Of a DNA stretch of 45,391 nucleotides, positions 1-45,391 are shown piece after piece; positions within the stretch are counted from its first letter, which is position 1, and each line of letters opens with the position of its first letter. The position numbers and the translations under genes were made by a program. The notes beneath the pieces are model-generated. The model made no database searches, was not told the origin of the DNA, and saw only the letters and a program-made list of their open reading frames with translations. The stretch lies in the NCBI GenBank assembly GCA_024635585.1, contig JAGXIP010000221.1, forward strand, positions 1 to 45,391, given 5' to 3'. The stretch comes from Saccharicrinis sp. (GTDB lineage Bacteria; Bacteroidota; Bacteroidia; Bacteroidales; Marinilabiliaceae).

Positions 1-2
1 CT

Positions 3-101
3 ATTGATACTTGGATTAAAAGAGAAGCCGATATATTCAATAGCCTTAGCTTTGCCATTCAATTGGACACGCAAAAAAAATACTACCTTGCTAATAAATA
101 G
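3..101 (+). CDS. C-terminal end of a probable HsdS specificity subunit (partial)
   Basis: An open frame enters from the left edge and stops at 99-101. The 32 residues end in QLDTQKKYYLANK, which resembles the closing helix of type I specificity subunits, where a coiled coil ends in a Leu-x-x-Gln-Lys-Lys-x-x-Leu pattern. The match is too short to prove identity, but hsdR lies downstream at 4324-7605, so an hsdM-hsdS-hsdR order interrupted by three extra genes is a reasonable inference. HsdS would choose the DNA target for methylation and cleavage. Confidence 0.45.
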   Translation: MDTWIKREADIFNSLSFAIQLDTQKKYYLANK

Positions 102-179
102 GTCAAATTATACATTCCATAAAAGAACCTGAGCTGTAACAGCAAATTAATACTGTTCGAAAGTGATTTAGTAATTATT

Positions 180-2225
180 TTGGTTCGAAAGAATACTAAG
201 TTTGAAATCCCATACATTCAAGTAACTGATGCTATATCAGATATTTGTAGGGCTTGGGCAACTACCAAAGCCAATGCAGATAGATTGCACCCTTTGGAAT
301 TAAAAGTATGTGACCCTGAAGAAAACTCTTATACTATTCAAAATTGGAATAGCTCTAAGCACCTCAAAGGTTGCTCCGGTTCTGGGATAATATCGGAAGA
401 TAGGCCATTATTATATGGTTTTATTATGCAACACTCAACGGAAGAACTACAAGGCGGTTATATTGATGCTGTTGATATTTCTTTTGAGCAAATAAATAAC
501 AAACTCTATAATCATAAGCTCGAAGTTTTATCTACAATAGATAATAAAAAGAAACGTATTGTAAGGAATCAAATAGTTGTGGACATCATTGATGTTACAA
601 TTAATGAGGTTAAGATGGATTTGCAACTTGCCAGAAACAGAGTCATCTGTGATACATATGATGATTGGTTTCACGACCCATTAAATTTCATTGATTTATC
701 TCATGAAGATTTTTTGTTTGAGTATTTCAATGAGTGTTTTAACGATGAATATAAAGTTTCAGAAGCAGAGGTTTACTATTTGCCTAAAAAGTCTTTTACA
801 TTAAGAAAAGCTATGATTATTCCTTATGCCGATAGGGTCTTTTATGCTGCATTAGTTGAAGTTGTAGGAAATCGTATAGATGACGCACTTTCACCATTTG
901 TTTTTTCAGCCCGATACAATAACAAAAAGCATAATGGGTTAATGATTTCCGGAGTTGAACAATGGAAAAAAATGCAGTATTTATTAAAGGAATATTCTTT
1001 GAAATATAAATACGTTATTGAAATTGACATCCTGAACTTTTATGATAATATTGACATTGAACTTTTGGGGAAGAAAATATCAGCCGTTTGCGTAACCCCT
1101 AATGAGCGAAATGCTTCCAAAGAATTAGTGAAAGTTCTTAAAACCTTCGCAGGAAACAAATCCATTGGCATTCCTCAGAATAATGATGTATCTTCTTTAT
1201 TAGCAACATTTTATTTAAATCAAGTTGATGCATATATGCGACATCATGTTCCAATATATGTTAGGTTCATGGATGACATACGAATTTTCTGTAATGATAA
1301 GTATGAAGCGAGAAGGTATTTAACATTAATTGAAAAGGAGCTTCGAAGAATAAATCTATCTCTTAATGGGCAAAAAACGAAAATAGTAAACCTCAAACCT
1401 AGAATAAAAAAGGAAAAGGAGGAGATAACTGAGTCATATCGAAAGCCATTTGATTTAGAAAAAAGCAAACTTTCAAGGTTTTCTAATTCTCGGAATATTA
1501 GTCATATTAATGAAGCATTTCATTTAGCAATAAATGTGCTATTAGAAAACGCTAAAGAAAACCCTACAGGTAGTAATTCTAATGAAAGGAAACTTAACCA
1601 AGCTATCACCACCATCAGACGGTGTGTTTCTAAAGGTGTTAATTTGAAAAAAGGAAGTGATATCAGTCAATTTCTAGAAGAAGCTGGTACCTTAATGAAA
1701 GACCGCCCATGGGTAACTCCTCAAATTTGTACTATGATTGGAGTACTTGATAAAATCTACATTCCAAATAGATTGTGGTCTGAGGCTATTGAAATCGTAT
1801 TAGATATAAAATATAATGTATATCCATGGCAAGGTTATCATCTTTGGCTTTTGCTAGCTAAGCATAAAATAGACAATGTAAAGTTGAGAAAATACGCAAG
1901 TAATTACCTTGACTCAAAAGATGAAACTTCAAGACCTATAATTGCGGCTATGATGATATATATGGGGACAATTGACCAAGATTATAGACGAGTCATACTA
2001 AGAAAATACAATGAAGGATTTACTCATGGCAGTAACTTTCAGGAAAGAATAGCATTAATTGTACTAAGAGCGATTGAATCTTCAGATATTTCATCTAATG
2101 ATGCGAAAGTAAAAGCTGTACATAAAAGTTTAAATTATTTTAAAGATAAGGATTTGGTCTATATTCCTGGTGAAAAAGATGATATTGAAATTGATTTAGA
2201 ATTATTGCAAATCTACTCACTATGA
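180..2225 (+). CDS. Reverse transcriptase of the defence-associated (UG/Abi/DRT-like) kind
   Basis: RNA-dependent DNA polymerase of 681 residues. Seen in the protein: an RT1-2 block (KKSFTLRKAMIIPYADR and SPFVFSARYNN), motif A with catalytic Asp283 in EIDILNFYDNID, motif B with GIPQNND at 330-336, the active-site box FMDD at 363-366, and an RT6-like LNGQKTKIV. About 250 mostly helical residues follow, as in defence RTs, and no group II intron maturase or integrase domain is present. Residues 1-145 precede the RT core and are unassigned. No ATG lies near the 5' end; the frame opens after a stop at 120-122 and TTG at 180 is the best available start (first internal Met is residue 82). It overlaps the next gene by ATGA. 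Base composition is visibly more AT-rich than hsdR, suggesting transfer. I cannot place it in a numbered UG or DRT class. Confidence 0.93.
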   Translation: MVRKNTKFEIPYIQVTDAISDICRAWATTKANADRLHPLELKVCDPEENSYTIQNWNSSKHLKGCSGSGIISEDRPLLYGFIMQHSTEELQGGYIDAVDISFEQINNKLYNHKLEVLSTIDNKKKRIVRNQIVVDIIDVTINEVKMDLQLARNRVICDTYDDWFHDPLNFIDLSHEDFLFEYFNECFNDEYKVSEAEVYYLPKKSFTLRKAMIIPYADRVFYAALVEVVGNRIDDALSPFVFSARYNNKKHNGLMISGVEQWKKMQYLLKEYSLKYKYVIEIDILNFYDNIDIELLGKKISAVCVTPNERNASKELVKVLKTFAGNKSIGIPQNNDVSSLLATFYLNQVDAYMRHHVPIYVRFMDDIRIFCNDKYEARRYLTLIEKELRRINLSLNGQKTKIVNLKPRIKKEKEEITESYRKPFDLEKSKLSRFSNSRNISHINEAFHLAINVLLENAKENPTGSNSNERKLNQAITTIRRCVSKGVNLKKGSDISQFLEEAGTLMKDRPWVTPQICTMIGVLDKIYIPNRLWSEAIEIVLDIKYNVYPWQGYHLWLLLAKHKIDNVKLRKYASNYLDSKDETSRPIIAAMMIYMGTIDQDYRRVILRKYNEGFTHGSNFQERIALIVLRAIESSDISSNDAKVKAVHKSLNYFKDKDLVYIPGEKDDIEIDLELLQIYSL

Positions 2226-3676
2226 AAGAGTTTGTTGTTTTTTACATTTTTAATAAATGGCACTACCACAATATAACGGAGGGTGAAAATGGTGTTGTAT
2301 CTATTCAAGGTTTTAATCAAAGATTTAGCCATGAGGATAGGTTCTACTCTACGCAAGTTGCTGAATTTATTAAACAGTACAATGAATTCACCACTTATCA
2401 AGCGTTACCGATATTAATTGATATAGAATCATATTCTAAGCAATTTATTCAAAAATCTAAACCTTTAGAAAGTCAGGATAAATGGAATTTATTTAAAATT
2501 CTTAAAGAAAAAGAGTTTCTGCCCGATGGATTTCAAATAACAGATGAGAACATATTTGATTATATCCAAAAAATTGGTGAGTTCATTCATGGAATTACTG
2601 AGGATAAAGCTTTCCTCGAGAAAGAACGATTCACTAATATTGAGATGCCTGTCAATGGAATTATTTATGAATGTCAGCGGAAAGGAATTGCTGTTGATGT
2701 GGAATCAGCAAAAGAAAAAATACAATCTTTAGAAGAAGCTGTATATGGTATTAAAAATAAGCTTCAACTGAGTTACAAGGTTTTTACCCCCGAAAAAAAT
2801 GATGCTCAAGTAAACTGGTTGGAAAGAAATGAAATTGAAATTAATGGTTCAATTGAACGTACTTTTAAAACTTATAGTAAAAAAAATGAGGCCTGTAAAC
2901 TGTTTTATGAGTTAATTAGAAACCAGAAAGACCTTGATAGTTTCTTAGATATTTTAGCTCGTAGAGGAGGGAGTTCTCGAACATTCCCAAGTTTTCATGG
3001 ATTCGGGACAATCACTTCAAGAATTACATTAAGAGAACCGGCACTACAAAACATTCGGAGAACGAATCGTAGAATAATAAAACCTGATGACGACTGTGAT
3101 TTTATATATATTGATTACTCACAATTTGAAGCTGGAATTCTGGCCTCATTAAGCAAGGATGATAAACTATGTAAGCTTTATAATGTAGATATCTATAGCG
3201 ATATGGTTTCAGGTATTGGAGGCACAATAGAAACAAGAGATGATGCAAAGATTGAGTTCTATAAATTTATGTATGGAGCTTCCAATCTTTTACCAGCTGT
3301 TAATAGGTACTTTTCAAAGTTTAAAAAATTACAGGCATATAAAAAGAAAATTGAAAAAGAAGCAACAGATAATAAAATTGTTGGTACAACCATGGGAAAC
3401 TACAGAAATGTAGAAGAAAATATCTCACTTTCTTTAAGTCATACAATACAAGCAACAGCTTCTCTAATATTTAAAAAAGCAGTAATAAAAGTAAAAGAAG
3501 AAATTCCAGAAGTTGAATTTGTATTACCAATGCATGATGCAGCATTATATCAAGTTAACAACCGATATGATTTTGAAGAAATAACCAATAAAATTAAAGC
3601 TATTTTCATCCAAGAATTTGCTGAAAATTGTCCTGAGATAAAACCTAGAGTGAATGATAGTGAGTTTTATTATTGA
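2222..3676 (+). CDS. Stand-alone family A DNA polymerase (PolA-like)
   Basis: A 484-residue polymerase with the palm/fingers of DNA polymerase I and no 5' nuclease. Motifs: GTITSRITLREPALQNIRR (the usual T-G-R...LQNIP region with Gly replaced by Ser), motif A DYSQFE at 298-303 with metal ligand Asp298 and steric-gate Glu303, and an O helix with exact Pol I spacing, Arg339, Lys343, Tyr347, Tyr351-Gly352. Motif C is His438-Asp439-Ala440, so the usual HDE has lost its Glu while keeping the catalytic Asp. Tyr at the position of Pol I Phe762 is as in T7 polymerase. The ATG overlaps the stop of the reverse transcriptase (ATGA), implying coupled translation. It could make the second strand on RT-made cDNA; that role is inferred. 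Confidence 0.9.
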   Translation: MKEFVVFYIFNKWHYHNITEGENGVVSIQGFNQRFSHEDRFYSTQVAEFIKQYNEFTTYQALPILIDIESYSKQFIQKSKPLESQDKWNLFKILKEKEFLPDGFQITDENIFDYIQKIGEFIHGITEDKAFLEKERFTNIEMPVNGIIYECQRKGIAVDVESAKEKIQSLEEAVYGIKNKLQLSYKVFTPEKNDAQVNWLERNEIEINGSIERTFKTYSKKNEACKLFYELIRNQKDLDSFLDILARRGGSSRTFPSFHGFGTITSRITLREPALQNIRRTNRRIIKPDDDCDFIYIDYSQFEAGILASLSKDDKLCKLYNVDIYSDMVSGIGGTIETRDDAKIEFYKFMYGASNLLPAVNRYFSKFKKLQAYKKKIEKEATDNKIVGTTMGNYRNVEENISLSLSHTIQATASLIFKKAVIKVKEEIPEVEFVLPMHDAALYQVNNRYDFEEITNKIKAIFIQEFAENCPEIKPRVNDSEFYY

Positions 3677-3702
3677 TATTAGAACTAATATAAACGCAAA
3701 GT

Positions 3703-4272
3703 ATGTTTTTATTTTTTGATACTGAAACAACAGGATTACCAAAAAACTGGAAGGCTCCAGTTACTGATTTGAATAATTGGCCTAGAATGGTTCAAGTAGC
3801 ATGGATACTTTGCGATATGAATGGAAGTCGCATTGAAGCTAATGATTACATTATTAGACCGACTGATTTTGTCATTCCCAAAGATGCATCAAAAGTTCAT
3901 AGAATTACTACAGAAAGGGCTATTAAGGAAGGTGTAGATTTACAAGAAGTTCTTAATGAATTTAACTCATTAGTAAATAAAGCTGACACTATTGTTGCTC
4001 ATAACATAAGCTTTGACGAAAAAATAATTGGAGCAGAGTTTATAAGAACGAAAATCAAAACTAGTTTTCAGAGTAAACAGAAGCTTTGTACGATGCATTC
4101 ATCAACTAATTATTGTAAAATCCATGGGCCCTATGGCTTCAAATGGCCTAAATTATCTGAATTACATTTGAAACTATTTGGTGTTGATTTTGCGGAAGCA
4201 CACGATGCTTCCGCAGATATTAATGCAACAGAAAAGTGCTTCTGGGAAATGAGGCGATTAGGATTGATATAA
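3703..4272 (+). CDS. DEDDh 3'-5' exonuclease (DnaQ-like)
   Basis: A 189-residue exonuclease of the DnaQ/epsilon superfamily. All three Exo motifs are intact: Asp6 and Glu8 in FFDTETTGLP, Asp105 in AHNISFDEKII, and His167 with Asp172 in AHDASADINA, giving the DEDDh set. It lies 26 bp after the polymerase gene on the same strand and shares its AT-rich composition, so it is probably the third member of the operon. It could proofread the family A polymerase, which has no exonuclease domain of its own, or trim cDNA or phage DNA. Family assignment is firm; the partnership is inferred from position. Confidence 0.92.
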   Translation: MFLFFDTETTGLPKNWKAPVTDLNNWPRMVQVAWILCDMNGSRIEANDYIIRPTDFVIPKDASKVHRITTERAIKEGVDLQEVLNEFNSLVNKADTIVAHNISFDEKIIGAEFIRTKIKTSFQSKQKLCTMHSSTNYCKIHGPYGFKWPKLSELHLKLFGVDFAEAHDASADINATEKCFWEMRRLGLI

Positions 4273-4323
4273 AAAAATGCAAACTGAATAGATGGTGCGT
4301 ATTTGAATTAATAGTAGTTTAAC

Positions 4324-7300
4324 ATGAAAATAACTGAAAACGACATAGAGCTATGGGCAATTGAGGAATTAAAAAGCCTTGGTTGGAACTATTTACATGG
4401 TGCTGTTCTTGCACCTGATGCTTCGACACGCTCAGCAACAGGTGAGGCTCCAGAACGCAACTCCTTTAGTGATGTTATCTTGAAAGGTCGCTTGCAAGAA
4501 GCCATTGCCCGAAATAATCCGCATATTCCTTACGAAGCCCAACAAGAAGCTTTAAAAGTAATTGAGCGCATTGCTTCGCCTGAATTAATGGTCAACAACC
4601 AAGAGTTTAATGAGCTACTTACTGAGGGTGTTCCGGTAGAATACCGCAAAGGAGGTGTACAACGTGGCGACCGTGTTCAGTTGGTTGATTTTACAAATCC
4701 GAATCAAAATGATTTTTTGGTGGTCAATCAGTTTACTATCACTAATGAAACGGTTGGTGAGCGTAGTCGAACCAAACGCCCCGATTTAATTCTATTTGTA
4801 AACGGTTTGCCTTTGGTTATTTTTGAACTAAAGAATGCTGTGGATGAGAATGCCACCTTACATTCTGCATACAAACAAATTCAAACCTATAAGGATACTA
4901 TCCCTAGCCTGTTTACTTACAATGCCTTTTGCGTATTGTCAGATGGTGCTGATGCCAAAGCAGGTTCAGTATCGGCTGGCTATTCTCGCTATTTAGCATG
5001 GAAAACAAGCGATGGATTAAATGAAGCTTCGGCCTTAACCAGTCAGTTAGAAGTATTGATTAAAGGATTAATTACTCCTGGTACTTTATTGGATTACATT
5101 CGCTATTTTATTGTTTTTGAAGAAGTTAAGACACTCGATCGAGTATCTCAACAAGTCTCTATATCTACAGTAAAAAAAGTAGCTGCCTATCATCAATATT
5201 ACGCCGTAAATAAAGCCATTGAGTCGGTTAAGCGAGCATCCACCAATAATGGCGACCGTAAAGGTGGTGTGGTTTGGCATACCCAGGGAAGTGGCAAATC
5301 ATTGTCTATGGTGTTTTTTAGTGGCAAATTGGTGTTACAACTCGATAACCCAACCATATTGGTTATTACCGACCGCAACGACCTAGACGACCAGTTATTC
5401 GATACCTTTGCATCATCCAAACAATTACTACGTCAAGTTCCTATTCAGGCAAATAGTCGAGAGCATCTAAAGGAGCTATTAAAAGTGGCTTCGGGAGGTA
5501 TTGTATTTGCTACCATCCAAAAGTTTCAAACAGAAGGAGAAACAAATATTTACGAGCAGTTATCCGACCGCACTAATATTGTAGTAGTTGCCGATGAAGC
5601 CCACCGCACCCAATACGGTTTTAAACCAAAATCACTCGAAGTAAAAGATGATAAAGGCAATGTGGTAGGTCAACGCTTGGTGTATGGCTTTGCTAAATAC
5701 ATGCGCGATGCTTTACCCAATGCGACCTATTTAGGCTTTACAGGTACGCCTGTGGAATCAACAGATAATAATACCCCTGCTGTTTTCGGTAACTATGTCG
5801 ATATTTACGACATCGCCCAAGCGGTTGAAGATGGTGCAACCGTACCCATTTATTACGAAAGCCGATTGGTGAAAATTAATCTATCGGAAGAGGGCAAACA
5901 ACTCATTGATGAACTGGATGAAGAACTGGCAAATGAAGAACTTTCGGACACACAAAAAGCCAAAGCCAAATGGACAAAAGTGGAAGCCATTGTAGGTAGT
6001 GAAGCACGACTAAGGAAAGTTGCCGAAGATATAGTTTTTCATTACGAAGAGCGCAATAACAATGGCATCGATGGTAAAGCTATGATTGTTTCCATGAGCC
6101 GCAGAATTGCCGTTGATTTATACAAAGAAATCATCAAGATACGTCCGCATTGGCACAATGGTGATTTAGACAAAGGCGTAATTAAAGTGGTAATGACGGC
6201 TTCGTCATCAGATGGACCGGAAATGATGAAACATCACACCAATAAAAAGGAGCGTCAGGACTTAGCCCTACGAATGAAAGATAATTCCGATCCTCTGAAA
6301 TTGGTTATCGTCAGAGATATGTGGCTCACAGGTTTTGATGCACCAAGTTTGCACACGCTGTACATCGACAAACCCATGAAAGGTCATAACCTGATGCAAG
6401 CCATCGCAAGGGTTAACCGGGTTTATAAAGATAAACCGGCCGGTCTTGTTGTTGACTATCTTGGTATTGCATCCGATTTAAAAAAGGCTTTGTCCTTTTA
6501 TTCCGATAGTGGCGGTAAAGGCGACCCTGCCGAAACGCAGGAAAAGGCGGTGCAGCTGATGTTGGAAAAATTGGAAGTGGTCTCACAGATGTTCTCAGAG
6601 AATGGTACAAGCAAAGAATTCGATTACGACATGGCTGCCGATCCAAAAACAAGGTATGGCGATGGCCTGCCTGCCGGAGCTTCGGCGCAGGCAGGTTTTG
6701 CGTACGAAAAATATTTTGATGCCAACGTAAAGCAAAAATTGGAGACTATACTTTCGGCCGTGGAGCATATTTTGGATTTGCAAGACGGTAAAAATCGCTA
6801 TGTGCGCGAAGTCACTGCCCTATCCAGAGCCTTCGCCATTTCCTTGCCCCACGACGAGGCCATGGATGCCAAAGACGAGATAGCCTTTTTTCAGGCTGTA
6901 AAAGCAAGGATACAAAAGCTCGACATGAATGCTTCTTCAGGTGGCAAAAGTGACTACGAGATTGAAACAGCCATTAAGCAAGTCATCGACCAAGCCATCG
7001 TATCGGAACAAGTAGTAGATATTTTTGATGCAGCCGGCATAAAAAAACCGGAAATATCGGTGCTCGATGATGAGTTCCTGGAAGAAATGCGGGACATGAA
7101 GCACAAGAACCTTGCATTGGAAGTACTTAAAAAACTATTGAACGATGAAATAAAAATCCGTTCCAAGCACAATATCGTTCAAAGTCGCACTTTAATGGAG
7201 ATGCTGGAATCATCCATTAAACGCTACCAAAACAACCTCATTAGCGCAGCAGAAATCATTCAGGAAATGATTAATCTGGCCAAAGAAATTAAAGAAGCCG

Positions 7301-7605
7301 ACAAACGTGGCGAAAAAATGGGCTTATCAAAAGATGAGCTGGCATTTTACGATGCCGTAGCCCAAAATCAAAGTGCCAAAGACTTATTGGGTGACGAAGT
7401 ACTCCTAAAATTAGCAAGAGTACTGGTAGAACGTGTAAAAGATAATGCCACTATAGACTGGACAGTAAAAGAATCGGTCAGAAAGAAACTAAAAGTGATT
7501 GTAAAACGCACCCTACGCCAATACGGTTATCCACCCGACATGCAAAAACTGGCAACGGAAACGGTTTTAAGCCAGGCGGAGGCTTTGGCGGAGTTTTGGA
7601 ATTGA
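4324..7605 (+). CDS. hsdR: Type I restriction enzyme R subunit (HsdR)
   Basis: The 1093-residue motor and nuclease subunit of a type I restriction-modification complex, of normal family length. The N-terminal nuclease has the PD-(D/E)xK set Asp154 and Glu168-Leu-Lys170 in RPDLILF...VIFELKNA. The SF2 helicase core follows: Walker A GSGKS at 322-326, DEAH at 424-427, the GFTGTP motif, and the late motif DAPSLHTLYIDKPMKGHN with QAIARVNR. A helical C-terminus docks on the methylase in this family. Methylase and specificity genes would lie left of the window. It follows the exonuclease gene by 51 bp. A 30-bp palindrome is inserted in frame (separate entry). Confidence 0.97.
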   Translation: MKITENDIELWAIEELKSLGWNYLHGAVLAPDASTRSATGEAPERNSFSDVILKGRLQEAIARNNPHIPYEAQQEALKVIERIASPELMVNNQEFNELLTEGVPVEYRKGGVQRGDRVQLVDFTNPNQNDFLVVNQFTITNETVGERSRTKRPDLILFVNGLPLVIFELKNAVDENATLHSAYKQIQTYKDTIPSLFTYNAFCVLSDGADAKAGSVSAGYSRYLAWKTSDGLNEASALTSQLEVLIKGLITPGTLLDYIRYFIVFEEVKTLDRVSQQVSISTVKKVAAYHQYYAVNKAIESVKRASTNNGDRKGGVVWHTQGSGKSLSMVFFSGKLVLQLDNPTILVITDRNDLDDQLFDTFASSKQLLRQVPIQANSREHLKELLKVASGGIVFATIQKFQTEGETNIYEQLSDRTNIVVVADEAHRTQYGFKPKSLEVKDDKGNVVGQRLVYGFAKYMRDALPNATYLGFTGTPVESTDNNTPAVFGNYVDIYDIAQAVEDGATVPIYYESRLVKINLSEEGKQLIDELDEELANEELSDTQKAKAKWTKVEAIVGSEARLRKVAEDIVFHYEERNNNGIDGKAMIVSMSRRIAVDLYKEIIKIRPHWHNGDLDKGVIKVVMTASSSDGPEMMKHHTNKKERQDLALRMKDNSDPLKLVIVRDMWLTGFDAPSLHTLYIDKPMKGHNLMQAIARVNRVYKDKPAGLVVDYLGIASDLKKALSFYSDSGGKGDPAETQEKAVQLMLEKLEVVSQMFSENGTSKEFDYDMAADPKTRYGDGLPAGASAQAGFAYEKYFDANVKQKLETILSAVEHILDLQDGKNRYVREVTALSRAFAISLPHDEAMDAKDEIAFFQAVKARIQKLDMNASSGGKSDYEIETAIKQVIDQAIVSEQVVDIFDAAGIKKPEISVLDDEFLEEMRDMKHKNLALEVLKKLLNDEIKIRSKHNIVQSRTLMEMLESSIKRYQNNLISAAEIIQEMINLAKEIKEADKRGEKMGLSKDELAFYDAVAQNQSAKDLLGDEVLLKLARVLVERVKDNATIDWTVKESVRKKLKVIVKRTLRQYGYPPDMQKLATETVLSQAEALAEFWN
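6666..6695. repeat. GC-rich palindrome inserted in frame in hsdR
   Basis: Perfect 9-bp arms CCTGCCTGC (6666-6674) and GCAGGCAGG (6687-6695) surround a 12-nt loop. The 30 bp, a multiple of three, encode LPAGASAQAG, a Gly/Ala-rich insert unlike the flanking HsdR sequence. It looks like a small mobile palindromic repeat that settled in a surface loop without breaking the gene. Confidence 0.7.
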
Positions 7606-7781
7606 GAATCGTATCTATGGAAGTAAAAGAAATACTTACAAAGCGGGATTTAGGCATAATTAAAGGGGCAATTAATAGTTCCTTGGATCAAGTGAAAGCA
7701 TAGCTGTGATTTAGGCCAACTTTTATTTGCTTCATACCTTAAGTCGCTTATAAATAATGCTTAAAACAAAGTTATAACATG

Positions 7782-7812
7782 TTGTAACATTAAGTATTTT
7801 TTACTAAATTGC
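7782..7812 (+). promoter_or_regulatory. Probable promoter of mazEF
   Basis: TTG at 7782-7784, a 20-bp spacer and TAAATTGC at 7805-7812 approximate the Bacteroidetes TTTG-N19~21-TAnnTTTG promoter. The mazE ATG follows 26 bp later. The -7 element has one mismatch. Confidence 0.45.
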
Positions 7813-7837
7813 AAACAAATAATTTAAACATTAAGTC

Positions 7838-8083
7838 ATGGCAATTTTAAACGTAATTCCAATAGGAAATTCAAAAGGTGTTATAATTCCTAGTAATATT
7901 CTTAAGAAGTTAAATACGGACAAAATAGAAATTATAGAAAATGATATTGACTATACTTTAAAGGCTGCTACGCCAGTTCGAGAAGGGTGGGAAATGGCAG
8001 CCATAGAAGCTCACAAAAACGGTGATGATAAGTTAATGATGGATTTCTCTAATGAATTTGACCTAGAAGAGTGGAAATGGTAA
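7838..8083 (+). CDS. mazE: MazE-like antitoxin (AbrB-type)
   Basis: An 81-residue protein with an N-terminal swapped-hairpin AbrB/MazE DNA-binding fold (VIPIGNSKGVIIPSNILKKL) and an acidic C-terminal tail ending DLEEWKW, the part that in this family wraps the toxin. It would neutralise the MazF product of the next gene and repress the shared promoter. Its stop codon overlaps the start of mazF, as usual for these pairs. Confidence 0.88.
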   Translation: MAILNVIPIGNSKGVIIPSNILKKLNTDKIEIIENDIDYTLKAATPVREGWEMAAIEAHKNGDDKLMMDFSNEFDLEEWKW

Positions 8084-8397
8084 ATCAATATGATGTTTAT
8101 TGGGTTAATTTGGACCCAACAGTAGGAAATGAAATTACTAAAACACGCCCTTGTGTTATCATATCCCCTAATGAATTAAATAAAGGATTAGGAACCGTTT
8201 TAGTTTCTCCTTTAACGAGTACTGTTAAAAGCTATCCTTTTCGCTCTCTCTGCTCTATTAATAATAAGCAAGGAGCTATTGCTTTAGACCAAACAAGATG
8301 TGTTGATAAATCTCGACTTTTTAAGAGGTTAGGAAAATTAAAAAAGAGTGAAATACAAGAGTTAAAATCTACATTACACGAAATGTTAATTAAATAA
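8077..8397 (+). CDS. mazF: MazF-like endoribonuclease toxin
   Basis: A protein of about 106 residues of the MazF/PemK family. It shows the N-terminal strand VYWVNLDPTVGNEITKTRP with the conserved Gly-x-Glu and Lys-x-Arg-Pro that form the RNA-cleavage site, then CVIISPNELN and LVSPLT, and the late Asp-Gln-x-Arg (LDQTRCVDKSRL). The ATG at 8077 overlaps the end of mazE by 7 bp; a GTG at 8071 would add two residues. MazF toxins cut single-stranded RNA at short sites when the antitoxin is degraded. Confidence 0.93.
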   Translation: MVNQYDVYWVNLDPTVGNEITKTRPCVIISPNELNKGLGTVLVSPLTSTVKSYPFRSLCSINNKQGAIALDQTRCVDKSRLFKRLGKLKKSEIQELKSTLHEMLIK

Positions 8398-9030
8398 TTT
8401 CCAAATAACCCATAATAGAAAACAATATGGCTCAATTACCATATAGTTGTGATTTAGTTATTAAGATGTAAAAGTGGTATTTGGGGTATACATAAAAAAG
8501 GAGCGTCCCCCATCGGAAACGCTCCTCAAACTTAAATCTAATTTTGAACTTCTGTCTTATTGTAATTTCCTATTACTGTACTATTGTTCTACTGTATTTT
8601 CATATTGGTCAAATATCAATAGCAATATAGCTGATAACCAATAGCATCTCCTTTCCCTTATGCCACTAAATTAGGGACATTAATGAAAAAAAATAAATCA
8701 ATTTGACACAATCTCAGGTAAGTAAGAAAGACCACACAACGACAACGGCCGTGCGAGGACAACGGCCGTGCGAGGACAGCGAGTTACTATTTGCAGCTTG
8801 TATAATTGTGAGACGAAAACGGATAAGCACTAATAACGAATTCTGGAGTTAAGCACTCGTATTTGGCCAAAACCATACTTACTAGATTTAAATAACAAAA
8901 TACATGAACAACTTCGTTCAAATTAATCTTTTTATACGTATTAAGATATAATCCGGCTCATTTCTTACGCATTATATCCATTTACATATAATTTTAACTA
9001 TATTTACATCATTATATCTAAAAACATATA
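8398..9030. other. Gene-free stretch between mazF and hipB
   Basis: 633 bp with no convincing gene. It holds a hairpin at 8500-8525 (arms GGAGCGT and ACGCTCC; read on the minus strand it is followed by six T, so it could terminate leftward transcription), a tandem repeat at 8741-8774, and the operators upstream of hipB at 8931-9032. Confidence 0.7.
8741..8774 (+). repeat. Two tandem copies of a 17-bp GC-rich unit
   Basis: The unit GACAACGGCCGTGCGAG occurs at 8741-8757 and again at 8758-8774, followed by a partial third copy. Each contains the palindrome ACGGCCGT. A related CGTGCGAC core is seen at 10553-10561 and 10863-10870, on the far side of the hip operon. Confidence 0.75.
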
Positions 9031-9032
9031 AT
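8931..9032 (+). promoter_or_regulatory. Three phased operators of the hip operon
   Basis: Inverted repeats ATTATAT-N8-ATATAAT occur at 8971-8992 and 9011-9032. A third, with one degenerate half (TTTATAC-N8-ATATAAT), occupies 8931-8952. Starts are exactly 40 bp apart, about four helical turns. The last site overlaps the hipB start codon, so binding would block initiation. HipB-type repressors bind such palindromes and bend DNA cooperatively. Confidence 0.8.
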
Positions 9033-9252
9033 GAAGACACTTTCAGATTTTGTAAAACAAAGACGTAAGGAGGTAAATCTTACCCAAGAGGAGTTTGCCG
9101 ATAGAGCCGGTGTAGCTTTAACTGTTATTAGGAAAATTGAACAGGGAAAAAGCAATCTTAATCTTGATAAGGTAAATCAAGTATTGGCCATGTTTGGACA
9201 TGAGTTGGCGCCTGTAAATAGCAAAGACATACAGAAAACAACCGAACAATGA
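9031..9252 (+). CDS. hipB: HipB-like antitoxin/repressor (Xre HTH)
   Basis: A 73-residue helix-turn-helix protein: FVKQRRKEVNLTQEEFADRAG then VALTVIRKIEQGKSNLNLDKVNQVL form the classical Xre five-helix domain. A short tail follows. It is the first gene of a three-gene operon with ATGA overlaps and sits directly under three palindromic operators, so autorepression is likely. In tripartite systems HipB mainly boosts repression, while HipS can carry the antitoxin activity. Confidence 0.9.
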   Translation: MKTLSDFVKQRRKEVNLTQEEFADRAGVALTVIRKIEQGKSNLNLDKVNQVLAMFGHELAPVNSKDIQKTTEQ

Positions 9253-9590
9253 GACAGGCAAAAATATACTATCAGGATATTCTGGCAGGTATATTAACTG
9301 AAACAGAGGATGGTGAATACAAATTCACCTATGATACTGAATACGCCGATACGCATCCCGACCAATTTTTATCCTTTACTATGCCCGTACGCAAATATAC
9401 CTATAGTTCAAATAGGCTCTTCCCATTTTTTGAAGGCCTAATACCTGAAGGATGGTTGTTAGATATAGCATCAAAAAACTGGAAAATCAATAAAAACGAC
9501 CGTATGGGTCTTTTGTTGGCATGTTGCCAGAACTGTATTGGAGCCGTTAGCGTTAAACCAGTCACCTCAATATTAGATGAGCAGAGATGA
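9249..9590 (+). CDS. hipS: HipS-like small subunit (HipA N-terminal domain)
   Basis: 113 residues corresponding to the N-subdomain of HipA kinases: YYQDILAGILTETEDGEYKFTYD and the hallmark LSFTMPVRKYTYSSNRLFPFFEGLIPEGWLL. In two-gene hipBA systems this domain is fused to the kinase; here it is separate and lies between hipB and the kinase, with ATGA overlaps on both sides. That is the HipBST arrangement, in which HipS neutralises HipT. The antitoxin role is taken from the family. Confidence 0.85.
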   Translation: MRQAKIYYQDILAGILTETEDGEYKFTYDTEYADTHPDQFLSFTMPVRKYTYSSNRLFPFFEGLIPEGWLLDIASKNWKINKNDRMGLLLACCQNCIGAVSVKPVTSILDEQR

Positions 9591-10519
9591 GTAAAAAGTG
9601 TTTATATTGTTATCAAGCCTTAAGTGGAGAAACAGATTTTCACGAATCGTGTAGCCAAAAGTTCTTTGGGTCAAAAACACCTCCACTTATCCCCTATTCA
9701 TTGGAGCAAATGGAGGAATTAGCCCAAAATGTTGTTGAAAAAAGTATAGCCGTACCTGGTGTTCAGCCAAAATTATCCATGAGTTTTAACGCAAATGCAG
9801 ACAAACGACTTACCGTTGTGGGTGCATTGGGTGGAAATTACATCTTTAAGCCACCTTCGGCAGACTTTGAAGAAATGCCGGCCAACGAACACCTTACCAT
9901 GCGAATGGCAGAAGTATATGGCATTAATGTAGTTCCTTCCAGCCTAATTCGGTTGAAATCGGGCGAAATATCGTATATCACCAAGCGCATTGATAGAACT
10001 AGCGAGGGTTCTAAAATCCATATGTTGGATATGTTTCAAATAACCGAAGCTTTTGACAAATATAAAAGCTCTATGGAAAAAGTGGGAAAAGCACTTGGCG
10101 AATATTCATCTAATCCATTATTGGATAAGCTCTTTTTGTTCGAAGTGACTTTATTCAGCTATTTATCAGGCAACAACGATATGCACCTAAAAAACTTTTC
10201 CATGATTCTAAGTAATGGCTTATGGACACTTGCACCGGCCTATGATTTGCTAAACGTAGCTATTGTGCTGCCCGAAGATGATGAAGAATTGGCATTGACG
10301 CTAAATGGTAAAAAGAAGAAACTGAACAAAGCTGGCTTTGATAAATTTAGTCATAATCTCGGACTAAATAATAAGCAGCTTACTGGTATCTATAATCGTT
10401 TTGTAAAGAATAAAAAGAAAGCTGAAAAGCTTATTGATGCATCTTTTTTAAGTGATAGCATGAAGGGAAAGTGCACCTCATTACTCAATGAAAGACATAA
10501 CAAGCTATTCTCGGAATAA
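9587..10519 (+). CDS. hipT: HipT-like serine/threonine kinase toxin
   Basis: A 310-residue HipA-fold kinase lacking the N-subdomain. Residues 5-22 carry Cys-x2-Cys...His-x2-Cys, a possible small zinc site. The Gly-rich loop VPGVQPKLSMSF (56-67) with two Ser corresponds to the segment that HipT kinases autophosphorylate. The ATP Lys lies in YIFKPP; the catalytic loop is GNNDMHLKNFS with Asp198 and Asn203; the metal Asp is Asp220 in APAYDLL. Family members phosphorylate aminoacyl-tRNA synthetases and halt translation. Which synthetase is targeted cannot be told from sequence. Confidence 0.9.
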   Translation: MSKKCLYCYQALSGETDFHESCSQKFFGSKTPPLIPYSLEQMEELAQNVVEKSIAVPGVQPKLSMSFNANADKRLTVVGALGGNYIFKPPSADFEEMPANEHLTMRMAEVYGINVVPSSLIRLKSGEISYITKRIDRTSEGSKIHMLDMFQITEAFDKYKSSMEKVGKALGEYSSNPLLDKLFLFEVTLFSYLSGNNDMHLKNFSMILSNGLWTLAPAYDLLNVAIVLPEDDEELALTLNGKKKKLNKAGFDKFSHNLGLNNKQLTGIYNRFVKNKKKAEKLIDASFLSDSMKGKCTSLLNERHNKLFSE

Positions 10520-10899
10520 GTAAAAGTCCTATAGATACCTATCAAGCAAATGCCGTGCGACAAGAGCAGCTGAGCATGGAAACCAGTCGGTGGAATCAAA
10601 AATAGCATTATTCCTAATATCAAGACTGACCCTATTATTTGGCTATCGTTCAAGAAGAGGCAATAGTACTGATTATTATTTTCTTGTTATTACCAAAGAT
10701 ACAATCGACATCCGAAAATACTTCTTTACCTCTTTTTTACAACACCAACCACACAAACCCCTATAAATCAATACATAGAAAGTACTGTATCGGAGCAAAT
10801 AGACCGTTCTACGGTAGCGCCCCTACAACGATAGCGAATAATGGATTTGCATGATGTTTTGTCGTGCGACGGCTGCGGGTTATTGATTACTTGATGTAC
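10520..10899. other. Gene-free stretch between hipT and rtcB1
   Basis: About 380 bp between convergent genes. It holds no coding frame with recognisable features, only scattered GTGCGAC motifs at 10553-10561 and 10863-10870 that echo the tandem repeat at 8741-8774. Confidence 0.5.
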
Positions 10900-10932
10900 A
10901 AAAAAAAGAAAACTGGCCATATACCAGTTTTC
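10900..10932 (-). terminator. Rho-independent terminator of the SPFH-rtcB1 operon
   Basis: Nine-bp stem GAAAACTGG/CCAGTTTTC (10908-10916 and 10924-10932) with a 7-nt loop. On the minus strand it is followed by eight T (10900-10907). It begins 2 bp after the rtcB1 stop. Confidence 0.85.
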
Positions 10933-10934
10933 AT

Positions 10935-12098
10935 CTATCCCTTCAGAACAGCCAAAGGCTCCAACTCCACTTTTATTTTCACTAAATCCTGCTGATTGGC
11001 CATTACGGTATCAATATCTTTATAAGCTCCAGCAGCTTCATCTAAATCTTTGTTATGGCGAATTCCATGAATGATGCCTTTATCATCTAAACGCTTAATT
11101 TCGGTGGTTAAATCCAACTCACGTTGAGCTTGTTTTCGTCCCATCACTCGACCAGCCCCATGAGAGCAAGATTCAAAACTTTCTGGATTCCCTAACCCTT
11201 GAACGATATATGACTTTGTTCCCTGAGAGCCAGGAATTATACCTGTTTCACCCAAACGAGCTCGCGTTGCTCCTTTTCGATGTACCAAAACATTTTCACC
11301 GAAATGATTTTCCCATGCAGCATAGTTATGCGCAATATTGATCAAATCATCGAACTTCACTTGACCTTTGAAAACATCTAAAAATGCATTCTGTACGCGC
11401 TCCATCATTAATCTTCTATTGGCAAAGGCAAAGTCAACACAGTAATTCATCTCATTAATATAGGCATGAGCTTCATTGGTTTCGACAGGTAAAAATGCCA
11501 AGTCATAAGATGCAGGTACCGAGGTATGCCAACGCTCATTTAAAGCTTTTGCTTTTTGATTATAGAATTTAGCTACTTGATTTCCCAAGTTTCTACTCCC
11601 CGAATGAATCATTACCCATACAAACCCATCGGATCCGTGTTGAATTTCAATAAAGTGATTTCCTCCACCTAATGAACCAATCTGCGTTTGGGCTTTTACA
11701 ATATGTCGTTCAACAACAGAAGGTAACACATCAATATTAGGCATATATTTTTCATCTTGAGCCTCTTTATGCCAGTTAAACCCTACCGGAATCAGCTTTC
11801 TGATTTGACTCATTATTTGCTTTAAAGTCTCCGAATCTGCATCCTCAATACTGGTTCGCATGGCACACATTCCGCATCCAATATCAACACCTACAGCATT
11901 GGGGATGATTACACCATTAGTAGCTAACACCCCACCAATAGGCATTCCATACCCCATATGCGCATCTGGCATTAAGGCCACATGTTTATGTACAAAGGGT
12001 AAATTGGCCATATTTTTAGCCTGAATTAAGGCATTCTCCTCTATTTCATCCAACCACATTTTTATGGGTCGGTTTTCAGTTGATATAACTTGTTTCAT
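10935..12098 (-). CDS. rtcB: RtcB-family RNA ligase (copy 1)
   Basis: A 387-residue GTP/Mn-dependent ligase joining 2',3'-cyclic-phosphate or 3'-phosphate ends to 5'-OH RNA ends. Motifs: MPDAHMGYGMPIGG (Asp45, His47), the metal site VGVDIGCGMC (Asp72, Cys75), GSLGGGNHFIE, HSGSRNLG, HRKGATRA and SHGAGR with the His that becomes guanylylated. It is the compact form of about 390 residues. It follows the SPFH gene by 59 bp on the minus strand and ends at a terminator. Likely job: re-sealing tRNA or rRNA cut by toxins. Confidence 0.96.
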   Translation of the reverse strand: MKQVISTENRPIKMWLDEIEENALIQAKNMANLPFVHKHVALMPDAHMGYGMPIGGVLATNGVIIPNAVGVDIGCGMCAMRTSIEDADSETLKQIMSQIRKLIPVGFNWHKEAQDEKYMPNIDVLPSVVERHIVKAQTQIGSLGGGNHFIEIQHGSDGFVWVMIHSGSRNLGNQVAKFYNQKAKALNERWHTSVPASYDLAFLPVETNEAHAYINEMNYCVDFAFANRRLMMERVQNAFLDVFKGQVKFDDLINIAHNYAAWENHFGENVLVHRKGATRARLGETGIIPGSQGTKSYIVQGLGNPESFESCSHGAGRVMGRKQAQRELDLTTEIKRLDDKGIIHGIRHNKDLDEAAGAYKDIDTVMANQQDLVKIKVELEPLAVLKG

Positions 12099-12157
12099 TT
12101 TTTTCTTTCTATTTATTAAAAATAGCAGCTTTAAGTTTGTTCGCTAAGCTGCAACAA

Positions 12158-13261
12158 CTATCTATCGGTGGAAAATATCTGCTTTAACTGATCCACCACC
12201 TGACCACCTCCAGATAAAGAAATGGTATTGATTTTATCTGCAATCTTTTCCACATATTCCATCTCTTTTAACTTAAAAAGCATGGTATTATCCTCCATCA
12301 ACTTAGCTGTATTAAGCAAGCTTCTGGTAGATGCTGTTTCTTCCCTGCGCGTGATAATATTCGCTTGAGCTCTCTTTTGAGCTACTAATACTTGATTCAT
12401 GATTTCGCGTACTTCACCTGGCAATATGATATCTCTTATACCGCCATCAGATAATTCAACACCATATTCCACCACTTTTTCACGTGCTGAACTCATTACA
12501 AATTCAGCAACTTCTTCTTTCCTCTCCAAAATTTCATCTAGCGTTAATGTACCAACATATTCTCGTAATGCTAATTGAAGTGTTACGTGCAATTGCTTTT
12601 TATAATCTTGATTCTCGGTTAAAGCTTTTATGACATCTATTACTTTATAGCTTGCAAAAAAACTGATACGAATAGCAGCTTTATCCTTTGTTAATAGTTC
12701 CTGTCCAGAAATTTCCAACTGTGTTTGACGCAAATCAGCTTTCATAACAAGTACGGGTGTATTATTTTCCCAAAAATAATATACACCTTGATTTAACTCT
12801 TTGATAAACTTATCATCTACAAACAACAAACCTTTTTCGTACGACTCTACGCGGTAAATCCTCACCTGAGGGTATATATCAGATTTATAAAGAATGTTTA
12901 CCGGTATATCTTCAGTAATCTCTACCTTACTTAAGTCCATTTTTTTAAAGGTATAATTGGTAAAACCTTTCCAATAAGCATGACGTCCTGGTTTAAGTAC
13001 TTCATTGAACACACCATTTTCATATTTCAACACTATTTCATGATCAAGTACTTCTACAACTTCCAACATACTTGCCAATTCTTTGTCTTGTAACAAAATA
13101 TTTAGCTCCATAGATAATGTGAAAGCTTGAGACATACTGCAAATACCAACCTTATCCGTAAACCATACCCAATAACTTCCAGCCTTCAATACTTTTTTAT
13201 AATCGCCATTTCTAAATACTAAACCAACTTTTCCTTTATTAATTCTAACTCGTTTCATCAT
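12158..13261 (-). CDS. SPFH/band-7 (slipin-like) protein
   Basis: 367 residues. After two repeated N-terminal beta modules (GKVGLVFRNGDYKKVLKAGSYW and HEIVLKYENGVFNEVLKPGRHAYW) comes a band-7 domain (VNILYKSDIYPQVRIYRVESYEKGL then LLTKDKAAIRISFFASYKVID) and a helical stretch with the stomatin-like EYGVELSDGGIRDI. No strong transmembrane segment is evident. It is the first gene of a two-gene operon with rtcB1. The biochemical role in RNA repair is unknown. The start is one of two adjacent ATG codons. Confidence 0.85.
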   Translation of the reverse strand: MMKRVRINKGKVGLVFRNGDYKKVLKAGSYWVWFTDKVGICSMSQAFTLSMELNILLQDKELASMLEVVEVLDHEIVLKYENGVFNEVLKPGRHAYWKGFTNYTFKKMDLSKVEITEDIPVNILYKSDIYPQVRIYRVESYEKGLLFVDDKFIKELNQGVYYFWENNTPVLVMKADLRQTQLEISGQELLTKDKAAIRISFFASYKVIDVIKALTENQDYKKQLHVTLQLALREYVGTLTLDEILERKEEVAEFVMSSAREKVVEYGVELSDGGIRDIILPGEVREIMNQVLVAQKRAQANIITRREETASTRSLLNTAKLMEDNTMLFKLKEMEYVEKIADKINTISLSGGGQVVDQLKQIFSTDR

Positions 13262-13411
13262 CTCGCATATTAATTATTTTTCATTTTTCATTTATAAATT
13301 AGATAAAAATAGAGTGGCAGAACCATTCATAGCAATGGAAACTGAAAGGCCAGAATTTCAAAAGATTAATTTATCTAAAATTGAATTAAGATGTTCTTTT
13401 AATTTCAATAT

Positions 13412-13507
13412 TTAGATGAAGTAATCATCTTCTACAATGGTTATCTCAACTTGCTGATTAGCTATGAATTGTTTTATTTCGAAAAACAAAACCGGTTGTT
13501 TGCCATT
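13412..13507 (-). pseudogene. Short coding remnant
   Basis: A 31-codon minus-strand frame without an ATG, reading FEIKQFIANQQVEITIVEDDYFI at its end (quoted in two pieces: FEIKQFIANQQ and VEITIVEDDYFI), looks like the C-terminus of a lost protein. It lies between the tRNA-like sequences and the SPFH gene. The family was not recognised. Confidence 0.3.
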
Positions 13508-13540
13508 CTACTTTCATGTAACTGTTAAAAGGTGAGTAGT

Positions 13541-13617
13541 TAACTCAGGTCAGGATTCGAACCTGATGTCCAAAGACACTGCCATAACTGTTGCTATACC
13601 AATTTAGCTATCCCTGC
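13541..13617 (-). ncRNA. tRNA-like sequence A
   Basis: On the minus strand a perfect T arm (TCAGG-TTCGAAT-CCTGA, 13550-13566) and a perfect D arm (GCTA-AATTGGTA-TAGC, 13593-13608) sit at roughly tRNA distance. The anticodon region is about three nucleotides too long and does not fold into a normal arm, and the acceptor pairs only partly. It is therefore a tRNA mimic or decayed tRNA, not a plain tRNA gene. It lies directly upstream of the SPFH-rtcB1 operon, on the same strand. Confidence 0.6.
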
Positions 13618-13619
13618 CT

Positions 13620-13685
13620 AAAGGGAGAAGGACTCGAACCTTCAACCGACACGTGGTATGAAAACGCCAAAGAAACAAGCAGCAT
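13620..13685 (-). ncRNA. tRNA-like sequence B (3' half)
   Basis: A second perfect T arm, GAAGG-TTCGAGT-CCTTC at 13627-13643 (minus strand), is followed by TCCCTTTA like a tRNA 3' acceptor strand. No matching 5' acceptor or D arm is visible in the preceding 100 bp. Two tRNA-like 3' modules in tandem next to rtcB recall the tRNA-like modules of Y RNAs encoded beside rtcB in other bacteria. The upstream boundary is uncertain. Confidence 0.45.
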
Positions 13686-13920
13686 ATTGAACTTTACAAA
13701 GCCAATACTATGAAGCTATACAGAAACTTACATCCGGTCTTGCAGCTTGGTTTTTCATTTCTTCATCTTCTCTTCTGGAGAAGAAATATTTTTAATCACA
13801 CAAAAGTGAATTTATACTCAAAGAACGTTTTATCTTATTGATTCTACAAAGATTCATCTCAACTACGCAATCTTTTTGCGCAGTAAAATATTTTTTCTAT
13901 TTTTCTTGAAAAAATACATT

Positions 13921-14949
13921 ATGCCTGTTAACAGAAATGCCCTTATTCGATATACTACCATTGACAAATGCTTGCGTAACAGGTATAGAAAGTGGACATT
14001 AGAGGACTTGATCGAGACTTGTTCTGATACCTTATATGAATTTGAAGGTATTGACAAAGGAGTAAGTAAACGCACTATTCAACTGGATATCCAAACCATG
14101 CGAAGTGAAAAGCTGGGATATAATGCACCCATAATTATCACCGACAGAAAATACTATACGTATGAAGATCCAGATTATTCAATTACTCATTTACCTTTAT
14201 CCGATCAAGACTTAGACAAACTAACTGATGCTATTGAAATATTAAAGCAGTTTCAAGGATTTAGTCATTTTAAGGAAATGACTGGATTGATTCAAAAGTT
14301 GGAAAACAAGATACATACTGAGCAAAATCAATCTCGCCCTATCATTCATATTGAAAGAAACGAAGAATTAAAAGGTCTTGAACACTTAAATGGATTATAT
14401 GAAGCTATCCTTAAACGACAAGTCATTATCATTAATTATAAGTCTTTTAAAGCCAGAAAAGCACAACGCATCTATTTTCATCCTTATCTATTAAAGGAAT
14501 TCAACAACAGGTGGTTTTTGGTGGGGAGAAACACAAAAGGCGAAACCATTATAACTTTTGCGTTAGATCGCATAGAATCTTTTGAACCCGCAGAGAATAT
14601 TAAATTCAAAATGGATGACACTTTTCATCCTGACTCCTATTATGAAAATATAATTGGTGTTACCGTGAATCATGGCCTTGTACCAAGAACAATAAAATTA
14701 GCCATAAATCCAGAAAATGCACCTTACGTTTTAACCAAACCCATCCACTGGACACAAGAACTAATTGAACGAAACGAAAATGGAATTATCATCTCTATTA
14801 AATTAATTCCTAATTATGAATTGGAACGGTTACTATTAGGTTTTGGCCCTGGATTGGAAGTATTATCTCCTCCTTCATTAAGGAAAAAAATGGGTGATTT
14901 ACTAAAAAAAGCTAGTGAACAATATTTTGAACAGAAAAATATTCAGTAA
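13921..14949 (+). CDS. WYL-domain transcriptional regulator
   Basis: About 343 residues. The N-terminus MPVNRNALIRYTTIDKCLRN with KWTLEDLIE...GVSKRTIQLDI is the winged HTH typical of Bacteroidetes WYL regulators; the WYL domain follows (YEAILKRQVIIINYKSF, HPYLLKEFNNRWFLVGRN) and then a C-terminal WCX-like extension. The ATG at 13921 gives the usual family N-terminus, so upstream codons from 13876 are probably not used. WYL domains sense nucleic-acid or nucleotide ligands. The gene lies between the two RNA-repair operons and is the obvious candidate regulator of one or both. Confidence 0.9.
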   Translation: MPVNRNALIRYTTIDKCLRNRYRKWTLEDLIETCSDTLYEFEGIDKGVSKRTIQLDIQTMRSEKLGYNAPIIITDRKYYTYEDPDYSITHLPLSDQDLDKLTDAIEILKQFQGFSHFKEMTGLIQKLENKIHTEQNQSRPIIHIERNEELKGLEHLNGLYEAILKRQVIIINYKSFKARKAQRIYFHPYLLKEFNNRWFLVGRNTKGETIITFALDRIESFEPAENIKFKMDDTFHPDSYYENIIGVTVNHGLVPRTIKLAINPENAPYVLTKPIHWTQELIERNENGIIISIKLIPNYELERLLLGFGPGLEVLSPPSLRKKMGDLLKKASEQYFEQKNIQ

Positions 14950-15088
14950 AAAAATCACATAAAAAGCCAACACAAAAAAAACCCATAAACAACACGTTTG
15001 CATGACATTACACATCAACTTCAATCATACAAACGAAAGACAGTTTATTTTAATGTTAGATTGTTTAAAATATTATTTTTACCAAACA

Positions 15089-15271
15089 TTTGGAAAAAAG
15101 AAATAATTCACTTTATCTTTGCATCGCATTTCGCCCTAAGTATAATTTACAAAGAAAGGGAAAGCATTATGTTGGAATTTACTACACATACAAAACAAGC
15201 GATCAGGAAAGGATAGAACAATTTCTACCCTTCAATATACTCCGTCCTGATCCAATCGATCGGGATTTTTT
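15089..15271 (+). promoter_or_regulatory. Leader with attenuator-like switch upstream of rtcB2-prfH
   Basis: Promoter TTTG (15089-15092), 21 bp, TATCTTTG (15114-15121). A mini-frame of 15 codons follows at 15169-15216 with a purine-rich ribosome site. A terminator has 8-bp arms TCCTGATC (15245-15252) and GATCGGGA (15258-15265, one G.U pair) and six T. The 5' arm is also perfectly complementary to GATCAGGA (15201-15208) inside the last codons of the mini-frame, giving a mutually exclusive antiterminator. Regulation is inferred. Confidence 0.6.
15169..15216 (+). CDS. Putative 15-residue leader peptide
   Basis: ATG at 15169 after AAAGGGAAAG encodes MLEFTTHTKQAIRKG. The codons for Ala-Ile-Arg-Lys overlap the antiterminator segment 15201-15208, so a ribosome finishing this frame would mask it. 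Length and position fit a leader peptide; there is no runs-of-one-amino-acid bias. Confidence 0.4.
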   Translation: MLEFTTHTKQAIRKG

Positions 15272-15516
15272 ATACCCTTTCGGTTTGCTATCACATTATT
15301 TTTTTTCAGAATAGATTTGTTCAGCTCTATATTTAATTTTTAGCAGCTAAGCATATCACAATTCTGTATCATCGTCTGTAATCGATTAGACTATTTTTTA
15401 TTTCGAACGCATGTATCACATGCTGAATTTAGGGGATCCTTTTAATAAAAGCCGCACCCAAATCAAACGAAAATAAAATTAAGATCTACTGATTATTAGA
15501 CTTCAATCGCACCAAA

Positions 15517-16917
15517 ATGGGCAATTACAAGTTAAAAGGCAAAGATCTTAAACAAATAAATTACGAGTCTGACAGAGCAAAAAGTTTAGCCATAGATATC
15601 ATGCAAAAAGACTTTAAGCATCTATCAAAATCAGACAAACTAAAATTACTCGAGAATGTAATTTTAAACCCGAGAGAATATGTTAATCATATATCGTTTG
15701 CTAAACTGGCAGAAGAATTTATTGGAAAAACAAGTACAGTAGCGGGTTCAAAATATGAATTAAATGAAGCAGCAAAACCATTTAAAGTTTATGGAAGTAA
15801 AATAATAACACCTGAAACCATTGAACAAATGAAGGTTGCCATGCAACTTCCAATTAGTATTAGTGGCGCTTTAATGCCGGATGCACATGTTGGATATGGC
15901 TTACCAATTGGTGGTGTACTGGCTACAGAAAACTCTGTAATGCCTTATGGTATTGGCTTGGATATTGGTTGTCGCATGTCGTTAAGCATTTATGACGTTC
16001 CGGCCGAGTTTATAAAGCGAAACAGCTATCATATTAAAACATCACTTAAGGAGAATACGCACTTTGGGATAGGCAAAACATTTAAACAGACTGAAGATCA
16101 CGAAGTACTAGATCGATCAGAGTTTCATGAAACTGCTTTATTAAAACAATTGCATGGGAAAGCAAAAAATCAATTGGGAAGCTCAGGTTCGGGAAACCAC
16201 TTTGTAGAAGTTGGAATTGTTGAATTAAGTAAAAATAACGCGATGAGTATACCTGCAGGAAATTACGTGGGCATATTAGCTCATTCGGGTTCCCGAGGAT
16301 TAGGAGCTGCTATTGCAAGCCATTATACACAGCTTGCTATGAAAACCTGTTTGCTCCCTAAAAAAGCGCAGCATTTAGCATGGCTTGATTTAAATACTGA
16401 AGCAGGGCAAGAATATTGGTTATCTATGAATCTTGCGGGAGACTATGCAAAGGCTTGTCATGATGTGATTCATTACAAATTGGCAAAATCGTTCGGTATA
16501 AAGGCTATAGCTAAAATAGAAAATCATCACAATTTTGCGTGGAAAGAAAAACAGGATGGTAAGGAAGTAATTGTTCACCGCAAAGGAGCCACACCTGCAA
16601 ACGAAGGACAGTTAGGTATTATTCCCGCCAACATGGTTGACCCTGGATACATTGTATCCGGTAAGGGAGACCATGATTCTCTCTTCTCTGCTTCACATGG
16701 AGCAGGTAGAAAAATGAGTAGAAAAAAAGCCAAAGAATCAATCACGGGTAGTGAGCTTAAAAAAAGATTAAAACAGTATGGAGTTACTACTATTGGCGGA
16801 AGTGTTGACGAAGCACCAATGAGCTATAAGAACATAGAAGAAGTGATGCAGAGTCAAAATGATTTAGTGAATATTGAAGGGAAATTTCACCCTCAAATTG
16901 TAAGAATGGATAAATAA
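15517..16917 (+). CDS. rtcB2: RtcB-family RNA ligase (copy 2, PrfH-associated)
   Basis: A 466-residue RtcB homologue about 80 residues longer than copy 1, mostly at the N-terminus. Motifs: LMPDAHVGYGLPIGG, GIGLDIGCRM with the metal Cys, GSSGSGNHFVEVG, LAHSGSRGLG, VHRKGATPANEGQLG and SASHGAGRK with the guanylylated His. It is followed 7 bp later by prfH. In the known RtcB-PrfH pairs the ligase re-joins 16S rRNA cut in the decoding centre after PrfH has freed the stalled ribosome. The 250-bp gap after the attenuator holds another possible -7 box (TAGATTTG, 15312-15319). Confidence 0.95.
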   Translation: MGNYKLKGKDLKQINYESDRAKSLAIDIMQKDFKHLSKSDKLKLLENVILNPREYVNHISFAKLAEEFIGKTSTVAGSKYELNEAAKPFKVYGSKIITPETIEQMKVAMQLPISISGALMPDAHVGYGLPIGGVLATENSVMPYGIGLDIGCRMSLSIYDVPAEFIKRNSYHIKTSLKENTHFGIGKTFKQTEDHEVLDRSEFHETALLKQLHGKAKNQLGSSGSGNHFVEVGIVELSKNNAMSIPAGNYVGILAHSGSRGLGAAIASHYTQLAMKTCLLPKKAQHLAWLDLNTEAGQEYWLSMNLAGDYAKACHDVIHYKLAKSFGIKAIAKIENHHNFAWKEKQDGKEVIVHRKGATPANEGQLGIIPANMVDPGYIVSGKGDHDSLFSASHGAGRKMSRKKAKESITGSELKKRLKQYGVTTIGGSVDEAPMSYKNIEEVMQSQNDLVNIEGKFHPQIVRMDK

Positions 16918-16924
16918 TAAAACA

Positions 16925-17623
16925 ATGGAAAAAATTATACAAATAACATCTGGCAGAGGCCCAGCAGAATGTTACTGGGTTGTAGCTCAAATCCTTAAAA
17001 TCCTTATAAAGGAGGCAAGTAACAACGGTTTCAGTTACACAATCCTTCACCGAGAAGAAGGGATTGAGAGTAGGACCTTGAATTCTGCAACTGTTCAACT
17101 GGAAGGTATCAACGTAAATGATTTTATAAAACAATGGCTTGGAACCATTCAATGGATTGGCCAAAGTGAATTCAGAAAATATCATAAAAGAAAGAATTGG
17201 TATGTAGCCATAAATGAGTTGAACCTCGTGAAAGAAGTCACTCTAATAAATGATAAAGATATTGCTTATCAGGCTATTCGTTCAGGAGGACCAGGAGGTC
17301 AGCATGTTAATAAGGTGAGTACTGCGATAAGGGCTACACATGTCCCTACAGGATTGCATGTTCTTTGTTCTGATAGCCGATCGCAGTTACAAAACAAGAA
17401 GCTTGCTAAAGAACGACTTTTCAAACTTTTAACCTTGGAACAAATCAATCAGAAAAAAGCAACAATTAAAGAGAACTGGCAGAATCACAGCGAAATAATA
17501 AGAGGCAATCCTATTAAAACCTTTGAAGGAAGTGATTTTAAGATCAGAAAAAACAATAACAACTTTAAATCTAAAAGGCAATCTCTTAAGAATGAATTAA
17601 GAGACCAACTTTATAAAGAATAA
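16925..17623 (+). CDS. prfH: Peptide chain release factor H (PrfH)
   Basis: 232 residues, a codon-independent release factor homologue with the catalytic Gly-Gly-Gln at 124-126 in RSGGPGGQHVNKVSTAIR followed by ATHVPTGLHV, and a basic C-terminal tail. It lacks the full codon-recognition superdomain of RF1/RF2; the first 110 residues form a shorter specific domain (TSGRGPAECYWVVAQ). It hydrolyses peptidyl-tRNA on ribosomes with damaged 16S rRNA. Position directly after rtcB2 supports a rescue-then-repair pathway. Confidence 0.94.
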   Translation: MEKIIQITSGRGPAECYWVVAQILKILIKEASNNGFSYTILHREEGIESRTLNSATVQLEGINVNDFIKQWLGTIQWIGQSEFRKYHKRKNWYVAINELNLVKEVTLINDKDIAYQAIRSGGPGGQHVNKVSTAIRATHVPTGLHVLCSDSRSQLQNKKLAKERLFKLLTLEQINQKKATIKENWQNHSEIIRGNPIKTFEGSDFKIRKNNNNFKSKRQSLKNELRDQLYKE

Positions 17624-17633
17624 ATAAATTATT

Positions 17634-18149
17634 ATGAGCACACTAGCAGATCAATACTATATAAAAGCACTGGATCAATATCCTTATAGCCTTGAAGAAG
17701 CCATTGAAAACCTGGGCTATGCCTTAAGTCACAATAGTGAACATTCCGGTGCCAATTACTTGATGGGTAAGTTGCATCAAGAGCAAATGAATAACCTTCA
17801 AAAAGCTGAAGAGTATTATATAAAGGCAGTGGCTAGCAATCCTGACGATTTAAATGTCTGTATAGATTATGTTTTGTTGCTGATCATTCTTAAGGAATAT
17901 GATAAAGCACAAAAATTAATTGTTTACACCAATAAACTTAAGGGGATTGATCTGTCAAAAATTTATAGCCTACGTGCCTTAATTTATGAGCATCAGCATG
18001 ATTATGAAAAAGCTCTTTCGCTATACCAAGAGGCAAGGTTAGAAGCTTACGACGATGATTGTATGAGTCGACTGAATAATGAAATAAAAAAAGTGAAAAT
18101 GAAAAAGAAATTAATTGATAAATCAAATGGTAAAACGAAAGTAAGTTAG
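17634..18149 (+). CDS. TPR-repeat protein
   Basis: 171 residues, 10 bp behind prfH and before a strong terminator, so probably the third gene of this operon. It contains about three to four tetratricopeptide-like helix pairs (ANYLMGKLHQEQMNNLQKAEEYYIKAV, YSLRALIYEHQHDYEKALSLYQEA), a protein-interaction scaffold with no signal peptide. It may be an adaptor for the repair proteins; no specific function is recognised. Confidence 0.8.
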   Translation: MSTLADQYYIKALDQYPYSLEEAIENLGYALSHNSEHSGANYLMGKLHQEQMNNLQKAEEYYIKAVASNPDDLNVCIDYVLLLIILKEYDKAQKLIVYTNKLKGIDLSKIYSLRALIYEHQHDYEKALSLYQEARLEAYDDDCMSRLNNEIKKVKMKKKLIDKSNGKTKVS

Positions 18150-18172
18150 CACAGACTATCTGTTTAAAATCT

Positions 18173-18203
18173 TTAAACATGAACGCACTGCGTTCATGTT
18201 TAA
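18173..18203. terminator. Terminator after the rtcB2-prfH-TPR operon
   Basis: Perfect 15-bp arms 18173-18187 and 18189-18203 around a single C; the core is ATGAACGCA/TGCGTTCAT. Four T follow. Probably bidirectional. Confidence 0.8.
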
Positions 18204-18531
18204 TTTTAGCCTAAGAAATCTATATGCATTAGCATATACGGATAGAAAACTTCTTTTTTATATTTAAATGCTTATGATTTTTATTTCTTATACTATCTTC
18301 TACTTCACCAATAATTAGTATCACATCCTCTGATACCTTTTCTAAGAATATTTATTGTAACAAATAATACTTCTATTCTAATTCATAATACACTTAGAAA
18401 AAACACCAACTCACACATATCTATATTTCAATACGTTAAGCCACTTAAATAAATTATTGTGTATTTTTGACGCGATATTGTTTGGTGATTAATTTTTAGT
18501 TTGTATATTTGCGTCATTAAGACACATTATT
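18204..18531. other. AT-rich intergenic region before the Nudix gene
   Basis: About 330 bp of AT-rich sequence without a supported gene. Only the promoter at 18481-18511 is recognisable. Confidence 0.6.
18481..18511 (+). promoter_or_regulatory. Consensus Bacteroidetes promoter
   Basis: TTTG (18481-18484), 19 bp, TATATTTG (18504-18511). This is an exact TTTG-N19-TAnnTTTG match and would start transcription about 15 bp before the ATG at 18532. Confidence 0.85.
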
Positions 18532-19236
18532 ATGAAAGATGATCTAAATAAATATACTTATGATTATCCTCGACCATCTGTAACCACCGATTGCGTTATT
18601 TTTGGATTTGATGGATTTGAGTTAAATATACTACTCATCGAAAGAGGAATAGAACCTTTTAAAGGACAATGGGCACTTCCCGGAGGTTTCCTTCGAATGG
18701 AAGAAACAACAGAGGAATGTGCAAGGAGAGAACTTGCCGAGGAAACAGGCATGGATGATTTGTACCTTGAACAGTTATTTACATTTAGCGATGTTAAACG
18801 GGATCCAAGAGGCAGGGTAGTTACAGTCTCATACTATGCACTTGTAAAATCAACCGATTTTAAGGTCATAGGAGGCGATGATGCTAGTTCGGCAAAATGG
18901 TTTCCCATTCACCAGGTGCCTTCATTGGCATTCGACCATGACATGATACTTCGGGTTGGTCACGATCGCTTAAAGTCAAAAATTCGTTATCAGCCTATTG
19001 GATTTGAATTGCTGGAAGAAGTTTTTACCATTCCGCAGCTGCAAAGGTTATACGAAGCTATTTTAGGCATTCAGGTGGATCGGAGAAATTTCAACCGAAA
19101 AATAACCAGTTTGGACATTCTTGAACCTATTGAAAATAAACTTGAAGGTGTTGGACACAAAGGGGCCCGACAATTCAGGTTTGACAAAGAAAAATACCAG
19201 GCTTTAAAAAGCCGAGGACTAAATTTCGAAATCTAA
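18532..19236 (+). CDS. Nudix-domain regulator, NrtR-like
   Basis: 234 residues: an N-terminal Nudix domain with a complete box (Gly52, Glu58, Arg66-Glu67, Glu70-Glu71, Gly73), then a C-terminal winged-helix (FTIPQLQRLYEAILGIQVDRRNFNRKI). This two-domain layout is that of NrtR-type ADP-ribose-sensing repressors and relatives controlling NAD or sugar genes. Because the box is intact, it may also hydrolyse a nucleotide diphosphate. It heads a cluster containing a NAD-kinase-like gene, consistent with a link to NAD metabolites. Confidence 0.88.
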   Translation: MKDDLNKYTYDYPRPSVTTDCVIFGFDGFELNILLIERGIEPFKGQWALPGGFLRMEETTEECARRELAEETGMDDLYLEQLFTFSDVKRDPRGRVVTVSYYALVKSTDFKVIGGDDASSAKWFPIHQVPSLAFDHDMILRVGHDRLKSKIRYQPIGFELLEEVFTIPQLQRLYEAILGIQVDRRNFNRKITSLDILEPIENKLEGVGHKGARQFRFDKEKYQALKSRGLNFEI

Positions 19237-19410
19237 ATCAATCATTTATTTGTTCCTGTAGCACAAGTCAGGCTTTAGCTGTATTTGTCTGACAATCCAA
19301 AACACAGCTAAATGGTATGCTACCCTCTTTTAACAAGGACAGTTTTGTACTTGAGTGGAATTCCCATATCAATTTTTAAGCACATAGTCAAACGTTTAAA
19401 ACTAAAAATC

Positions 19411-20424
19411 ATGTTCGGAATAAACTTTATAAAATTTGATGCAATGACACACGTCATTCAGTTTTCAAATGGAAAAATAAAAAACGAAGGTAGAGGCTTG
19501 TCTTTCTATTATTATGCGCCAACCACTTCTATAGCGGCCATACCTATAAGCAGTAGAGATATTCAATTTATTTTTAGGGAAACTACCCATGACTTTCAAA
19601 AAATTGCCATACAAGGCCAAATAACTTATGTTATAACCGACCCAAAGCAATTATCCCTGGTGTTGGATTTTACCCTTGTGAATAAACAACAATACAAAGA
19701 AGACAACTTTGAGAAGATCAATCAGCGATTGAACAATGAGGCTCAAACATCTACTTCAAAGTTTATTCAACAATTGGATTTAAAATCGGCCATACGAAGT
19801 GCCAAGGAAATTGGTGAAAGAATTAGCGAAGGATTAACCAACTCAAAAGCAATAAAACACCTGGGGGTTGAAGTTATAAATGTAGATGTTATTGCAGTAA
19901 CTCCCACTCCAGAAATGGCCAAGGCACTGGAAACAGAAACCAGAGAAGAATTACAAAAGGAGGCTGATCAGGCTATTTATGAACGCAGAAACTTTGCTGT
20001 TGAACAAGAGCGACGAATAAGGGAAAGTGAGTTAAATACTGAAATTGCTGTGCAGGAAAAAGAAAAACAGATACAGGAAAAAAAGGCCGAAATAAAAATC
20101 AAAGAACAGGAAAATGACCGCAAAATTCGCGAAACAAAAATAGAAGCAGATGTGTCAATTGAGCAATCTCAAACACAACTTACGCAAATGAGAGTGGAGA
20201 ACTTGAAAAAAGAAGCCGATGCCAAAGGATATTTACTAGATAGAACCTTATCTCCATATAAAGACTTCGACTGGAAAATGTTAATGGCTATGAATGCCGG
20301 TAAAATGGATGCTAAAGATAATATTGCATTGGCTTTCAGAGAGCTTGCCGAAAACTCTCATAAAATTGAGAACTTAAATATCACGCCGGATCTATTACAA
20401 TCTTTACTTCAAAAAAGTAAATAA
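19411..20424 (+). CDS. SPFH/band-7 domain protein with long charged coiled coil
   Basis: About 337 residues from ATG 19411 (MFGINFIKFDAMTHVIQF); the frame extends 33 codons upstream but those look non-coding. A band-7 domain (YYYAPTTSIAAIPISSRD, IAIQGQITYVITDP) is followed by a Glu/Lys/Arg-rich helix (EVINVDVIAVTPTPEMAKAL then ETETREELQKEADQAIYERR and onward), typical of flotillin-like oligomers. The last base overlaps the start of the NAD-kinase-like gene, indicating one operon. Function unknown. Confidence 0.85.
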   Translation: MFGINFIKFDAMTHVIQFSNGKIKNEGRGLSFYYYAPTTSIAAIPISSRDIQFIFRETTHDFQKIAIQGQITYVITDPKQLSLVLDFTLVNKQQYKEDNFEKINQRLNNEAQTSTSKFIQQLDLKSAIRSAKEIGERISEGLTNSKAIKHLGVEVINVDVIAVTPTPEMAKALETETREELQKEADQAIYERRNFAVEQERRIRESELNTEIAVQEKEKQIQEKKAEIKIKEQENDRKIRETKIEADVSIEQSQTQLTQMRVENLKKEADAKGYLLDRTLSPYKDFDWKMLMAMNAGKMDAKDNIALAFRELAENSHKIENLNITPDLLQSLLQKSK

Positions 20425-21359
20425 TGGGTATTGAAAACGTAATAATAGTAAATCATAAAACCCGGCTTGAGCTGCTTATTGAACGGTTCAATACAAAAGC
20501 TCAAGCTCGGTTTTACATTGAACATTCAGGTGGTACCTTCGAGGAGTATGAATTGGAGCATGATTGCAACAAGAAATCTCTGGAACAAATACAAATGATT
20601 ACCAATAAACATCTGAAATTCAAGATAATTGATCGCTCATTTTTGCCAAATTTTTTATTTAGCGCAAATGATTGCATAGTTGTTTTAGGACAGGATGGTT
20701 TAGTGGCCAATACGGCTAAATATGCCAAAGGCTTGCCTATGTTACCCGTTAATCCTGACCCAACACGCAATGATGGCATTTTGCTGCCCTTTGGGGTGAA
20801 AGATTATGAAAAGGGATTGGTTCAACTTCTGGAGGGCAGATGCCATTTTTCGGAAGTCACCATGGCCGAAGCAAAACTAAACGATGGACAGAGCATGTTG
20901 GCTTTTAACGATCTTTTTATTGGGCCTTCCACACACACCTCGGCTCGGTATAAGCTATGGTACAACAACTTATCCGAACAGCAATCATCCAGTGGCATCA
21001 TCGTATCAACAGGTGCGGGGTCAACAGGTTGGTTGAGTTCTCTTTTTAATATGGCCAATGGTATTCATAAATCTTTTGATAAAAAACCTGCTACCGTCAG
21101 TTTACAAATGGATTGGAAGGACGACAAGCTGATATTTGTGGTGCGTGAGCCTTTTAAAAGTAAGCACTCGGACATAAGCCTTTGCGCAGGAATGATTTCA
21201 AAGGATAAGCCGTTAAAAATAGAATCGCACATGCCTATGAATGGAAAAATATTTAGTGACGGTTTAGAAAGTGATTATCTACAATTTAATGCAGGCTCCA
21301 TTGCCGAAATTGGTATTGCCAACGAAAAAGCAAACATTGTTTTGATGCAAAATAATTAG
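20424..21359 (+). CDS. NAD-kinase-like protein
   Basis: 311 residues with the NAD kinase/diacylglycerol kinase fold: a GGDG-like LGQDGLVAN (Asp91 kept, second Gly replaced by Gln), PVNPDPTRNDG, NDLFIGPSTHTSARY, and the STGAGSTGW loop matching the family's GSTAY segment. It probably binds NAD or a related dinucleotide; the altered GGDG leaves open whether it is a true kinase. It overlaps the SPFH gene by one base (ATAATGG) and lies 33 bp before the methyltransferase gene. Confidence 0.8.
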   Translation: MGIENVIIVNHKTRLELLIERFNTKAQARFYIEHSGGTFEEYELEHDCNKKSLEQIQMITNKHLKFKIIDRSFLPNFLFSANDCIVVLGQDGLVANTAKYAKGLPMLPVNPDPTRNDGILLPFGVKDYEKGLVQLLEGRCHFSEVTMAEAKLNDGQSMLAFNDLFIGPSTHTSARYKLWYNNLSEQQSSSGIIVSTGAGSTGWLSSLFNMANGIHKSFDKKPATVSLQMDWKDDKLIFVVREPFKSKHSDISLCAGMISKDKPLKIESHMPMNGKIFSDGLESDYLQFNAGSIAEIGIANEKANIVLMQNN

Positions 21360-21392
21360 GAGTAATTTTAGGCATTCTAAAATGCTTCGTGT

Positions 21393-23534
21393 ATGTATAA
21401 AGATCAAGATAGAGGTGACAATACCAAGTACCAAAGGTATCTGGCCGGAATGGACTCAATTATTGTTGAAAAAGTTGCTTCGGCCAGTGCCTATTTTTTT
21501 GAGAAAGAAGACCATGCCATTGTTGACGTTGGCATGGCATCAGGAACCAGCTCATACATTTTAGCATTATTATACCCTAAAACAAAGATTATTGGTATTG
21601 ATATCAATCCTAAAATGGTAGAAATTGCCAAAAGCCAATACTGCTTGCCAAACCTTGAATTTAGAACAGATGATGGAGAAACCTTACAATCATTAAGCAA
21701 CGAAAAGATTGCTGGGTTTTTTAATTGCTCCTCTATTCATCACATTACCTCATTTAATAATTACGCACCACAAAAAGCTTATTTAACCCTTAAAAGACAA
21801 GCCGAGCTGCTTTGTGAAGATGGAATTATTGTGGTACGTGACTTTGTAAAACCAGAAAATGAAGATGTTTTCATTCACTTTCCGGATGACAAACAAGGTC
21901 ACTTAGATGCAGATCTTTTAGAACAATTTGCTCGTAAAGCCCGATCCTTATCTGCCGATGATGAAAAGGGTTTTCCTATTAAGAAGCTCCATAATGGCAA
22001 TGAATCAACTTATTTATTAAGCTACCCGGATGCTGTGGAGTTTATTCGCAGAAAGGATTACTTGAACGATTGGGACATTGAACTTCAAGAAGAATATGGA
22101 TATTTTAACCAACAGGAATTTGAAAATGTAATGGCCTCCTTGGGCATGCGAACAATTGTGTCCCAACCCATTTATAACTCATGGATAATTAATAACAGGT
22201 ATGAGGGCAGGTTTACCCTAACTAATTTAAATGGAGATACAATTAGCACCCCTCCCACTAATTATGTAATTGCAGCAGAAAAAGTTATAAATAAGGGCAC
22301 CCTTTTAAAATCGGCTCGCAATCTGCCCATTCCAAGCAACAGTTTTTTACAACTCGAATCCTATATCAATCAAGAAACCCAAGCTATATTCGATTTGGTA
22401 AATCGTCAAGGATCGGTTGTAGATCTTTTACCCTATTATTTAGATAACGACAGCATAAAAATAATAGCCAAGCACAATTACCCCCGCCCTATTATTAATA
22501 CGCTTCACCCTATTATCGACAATAAAAGATACAGCGGATATATTATTGAAGGTATTACAGCATCCACGCACAAAAGCATAACTACAGACCATATTAAGGA
22601 TATTCTTAGCGAACGTACAGGAATAGAAATAAACGATATGTTGGATATTTCGAAAGGACTTCAATATTATACCTCGCCCGGTGGAATTAACGAAAGTGTT
22701 TTATCCTATATGATAAAAATTTCAAAACCCAGGGTACGGCTTAAAACTTTGGGATCTTTTTCCGGCTTCAAGGAATCTGGCAAAATAATAGCCTATGATG
22801 CCATGCAGCTTCTTAAGTCGGCACAAGTTGGGGCACTCCCCGAAGCACGTTTAGAATTAAGCTTATATCGCCTGTTAAATGAGCTTAATAAACCCTTAGG
22901 CAAGTGGCTTAATGAAGAGATAAAAATAAAAGAGATCAATAAATTGGAGATAGCAGATCTACAGGAACTTTTAAAACAGTCCAATCAATTTTTTACTCCA
23001 AGTGCTGTTTCGGCTAACTTTTTATTACACCGACGATCGAAATTTTATGAGTATCAACAAGAGGATAGCGAAACAATTCTTGAATATATCGAACCCCAAA
23101 ATCACAGCTCAAATACAATAATTGCTTTACCTATTTACGCCTATAAAAACGATATTTTCTTAGGTATTGAGAAAAGGGATCTACCTGTTCCTCAGCTTAA
23201 TGATGGGAACAGCAGTATTTTAACGGCACCAGCTTATCGACTGCCAAAAAGTGTAAGCAATATACACCAGATGAAAGGGTTTATCCGCTCGCAAAAAATA
23301 TTTGACAGCACTGTTAAATCCATGCAAAAACTGGGTGAAAAATACATTCCATGCGCAGGTGTTACTTCCGAACAGGTTTATCCTTATGTAATTACCTTGG
23401 ATTCACCTTCCAAATATTTATACTGGATATCCTTAGCAAAATTGTTAGAAAACAGCAACAAACTCCGCGATGGACACCTTTTAATATGCTTATACAGATT
23501 AAAGCATTTTGTTAATGATAATTATAAGATTTAA
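21393..23534 (+). CDS. SAM-dependent methyltransferase with large C-terminal extension
   Basis: 713 residues. Residues 43-130 form a class I methyltransferase Rossmann fold (VDVGMASGTSSY, IIGIDINPKMVEIAK, LCEDGIIVVRDF). From about residue 290 an additional domain follows with strands like YSGYIIEGITAS and a segment YYTSPGGINESV that resembles a Nudix-type fold without a complete box, then a helical part. A TTG-like or alternative start is not needed: ATG is at 21393. The substrate is unknown; context suggests a nucleotide- or NAD-linked pathway. Confidence 0.75.
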   Translation: MYKDQDRGDNTKYQRYLAGMDSIIVEKVASASAYFFEKEDHAIVDVGMASGTSSYILALLYPKTKIIGIDINPKMVEIAKSQYCLPNLEFRTDDGETLQSLSNEKIAGFFNCSSIHHITSFNNYAPQKAYLTLKRQAELLCEDGIIVVRDFVKPENEDVFIHFPDDKQGHLDADLLEQFARKARSLSADDEKGFPIKKLHNGNESTYLLSYPDAVEFIRRKDYLNDWDIELQEEYGYFNQQEFENVMASLGMRTIVSQPIYNSWIINNRYEGRFTLTNLNGDTISTPPTNYVIAAEKVINKGTLLKSARNLPIPSNSFLQLESYINQETQAIFDLVNRQGSVVDLLPYYLDNDSIKIIAKHNYPRPIINTLHPIIDNKRYSGYIIEGITASTHKSITTDHIKDILSERTGIEINDMLDISKGLQYYTSPGGINESVLSYMIKISKPRVRLKTLGSFSGFKESGKIIAYDAMQLLKSAQVGALPEARLELSLYRLLNELNKPLGKWLNEEIKIKEINKLEIADLQELLKQSNQFFTPSAVSANFLLHRRSKFYEYQQEDSETILEYIEPQNHSSNTIIALPIYAYKNDIFLGIEKRDLPVPQLNDGNSSILTAPAYRLPKSVSNIHQMKGFIRSQKIFDSTVKSMQKLGEKYIPCAGVTSEQVYPYVITLDSPSKYLYWISLAKLLENSNKLRDGHLLICLYRLKHFVNDNYKI

Positions 23535-23539
23535 AATAC

Positions 23540-24385
23540 TTATTCTATGGTCAGCCCTGGCAAATCGATATGATACATGTCCCAACCACCGTATTCGCTG
23601 GGTTTTAATTTAAAGCATGCGTCCCCTTTAAAATTTATGGCTTCGCTGCTTTTATCAAACAAGCCTTTGTAATGGATAAAAAAGTTCACCTTTGCATTTG
23701 TTTGGTCTTCGTCAATATCAATACTATTCATGGTGTTTGTCATTATCTCGAAGCGATTGAAGGAAGACAAAAAATTGTTGATGCTACTCACCACGTTATG
23801 CTTATCTATGGCAACACCCTCGCTATTCAAGTAGTTGGCTGTATCAACATACAACATGTCGTAGCCTTCCCCTCCTATATTCTCCATTTTTGCCATGGTA
23901 AACCTAAAAAAATAATCACAGGCTTGCTCTATGTCATATTTAGCATTGGGATGAAATTCTTCATACGTAAAACACGACATCATACCCGGTATCCTCATAT
24001 CGTCCATTTCGTGTAAGAACAACTCCTCAGTAATAAAGCGATATAAATCCTCATCGGCAACCTCACATAAAGTATCTAAGGATATGTTATTTTCACCCAA
24101 TATGCCGTACAAACGCTGCAGCTCGGCAGACACTTCTCCTGCATTTATTTCATCTAACTTTTTAAAAGATGGCTTGCCCATATAATCATAAACCGTCGTT
24201 CTTTTTGCCCCTTCAAACTGTTCCTCGAATTCCTCGATACTCCGCAACCAATCACTTTCAACTTCGGGCGGAAGATTATTTTCGCTCTCTCTAAACATGG
24301 CTCCGTACTTTTCCTCCAGTTCCTTTTTCTTTAATTCATTGTCTATCTTCTTATTGTAATCTGTATTTGATTTTTCGCTGGTCAT
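23540..24385 (-). CDS. Unknown acidic protein
   Basis: 281 residues, very rich in Glu and Asp, without signal peptide or membrane segment. Residues 1-60 are a charged helix (KKIDNELKKKELEEKYGAMF). The C-terminal 120 residues alternate helices and strands (YFFRFTMAKMENIG, AKVNFFIHYKGLF, GGWDMYHIDLPGL) in a way reminiscent of NTF2-like folds, a weak guess. It converges with the methyltransferase gene, leaving only 5 bp between their ends. Confidence 0.7.
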   Translation of the reverse strand: MTSEKSNTDYNKKIDNELKKKELEEKYGAMFRESENNLPPEVESDWLRSIEEFEEQFEGAKRTTVYDYMGKPSFKKLDEINAGEVSAELQRLYGILGENNISLDTLCEVADEDLYRFITEELFLHEMDDMRIPGMMSCFTYEEFHPNAKYDIEQACDYFFRFTMAKMENIGGEGYDMLYVDTANYLNSEGVAIDKHNVVSSINNFLSSFNRFEIMTNTMNSIDIDEDQTNAKVNFFIHYKGLFDKSSEAINFKGDACFKLKPSEYGGWDMYHIDLPGLTIE

Positions 24386-24598
24386 GTTGTTTGATTTTAG
24401 ATTGGTTAGTATTTTTAATAGATTGTTAGCACTTGAACTACCATATTTTGCAAGTTCGTTATTTTACTGCAATCAACAAACAAAATTTTGTTGTTGGATA
24501 TGATGCCTCAGCTATTTTTTGTTAGTTTTGACAGGCCAGCCAAAAACTCAAACAATTATACACCTAACCTTAAAACAGAATAATAAAAATCCCAATAA

Positions 24599-25786
24599 AT
24601 GTACACCTTTCATTCTATAAAAGAGCTACTTAATGCTTTAGTGCTGGGTAAAGATTTGCTAAGTGAGATGTTTGGCAAGCGTAAATCGTTTGATTACCGT
24701 TACGACCAAGCTGTAGAACTTATCGAGGAAAGTAAAGTGGAAGCGCTTATCGAAAAAGGTATCCTAATTAGAAATGGCCGTTACCTGGAGCTTGAAGACC
24801 AACTACTCTCCTTTTTTGAACAAATATTAGATGTTAACGAGGAAATCAATATCTCGTTAATCAACGAACACACTACCCAACTAAAGGAGAATATTGATTA
24901 TTACCTTGCCGAAGACAGTGAGCACCGAAAATATAAGTACCTAAAAGCAGTTAAGGCATCGCTCCGAAAGCTGGGATTTATATGTTTACGTAACATTGTT
25001 GATTTGAACCGAAATATTGACAATACTTTTAAAACAGAGCCCAACTACAAAATTAAAATTAAGAAACTTGAAAATTTCGACCTACGAAGAATCAGCGTAA
25101 AACAACTGGTTTCGATAACTGAGCAGTTTTTAAGCGAAGATGAGCTCACTTTTTTTGCCACGGCAAAAGATGATGAGCTAAACAGAATAACAACTGAGCT
25201 AAGACTTCAGTTACAAGAAGCAAGGCATAACCTGATTGAAACAGAAAAGCAAATAATTGATTTCTTGAATCAGGTAAAACTTCAGAGTAATATCATTGAA
25301 AAAATCCGTCAGGTTAAGTACTTAAAGGATCAATTTGAATTGGAAAGCAAATCCGATATTACCGATCAACTGCGTAAAATGAATCCGTTGGTGTTTGAAA
25401 ACAGACCAACTTTTCCGGTAAAGCTATCATTAGACCTATTACAGGAGGACGAAACCTACACCATTATTAAAACACTCAGCGAAAAAATAAAGAATACAGT
25501 AAAAATAAAAGTACCCCTTGCCGGTGCCATTGACTCCACATTTTTTGATGATACTGAAGAAACAAATGTATTTATCAATTTGGATAAAATGAAAAGCAAT
25601 TTCTCGGCATCAGGATATCATTTGCTTGATTTTGTAATACAATATGATTACCCAAAAGAAGTAAGCTTTGAAGAAATAGTAACTTGCTATTGTCAGCTCA
25701 TTTCACTTTTCGAAACAGATTTTCGATTCACTGATAAATATGTAACGCATAAAGGAACAGAATTTTCGGTCGTTTACCCAAAATAA
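24599..25786 (+). CDS. Possible MksF/kleisin-like condensin subunit
   Basis: 395 residues, mainly helical. The N-terminus has a winged-helix-like segment (AVELIEESKVEALIEKGILIRNGRYLELED), then helices and a coiled coil (LNRITTELRLQLQEARHNLI), then a C-terminal mixed alpha/beta part. This layout and the presence of an MksE-like fragment downstream at 26824 suggest the kleisin subunit of an Mks/Wadjet-type SMC complex. The identification is tentative, since no SMC ATPase gene is present in the window. Confidence 0.45.
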   Translation: MYTFHSIKELLNALVLGKDLLSEMFGKRKSFDYRYDQAVELIEESKVEALIEKGILIRNGRYLELEDQLLSFFEQILDVNEEINISLINEHTTQLKENIDYYLAEDSEHRKYKYLKAVKASLRKLGFICLRNIVDLNRNIDNTFKTEPNYKIKIKKLENFDLRRISVKQLVSITEQFLSEDELTFFATAKDDELNRITTELRLQLQEARHNLIETEKQIIDFLNQVKLQSNIIEKIRQVKYLKDQFELESKSDITDQLRKMNPLVFENRPTFPVKLSLDLLQEDETYTIIKTLSEKIKNTVKIKVPLAGAIDSTFFDDTEETNVFINLDKMKSNFSASGYHLLDFVIQYDYPKEVSFEEIVTCYCQLISLFETDFRFTDKYVTHKGTEFSVVYPK

Positions 25787-25796
25787 GCTCTCAACC

Positions 25797-26843
25797 ATGG
25801 ACAATAACAACCAACAAAACATTATCATATATAATACCGCGGATGGCAAAGCATCGGTAGCACTCTATGCCAAGGATGGTATGGTTTGGATGAATCAAAG
25901 CCAGTTGGCAGAACTTTTTGCCACCTCAGTGCCCAATATCAGCATGCACATATCTAACATACTAATAGAAAAAGAGTTAGATTCTAATTCAGTTGTTAAG
26001 GATTACTTAACAACTGCCGCTGACAATAAAGAGTACAAGGTAACATTTTACTCTTTAGAAATGATTTTGGCTATTGGTTTCAGAGTGCGCAGCAAGCGTG
26101 GGACGCAATTCAGAATTTGGGCCAATAAAAACCTGAAAGAATATATGATAAAGGGTTTTGTGATGGACAATGAACGCTTGAGAAACCCGGATGGTCGCCC
26201 CGATTATTTTGATGAATTGTTGGAGCAGATAAGGGATATTCGCGCATCCGAAAAACGATTTTATCAAAAGGTTAGAGAATTGTTCGCCTTATCCAGCGAT
26301 TACGACATTACGGACAAAGCCACACAAATGTTTTTTGCCGAAACACAGAACAAATTGCTTTTTGCCGTTTCGGGCAAAACAGCAGCCGAAATTATCTTAA
26401 GTCGCGCCAATGCTGATAAACCCAATATGGTCTTAACCAATTGGAAAGGTAGTATTGTTCGTAAACAGGAAATTTTTATTGCCAAAAATTATTTGCAACA
26501 AGATGAAATAGATACACTAAACCGATTAGTGATTATCTTTCTGGAAACTGCTGAATTACGCGTCAAAAACCGAATTGATATTACAATGAACTTTTGGCAG
26601 GATAACGTAGATAGAATTCTCGAATTTAACGACCAAAAAATTTTAACCGACCATGGCTCAATAAGCAACACCATGATGGAAAAGAAAATACGCGAAATTT
26701 ATGAAAAATTTAATACCCAGCGAAAGGCTTTTGAAGCCCAAACGGCTGACCAACAAGACTTAAATGAGTTAAATCTATTGGCAAATACGATTACAAAAAA
26801 TAAAAAGAAGAAAGATTTAGCAAATGGCAACAAGCAGCTATAA
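25797..26843 (+). CDS. rhuM: RhuM-family protein
   Basis: 348 residues matching the RhuM (virulence protein, Fic/Doc-like neighbourhood) family: N-terminal DNA-binding part GMVWMNQSQLAELFATSVPNIS, then EYKVTFYSLEMILAIGFRVRS and RGTQFRIWANKNLKEYMIKGF, then a long C-terminal domain. Such genes are common cargo of defence islands and type I restriction loci; the molecular activity is not established. It starts 10 bp after the preceding gene and overlaps the next by 20 bp, apparently splitting a condensin-like operon. Confidence 0.9.
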   Translation: MDNNNQQNIIIYNTADGKASVALYAKDGMVWMNQSQLAELFATSVPNISMHISNILIEKELDSNSVVKDYLTTAADNKEYKVTFYSLEMILAIGFRVRSKRGTQFRIWANKNLKEYMIKGFVMDNERLRNPDGRPDYFDELLEQIRDIRASEKRFYQKVRELFALSSDYDITDKATQMFFAETQNKLLFAVSGKTAAEIILSRANADKPNMVLTNWKGSIVRKQEIFIAKNYLQQDEIDTLNRLVIIFLETAELRVKNRIDITMNFWQDNVDRILEFNDQKILTDHGSISNTMMEKKIREIYEKFNTQRKAFEAQTADQQDLNELNLLANTITKNKKKKDLANGNKQL

Positions 26844-27099
26844 AAAAGATGTATTTGAACAGCTCAGTAAAGGCGCATTCATTTGCTCAAACAGCTCCAA
26901 ACTGGAGGTTCAAAAGTGGTATAACTATATCGATGAAAACTTCGATACGTTGTATGATTATTTCAATGAAATAAACTACATACTAAGCCCAGGCGATGAA
27001 TATTACCACTTTACCCGCCCCGAACAAAAAGTGAATATTACGCGCAAATTAGAACAGGCGTTTAGATGGATTGATATTGTTGATTTCAGATGTTTATGA
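26824..27099 (+). pseudogene. Truncated MksE-like condensin subunit
   Basis: 91 residues resembling the N-terminal half of MksE-type subunits: LSKGAFICSNSSKLEVQKW, YIDENFDTLYDYFNEINYIL, GDEYYHFTRPEQKVNITRK, AFRWIDIVDF, then an abrupt RCL stop. Relatives are about twice as long, so the gene looks 3'-truncated. No MksB-like ATPase follows. It may still be translated, since it overlaps rhuM by 20 bp. Confidence 0.5.
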
Positions 27100-27166
27100 C
27101 ATTAATTACCGAAGTGTTGCCCATGATTACCTATATTACAAATTTCATTTTGAATAATTTATAAAA

Positions 27167-27691
27167 CTAATCCTCCTTAACCCATTCCTCCACATCGCCA
27201 TTGTAAGAAATAGGGCTTCGGTCGTTGCTATTAATGCTTAAGGAAGCATTTTCTTTTCCGGCTATTTCCAGATAAAACTGATATTGATCGTTATCCTCTT
27301 TCATGCTAAAGGCAATTGTAATCTTACGTTTTTTATCATCCATTTTAAACTCCTTATTTTGCATTATCCCCTCGAAATGAAAACCACCTCGTTCACCAGG
27401 GGTAACACTGTAAGCCCTTCCAAAAAAAGGCATGCTCACAAAAGCACTGTCGCCCGATATTCGCAAATAATTGGGATTACTAAACAAATCCATATTTTTA
27501 TATCCCATCGGGAAAGCTCTTTGCGCAACAAACTCGATGGGTTTTTCTTTTATCATTACCTTCAATTGCTCAAAAGTTTGCATTTTACTTGAACGCTTAT
27601 CCAAAATCGTTGTTTCTGTACTTTGACACCATGCATCGGTAAACACAAAAAACAATGCAAGTACGAATACTACTTTTATATTTTTAACCAT
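27167..27691 (-). CDS. Secreted DUF4251-type protein
   Basis: 174 residues with an N-terminal signal peptide (VKNIKVVFVLALFFVFTDAWCQ, hydrophobic core at 7-17) and a body matching the Bacteroidetes DUF4251 family: NYLRISGDSAFVSMPFFGRAY, GGFHFEGIMQNKEF, ITIAFSMKEDNDQYQFYLEI. A Cys near the cleavage site could allow lipidation. Likely periplasmic beta-rich protein of unknown function. Confidence 0.85.
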   Translation of the reverse strand: MVKNIKVVFVLALFFVFTDAWCQSTETTILDKRSSKMQTFEQLKVMIKEKPIEFVAQRAFPMGYKNMDLFSNPNYLRISGDSAFVSMPFFGRAYSVTPGERGGFHFEGIMQNKEFKMDDKKRKITIAFSMKEDNDQYQFYLEIAGKENASLSINSNDRSPISYNGDVEEWVKED

Positions 27692-27755
27692 GACTTTATA
27701 ATAAATGGATTAACTACTTTTGCATCAATTTTAATACCATAAGATACAAAATCAA

Positions 27756-27953
27756 ATGAGCAACATTAAGCAAAATGGTGATTTTTCGACTAAATGTTTT
27801 GTTTGCGACAAGAAATTAGAGCAAAAAGAATTTAAAAACGAAATTACCAACTTGCCCGTTTGTGCACAATGTAAAGGCACAGAGCAGGAAAAAGCCAAAG
27901 AAAAAGAAGTCTTAGACTCGTTAGCAGATGGCTTTGTATGTGGGTGCATTTGA
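27756..27953 (+). CDS. Small zinc-ribbon-like protein
   Basis: 65 residues with two Cys pairs (CFVCDKKL and CAQCKG) about 20 residues apart and a Cys-Gly-Cys near the end, suggesting a single zinc ribbon. Function unknown. The short frame has a normal ATG and no signal peptide. A heptamer repeat begins exactly at its stop codon. Confidence 0.6.
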   Translation: MSNIKQNGDFSTKCFVCDKKLEQKEFKNEITNLPVCAQCKGTEQEKAKEKEVLDSLADGFVCGCI

Positions 27954-28055
27954 CAATTAGCAATTATCAATTAACAGTTATCAGTTATCAGTCAAGATTT
28001 AAACCACTATATTACTGTTTACTGATCACTGTTTACTGTTTACTGATCACTGAAT
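27954..28055. repeat. Two 7-bp-period arrays upstream of the ABC-F gene
   Basis: Six units of CARTTAT type at 27954-27995 and, after 18 bp, six units of ACTGTTT/ACTGATC at 28014-28055. Both have an exact 7-bp period. The second ends 8 bp before the ABC-F start codon, so changes in length would move the ribosome-binding region. Confidence 0.75.
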
Positions 28056-28063
28056 ACTAAAAA

Positions 28064-29932
28064 ATGAATTACCTTTCTGTAGAAAACCTAACCCATCATT
28101 GGGGCGATATACAACTTTTCGACAACTTGACCTTTGGGGTGTCGGAGGGACAAAAAATTGGTTTGATTGCCCGCAATGGAGCTGGTAAAACCACCCTACT
28201 CAATATTCTGGCCGGTGTGCTGCCCAACGAAAGCGGACAGGTGACCTACCGCAAAGGCATTTCTGTGGGTTATTTGCAACAGCTTCCCGCTTTAAATCCC
28301 GACCATACTGTCATGGAGGAGATATTCGCCTCTGACAATCCGCAAGTAATAGCCATAAGAGCCTACGAGAAGGCACTGATTGATGAAAACCACGATGAAC
28401 TGGGAGATCTAATTCAGGAGCTGGACAAGCTCAATGCATGGGATTTTGAATCAAAGATTAAACTTATCCTCTCGCAGCTTAAGATCACCAATTTCGACCA
28501 GCAGATTGGACAGCTATCTGGGGGACAGAAAAAGAGGGTGGCACTGGCCAATATCCTTATTAATGAGCCGCAGTTTTTAATATTGGATGAGCCCACCAAC
28601 CACCTGGATTTGGAGATGATAGAATGGTTGGAAGCCTATTTGGAGCGCTCACGATGTACATTAATGATGGTGACCCACGACCGTTACTTTTTAGACCGTG
28701 TGTGCAACGAAATAATAGAGCTGGCCGACCAAACACTTTATCCATACAAAGGCAACTACGCAAACTTTCTGGAAAAACGAGATGAACGAATCCAAACCCA
28801 TAGTGCCCAAGTTGATAAAGCCAAAAACCTACTCAAAAAAGAGCAAGATTGGATGAATCGTATGCCTCAGGCACGCGCCACCAAGGCAAAATACAGGATT
28901 GATGCCTTTTACGATTTAAAGAAAAAAGCCAACAGCGGCACCACCGAACAGAGCTTGAATTTGGATATCCAATCGGCACGTTTGGGCAAAAAAATTATCG
29001 AATGCCATAACGTAAGCAAGGCTTATGGCGACTTAAAGATATTGGAAGATTTTAGCTACAAGTTTGCCCAAGGCGAAAAAGTGGGTATCATCGGTAAAAA
29101 CGGAACTGGGAAAACCACTTTCTTAAATATTTTAACCAGTGCCATGGAGCCCGATAGTGGCTATCTGGAAACGGGCGAAACCGTGGTGGTGGGTCATTAC
29201 CGCCAGAGCGGAATGGATATTGACCCCTCCAAAAGAGTATTGGATGTTATCTCTGATATCTCAGAAAATATTACGGTAGGATCGGGTAGCACCATGAGTC
29301 CATCGGCATTTCTCCGCTATTTTCTATTTCCTAACGAAATGCATCACGTGTTGGTTGAAAAAATTAGCGGTGGTGAAAAGAAACGGCTGTACCTAATGAC
29401 GGTATTGATGAAGAACCCTAACTTTTTGATTCTGGATGAGCCTACCAACGATTTGGATATTTTCACCCTAGCCCTGTTGGAAGAATATCTGCTGAACTTT
29501 AAAGGATGCGTGCTCATTGTATCGCACGACCGCTATTTTATGGACAGAATAGTGGATCATCTTTTTGTATTCGAAGGACAGGGGGTCATCAAGGATTTTC
29601 CGGGTAACTACTCCATTTATCATGATTTTAAAACGGAGGAAGAAAAGGAGCTTCGGAAATTAGAGAAGCAGGCCAAGAAAGAACCCGCCAAACCAATTCC
29701 TACCAAAGAAAAAGCACGTAAGCTAAGCTTTAAGGAAAAAAAGGAGATGGAGGATTTGGAAAAAGAAATTGCAAAACTAAATACCGAAAAAGAAAACATT
29801 GAAAACGAAATGAACTCCGGCACATTAGATGCCGAAGTACTTACCGACAAAGCAAAACGCCTAAGCACCATCATGGAGTTGGTGGACGAAAAAGAAATGC
29901 GCTGGTTGGAGTTGAGCGAGATTGAAGAGTAG
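28064..29932 (+). CDS. ABC-F ATPase (Uup-like)
   Basis: 622 residues with two ABC domains and no transmembrane part. Walker A: GLIARNGAGKTTLLN and GIIGKNGTGKTTFLN; signatures: LSGGQKKRVALA and ISGGEKKRLYLM; Walker B: LILDEPTNHLD and LILDEPTNDLD. A charged linker follows the first domain, and the C-terminus is a Lys/Glu coiled coil as in Uup. Family members act on ribosomes, relieving stalls or antibiotic effects. Confidence 0.95.
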   Translation: MNYLSVENLTHHWGDIQLFDNLTFGVSEGQKIGLIARNGAGKTTLLNILAGVLPNESGQVTYRKGISVGYLQQLPALNPDHTVMEEIFASDNPQVIAIRAYEKALIDENHDELGDLIQELDKLNAWDFESKIKLILSQLKITNFDQQIGQLSGGQKKRVALANILINEPQFLILDEPTNHLDLEMIEWLEAYLERSRCTLMMVTHDRYFLDRVCNEIIELADQTLYPYKGNYANFLEKRDERIQTHSAQVDKAKNLLKKEQDWMNRMPQARATKAKYRIDAFYDLKKKANSGTTEQSLNLDIQSARLGKKIIECHNVSKAYGDLKILEDFSYKFAQGEKVGIIGKNGTGKTTFLNILTSAMEPDSGYLETGETVVVGHYRQSGMDIDPSKRVLDVISDISENITVGSGSTMSPSAFLRYFLFPNEMHHVLVEKISGGEKKRLYLMTVLMKNPNFLILDEPTNDLDIFTLALLEEYLLNFKGCVLIVSHDRYFMDRIVDHLFVFEGQGVIKDFPGNYSIYHDFKTEEEKELRKLEKQAKKEPAKPIPTKEKARKLSFKEKKEMEDLEKEIAKLNTEKENIENEMNSGTLDAEVLTDKAKRLSTIMELVDEKEMRWLELSEIEE

Positions 29933-29992
29933 CGATAAATGTTGACTTATTGAGGGATTGCAATGCCAATTTGAGATGTGATTGCATCTTAG

Positions 29993-30141
29993 CTACCCCA
30001 AACCTCCCGCACGACTGCGGGACAGGCTCTAAAGGGGCTTTGATTTACAGCTTTTCAATGAAGTTTGAAAGTATATCCCCATGAGAATAGAATTCTCTTA
30101 TTTGAAGAGTGCCCAAGTCCCCTTTAGGGGATTTAGGGGTA
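29993..30141. repeat. MITE-like intergenic inverted repeat
   Basis: Imperfect inverted arms around 29993-30042 (CTACCCCAAACC ... CTCTAAAGGGGCTTTG) and 30114-30141 (AAGTCCCCTTTAGGGG then ATTTAGGGGT) bracket about 70 bp. Inside the left arm sits a small palindrome CCCGCACGACTGCGGG (30006-30021). This is typical of non-coding mobile repeats; no transposase is present. Confidence 0.55.
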
Positions 30142-30331
30142 AAACAGGAAAATTTACGACTTGGGTAAGCCTGACGAAATCATCTTAAAATAGCAATAAG
30201 CATCAATTTACTACCCCCTATAACTTTCCATTTATCACTAAACAAAGCTTAGTGCTTACAAAATAATAGTAAGCAAACTAAATTTTAACTATTTTTTTAC
30301 CCAAAAAATTTTCTTGCAAAATTTTTTATAC

Positions 30332-30339
30332 TACATTTG
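30332..30339 (+). promoter_or_regulatory. -7 element of the aromatic operon
   Basis: TACATTTG matches TAnnTTTG exactly and lies 21 bp before the leader-peptide ATG. A good -33 TTTG at the usual distance is not visible. Confidence 0.6.
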
Positions 30340-30359
30340 CACGCAATAAACAAGACAAG

Positions 30360-30437
30360 ATGACTCACATTGTATTTTTTTACAGCTTTTATTTTTACTT
30401 TTTTGGATTCTGTAATCAAAGAGAGGTGGGTAAATAG
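30360..30437 (+). CDS. Phe/Tyr-rich leader peptide
   Basis: A 25-residue frame, MTHIVFFYSFYFYFFGF followed by CNQREVGK. In the segment FFYSFYFYFFGF ten of twelve residues are Phe or Tyr. It precedes an attenuator and the phenylalanine/tyrosine biosynthesis operon. Scarcity of charged tRNA-Phe or tRNA-Tyr would stall the ribosome here. Confidence 0.9.
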   Translation: MTHIVFFYSFYFYFFGFCNQREVGK

Positions 30438-30494
30438 TATATAAATTTTAACAAAAAATTTAAAGTCCCGCCTTACACAGGTGGGACTTTTTTT
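30424..30494 (+). terminator. Attenuator of the Phe/Tyr operon with antiterminator
   Basis: Terminator: arms 30462-30472 and 30480-30490 pair over 11 bp (AAAGTCCCGCC with GGTGGGACTTT), 7-nt loop, then T run to 30494. Antiterminator: AGGTGGG at 30424-30430, at the end of the leader frame, can pair with CCCGCCT at 30467-30473, part of the terminator 5' arm. A ribosome stalled at the aromatic codons leaves 30424-30430 free and permits read-through. Confidence 0.9.
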
Positions 30495-30548
30495 ATTTTA
30501 AGCATACAACAAATAAACGGGATTAATATATGTTTGTAATATACTCCG

Positions 30549-31457
30549 ATGATGAAGAAAACTAAAAAAATAGCAATACAAGGTGGCGGCGGCTCAAACC
30601 ACGAAATTGCTGCCAAGGCCTACTTTGAAACCAATGATATTGAAACTGTGGAATGTAATTCTTTTGAAGAACTTTTCGCAACCTTGAAAAAAGATAGTTC
30701 CGTCTACGGTATAATAGCCATCGAAAACACTTTGGTGGGCAGCATTTTGCAAAATTACACCTTGCTAAAGGATTCTGGTTTGGTAATCATTGGCGAATAC
30801 AAACTGCGCATTAAACATCAACTATTGGCATTGCCCGGTCAAACCATCCAGGATATCACCGAGGTTCACTCCCACCCTATGGCATTGGCACAGTGCACGG
30901 AGTTCTTCAAGCAATATCCTCATATTAAAATGATATCTCGCGACGATACAGCCCTGAGCGGCAAATGGATCCGCGACAACCAACTAAAAGGCATGGCTGC
31001 CATAGCTCCACAGCTGGCTGCCGAAAAATATAACCTGGAAATAATTGCCAAAGACATAGAAACCAACAAACGTAACTTTACACGCTTCCTGATTATATCC
31101 GACAAAGGAAAGATAGAAGTGGAAGAACTCTTGATGGAGAACAAAGTTAATAAGTCGTCCTTGGTTTTTTCCCTTCCTCACTCCGAAGGAAGCCTCTCCA
31201 AGGTGCTTTCGGTATTGGCCTTTTATAATATCAACCTATCTAAAATACAATCGCTTCCTATTGTTGGGCAGGAATGGGAATATTTGTTTTACATCGATTT
31301 AGTTTTTGAAGATTACAACCGATACTTGCAATCCTTGGATGCAATCCGCCCGCTAACCAAAAACCTAAAAAGCCTGGGCGAATATCACGTTTGCAAAAGA
31401 TCCTACGATACGGTGAGCAACGACAACAGGTCTCTTTCTGAACAAAAAACATTTTAA
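30549..31457 (+). CDS. pheA: Prephenate dehydratase
   Basis: 302 residues. It converts prephenate to phenylpyruvate in Phe synthesis. The catalytic domain shows AIQGGGGSNHEIAAKAYF, GIIAIENTLVGSILQNY, and the TRF motif in TNKRNFTRFLIIS; a C-terminal ACT domain (SLVFSLPHSEGSLSKVL) gives Phe feedback control in the family. It is the first structural gene after the attenuator. ATGATG at 30549 offers two adjacent starts. Confidence 0.95.
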   Translation: MMKKTKKIAIQGGGGSNHEIAAKAYFETNDIETVECNSFEELFATLKKDSSVYGIIAIENTLVGSILQNYTLLKDSGLVIIGEYKLRIKHQLLALPGQTIQDITEVHSHPMALAQCTEFFKQYPHIKMISRDDTALSGKWIRDNQLKGMAAIAPQLAAEKYNLEIIAKDIETNKRNFTRFLIISDKGKIEVEELLMENKVNKSSLVFSLPHSEGSLSKVLSVLAFYNINLSKIQSLPIVGQEWEYLFYIDLVFEDYNRYLQSLDAIRPLTKNLKSLGEYHVCKRSYDTVSNDNRSLSEQKTF

Positions 31458-31459
31458 TC

Positions 31460-32626
31460 ATGCAAATTCAGCCAGCCAATCGCATAAGCGAAGTACAAGA
31501 ATACTATTTCTCAAAAAAATTGAGAGAGATAGACCAAATGCGCCAACAAGGCATAAGCGTTATCAACTTGGGCATTGGCAACCCCGACAGACCGCCACAT
31601 GCCGAAGTATTGGATACGCTTCACCAAACTTCTTCGGATCCAGATAATCATGGATACCAAAGTTACATTGGTGTTGCAGAGTTACGCAACGCTTATGCGC
31701 AGTGGTACAAAACGTACTTTAAGGTTGAGCTGAACCCCGCCAACGAAATTCTACCGCTGATAGGTTCCAAAGAGGGTATCATGCATGTTTCGATGGCTTT
31801 TTTAAATCCTGGCGATCAGGTTTTGATTCCCAATCCTGGCTATCCCACCTATGCTTCGGTATCGAACCTGGTAGAAGCCAAAATGATAAGCTACGATCTG
31901 GAAGAGCATCTGAATTGGCAACCCGATTTTGATAAATTGGAAGCCATGGATCTGAGCAAGGTGAAAATGATGTGGGTTAATTATCCTAACATGCCAACGG
32001 GTGCCAATGCCACTTTGGAGCTATTTGAGAAACTGGTACGTTTTGGTAAAAAGCACAACATACTTATTTGCAACGACAACCCATACAGTTTTATATTAAA
32101 CGAAGATCCGTTGAGTATTTTTCGCATTGAGGGTGCCAAGGACATTTGCATTGAGCTAAACTCTTTGAGTAAATCGCACAATATGGCCGGATGGCGCGTG
32201 GGCATGGTAGCTGCCGCCCCCGAATTTATTCAGTACATTATTCGTGTAAAAAGCAACATGGACAGCGGCATGTTTAAACCCTTACAATTAGCTGCTGCAA
32301 AAGCATTGAGTTTAGATAAGGACTGGTACAAAGAAGTGAACCGTGGCTATTTGGAACGTAGAGAACTGGCTTGGCAAATAATGGATATGTTGGGTTGCAG
32401 CTACAGCAAAAACCAATCGGGCATGTTTATCTGGGCCAAAATACCGCAGCAAATAGAATCGTCGGAAAAGTTATCGGACGAGATATTAAACAATGCCCGT
32501 GTTTTTATTACACCGGGTAGTATTTTTGGCAGCCAAGGCAATAGATATATCCGCATTTCCCTTTGCTCATCAATGGAAGTACTAAAGGAATCGATACAAA
32601 GAATAAAGCAAAACTATTACGCATAG
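31460..32626 (+). CDS. Class I aminotransferase, probably aromatic
   Basis: 388 residues, fold-type I PLP enzyme: GIGNPDRPPH, PGYPTY, NYPNMPTGA, NDNPYSF, and the PLP-binding Lys in SLSKSHNMAGWRVG, with the late Arg in RYIRISLC. It lies 2 bp behind pheA, so it very likely transaminates phenylpyruvate and hydroxyphenylpyruvate in this operon. Sequence alone could also fit a LL-diaminopimelate-type aminotransferase; context favours the aromatic role. Confidence 0.9.
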   Translation: MQIQPANRISEVQEYYFSKKLREIDQMRQQGISVINLGIGNPDRPPHAEVLDTLHQTSSDPDNHGYQSYIGVAELRNAYAQWYKTYFKVELNPANEILPLIGSKEGIMHVSMAFLNPGDQVLIPNPGYPTYASVSNLVEAKMISYDLEEHLNWQPDFDKLEAMDLSKVKMMWVNYPNMPTGANATLELFEKLVRFGKKHNILICNDNPYSFILNEDPLSIFRIEGAKDICIELNSLSKSHNMAGWRVGMVAAAPEFIQYIIRVKSNMDSGMFKPLQLAAAKALSLDKDWYKEVNRGYLERRELAWQIMDMLGCSYSKNQSGMFIWAKIPQQIESSEKLSDEILNNARVFITPGSIFGSQGNRYIRISLCSSMEVLKESIQRIKQNYYA

Positions 32627-32711
32627 GCGGATAGCAATCTCCATATGCCAGATAGCTTAAATAATTAATTACGAAATAAATTTATTTACCTGAATACATA
32701 AAAATACGACT

Positions 32712-33800
32712 ATGAATAAGATGATACCATTAGACCTTGAAAAAATCAGTCTTCCTGGTTTGGAGCTGGAACGCCCCTGGATGATTGCAGGCCCATGCAG
32801 TGCCGAAACAGAAGAGCAGGTGTTAGAAACTGCCAAACAACTGTCGGCAGCTGGATATAAAATTTTTAGAGCTGGCATTTGGAAGCCTCGTACCCGTCCA
32901 GGTGCTTTTGAAGGTGTGGGCACCTTAGGTTTGCCTTGGTTAAAAAGAGGAAAAGAAGAAACAGGGATGTTCGTAGGCACCGAGGTAGCCAATGCGCACC
33001 ATGTTTTTGAAGCCATCAAAGCAGGTATCGATATTCTTTGGATAGGCGCACGCACAACCGCTAATCCTTTTGCCGTTCAGGAAATTGCCGATGCCCTTAA
33101 AGGTGTTGACCTGCCCGTTTTGGTGAAAAACCCCGTAAACCCCGACCTTGAACTTTGGATTGGAGCGCTGGAACGAATCAACCAGGCAGGTATCAAAAAA
33201 CTGGCGGCCATCCATCGCGGTTTCTCTACCTACGATAAAACCAAATACCGTAACCATCCGCAATGGCAAATTCCTATTGAGCTAAAAAGACGTATTCCTA
33301 ATTTACCCATCCTCTGCGACCCATCGCACATAGGCGGTAAAAGTGAATTGATTTACGAAATTTCGCAAGAAGCCATGGACCTTGATTTTGATGGTTTAAT
33401 TGTTGAGTCGCACCGTTGCCCTGCAAAAGCATGGAGCGATGCCAGCCAGCAAGTTACACCTGATGAGCTAAAGGCCATTACCGATAAGATCATACTCCGT
33501 GCACCCCAAATTGGCGGAAAACCACGTGTTACCCTCGATGAGTTACGTCAAGAAATTGATAAGCTGGACGACTCAGTACTGGAGATACTTCAGAAAAGAA
33601 TGGAGATATCAGAGGCCATCGGTATCTATAAAAAAGAAAATAACATTACCATTTTGCAAACACGTCGCTACGACGAAATTATGAACAACCGGAAGGAACG
33701 CGGTGCAAAACTTGGTTTGTCGGAAGATTTCCTAACTGCCCTGTTTGAAGACATTCATGAGGAGTCAGTGGCCCGTCAGAATAAGATAATGAATAAATAA
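32712..33800 (+). CDS. DAHP synthase / chorismate mutase fusion
   Basis: 362 residues. Residues 1-265 form a KDO8PS-like type I DAHP synthase (PWMIAGPCSAETEEQV, FRAGIWKPRTRPGAFEG, WIGARTTANPFAVQ, LVKNPVNPD, AIHRGFSTY, CDPSHIGGK, GLIVESHRCP); residues 275-362 form an AroQ-type chorismate mutase (LDELRQEIDKLDDSVLEIL and KKENNITILQTRR). The fusion, common in Bacteroidetes, commits carbon to aromatics and feeds prephenate to the neighbours. Confidence 0.95.
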   Translation: MNKMIPLDLEKISLPGLELERPWMIAGPCSAETEEQVLETAKQLSAAGYKIFRAGIWKPRTRPGAFEGVGTLGLPWLKRGKEETGMFVGTEVANAHHVFEAIKAGIDILWIGARTTANPFAVQEIADALKGVDLPVLVKNPVNPDLELWIGALERINQAGIKKLAAIHRGFSTYDKTKYRNHPQWQIPIELKRRIPNLPILCDPSHIGGKSELIYEISQEAMDLDFDGLIVESHRCPAKAWSDASQQVTPDELKAITDKIILRAPQIGGKPRVTLDELRQEIDKLDDSVLEILQKRMEISEAIGIYKKENNITILQTRRYDEIMNNRKERGAKLGLSEDFLTALFEDIHEESVARQNKIMNK

Positions 33801-33808
33801 AAAAATAA

Positions 33809-34060
33809 GTATCAAGATATGAGTATCAAGTATCAAAGCCTGTCCCGCCAAAGCGGGGATGTGAGTATGGAGACTGAAAAATTAGACGAATACATCCTCT
33901 CACTCAATACCATGTACTTTGTACTTGATTCTTGATTCTTGATTCTTGATACTTGATTCTTGACACTTGATACTTGATACTTTGTACTTAATTCTTTGTA
34001 CTTGATACTTGATACTTGATACTTGATACTTTGTACTTGATACTTGATACTTGATACTTT
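33809..34060. repeat. Heptamer minisatellite between the DAHP synthase and tyrA genes
   Basis: About 20 consecutive 7-bp units of TACTTGA and variants (TTCTTGA, TACTTTG) at 33915-34060, ending 8 bp before the next start codon. At 33809-33838 four units of the reverse-complement type (AGTATCA) occur, so the two blocks can pair. A small palindrome CCCGC-CAAA-GCGGG (33844-33857) lies between them. Confidence 0.9.
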
Positions 34061-34068
34061 TATAAAAT

Positions 34069-34845
34069 ATGAAAATATGCATACTGGGTGCTGGTAAAAT
34101 GGGCACATGGCTTACCGATGCACTTTGCTTGAGCCATGATGTAGCTATTTACGATCCCAACTTTGAGAAACTGAAATATATTTTCAATACGCGTCGCCTA
34201 ACCAAACTCAACGAAATAACTGAGTTTGAACCGGAGCTATTGATTAATGCGGTTACGCTAAAATTTACCATCGCGGCATTTGACGAGGTACTTCCTTATT
34301 TGCCCAAGAGCTGTATTATTTCTGATATTTCATCCGTAAAAACGGGATTTCAGGAATACTACGATAAAACTGGTATGCGCTATGTTTCTACCCATCCCAT
34401 GTTTGGCCCTACTTTTGGAAACTTAAAAGCACTGCGCGAGCACCATGCCATCATCATTTCGCAAGGCGACCATTTGGGTAAGGCCTTTTTTAAAGATTTT
34501 TTTGGCAGCCTGGGACTCAACATCCATGAGTATTCGTTTATTCAGCATGATGAAACCATTGCTTATTCCTTGTCCATCCCCTTTTCATCCACTTTGGTTT
34601 TTGCATCCGTTATGAAAAAACAAGATGCGCCCGGAACTACCTTTCACAAGCACCTGGATATTGCCAAAGGACTATTGAGCGAGGACGATTATCTCCTTTC
34701 CGAAATTCTGTTTAACCCCTTCACCGCCGGTCAGGTTGAGAAAATAAGGTTGAAACTAAAGGAATTATTGCATATTATTGAGGATAAGGATTCGGCTAAG
34801 ATGAGAGCATTTTTAGCCGAAGTCAGAGGGAATATTCAGGATTAG
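34069..34845 (+). CDS. tyrA: Prephenate dehydrogenase
   Basis: 258 residues. An NAD(P)-binding Rossmann start (ICILGAGKMGTWLTDAL), ISDISSVKTGFQEYY, and the family THPMFGPT motif identify prephenate dehydrogenase, which makes 4-hydroxyphenylpyruvate for Tyr. No C-terminal ACT domain is present. It closes the Phe/Tyr operon but is separated from the upstream gene by a 250-bp repeat, so its expression may be partly independent. Confidence 0.92.
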   Translation: MKICILGAGKMGTWLTDALCLSHDVAIYDPNFEKLKYIFNTRRLTKLNEITEFEPELLINAVTLKFTIAAFDEVLPYLPKSCIISDISSVKTGFQEYYDKTGMRYVSTHPMFGPTFGNLKALREHHAIIISQGDHLGKAFFKDFFGSLGLNIHEYSFIQHDETIAYSLSIPFSSTLVFASVMKKQDAPGTTFHKHLDIAKGLLSEDDYLLSEILFNPFTAGQVEKIRLKLKELLHIIEDKDSAKMRAFLAEVRGNIQD

Positions 34846-35088
34846 GAGGAAGAGCAAAAATAAAGAGGGATAAAACAAATAAAAGCATCTAGCCATAAAC
34901 AAACTGAGGAGATAGACAAGTAGAAGTATTTCATAGCAGGCAAAATCTAGATTACGTAAACCAAAGTAATCTTTTTTCGATTCGCTTTTTTTAATGAAGT
35001 TCTGTTACCACATTAAAAGCTTCAAGCAAAGAGGTCGAAAACCATTTTATTCGACTTAATCGTAAACATTTTTGAGCAAAACCTTAAC

Positions 35089-35096
35089 TAAATTTG
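35089..35096 (+). promoter_or_regulatory. -7 element upstream of the sensor kinase
   Basis: TAAATTTG matches TAnnTTTG exactly, 48 bp before the ATG. A TTTG lies at 35071-35074, only 14 bp upstream, closer than usual. Confidence 0.45.
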
Positions 35097-35144
35097 TGTT
35101 TTTGCGTAAGAATACTTTAGATTCAATTGAAGCAAAATTGTACG

Positions 35145-37154
35145 ATGATTAAATACATCCTATTTATCTTATTTATAACTCTATTTCAAACAAACAATAC
35201 TTGGGCTCAAAAGTATATTGTAGGTGGTGATTTTGATTATGCTCCATTTTCTTTTGTTGATAAAACCGGAACTGCTCGCGGCTTAGATATTGATTTATTA
35301 AAAGCCCTGTCGGTTGAAAGCAATGTAAAATTCACTTATAACCTTAGCCGATGGGACAGTGCATTAAGCTATATTCAATCGGGTAAAATTGATATTATTA
35401 CAGGCATCATCTTTACAGAAGAGAGGGAGCAGTTTGTTGATTTTACCTATCCTATACATACTGAATACTATTCCATTTTTATCCGTAAAGACTTACATTT
35501 TAATGATATCACAAGCCTGTATAACTACAGGTTAACGGTTTTAGAAAAAGACGTTTCAATTGAGAATTACCTTATCCCAATGGGTCTTTATCGTAATTAT
35601 ACGGTGGCTAAATCATTACCTGAAGCACTGGCTCAAATTGAAATTGGACGAACGGATTATGTAATAGCACCGCATTCGTTGGGAATGAATGAGCTTGAAA
35701 ACAATGATTATAAAAATATTGAAATAGGAGGCTCGCCTATAATTCGCAGCATTTATTGTATGGCTGTAAAAAAAGGAAATACCGAATTGCTTGGCATTTT
35801 AAATAAAGGTATTTCAGCATTACGTAACAGTGGAAAACTCACTGAAATAAAGAATGAATGGAAAGTTTATAACCAAGAGGACATACAAAGTAGTCGACTA
35901 GCTCATGATATTAAATATATTCTGATTATAGCCTACGCATTATTAATGTTTGTTTTTACTTGGGTTTGGTTGCTTCGTATTCAAATCAGGAAAAAGACAA
36001 AGAGCCTCAACCTCAAAAATCAGGAGTTTCAAAAAAGTGAGGAGAAATTCCGACTCATCACAGAAAACTCAAGCGATATCTTCTGGCATCTGGATAAAAA
36101 TTTCCTTACTACCTATATTAGTCCGGCTGATGAACGAATCAGAGGTTTTAAGCAAGAAGAAGTGATAGGCACTTATCTTTGGTCGATATTAAAACCCGAA
36201 GGAATCCAATTGCTAAAGGAGGCCAATGAGAAACGTATGGCTATGGATAGTAAAGAGGAGAAAACTGCACCGGCGATTTACGAGTTGGAGGTGATTTGTA
36301 AGGATGGTAGCTGGATTTGGGTTGAAACCACTGTAACAGCCTATTGCGATGCAGAAGGAAATATAGCAGGTTATCATGGCGTTACAAGGGATATATCGGA
36401 ACGAAAAAAAGCAGAGCAAGCTTTGCAGAAAAGCGAAATGCAACTAAAAGAATTAAATGCTACCAAAGACAAATTATTTTCGATTATTGCCCATGATTTA
36501 AGAAGTCCTTTTAATTCAATTATTGGTTTTAGCACTATTTTGGCCGAACAAGTGAGAAACAAGGATATGGAGGGTATTGAAGAATATTCCAACATCATTA
36601 GTACTGCCTCACAAAACGCGATGGATTTGCTTTCTAATTTAATGGAGTGGGCATTATCACAAACCGGCAAGATTATTTTCGCCCCTAAATATTTAGATAT
36701 AAATGTTTTAATTAATGAAAACGTCCGTTTTTATACAGATATAGCTAAGCAAAAGTCGATAAGCATATTAAACACTACAAATGTTCCTTCGTTTGTAAAG
36801 GCCGATAGAGCCATGATCAATACTATTTTAAGAAATCTTATTTCCAATGCCATTAAATTTACACCCTGCAAAGGTAGTGTGGAGATATCAAGTGAAGTGA
36901 AAAATAACAAGGTAGTGGTAGCCGTAAAGGATAGCGGTATAGGCTTGTCAAAAGCGTCCATAGAAAATCTATTCCGATTAGATACCCAAAACTCTAAATT
37001 GGGCACTCAAAATGAAAAAGGAACAGGACTTGGGCTAATGCTTTGTAAAGAATTTATTGAAAAGCATCACGGAATAATGCGGGTAGAAAGTGAGCTTGGC
37101 GAAGGCGCTGTGTTTTCATTTACCTTACCTTGTAATACGGATGAGGCTGTTTAA
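35145..37154 (+). CDS. Sensor histidine kinase with periplasmic solute-binding domain
   Basis: About 669 residues from ATG 35145 (a TTG at 35127 is less likely). Order: signal peptide (IKYILFILFITLFQ...WAQ), SBP_bac_3-type ligand domain (GGDFDYAPFSFVDKTGTARG, DIITGIIFTEEREQ), one membrane helix (ILIIAYALLMFVFTWVWLL), a PAS/PAC domain (LITENSSDIFWHLDKN ... GYHGVTRDISERKKAE), HisKA with the phospho-His in SIIAHDLRSPFNSIIGF, and HATPase_c (NLISNAIKFTP, KDSGIGL, GTGLGLMLCKEF). No receiver domain and no partner regulator gene are next to it. It probably senses an amino acid or similar solute. Confidence 0.94.
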   Translation: MIKYILFILFITLFQTNNTWAQKYIVGGDFDYAPFSFVDKTGTARGLDIDLLKALSVESNVKFTYNLSRWDSALSYIQSGKIDIITGIIFTEEREQFVDFTYPIHTEYYSIFIRKDLHFNDITSLYNYRLTVLEKDVSIENYLIPMGLYRNYTVAKSLPEALAQIEIGRTDYVIAPHSLGMNELENNDYKNIEIGGSPIIRSIYCMAVKKGNTELLGILNKGISALRNSGKLTEIKNEWKVYNQEDIQSSRLAHDIKYILIIAYALLMFVFTWVWLLRIQIRKKTKSLNLKNQEFQKSEEKFRLITENSSDIFWHLDKNFLTTYISPADERIRGFKQEEVIGTYLWSILKPEGIQLLKEANEKRMAMDSKEEKTAPAIYELEVICKDGSWIWVETTVTAYCDAEGNIAGYHGVTRDISERKKAEQALQKSEMQLKELNATKDKLFSIIAHDLRSPFNSIIGFSTILAEQVRNKDMEGIEEYSNIISTASQNAMDLLSNLMEWALSQTGKIIFAPKYLDINVLINENVRFYTDIAKQKSISILNTTNVPSFVKADRAMINTILRNLISNAIKFTPCKGSVEISSEVKNNKVVVAVKDSGIGLSKASIENLFRLDTQNSKLGTQNEKGTGLGLMLCKEFIEKHHGIMRVESELGEGAVFSFTLPCNTDEAV

Positions 37155-37205
37155 GTAATATGCTAGTTGTCTTTTTCCTACAATCCCATTTTTAGCAACT
37201 CCCCC

Positions 37206-37286
37206 AAAAAAGAAACTCCCACCGAAGCGGGAGTATAGGAATGTTTTCCTTCGGCCAAATGGCCTTATTGTGATAAGATTCTAATA
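37206..37286 (-). ncRNA. tracrRNA of the type II-C system
   Basis: Minus strand, between the kinase gene and cas9. Anti-repeat 37267-37286 (TATTAGAATCTTATCACAAT) pairs with repeat positions 1-20 at 18 of 20 positions (two G.U pairs), with a 2-nt internal bulge. Downstream come hairpins GGCC-ATTT-GGCC (37253-37264), GGAA-AACA-TTCC (37238-37249), and a terminator ACTCCCGC-TTCG-GTGGGAGT (37215-37234) followed by a T-rich tract ending at 37206. The terminator pairs perfectly only when read on the minus strand (G.U versus A-C on plus). Predicted size is about 80 nt. Confidence 0.92.
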
Positions 37287-37290
37287 GCAA

Positions 37291-37321
37291 CAAATATAGA
37301 AGATTTATTTGAATCAACAAA
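37291..37321 (-). promoter_or_regulatory. Promoter of tracrRNA
   Basis: Minus strand TTTG (37318-37321), 19 bp, TATATTTG (37291-37298): exact consensus and identical to the promoter at 18481. Transcription would start about at 37285, at the beginning of the anti-repeat. Confidence 0.88.
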
Positions 37322-37368
37322 TACTTATCCTAAAGAATCATCCTAATAGTTCAAAGTTTTGAGCAATG

Positions 37369-37437
37369 TTTGGTTGTTACATAAAATAAATTTTTATATT
37401 TAAAGGTTTTTGTTCTGGTGCGATGCCGGAATTTTTT
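37369..37437 (+). promoter_or_regulatory. cas9 promoter and terminator-like hairpin in its leader
   Basis: TATATTTA (37395-37402) with TTG-rich sequence at 37369-37376 is a plausible promoter, divergent from tracrRNA. The leader then carries a 6-bp hairpin TTCTGG-N7-CCGGAA (37413-37431) followed by six T (37432-37437), 24 nt before the cas9 ATG. This resembles a weak intrinsic terminator. Confidence 0.45.
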
Positions 37438-37461
37438 ATGCAACCTGGATAAACGTAAATT

Positions 37462-40400
37462 ATGAGTAAAATATTAGGACTTGACCTGGGAACCAATAGC
37501 ATTGGATGGGCTGTGGTGGAAACTGAAGATAATAAAACCTTTACGCCTGTTGATAAGGGGGTACGCATTTTTCAAGAAGGTGTTAAAATAGAGAAAGGGG
37601 TAGAGGGGTCAAAAGCTGCGGAACGAACTGGATATAGAAGTGCACGACGGTTAAAATATCGACGGAAATTAAGAAAAATAGAAACCTTGAAGGCGCTTGT
37701 TCAATTTGATTTATGCCCACCACTTAGCACTGATGAATTAAATAATTGGCGTTATAAAAAAGATTATCCTACCAATGAAGCGTATAGAAATTGGTGGTTG
37801 ACAGATAATGATGCTAATATTGAAACAAGAAAAGAGCAAACAAAGAATCCATATTATTTTCGGTTTTTAGTGGCTACTAAAAAACTTGATTTGCGAGCTC
37901 AAGAAAATAGGTACGCACTTGGTAGAGCTATATATCATATGGCTCAACGGAGAGGGTTTTTAAGTAATCGATTAGAGAGCACAAAGGAAAGTGAAGGTGC
38001 AGTTAAAAGTGGTATTGCCGAAATAAGTAAGGCCAAAGGTGAAAGAACCTTAGGACAATATTTTTATGATCTTTATTTAAAAGGTGATAAAATACGTGAC
38101 CATTATACCCATCGCGAAGACCACTATCTGGAGGAGTTTAATCATATTTGTAAAACGCAGGAGTTGCCTACTGAGCAGATAGATATTTTGCGAAAAGCTA
38201 TATTTTATCAGCGACCCCTCAAGTCGCAAAAAGGATTGATTGGTACATGCCCGTTTGAAACTAATAAGCCTCGTTGCGCTGTATCTCATCCTTTATTTGA
38301 AGAATATAGGATGCTTTGTTTTTTAAACAATATTAAAATTAAAACGCCTGATGACGAAAAACTACGTGTTTTAAGTGAAAAAGAAAGAGAAGATGTAATG
38401 CCTGTTTTCTACCGAAAAAGTAAAGAGCATTTTGATTTTGATGATATTGCCAAACAACTGGCTCCTAAAAAACAATATAAATACTTTAAATCTGCAGATA
38501 AAAACCCCGAAGACTGGTTGTTTAATTATACGATGAAAACAACGGTTAGCGGCTGTCCAGTATCAGCACGTTTTAAATCGGTATTTGGTGATGATTGGAA
38601 AAGTTTGTCCATACCACATATCCGTGAAAAAGATAAAAAAGCATCCTTTATAAATATCGATGACGTTTGGCATGTACTGATGACATTTGATTCTGATGAA
38701 AAACTGGCCGCATTTGCGACAGAAAAATTAAAGTTGAATGAAGAACAAAAAAAGGAGTTTGTCAATATACATCTGAAACAAGATTTTGCTTCCCTAAGCT
38801 TAAAAGCCATAAACAAGATTTTACCGTATTTGCAACAAGGACTTATTTATTCACATGCCGTTTTTTTGGCCAACATGGAAGCTGTTATCCCTGCCGATAT
38901 TTGGAGTGATAAAGAAAATCGTGAACTTATTCAAAACGAGATTCACCAAATCATTCAAACCCAAAACGAGGAAAAGCAAATTGTTGATATTGTTAATGGA
39001 CTTATTAAGCATAATAAAGAAGCTGATGCAGTTTGGAGTAAAGAGGCGATAGATTTGTATCAAGCCGATTTGTTGAAACAGATTAAGATATATTATGGCG
39101 AAAATACTTTTGAGGCCTTTAAATTGGAAAGGAAGGAGCGGATTGAAAAAAATGCGTTTGAATTATTTTCCCATCAAATGCAAAAGAAAATGGGTTGTGG
39201 AGAGTATGCCAAGATGCAGCGTATCGACGACCGCATTAAATCATTTTTAGCGGATCAATTTGAAGTTAACGGGAGCGCTGAAAAATTATATCATCCTTCC
39301 GCCATTGAAACCTTTAAGCCTGCAAAAAAATCAGAGGATGGCAACTATTATTTGGGTAGTCCGATGACAAACTCGGTCAGAAACCCAATGGCAATGAGGG
39401 CACTTCACCAATTACGTAAGGTTGTAAATGAATTAATTAAGGCTGAAACTATTGATGAATCCACTACTATACATATTGAAATGTCGCGTGGATTAATGAA
39501 TGCCAATGAACGCAAGGCATTACAAAACTGGCAACGTAAACGTGAAACTGAACGCAAAAAATATGCAGAGGAAATTAAAAAGCATTTTGATGCTCAAGGT
39601 ATAAAAGCCGAGCCAAACGAAAGTGAGATATTAAAATATCAGCTGTGGGAAGAACAAAAGCATATTTGTATTTATACAGGCAATAACATTGGTTTGAGTG
39701 ATTTTTTAGGCGGAGGAACAAGTTATGATATCGAACATACCATTCCACAAAGTCTTTCCTTTGATAATTCGCAGGTTAATAAGACGCTCTGTGAAAATAA
39801 ATTTAACAGAGCTGATAAACGGAACAAAATACCCTACGGACTCACCAATCATGAAATTATACTGGAGCGTATTGGACATTGGAAAATAAATTTCGAAAAT
39901 CTGGATAAACAAATCATTCAAGCTGTCAGAAGTGCTAAAGGAGCAGCTACAAAAGAAGCAAAAGACAAAGCGATTCAGAAAAGGCATGAGTTGACGTTTG
40001 AACGTAATTACTGGCGAGATAAATATCAACGCTTTACCATGAGGGATGTACCAAGCGGATTTAAAAACAGTCAACTTGTGGATATAGGTATTATTACAAA
40101 ATATTCAAGACTATACCTTCAAACCTTATTTAATAAAGTGTTTACCGTAAAAGGAAGTACAGTTGCCGATTTTCGTAAGTTTTGGGGCTTGCAGGATGTA
40201 TATGAGAAAAAAGCACGGGTTAATCATGTGCACCATTGCATTGATGCCATAACCATAGCCTGTATGACCAAGCCTCAATATGAAAAGCTTGCCAATTTTT
40301 ATCATGATTGGGAAGGCTTGCGTGAAGATGGACACGATAAAAAGCCAGTTTTTGATAAACCTTGGCCTACTTTTACCGAGGATGTTAAGAAAATAGAAAA

Positions 40401-41532
40401 CGAGCTGTTTGTATCGCATTATACTCCCGATAACTTACCCAAGAACAATAAGAAGATACTTCGCAAACGTGGTAAAAAACAATACGACAGTAAGGGTAAT
40501 CCAATTATTCAAACTGGTGACTCGGTGAGAGGTAGCTTACACAAGGATACTTTTTATGGTGCTATTGAAAGGGAAGTAGAAAACAAAAAGGGGGAACTTG
40601 AAAAAGTTATCAAATATGTAGTCCGCAAAAAGGTGGGAGATCTATCAGATGCCGATCTTAACAATATTGTTGACGATAAAGTCCGTGAAATAGTTGAGGA
40701 AGCTAGAAAAATGGAAAAATCCTTGCTGAAAAAAATTGAAGGACTAAGAAAAGATCTGCAAAAAGCAGAGGAGCACGACGAATCAGATATCAAAAGCGCA
40801 ATTGTTGCAATTGAAGAACATATATTAGGATTGTATTGCATGCCCAATAAAAATGGTACACCGGTACCAATAAAAAAAGTACGCTTATTTCAGCCTACAG
40901 TTACCAATCCGCTAGCTATTAAAAAACAGCGAGATAAAAAGAAGGATGGATCTAAGGAGTACAAACAAAATTATTATGCAGCCAATGATGGTAATTATAT
41001 GATGGCCATATACGAGGGTAAGGATTTGAAGGGTAAAGTAAAGAGGGATTTTGAGTTGGTTAATATCATGAAGGCAGGTGAATACTTTAAGAAGTCGGTT
41101 CAATCTACGCTGCAGCCTCAGGGTATTGATCAGTTTGAAGGCTTATTCCCCAAGTTTAAAATAAATGGAAAATTGGAACTGCCTCATAAAGCCAACATCA
41201 AAATTGGGACTATGGTAATTTTATGGGAAAATACTCCCGAAGAAGTTTGGGATTTAGAGATGAAAGACATAAAAAAGAGATTGTATAAAGTGGTTGGTTT
41301 AAGTATAAATAGAATAAAATCGGGAAACAAGTTTTATGAATTTGGGATGAGTGTATTGCGCTTTCATCAAGAAGCGAATGCTGCAAGTGAGTTGAAAACA
41401 CAAGATGGGATGTTCCAACATGACGAACCATATATTCCTCAAAGAAAAATGAGTCATAACCAGTTTGATGCATTAGTGGAGCATGTTGACTTTAAAATTT
41501 CCACCCTCGGCAAAATCATCAAAATAAAATAG
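37462..41532 (+). CDS. cas9: Cas9 endonuclease (type II-C)
   Basis: 1356 residues. RuvC-I ILGLDLGTNSIGW with Asp8; Arg-rich bridge helix (RTGYRSARRLKYRRKLRKIE) at about 54-75; helical REC lobe; RuvC-II IHIEMSRGL with Glu673; HNH domain YDIEHTIPQSLSFDNSQ with His759 and FNRADKRNK; RuvC-III VHHCIDAITIA with Asp928 (canonical HHAxDA with Ala replaced by Cys); then WED/PAM-interacting C-terminus to 1356. All nuclease residues are present, so it should be active. It uses the crRNA-tracrRNA duplex described here. A strong terminator follows, so cas1-cas2 are transcribed separately. Confidence 0.98.
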   Translation: MSKILGLDLGTNSIGWAVVETEDNKTFTPVDKGVRIFQEGVKIEKGVEGSKAAERTGYRSARRLKYRRKLRKIETLKALVQFDLCPPLSTDELNNWRYKKDYPTNEAYRNWWLTDNDANIETRKEQTKNPYYFRFLVATKKLDLRAQENRYALGRAIYHMAQRRGFLSNRLESTKESEGAVKSGIAEISKAKGERTLGQYFYDLYLKGDKIRDHYTHREDHYLEEFNHICKTQELPTEQIDILRKAIFYQRPLKSQKGLIGTCPFETNKPRCAVSHPLFEEYRMLCFLNNIKIKTPDDEKLRVLSEKEREDVMPVFYRKSKEHFDFDDIAKQLAPKKQYKYFKSADKNPEDWLFNYTMKTTVSGCPVSARFKSVFGDDWKSLSIPHIREKDKKASFINIDDVWHVLMTFDSDEKLAAFATEKLKLNEEQKKEFVNIHLKQDFASLSLKAINKILPYLQQGLIYSHAVFLANMEAVIPADIWSDKENRELIQNEIHQIIQTQNEEKQIVDIVNGLIKHNKEADAVWSKEAIDLYQADLLKQIKIYYGENTFEAFKLERKERIEKNAFELFSHQMQKKMGCGEYAKMQRIDDRIKSFLADQFEVNGSAEKLYHPSAIETFKPAKKSEDGNYYLGSPMTNSVRNPMAMRALHQLRKVVNELIKAETIDESTTIHIEMSRGLMNANERKALQNWQRKRETERKKYAEEIKKHFDAQGIKAEPNESEILKYQLWEEQKHICIYTGNNIGLSDFLGGGTSYDIEHTIPQSLSFDNSQVNKTLCENKFNRADKRNKIPYGLTNHEIILERIGHWKINFENLDKQIIQAVRSAKGAATKEAKDKAIQKRHELTFERNYWRDKYQRFTMRDVPSGFKNSQLVDIGIITKYSRLYLQTLFNKVFTVKGSTVADFRKFWGLQDVYEKKARVNHVHHCIDAITIACMTKPQYEKLANFYHDWEGLREDGHDKKPVFDKPWPTFTEDVKKIENELFVSHYTPDNLPKNNKKILRKRGKKQYDSKGNPIIQTGDSVRGSLHKDTFYGAIEREVENKKGELEKVIKYVVRKKVGDLSDADLNNIVDDKVREIVEEARKMEKSLLKKIEGLRKDLQKAEEHDESDIKSAIVAIEEHILGLYCMPNKNGTPVPIKKVRLFQPTVTNPLAIKKQRDKKKDGSKEYKQNYYAANDGNYMMAIYEGKDLKGKVKRDFELVNIMKAGEYFKKSVQSTLQPQGIDQFEGLFPKFKINGKLELPHKANIKIGTMVILWENTPEEVWDLEMKDIKKRLYKVVGLSINRIKSGNKFYEFGMSVLRFHQEANAASELKTQDGMFQHDEPYIPQRKMSHNQFDALVEHVDFKISTLGKIIKIK

Positions 41533-41540
41533 TTAACACC

Positions 41541-41576
41541 ACCTTTTCCAAAGTTCTGTGCTTTGGAAAAGGTTTT
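41541..41576 (+). terminator. Terminator after cas9
   Basis: Perfect 13-bp stem 41541-41553/41561-41573 (ACCTTTTCCAAAG and CTTTGGAAAAGGT), 7-nt loop, then a T-rich tract. It starts 8 bp after the cas9 stop. Confidence 0.88.
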
Positions 41577-42000
41577 ACTTTTCATACCCTGGGTTCTATA
41601 TAACTCCAGTAAATCGGAACAGATACTGTGTGAGCCACGCATTCCCCCCGAAGGGGGGAAACTATCAATAACCGTGTGTTTCACGCACGGTAGAGCGTGT
41701 AGTAATCTTACAGCCCCAAAGGGGTTGAATTATAAAGATTATTATTACAAATTTTCCTCCCCAAATTGTATAATTCATCATGGTTTTATCCTTTCAGGAC
41801 ATTTTCATAGAAGGCTAGCAACGGAAAAAACTAAAAATAAATTTGCTATTTGTATAAATATTTTGTAAAATTAAATCATCTTTTAACAAGCTAATTTTAA
41901 CAAACATATTTAAACTATGGGTATTCTACAGCAAAACATTGTAAAATCTCAAGTAAATAGAGAGATTTACTACCACCACTACAAAAATTTCATTAAACCA
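41577..42000. other. Structured intergenic region after cas9
   Basis: No supported gene. Several stable hairpins follow each other: TTCCCCCC-GAA-GGGGGGAA (41641-41660 area), ACCGTG...CACGGT (about 41671-41692), and CCCC-AAA-GGGG (about 41714-41725). An ATG at 41918 opens a 43-codon frame without recognisable features. Confidence 0.5.
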
Positions 42001-42009
42001 AAGCGAACA

Positions 42010-42380
42010 GCTGGATACCCCAAGCAAATAGCATGTTGCACAGGCTAAAATGCATCCAACCATAGGCAAAGCGCATATTATACCGACGGAACACCTTGTT
42101 ACCATTGGCAAAGCGTTTGTTACAGTGGTGGGACTTCATATTATAGCAGCGTAACACCACATACCCAAAGCAAAGCGCATGTACCATCAGCGAATCACGT
42201 ATTACACCAGCGAAACAGCATGTTACCATAGGCAAAGTGCTTATTACAACAACGGATTGCATGTTACAGTGATCAAAGCGCATGCTACCACCGTAACACC
42301 CCTTTTCGCAGTGGTAACAAACTCTTTGATTAGCGTTACAAGGGGTTTTCCTTACGCAACAAGCTCTTTGATTCAGGTAA
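42010..42380. repeat. Degenerate 21-bp tandem repeat between cas9 and cas1
   Basis: Units with consensus near GCATGTTACCATAGGCAAAG start at 42031, 42052, 42073, 42094, 42115, 42136, 42157, 42177, 42198, 42218, 42239, 42259, 42280 and 42301, that is a 21-bp (sometimes 20) period. A 16-bp motif with core CTCTTTGATT recurs 42 bp apart at 42316 and 42358. Its minus-strand translation is a heptad Cys/Asn/Met-rich pattern, probably not a protein. Confidence 0.85.
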
Positions 42381-42560
42381 GCCAGTTTTAGCCTCAAAAA
42401 CAAGTGCTTAGGTTTGTATAACTCCCGCTTAGCTTAAGCGTTAAGCATATTTTATTATTGTTTTAGGTTCTTCTTCGCCAAGATAGGTAGCACATGCAGA
42501 TGTCGAAGTCTCTCTTTTGTGTTTTTTTAAACAATGATTTAATCTTTTAAATTTTAACGG

Positions 42561-43217
42561 ATGAACAAATCAAGAATGTCAGTTGCAGATTTGCTGTATC
42601 AATGCTCCTTGCGCATTAACAACAGTTTAAATGACCCTATGGTATTAAATGCTGTTTCGCAGTATGGTTATACCTCCGAAAAGTTACAAACATGTAAGGC
42701 TTTACTAAGTGAATCGGAGAGATTATCGGACATGTTCGAGAAGGAATATGGTGAGGTAAATGCTGCCTTCGCACTACGCGATAAACAACAGGAGAAAGCG
42801 GGTGCCACCTACAATAAGATTTTTGCGGTGTCTAAGGTAGCTTTAAAAGACAATCCCTCGGCACAAGTAGCGTTACAAATGACCGGGCGCAGAGCCGTGC
42901 GGACGAGTAAATGGTTGAATCAAACAAAAGTATTTTATAACAACATACTGGCCAACCAGGAATGGCTAAGTGCAATGGCTTCGTTTGGTATTACTGCCGA
43001 AATGATTACCGCAGGATTAGAAGAAATAAAAGCCGTAGAATCGTATGGCGAAGTTATTTTAAGCGAGAAGGGCGATGCCCAAAATGCCACTATTATGCGA
43101 GATAATAAATTGGAAGAGCTGCACGAATGGGTTTCCGATTATGAGGACATTGCCCGTGTGGCATTAATGGATCAACCACAATTGCTCGAAAAATTGGGTA
43201 TAGTGGTTAAAAAATAG
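42561..43217 (+). CDS. Internally duplicated helical protein between cas9 and cas1
   Basis: 218 residues, all-helical, no signal peptide or catalytic motif recognised. Two halves are homologous: in the first, YGYTSEKLQTCKALL ... ALRDKQQEK ... VALKDNPSAQVAL; in the second, FGITAEMITAGLEEI ... IMRDNKLEEL ... VALMDQPQLLEKLGI. Each half looks like a long-helix bundle. Similar proteins seem widespread and multi-copy in Bacteroidetes, as far as I recall, without known function. It is not a standard type II accessory gene (not Csn2 or Cas4). It lies on the same strand as cas1, separated by an 11-bp hairpin. Confidence 0.75.
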   Translation: MNKSRMSVADLLYQCSLRINNSLNDPMVLNAVSQYGYTSEKLQTCKALLSESERLSDMFEKEYGEVNAAFALRDKQQEKAGATYNKIFAVSKVALKDNPSAQVALQMTGRRAVRTSKWLNQTKVFYNNILANQEWLSAMASFGITAEMITAGLEEIKAVESYGEVILSEKGDAQNATIMRDNKLEELHEWVSDYEDIARVALMDQPQLLEKLGIVVKK

Positions 43218-43228
43218 TTTTTAATGTA

Positions 43229-43255
43229 CGGGGTACGATTGTATATCGTACCCCG
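43229..43255. terminator. Hairpin between the helical protein gene and cas1
   Basis: Perfect 11-bp stem CGGGGTACGAT/ATCGTACCCCG with a 5-nt loop, 11 bp after the stop codon. No T run follows, so it may be a processing or protective hairpin instead of a terminator. Confidence 0.6.
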
Positions 43256-43351
43256 AGTAATATTCACCTATCCTATTACTTCGTTTATCAATGCTTTTTA
43301 ACTTTGTTAAGTGCTTGGCGTAAAATAAAATCCTTACCAAAATACAACGCC

Positions 43352-44239
43352 ATGCTAAAACGAACCCTATTTTTTACAAATCCGTCTTACCTCAGTACCC
43401 GACAACAACAATTGGTAGTTCAAAACACAGAAACCAAAAATGAAAAAACCGTACCCATTGAGGACATCGCGTTGGTGGTTCTGGAAAATCCTCAGATTAC
43501 GGTAACCCTACCTACCTTACAACAATTAAACGCCTACAATGTAGCCGTAATCTGTTGCGACGATAAGCACATGCCGGCCTCCATGCTACTCAATCTGGAC
43601 GGCCATCATTTACAAAGCGAACTATTCCGGCAGCAGTTAGACAGTACGCAGCCCTTAAAAAAGCAGTTGTGGCAGCAAACCATACAGTGTAAAATAAAAA
43701 ACCAGGCAGCCATGCTCAAGGCTAAAGGCAAACCTATGGGTGCTTTGTTGTCCTTGGCAGCCTCAGTCAAGAGTGACGATACGAGCAACCGTGAAGGAAC
43801 AGCAGCACGCGAATATTGGAGCTTGTTGTTTGGCAACGGTTTTATCCGCGATAGATATGGAGATGCTCCCAACCCCTTTTTAAATTATGGATATATCATT
43901 TTGCGGGCAGCAGTAACCCGTGCATTGGTTGGCTCCGGATTACTCCCAACCTTGGGTATCCACCACAAAAATAGGTATAATGCATATTGCCTTGCCGACG
44001 ACATCATGGAGCCTTACCGCCCTTATGTGGATGATGCGGTGTACGAACTATGGGAGTCCGGTAACAAGGATATGATATTAGATAAAGAAACCAAAGCTTA
44101 TTTGCTAAACGTACTTACCTGCGATGTGAAAATTGGTAAGGTAAAACGTCCGCTGCTAGTTGCCCTATCACACACAACCGCTTCGCTGGCACGTTGTTTT
44201 AGCGGAGAAGAAAAGAAAATAGCCTATCCGGTTTTTTAA
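43352..44239 (+). CDS. cas1: Cas1 integrase
   Basis: About 295 residues from ATG 43352 (MLKRTLFFTNPSYLSTR, the usual type II Cas1 start; the frame extends 16 codons upstream to a TTG). N-terminal beta domain (PIEDIALVVLENPQITVTLP) then the helical catalytic domain with Glu in REGTAAREYWSLLF, His in LPTLGIHHKNRYNAYCLADDIMEPYRP and the Asp-Glu-Pro region following. It inserts new spacers with Cas2. Confidence 0.96.
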   Translation: MLKRTLFFTNPSYLSTRQQQLVVQNTETKNEKTVPIEDIALVVLENPQITVTLPTLQQLNAYNVAVICCDDKHMPASMLLNLDGHHLQSELFRQQLDSTQPLKKQLWQQTIQCKIKNQAAMLKAKGKPMGALLSLAASVKSDDTSNREGTAAREYWSLLFGNGFIRDRYGDAPNPFLNYGYIILRAAVTRALVGSGLLPTLGIHHKNRYNAYCLADDIMEPYRPYVDDAVYELWESGNKDMILDKETKAYLLNVLTCDVKIGKVKRPLLVALSHTTASLARCFSGEEKKIAYPVF

Positions 44240-44246
44240 ATTTTAC

Positions 44247-44279
44247 ACCGAGGGCTTCGCTTTAAGCGAAACCCTCGGT
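44247..44279. terminator. Long hairpin between cas1 and cas2
   Basis: Two stacked perfect stems, ACCGAGGG/CCCTCGGT outside and TTCGCTT/AAGCGAA inside, with one mismatch between them and a 1-nt loop. It starts 7 bp after cas1 and ends 6 bp before the cas2 frame opens. There is no T run. Confidence 0.65.
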
Positions 44280-44285
44280 AGGAAG

Positions 44286-44642
44286 ATGCCAAAGTTATTG
44301 ATTATGGAACACATACGTTTAAATGCCTATCAGATTATGTGGTTATTTGTATTTTTCGATTTGCCGGTAAGCTCCAAAAAGGAACGGAAACTGGCCTCCG
44401 CTTTTCGCAAAGATCTATTAAGAGATGGATTTTCGATGATGCAGTTTAGCGTTTACACACGCCATTGCGCCAGTAAGGAAAGTGCCGATGTGCACGAAAA
44501 GCGAATAAAAAACCTTGTGCCCGGCAAAGGACAAGTGACCATTTTGCGCATAACCGACAAACAATACAGCAACATTATTAACATGTGGGGCAAAAAGAAA
44601 CAGTTAAATGAAAGTACCCCGCAGCAGTTGGAGTTATTTTAA
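44286..44642 (+). CDS. cas2: Cas2
   Basis: 118 residues; the conserved part begins MWLFVFFDLPVSSKKERK with the metal Asp in FFDLP, then FSMMQFSVYTRHCASKES and GKGQVTILRITDKQY. An ATG at 44304 (MEHIRLNAYQ) is an alternative start, since AGGAAG directly abuts 44286. Cas2 bridges two Cas1 dimers in spacer acquisition. Confidence 0.96.
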   Translation: MPKLLIMEHIRLNAYQIMWLFVFFDLPVSSKKERKLASAFRKDLLRDGFSMMQFSVYTRHCASKESADVHEKRIKNLVPGKGQVTILRITDKQYSNIINMWGKKKQLNESTPQQLELF

Positions 44643-44828
44643 ACTGTTGCGATCCATTTTATACAGTTTCAAAGTTTTGGGCTTTAAAAAAGATAGCTTA
44701 CATTTGAAAACGTACTTTGACATGCTGAAAAAATTACCAAATATTGGTTTCATTTTCACTTCTGTGTTCATTTTTTTAAGTTAAAAATAGCACCAAAAGC
44801 CCATTTACAGTGGCATATAGGGCGCGCA
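44643..44828 (+). promoter_or_regulatory. Presumed leader of the CRISPR array
   Basis: 186 bp of AT-rich non-coding DNA between cas2 and the first repeat. Leader function is inferred from position; the true leader end of the array could also lie beyond the right edge. Confidence 0.45.
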
Positions 44829-45391
44829 GTTGTGGTTTGATTCTAATATTCAATAAGATATACCCAAAGAACTCGAAAAACCAACACTTTTGGAGTTGTG
44901 GTTTGATTCTAATATTCAATAAGATATACCATTAATGGAACTATAGATAATTCCGCAGCAGTTGTGGTTTGATTCTAATATTCAATAAGATATACCTTGT
45001 TCGTCGTATATAAGCTCACTTGATATGTTGTGGTTTGATTCTAATATTCAATAAGATATACCAGAACATTTCAATGTCGGTGAAATCATCTGTTGTGGTT
45101 TGATTCTAATATTCAATAAGATATACCTAGGTTAGGATTTGAATAGGCAAGAAACTGGTTGTGGTTTGATTCTAATATTCAATAAGATATACCACTGTTG
45201 CACTTGGTTCAGGAGAATGTTATGTTGTGGTTTGATTCTAATATTCAATAAGATATACCGAAACTAAAATAAACGAGCACCTATGAAAAGTTGTGGTTTG
45301 ATTCTAATATTCAATAAGATATACCTAAACTTAGATTAGATATAAACGTTTACGAGTTGTGGTTTGATTCTAATATTCAATAAGATATACC
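44829..45391 (+). CRISPR. Type II-C CRISPR array, 9 repeats and 8 spacers visible
   Basis: 36-bp repeats start at 44829, 44895, 44961, 45027, 45092, 45158, 45224, 45290 and 45356. All begin GTTGTGGTTTGATTC, end AAGATATACC and are identical. Spacers are 30 bp except the fourth (29 bp, 45063-45091). The ninth repeat ends at the last base, so the array continues outside. Orientation as given is supported by tracrRNA pairing with repeat positions 1-20, which makes crRNAs spacer-then-repeat on the plus strand. Confidence 0.99.

Follow-up and report, generated by a model that had tools for sequence, protein, structure and literature searches.

Gene content of the locus

The window, a 45,391-nt stretch of a Saccharicrinis sp. 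contig, begins with the end of a dispersed repeat (1..140; all features are on the + strand), most likely an insertion sequence, which is recognized by its copies in the genome and carries a short ORF tail at 3-101. Positions 141..179 hold a remnant of a protease–reverse transcriptase (RT) frame without an ATG, GTG or TTG start, visible when SKLILFESDLVII is set against DKIILFESDLVII of L013, a related locus from Carboxylicivirga. Three open frames follow. The first is a 5'-truncated RT_UG9_large of 681 aa (180..2225; PADLOC PDLC03785, our alignment A5 and the L013 model). The second is RTasPolA, a family A DNA polymerase without a 5'-nuclease and with a reduced N-terminal domain (2222..3676; PADLOC PDLC03816, Pfam DNA_pol_A). 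The third, an accessory gene, encodes a DnaQ-like DEDDh 3'-5' exonuclease (3703..4272; PADLOC DEDDh, RNase_T). Immediately downstream lies hsdR of the type I restriction-modification (R-M) operon that hosts the cassette (4324..7605; PADLOC REase_I, E = 0). With profile E-values of 1e-258, 4e-138 and 3e-28 for RT, polymerase and exonuclease, the three gene assignments are not due to chance.

All three genes of the original prediction are thus real, with open frames and significant profile matches, and most of its description was borne out: an RT with an FMDD motif (Asp365/366), a PolA-type polymerase joined to it by an ATGA overlap (motif A Asp298, motif C HDA) and a DnaQ-like exonuclease with an FDTETTG motif. 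The genes are AT-rich relative to hsdR, as it had stated, with G+C contents of 32.2% (RT), 30.8% (polymerase) and 33.9% (exonuclease) against 42.3%. That they adjoin the hsdR of a type I R-M system and are associated with defence also stands, the RT being UG9_large and the polymerase RTasPolA in PADLOC.

The RT is a truncated UG9_large protein

RT_UG9_large is the best PADLOC family for the RT (E = 1.1e-258), followed by UG9_small (9e-73). The protein is not whole. Its TTG start corresponds to residue 102 of the 781-residue L013 protein, so residues 1-101 are missing, and the UG9_large profile is covered only from position 97 (span 97-772). His47 of the N-terminal protease is absent and the codon for Asp97 lies outside the TTG-started ORF; the codon aligned with this catalytic Asp is at 165-167, within the startless remnant. 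The protease Ser codon, in a GCSGSG motif, is at about 375-377, the codons for the FMDD Asp pair at about 1272-1277, and the penultimate Ser codon at about 2217-2219. A helical-repeat domain spans about 1410-2138, with borders carried over from L013. The triad had been put forward as an unnamed type, and this is refuted in part: the RT belongs to UG9, an already described group with a published RT-PolA pairing that PADLOC also lists.

A survey of 80 related loci gave the counts used below. Near-copies were kept in them (L019 resembles L018, and L026 resembles L025), as were L003/L052 and L004/L089, which appear to be the same records, their contigs being of equal length. Alignment A5 omits L029 (split RT), L019, L026 and L032; the tree holds 79 sequences and is also without L005, L019, L026, L032 and L088. 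The UG9_large profile at 1e-60 found matches in 3 of 395 genomes of the phylum and 2 of 393 of the order, our own genome being included in both. In the three other matches the alignment starts at profile position 213 or beyond and the RTs have 545-583 aa, so that they look small-type. Relatives of the RT were found neither in viral contigs (scanned with the window's own protein) nor in phages (E 1e-20); plasmids held five RT records at about 24% identity. Our literature search returned no experiments on UG9 among the matches listed, most subscription journals lying outside its scope.

A dispersed repeat abuts the truncated RT

Upstream of the RT a probable hsdS tail had been proposed. We rejected this reading of 1-101, because the ORF tail there belongs to the dispersed repeat that occupies bases 1-140. 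Four other near-full copies, 94-97% identical, are present in the genome on contigs C202, C294, C100 and C283, with a further 39-base partial match on C268. Similarity among the copies ends right after one common base, 140. A genome of the same genus has two 100% copies, both at contig ends, one of which is a solo end without a transposase. No transposase was identified for the repeat, and none is assembled beside its end. Relatives of the repeat were absent from plasmids and, by exact pattern, from viral contigs. The repeat is probably the end of an insertion sequence. Judging from sequence, a mobile element appears to have cut off the front half of the operon, that is, the MBL-fold nuclease and much of the protease; its apparent position within the protease part would mean loss of the protease–nuclease arm. 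An operon interrupted in this way can pass for a new triad.

The junction at 140 could instead be an assembly artefact at a contig end, with an intact operon in the organism. The four near-full repeat copies all sit at contig ends, the assembly comprises 310 contigs at 90.5% completeness, and it yielded no hsdM, hsdS or MBL for this locus, a result that fits deletion and incomplete assembly alike. However, the repeat copies diverge at a single shared position, and the match to L013 picks up again only a few bases away; a genuine insertion would leave this pattern. We regard an artefact as unlikely. Our preferred reading, held with moderate confidence, is that the window retains the 3' portion of a UG9_large defence operon that lay within a type I R-M locus and has lost its front arm.

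PolA is the conserved partner and the exonuclease a local addition

The polymerase matches PADLOC RTasPolA, a listed UG9 partner, at E = 4.2e-138. The original prediction had proposed a neighbourhood survey, and for polA this gave clear recurrence: PolA stands beside the RT in 78 of the 80 related loci. L086 is without PolA and is UG32; L082 ends at a contig end. UG9 has been linked with PRK14975 at 94% (PMC8934634). Residues D298, K343 and D439 are kept in 32/32 aligned PolA sequences, and a PolA structure model (pLDDT 90) has Aquifex and Bacillus Pol I as its best PDB matches. It is plausible that PolA is a second-strand enzyme.

The exonuclease (PADLOC DEDDh, E = 2.6e-28; RNase_T, E = 5.4e-15) behaves differently in the same survey. 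At E <= 1e-5 it occurs in only one of the 80 related loci, L013, which marks it as a local addition. A profile built from the two known copies detected no other among 1404 ORFs of the related loci. On this and on a strict motif search we rejected the exonuclease as a core partner, although a very divergent copy could escape both the two-sequence profile and the motif. It would trim or proofread DNA ends only in the small lineage represented by the window and L013. The first interpretation of the locus had RT, PolA and exonuclease as a conserved kit for two-strand synthesis and proofreading. The three genes are indeed adjacent in the window and in L013, and PolA has no exonuclease motif of its own visible by eye. 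Against this, the lack of conserved linkage to the exonuclease means that the triad does not form a unit, and relatives are frequent, with 153 records from phages and 117 from plasmids. We consider such a kit very improbable.

Intact relatives carry a protease–nuclease arm

An MBL-fold gene lies directly upstream of the RT in 24/24 assessable large-type loci, and the RT carries an N-terminal trypsin-like His/Asp/Ser triad in 21/21 aligned full-length proteins. The MBL of L013 is RTasMBL in PADLOC (E = 2e-134), followed by LmuA and Avs1a, and the protease part of L013 also matches PADLOC LmuA (E = 1.5e-15). With a profile of the RTs, positions 14-225 align to a solved structure, the HamA fusion 9wh1 (E = 7e-11); the L013 protease part, used as a single sequence, matched no solved structure at E 0.1. 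Against solved structures, the MBL profile matches ComEC-type nucleases but not HamM, and we could assign no positions in the UG9 MBL to the cleavage-site isoleucines of HamM. By sequence likeness, the large-type MBL and protease are the nuclease–protease pair of Tuck et al. 2025, and the DRT variant of that study may well be UG9_large. Proteases of this kind release the nuclease in the Hachiman and AVAST systems (PMC12799240). By analogy, protease and MBL pro-nuclease are the likely effector arm of UG9_large, and the nuclease would be activated by proteolysis. The earlier interpretation missed both components because they are cut or missing in the window copy; an MBL gene was found neither in the window nor in the incomplete assembly.

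The other 55 related loci gave no MBL match, so an RT-PolA pair without MBL is a natural arrangement. This bears on whether the truncated RT, PolA and exonuclease still work alone, like a UG9_small system without protease or MBL; their frames are open and their catalytic residues kept. On the other hand, the RT frame begins at a TTG inside the protease domain, the remaining half-domain is likely to misfold, and the promoter side of the frame has been replaced by the repeat. A functional remnant seems to us improbable, and we retain loss of the front arm as the better description of the window.

Template RNA and priming

The large-type cassettes are compact. The nucleotides flanking them before and after number 10/18 in L013, 9/-20 in L015, 12/40 in L035 and 22/60 in L037; with gaps no longer than 22 nt upstream and 60 nt downstream, these four loci have no room for a flanking ncRNA. 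Comparison of 600 nt upstream of 21 large-type loci and downstream of 22 gave only short matches, which speaks against a flanking ncRNA in this branch. Upstream, the matches lie around the MBL start, reaching about 40 nt before it in close pairs, and about 100 nt of the hsdS end match between L013 and L015; one further match is inside PolA. It is possible that an ncRNA lies inside coding DNA.

UG9 might nevertheless be a Class 2-type DRT that copies a cis-encoded ncRNA into a defined cDNA, to which PolA adds the second strand. In four rhodobacteral small-type loci a block of about 200 nt just upstream of the RT is conserved but non-coding, every frame containing stops. A template RNA is therefore possible in the small branch, where 40 loci have a median upstream gap of 191 nt by a crude ORF call. 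The block is real yet confined to four close relatives, and we do not take it as a general feature of the small branch: among 85 sources its covariance model recovered, apart from the four sequences it was built from, a single match at E 1.7, and covariation is weak (3/53 pairs). Rfam matches were absent from the window, L006, L013 and L015; the sole match is a tRNA in L078, about 6 kb from its PolA. Together with the lack of flanking space in the four large-type loci, these results make an ncRNA-templated UG9 doubtful.

Protein-primed synthesis without a cis ncRNA is the reading that we favour for UG9. AbiK primes at Tyr44. DRT10 (S456), DRT3b (Y666) and DRT9 (Y496/Y498) prime from C-terminal residues. 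In UG9, a Ser or Tyr is among the last three RT residues in 82/83 proteins (24/24 large-type, 58/59 other; L029, L061 and L063 left out, related RTs not being independent and two row pairs being the same record), against a background of 0.30 and 0.32 in the preceding stretch. Overlap of the RT C-terminus with the PolA start in 46 of the 59 others could alone conserve a Tyr-Asp; the Ser/Tyr is also there in each of the 13 and each of the 8 rows that do not overlap PolA. These counts are suggestive. In the L013 RT model (pLDDT 85, pTM 0.86) the C-terminal tail falls below pLDDT 50, and thus nearness of the tail to the active site is not established by the model.

The same model predicts helices at 511-752 after the RT domain. 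The first ten Foldseek matches in the PDB are UG15/DRT4, DRT6, AbiK and Abi-P2, over about 490-630 columns and at modest TM by query (0.32-0.41); the ncRNA-templated DRT9 ranks 11. When sequence profiles are compared, UG15 is outscored by Cas6-RT-Cas1, group II intron RTs and DRT2. In predicted fold, the UG9_large RT resembles the untemplated Abi/DRT4/DRT6 enzymes.

The type I R-M setting

The window holds only hsdR of the R-M operon, 86% identical to that of L013; hsdM and hsdS are absent from it. The full type I operon is present in L013 and L015, and in Carboxylicivirga linearis the intact order is hsdM - hsdS - MBL - [protease-RT] - PolA - DnaQ - hsdR. The gene for the anticodon nuclease PrrC likewise lies between hsdS and hsdR. 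It is described as an additional defence gene in genetic linkage with a type I R-M enzyme; the likeness to UG9 is in this linkage, the proteins being unrelated. By analogy, one may speculate that the R-M enzyme silences UG9.

Comparison with known systems

Gene content, homologies, catalytic residues, linkage and the truncation of the window can be read from the sequences, and from them we infer how the intact system may work. The RT, built like Abi/DRT4/DRT6 enzymes in its predicted fold, would use its own C-terminal Ser/Tyr to begin DNA synthesis, with no cis ncRNA, and PolA would copy the RT-made strand into double-stranded DNA. Phage infection may disturb this synthesis or its product and so change the RT assembly. 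The fused protease could then cleave and free the MBL nuclease, which would degrade DNA and cause abortive infection; an exonuclease, where present in the small lineage, might trim or proofread ends. A mobile element is the putative cause of the truncation seen in the window. Taken together, UG9 would be a self-primed DNA-writing system that needs no cis ncRNA and in which PolA makes the duplex. In the large branch the product or its loss would control a protease that frees a pro-nuclease, the whole unit lying in some genomes between hsdS and hsdR as a back-up when R-M is countered. We offer this full account tentatively, and it may well fail in one or more parts.

The UG9 RT-PolA pairing was known beforehand, in print and in PADLOC; the flank gap in four loci, the RT fold likeness and the terminal Ser/Tyr are new. 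Nearly all related loci couple the RT to a relative of DNA polymerase I, and in one branch a protease–nuclease pair is added. The compact intact loci L013 and L015 are objects free of the ambiguity of flanking ncRNA. If our reading is true, DNA synthesis would be tied directly to proteolytic nuclease activation.

Among described systems, UG9 (large) in PADLOC-DB provides the best family for both RT and PolA, and its intact relatives have MBL, protease-RT and PolA in order. The window differs in being without MBL and the first 101 protease-RT residues, in adding a DnaQ exonuclease and in adjoining hsdR. The pairs of Tuck et al. 2025 (HamMAB, Avs1, Lamassu and rare DRT variants) share with intact large-type loci an MBL upstream of a protease-fused defence enzyme, and the intact large-type RT profile matches the HamA fusion 9wh1. 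In UG9, however, the sensor would be RT plus PolA rather than HamA-HamB or a STAND ATPase, and the pair is broken in the window. DRT3 (two RTs, poly(GT/AC) duplex) and DRT7 (RT-primase-polymerase) also couple an RT to a second polymerase, with a double-stranded or duplex-like product reported there, whereas the UG9 partner is a family A polymerase in a separate gene; if our reading holds, UG9 would be a further route, beside these two, for a defence RT to make double-stranded DNA. Abi, DRT4 and DRT6 share the helical-repeat RT fold with the UG9_large model and are its first matches, at modest TM, while UG9_large has in addition an N-terminal protease, a PolA partner and a candidate C-terminal priming residue.

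Identity of the operon and recurrence of its genes

The three open reading frames of the original prediction are present: a reverse transcriptase (RT, 180-2225), a PolA-type polymerase (2222-3676), and a DEDDh exonuclease (3703-4272). They are AT-rich as claimed, with a G+C content of 31-34% compared with 42% for hsdR (4324-7605). PADLOC identifies the RT as RT_UG9_large (E 1.1e-258, matching 97-772 of the 772 profile positions) and the polymerase as RTasPolA (E 4.2e-138, over its full length). By the same comparison, the exonuclease is a generic DEDDh protein, and hsdR is the next gene. RT_UG9_large, RTasPolA, and RTasMBL are DRT components named in PADLOC. PRK14975 is a DNA polymerase I-like exonuclease/polymerase entry. 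UG9 co-occurs with it at 94% in myRT (PMC8934634). The RT-PolA pairing is already known.

An alignment of seven RTs, run as the query on genome_contigs, returned 175 confirmed relatives, of which the best 80 were kept. In 78 of these 80 loci, PolA follows the RT; the exceptions are L082, at a contig end, and L086, which has a UG32 RT. The exonuclease gene occurs in a single locus, L013 from Carboxylicivirga linearis, whose order RT-PolA-exonuclease-hsdR matches the window; in L015 (Arenibacter), hsdR directly follows PolA without an exonuclease between. Within the best 80 of 175 relatives, the RT thus recurs with polA as proposed but not with dnaQ, and the RT-PolA-exonuclease triad does not stand as a conserved system.

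A profile built from seven UG9 PolA sequences hits Klenow (E 7e-36), and the catalytic residues are conserved in 32/32 aligned sequences. The model of the window PolA (pLDDT 90) aligns lengthwise with the Bacillus Pol I large fragment (TM 0.76 by query), and no DEDD motif was seen by eye in its N-terminus. The window PolA is predicted to polymerize DNA but to lack proofreading of its own, so that an added exonuclease would be useful.

The large type and the broken window locus

PADLOC typed part of the 80 loci; elsewhere, the terms large type and small type refer to RT length and MBL. Complete RTs of 25 loci (L013-L037) measure 776-830 aa, and an MBL gene lies directly 5' of the RT in all 24 assessable ones (L032 is cut). 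No MBL was detected in the remaining 55 loci, most of which have RTs of 490-620 aa; L044, which is among them, is typed as large by PADLOC and is cut at its contig start. In a FastTree tree inspected by eye, large-type sequences group with L044 and L086 (on a long branch), and a scripted test found no exact large/small split. The tree is thus compatible with the large type having arisen once.

Near-identical large-type cassettes occur in two Pedobacter species (L018, L019), and a single Pedobacter genome has the cassette twice, on separate scaffolds (L025, L026), with shared upstream ORFs and different downstream ORFs. UG9_small-like RT-PolA pairs are plasmid-borne in Dinoroseobacter, Paraburkholderia, and Falsirhodobacter (L006, L007, and L008, PADLOC typing being of L006 only), on plasmids typed as conjugative or mobilizable.

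The N-terminal extension of the large-type RTs conserves His47, Asp97, and Ser167 (L013 numbering) in 21/21 full-length rows. The profile of this extension hits the solved HamA fusion 9wh1 (positions 14-225, E 7e-11); the L013 protease part, searched as a single sequence, matched no solved structure. The His and Asp residues of the MBL THxDxDH motif, plus a later HH pair, are kept in 21/21 aligned proteins. Hachiman and AVAST are the systems in which Tuck et al. (2025) report proteolytic freeing of the nuclease; the DRT variant among their nuclease-protease pairs is, we infer, UG9_large. For a nuclease gated by DNA synthesis and activated by a protease, the intact relatives of the window locus are good candidates.

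The window is the entire contig C34 of an assembly of 310 contigs. Likeness to the L013 RT gene begins at base 148 (blastn), in frame from about 144. Bases 1-140 are repeated at four other contig ends of the same genome, 94-97% identical and diverging after the same base in all; a fifth match of 39 bases lies inside C268. The repeat is carried by 2 of 31 relatives searched, the window's own genome and one of the same genus. One of the copies in the latter is a lone end lacking a transposase. Relative to the 781-residue L013 protein, the window RT is missing residues 1-101, His47 among them, and the protease Asp codon is retained 5' of its TTG. The L013 MBL protein has no match anywhere in the assembly, and L013 hsdM-hsdS-MBL DNA finds there short stretches alone (71-77%, contigs C60 and C97), which are not this locus. 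The window locus is a broken UG9_large DRT member, its accessory exonuclease and restriction-modification (R-M) nesting common to one close relative.

Template and priming

Little room surrounds the cassette in L013, L015, L035, and L037 (9-22 nt 5', -20 to 60 nt 3'), and similarity among the large loci is short and around the MBL start, with nothing else seen. Four Rhodobacterales loci of the small type (L006, 4721-4919; L008, 4723-4919; L073, 3214-3412; L078, 9721-9919) have, directly 5' of the RT, a conserved non-coding block of ~200 nt, with 73-86% pairwise identity and stops in all frames, which is a candidate ncRNA. Its covariance model, searched against 85 sources, gave supported matches to its four source sequences alone.

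The L013 RT was modelled with AF2 (781 aa, pLDDT 85, pTM 0.86); the first solved matches to this model are UG15/DRT4, DRT6, AbiK, and Abi-P2, at a modest TM of 0.32-0.41 by query, and DRT9 ranks 11. DNA synthesis proceeds with no nucleic acid template in the Class 1 systems studied to date (PMC13174585), and the chemistry of DRT6 products is less resolved (PMC13213688). In the sequence-profile search, UG15 is outscored by RTs of group II introns, Cas6-RT-Cas1, and DRT2, so any class assignment of the UG9 RT is tentative.

Ser or Tyr occurs within the last three RT residues in 24/24 large-type and 58/59 other sequences (background 0.30 and 0.32). The same holds for RTs without gene overlap, 13/13 large-type and 8/8 other, the latter including one duplicate record and L044, with five rows undetermined. 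DRT10, DRT9, and DRT3b use a C-terminal Ser or Tyr for priming, and UG9 RTs may prime likewise; we put this as a prediction because the tail is unresolved in the L013 RT model.

Nesting in type I R-M loci

In L013 and L015, the cassette is preceded by hsdM-hsdS and followed by hsdR; in L037, hsdR lies three genes further on, past the cassette. Nesting is seen in the window and 3/25 large-type loci, the others having been examined for hsdR alone (tblastn). Between L013 and L015, identity is 87% for hsdM and hsdR, 55% for MBL, 51% for the RT, and 27% for hsdS; between L013 and L037, it is 44% for hsdM and 34% for hsdR. These values suggest that the R-M slot was filled, or its content swapped, more than once.

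Adjoining hsdR in the window, a small ORF without a Pfam match and then a PemK/MazF-like toxin (7838-8397) are likely a toxin-antitoxin pair. Three successive ORFs at 9031-10519 (HTH, Couple_hipA, and HipA_C by Pfam) form a split HipBA arrangement reminiscent of HipBST, and 37462-41532 encodes a 1356-aa Cas9-like protein (Pfam HNH_4, RuvC_III, Cas9_a).

PrrC is silenced by a linked R-M enzyme and switched on by a phage anti-restriction factor (PMC2610378). Both PrrC and the UG9 cassette are genetically linked to type I R-M, and we speculate by analogy that UG9 might be under PrrC-like control.
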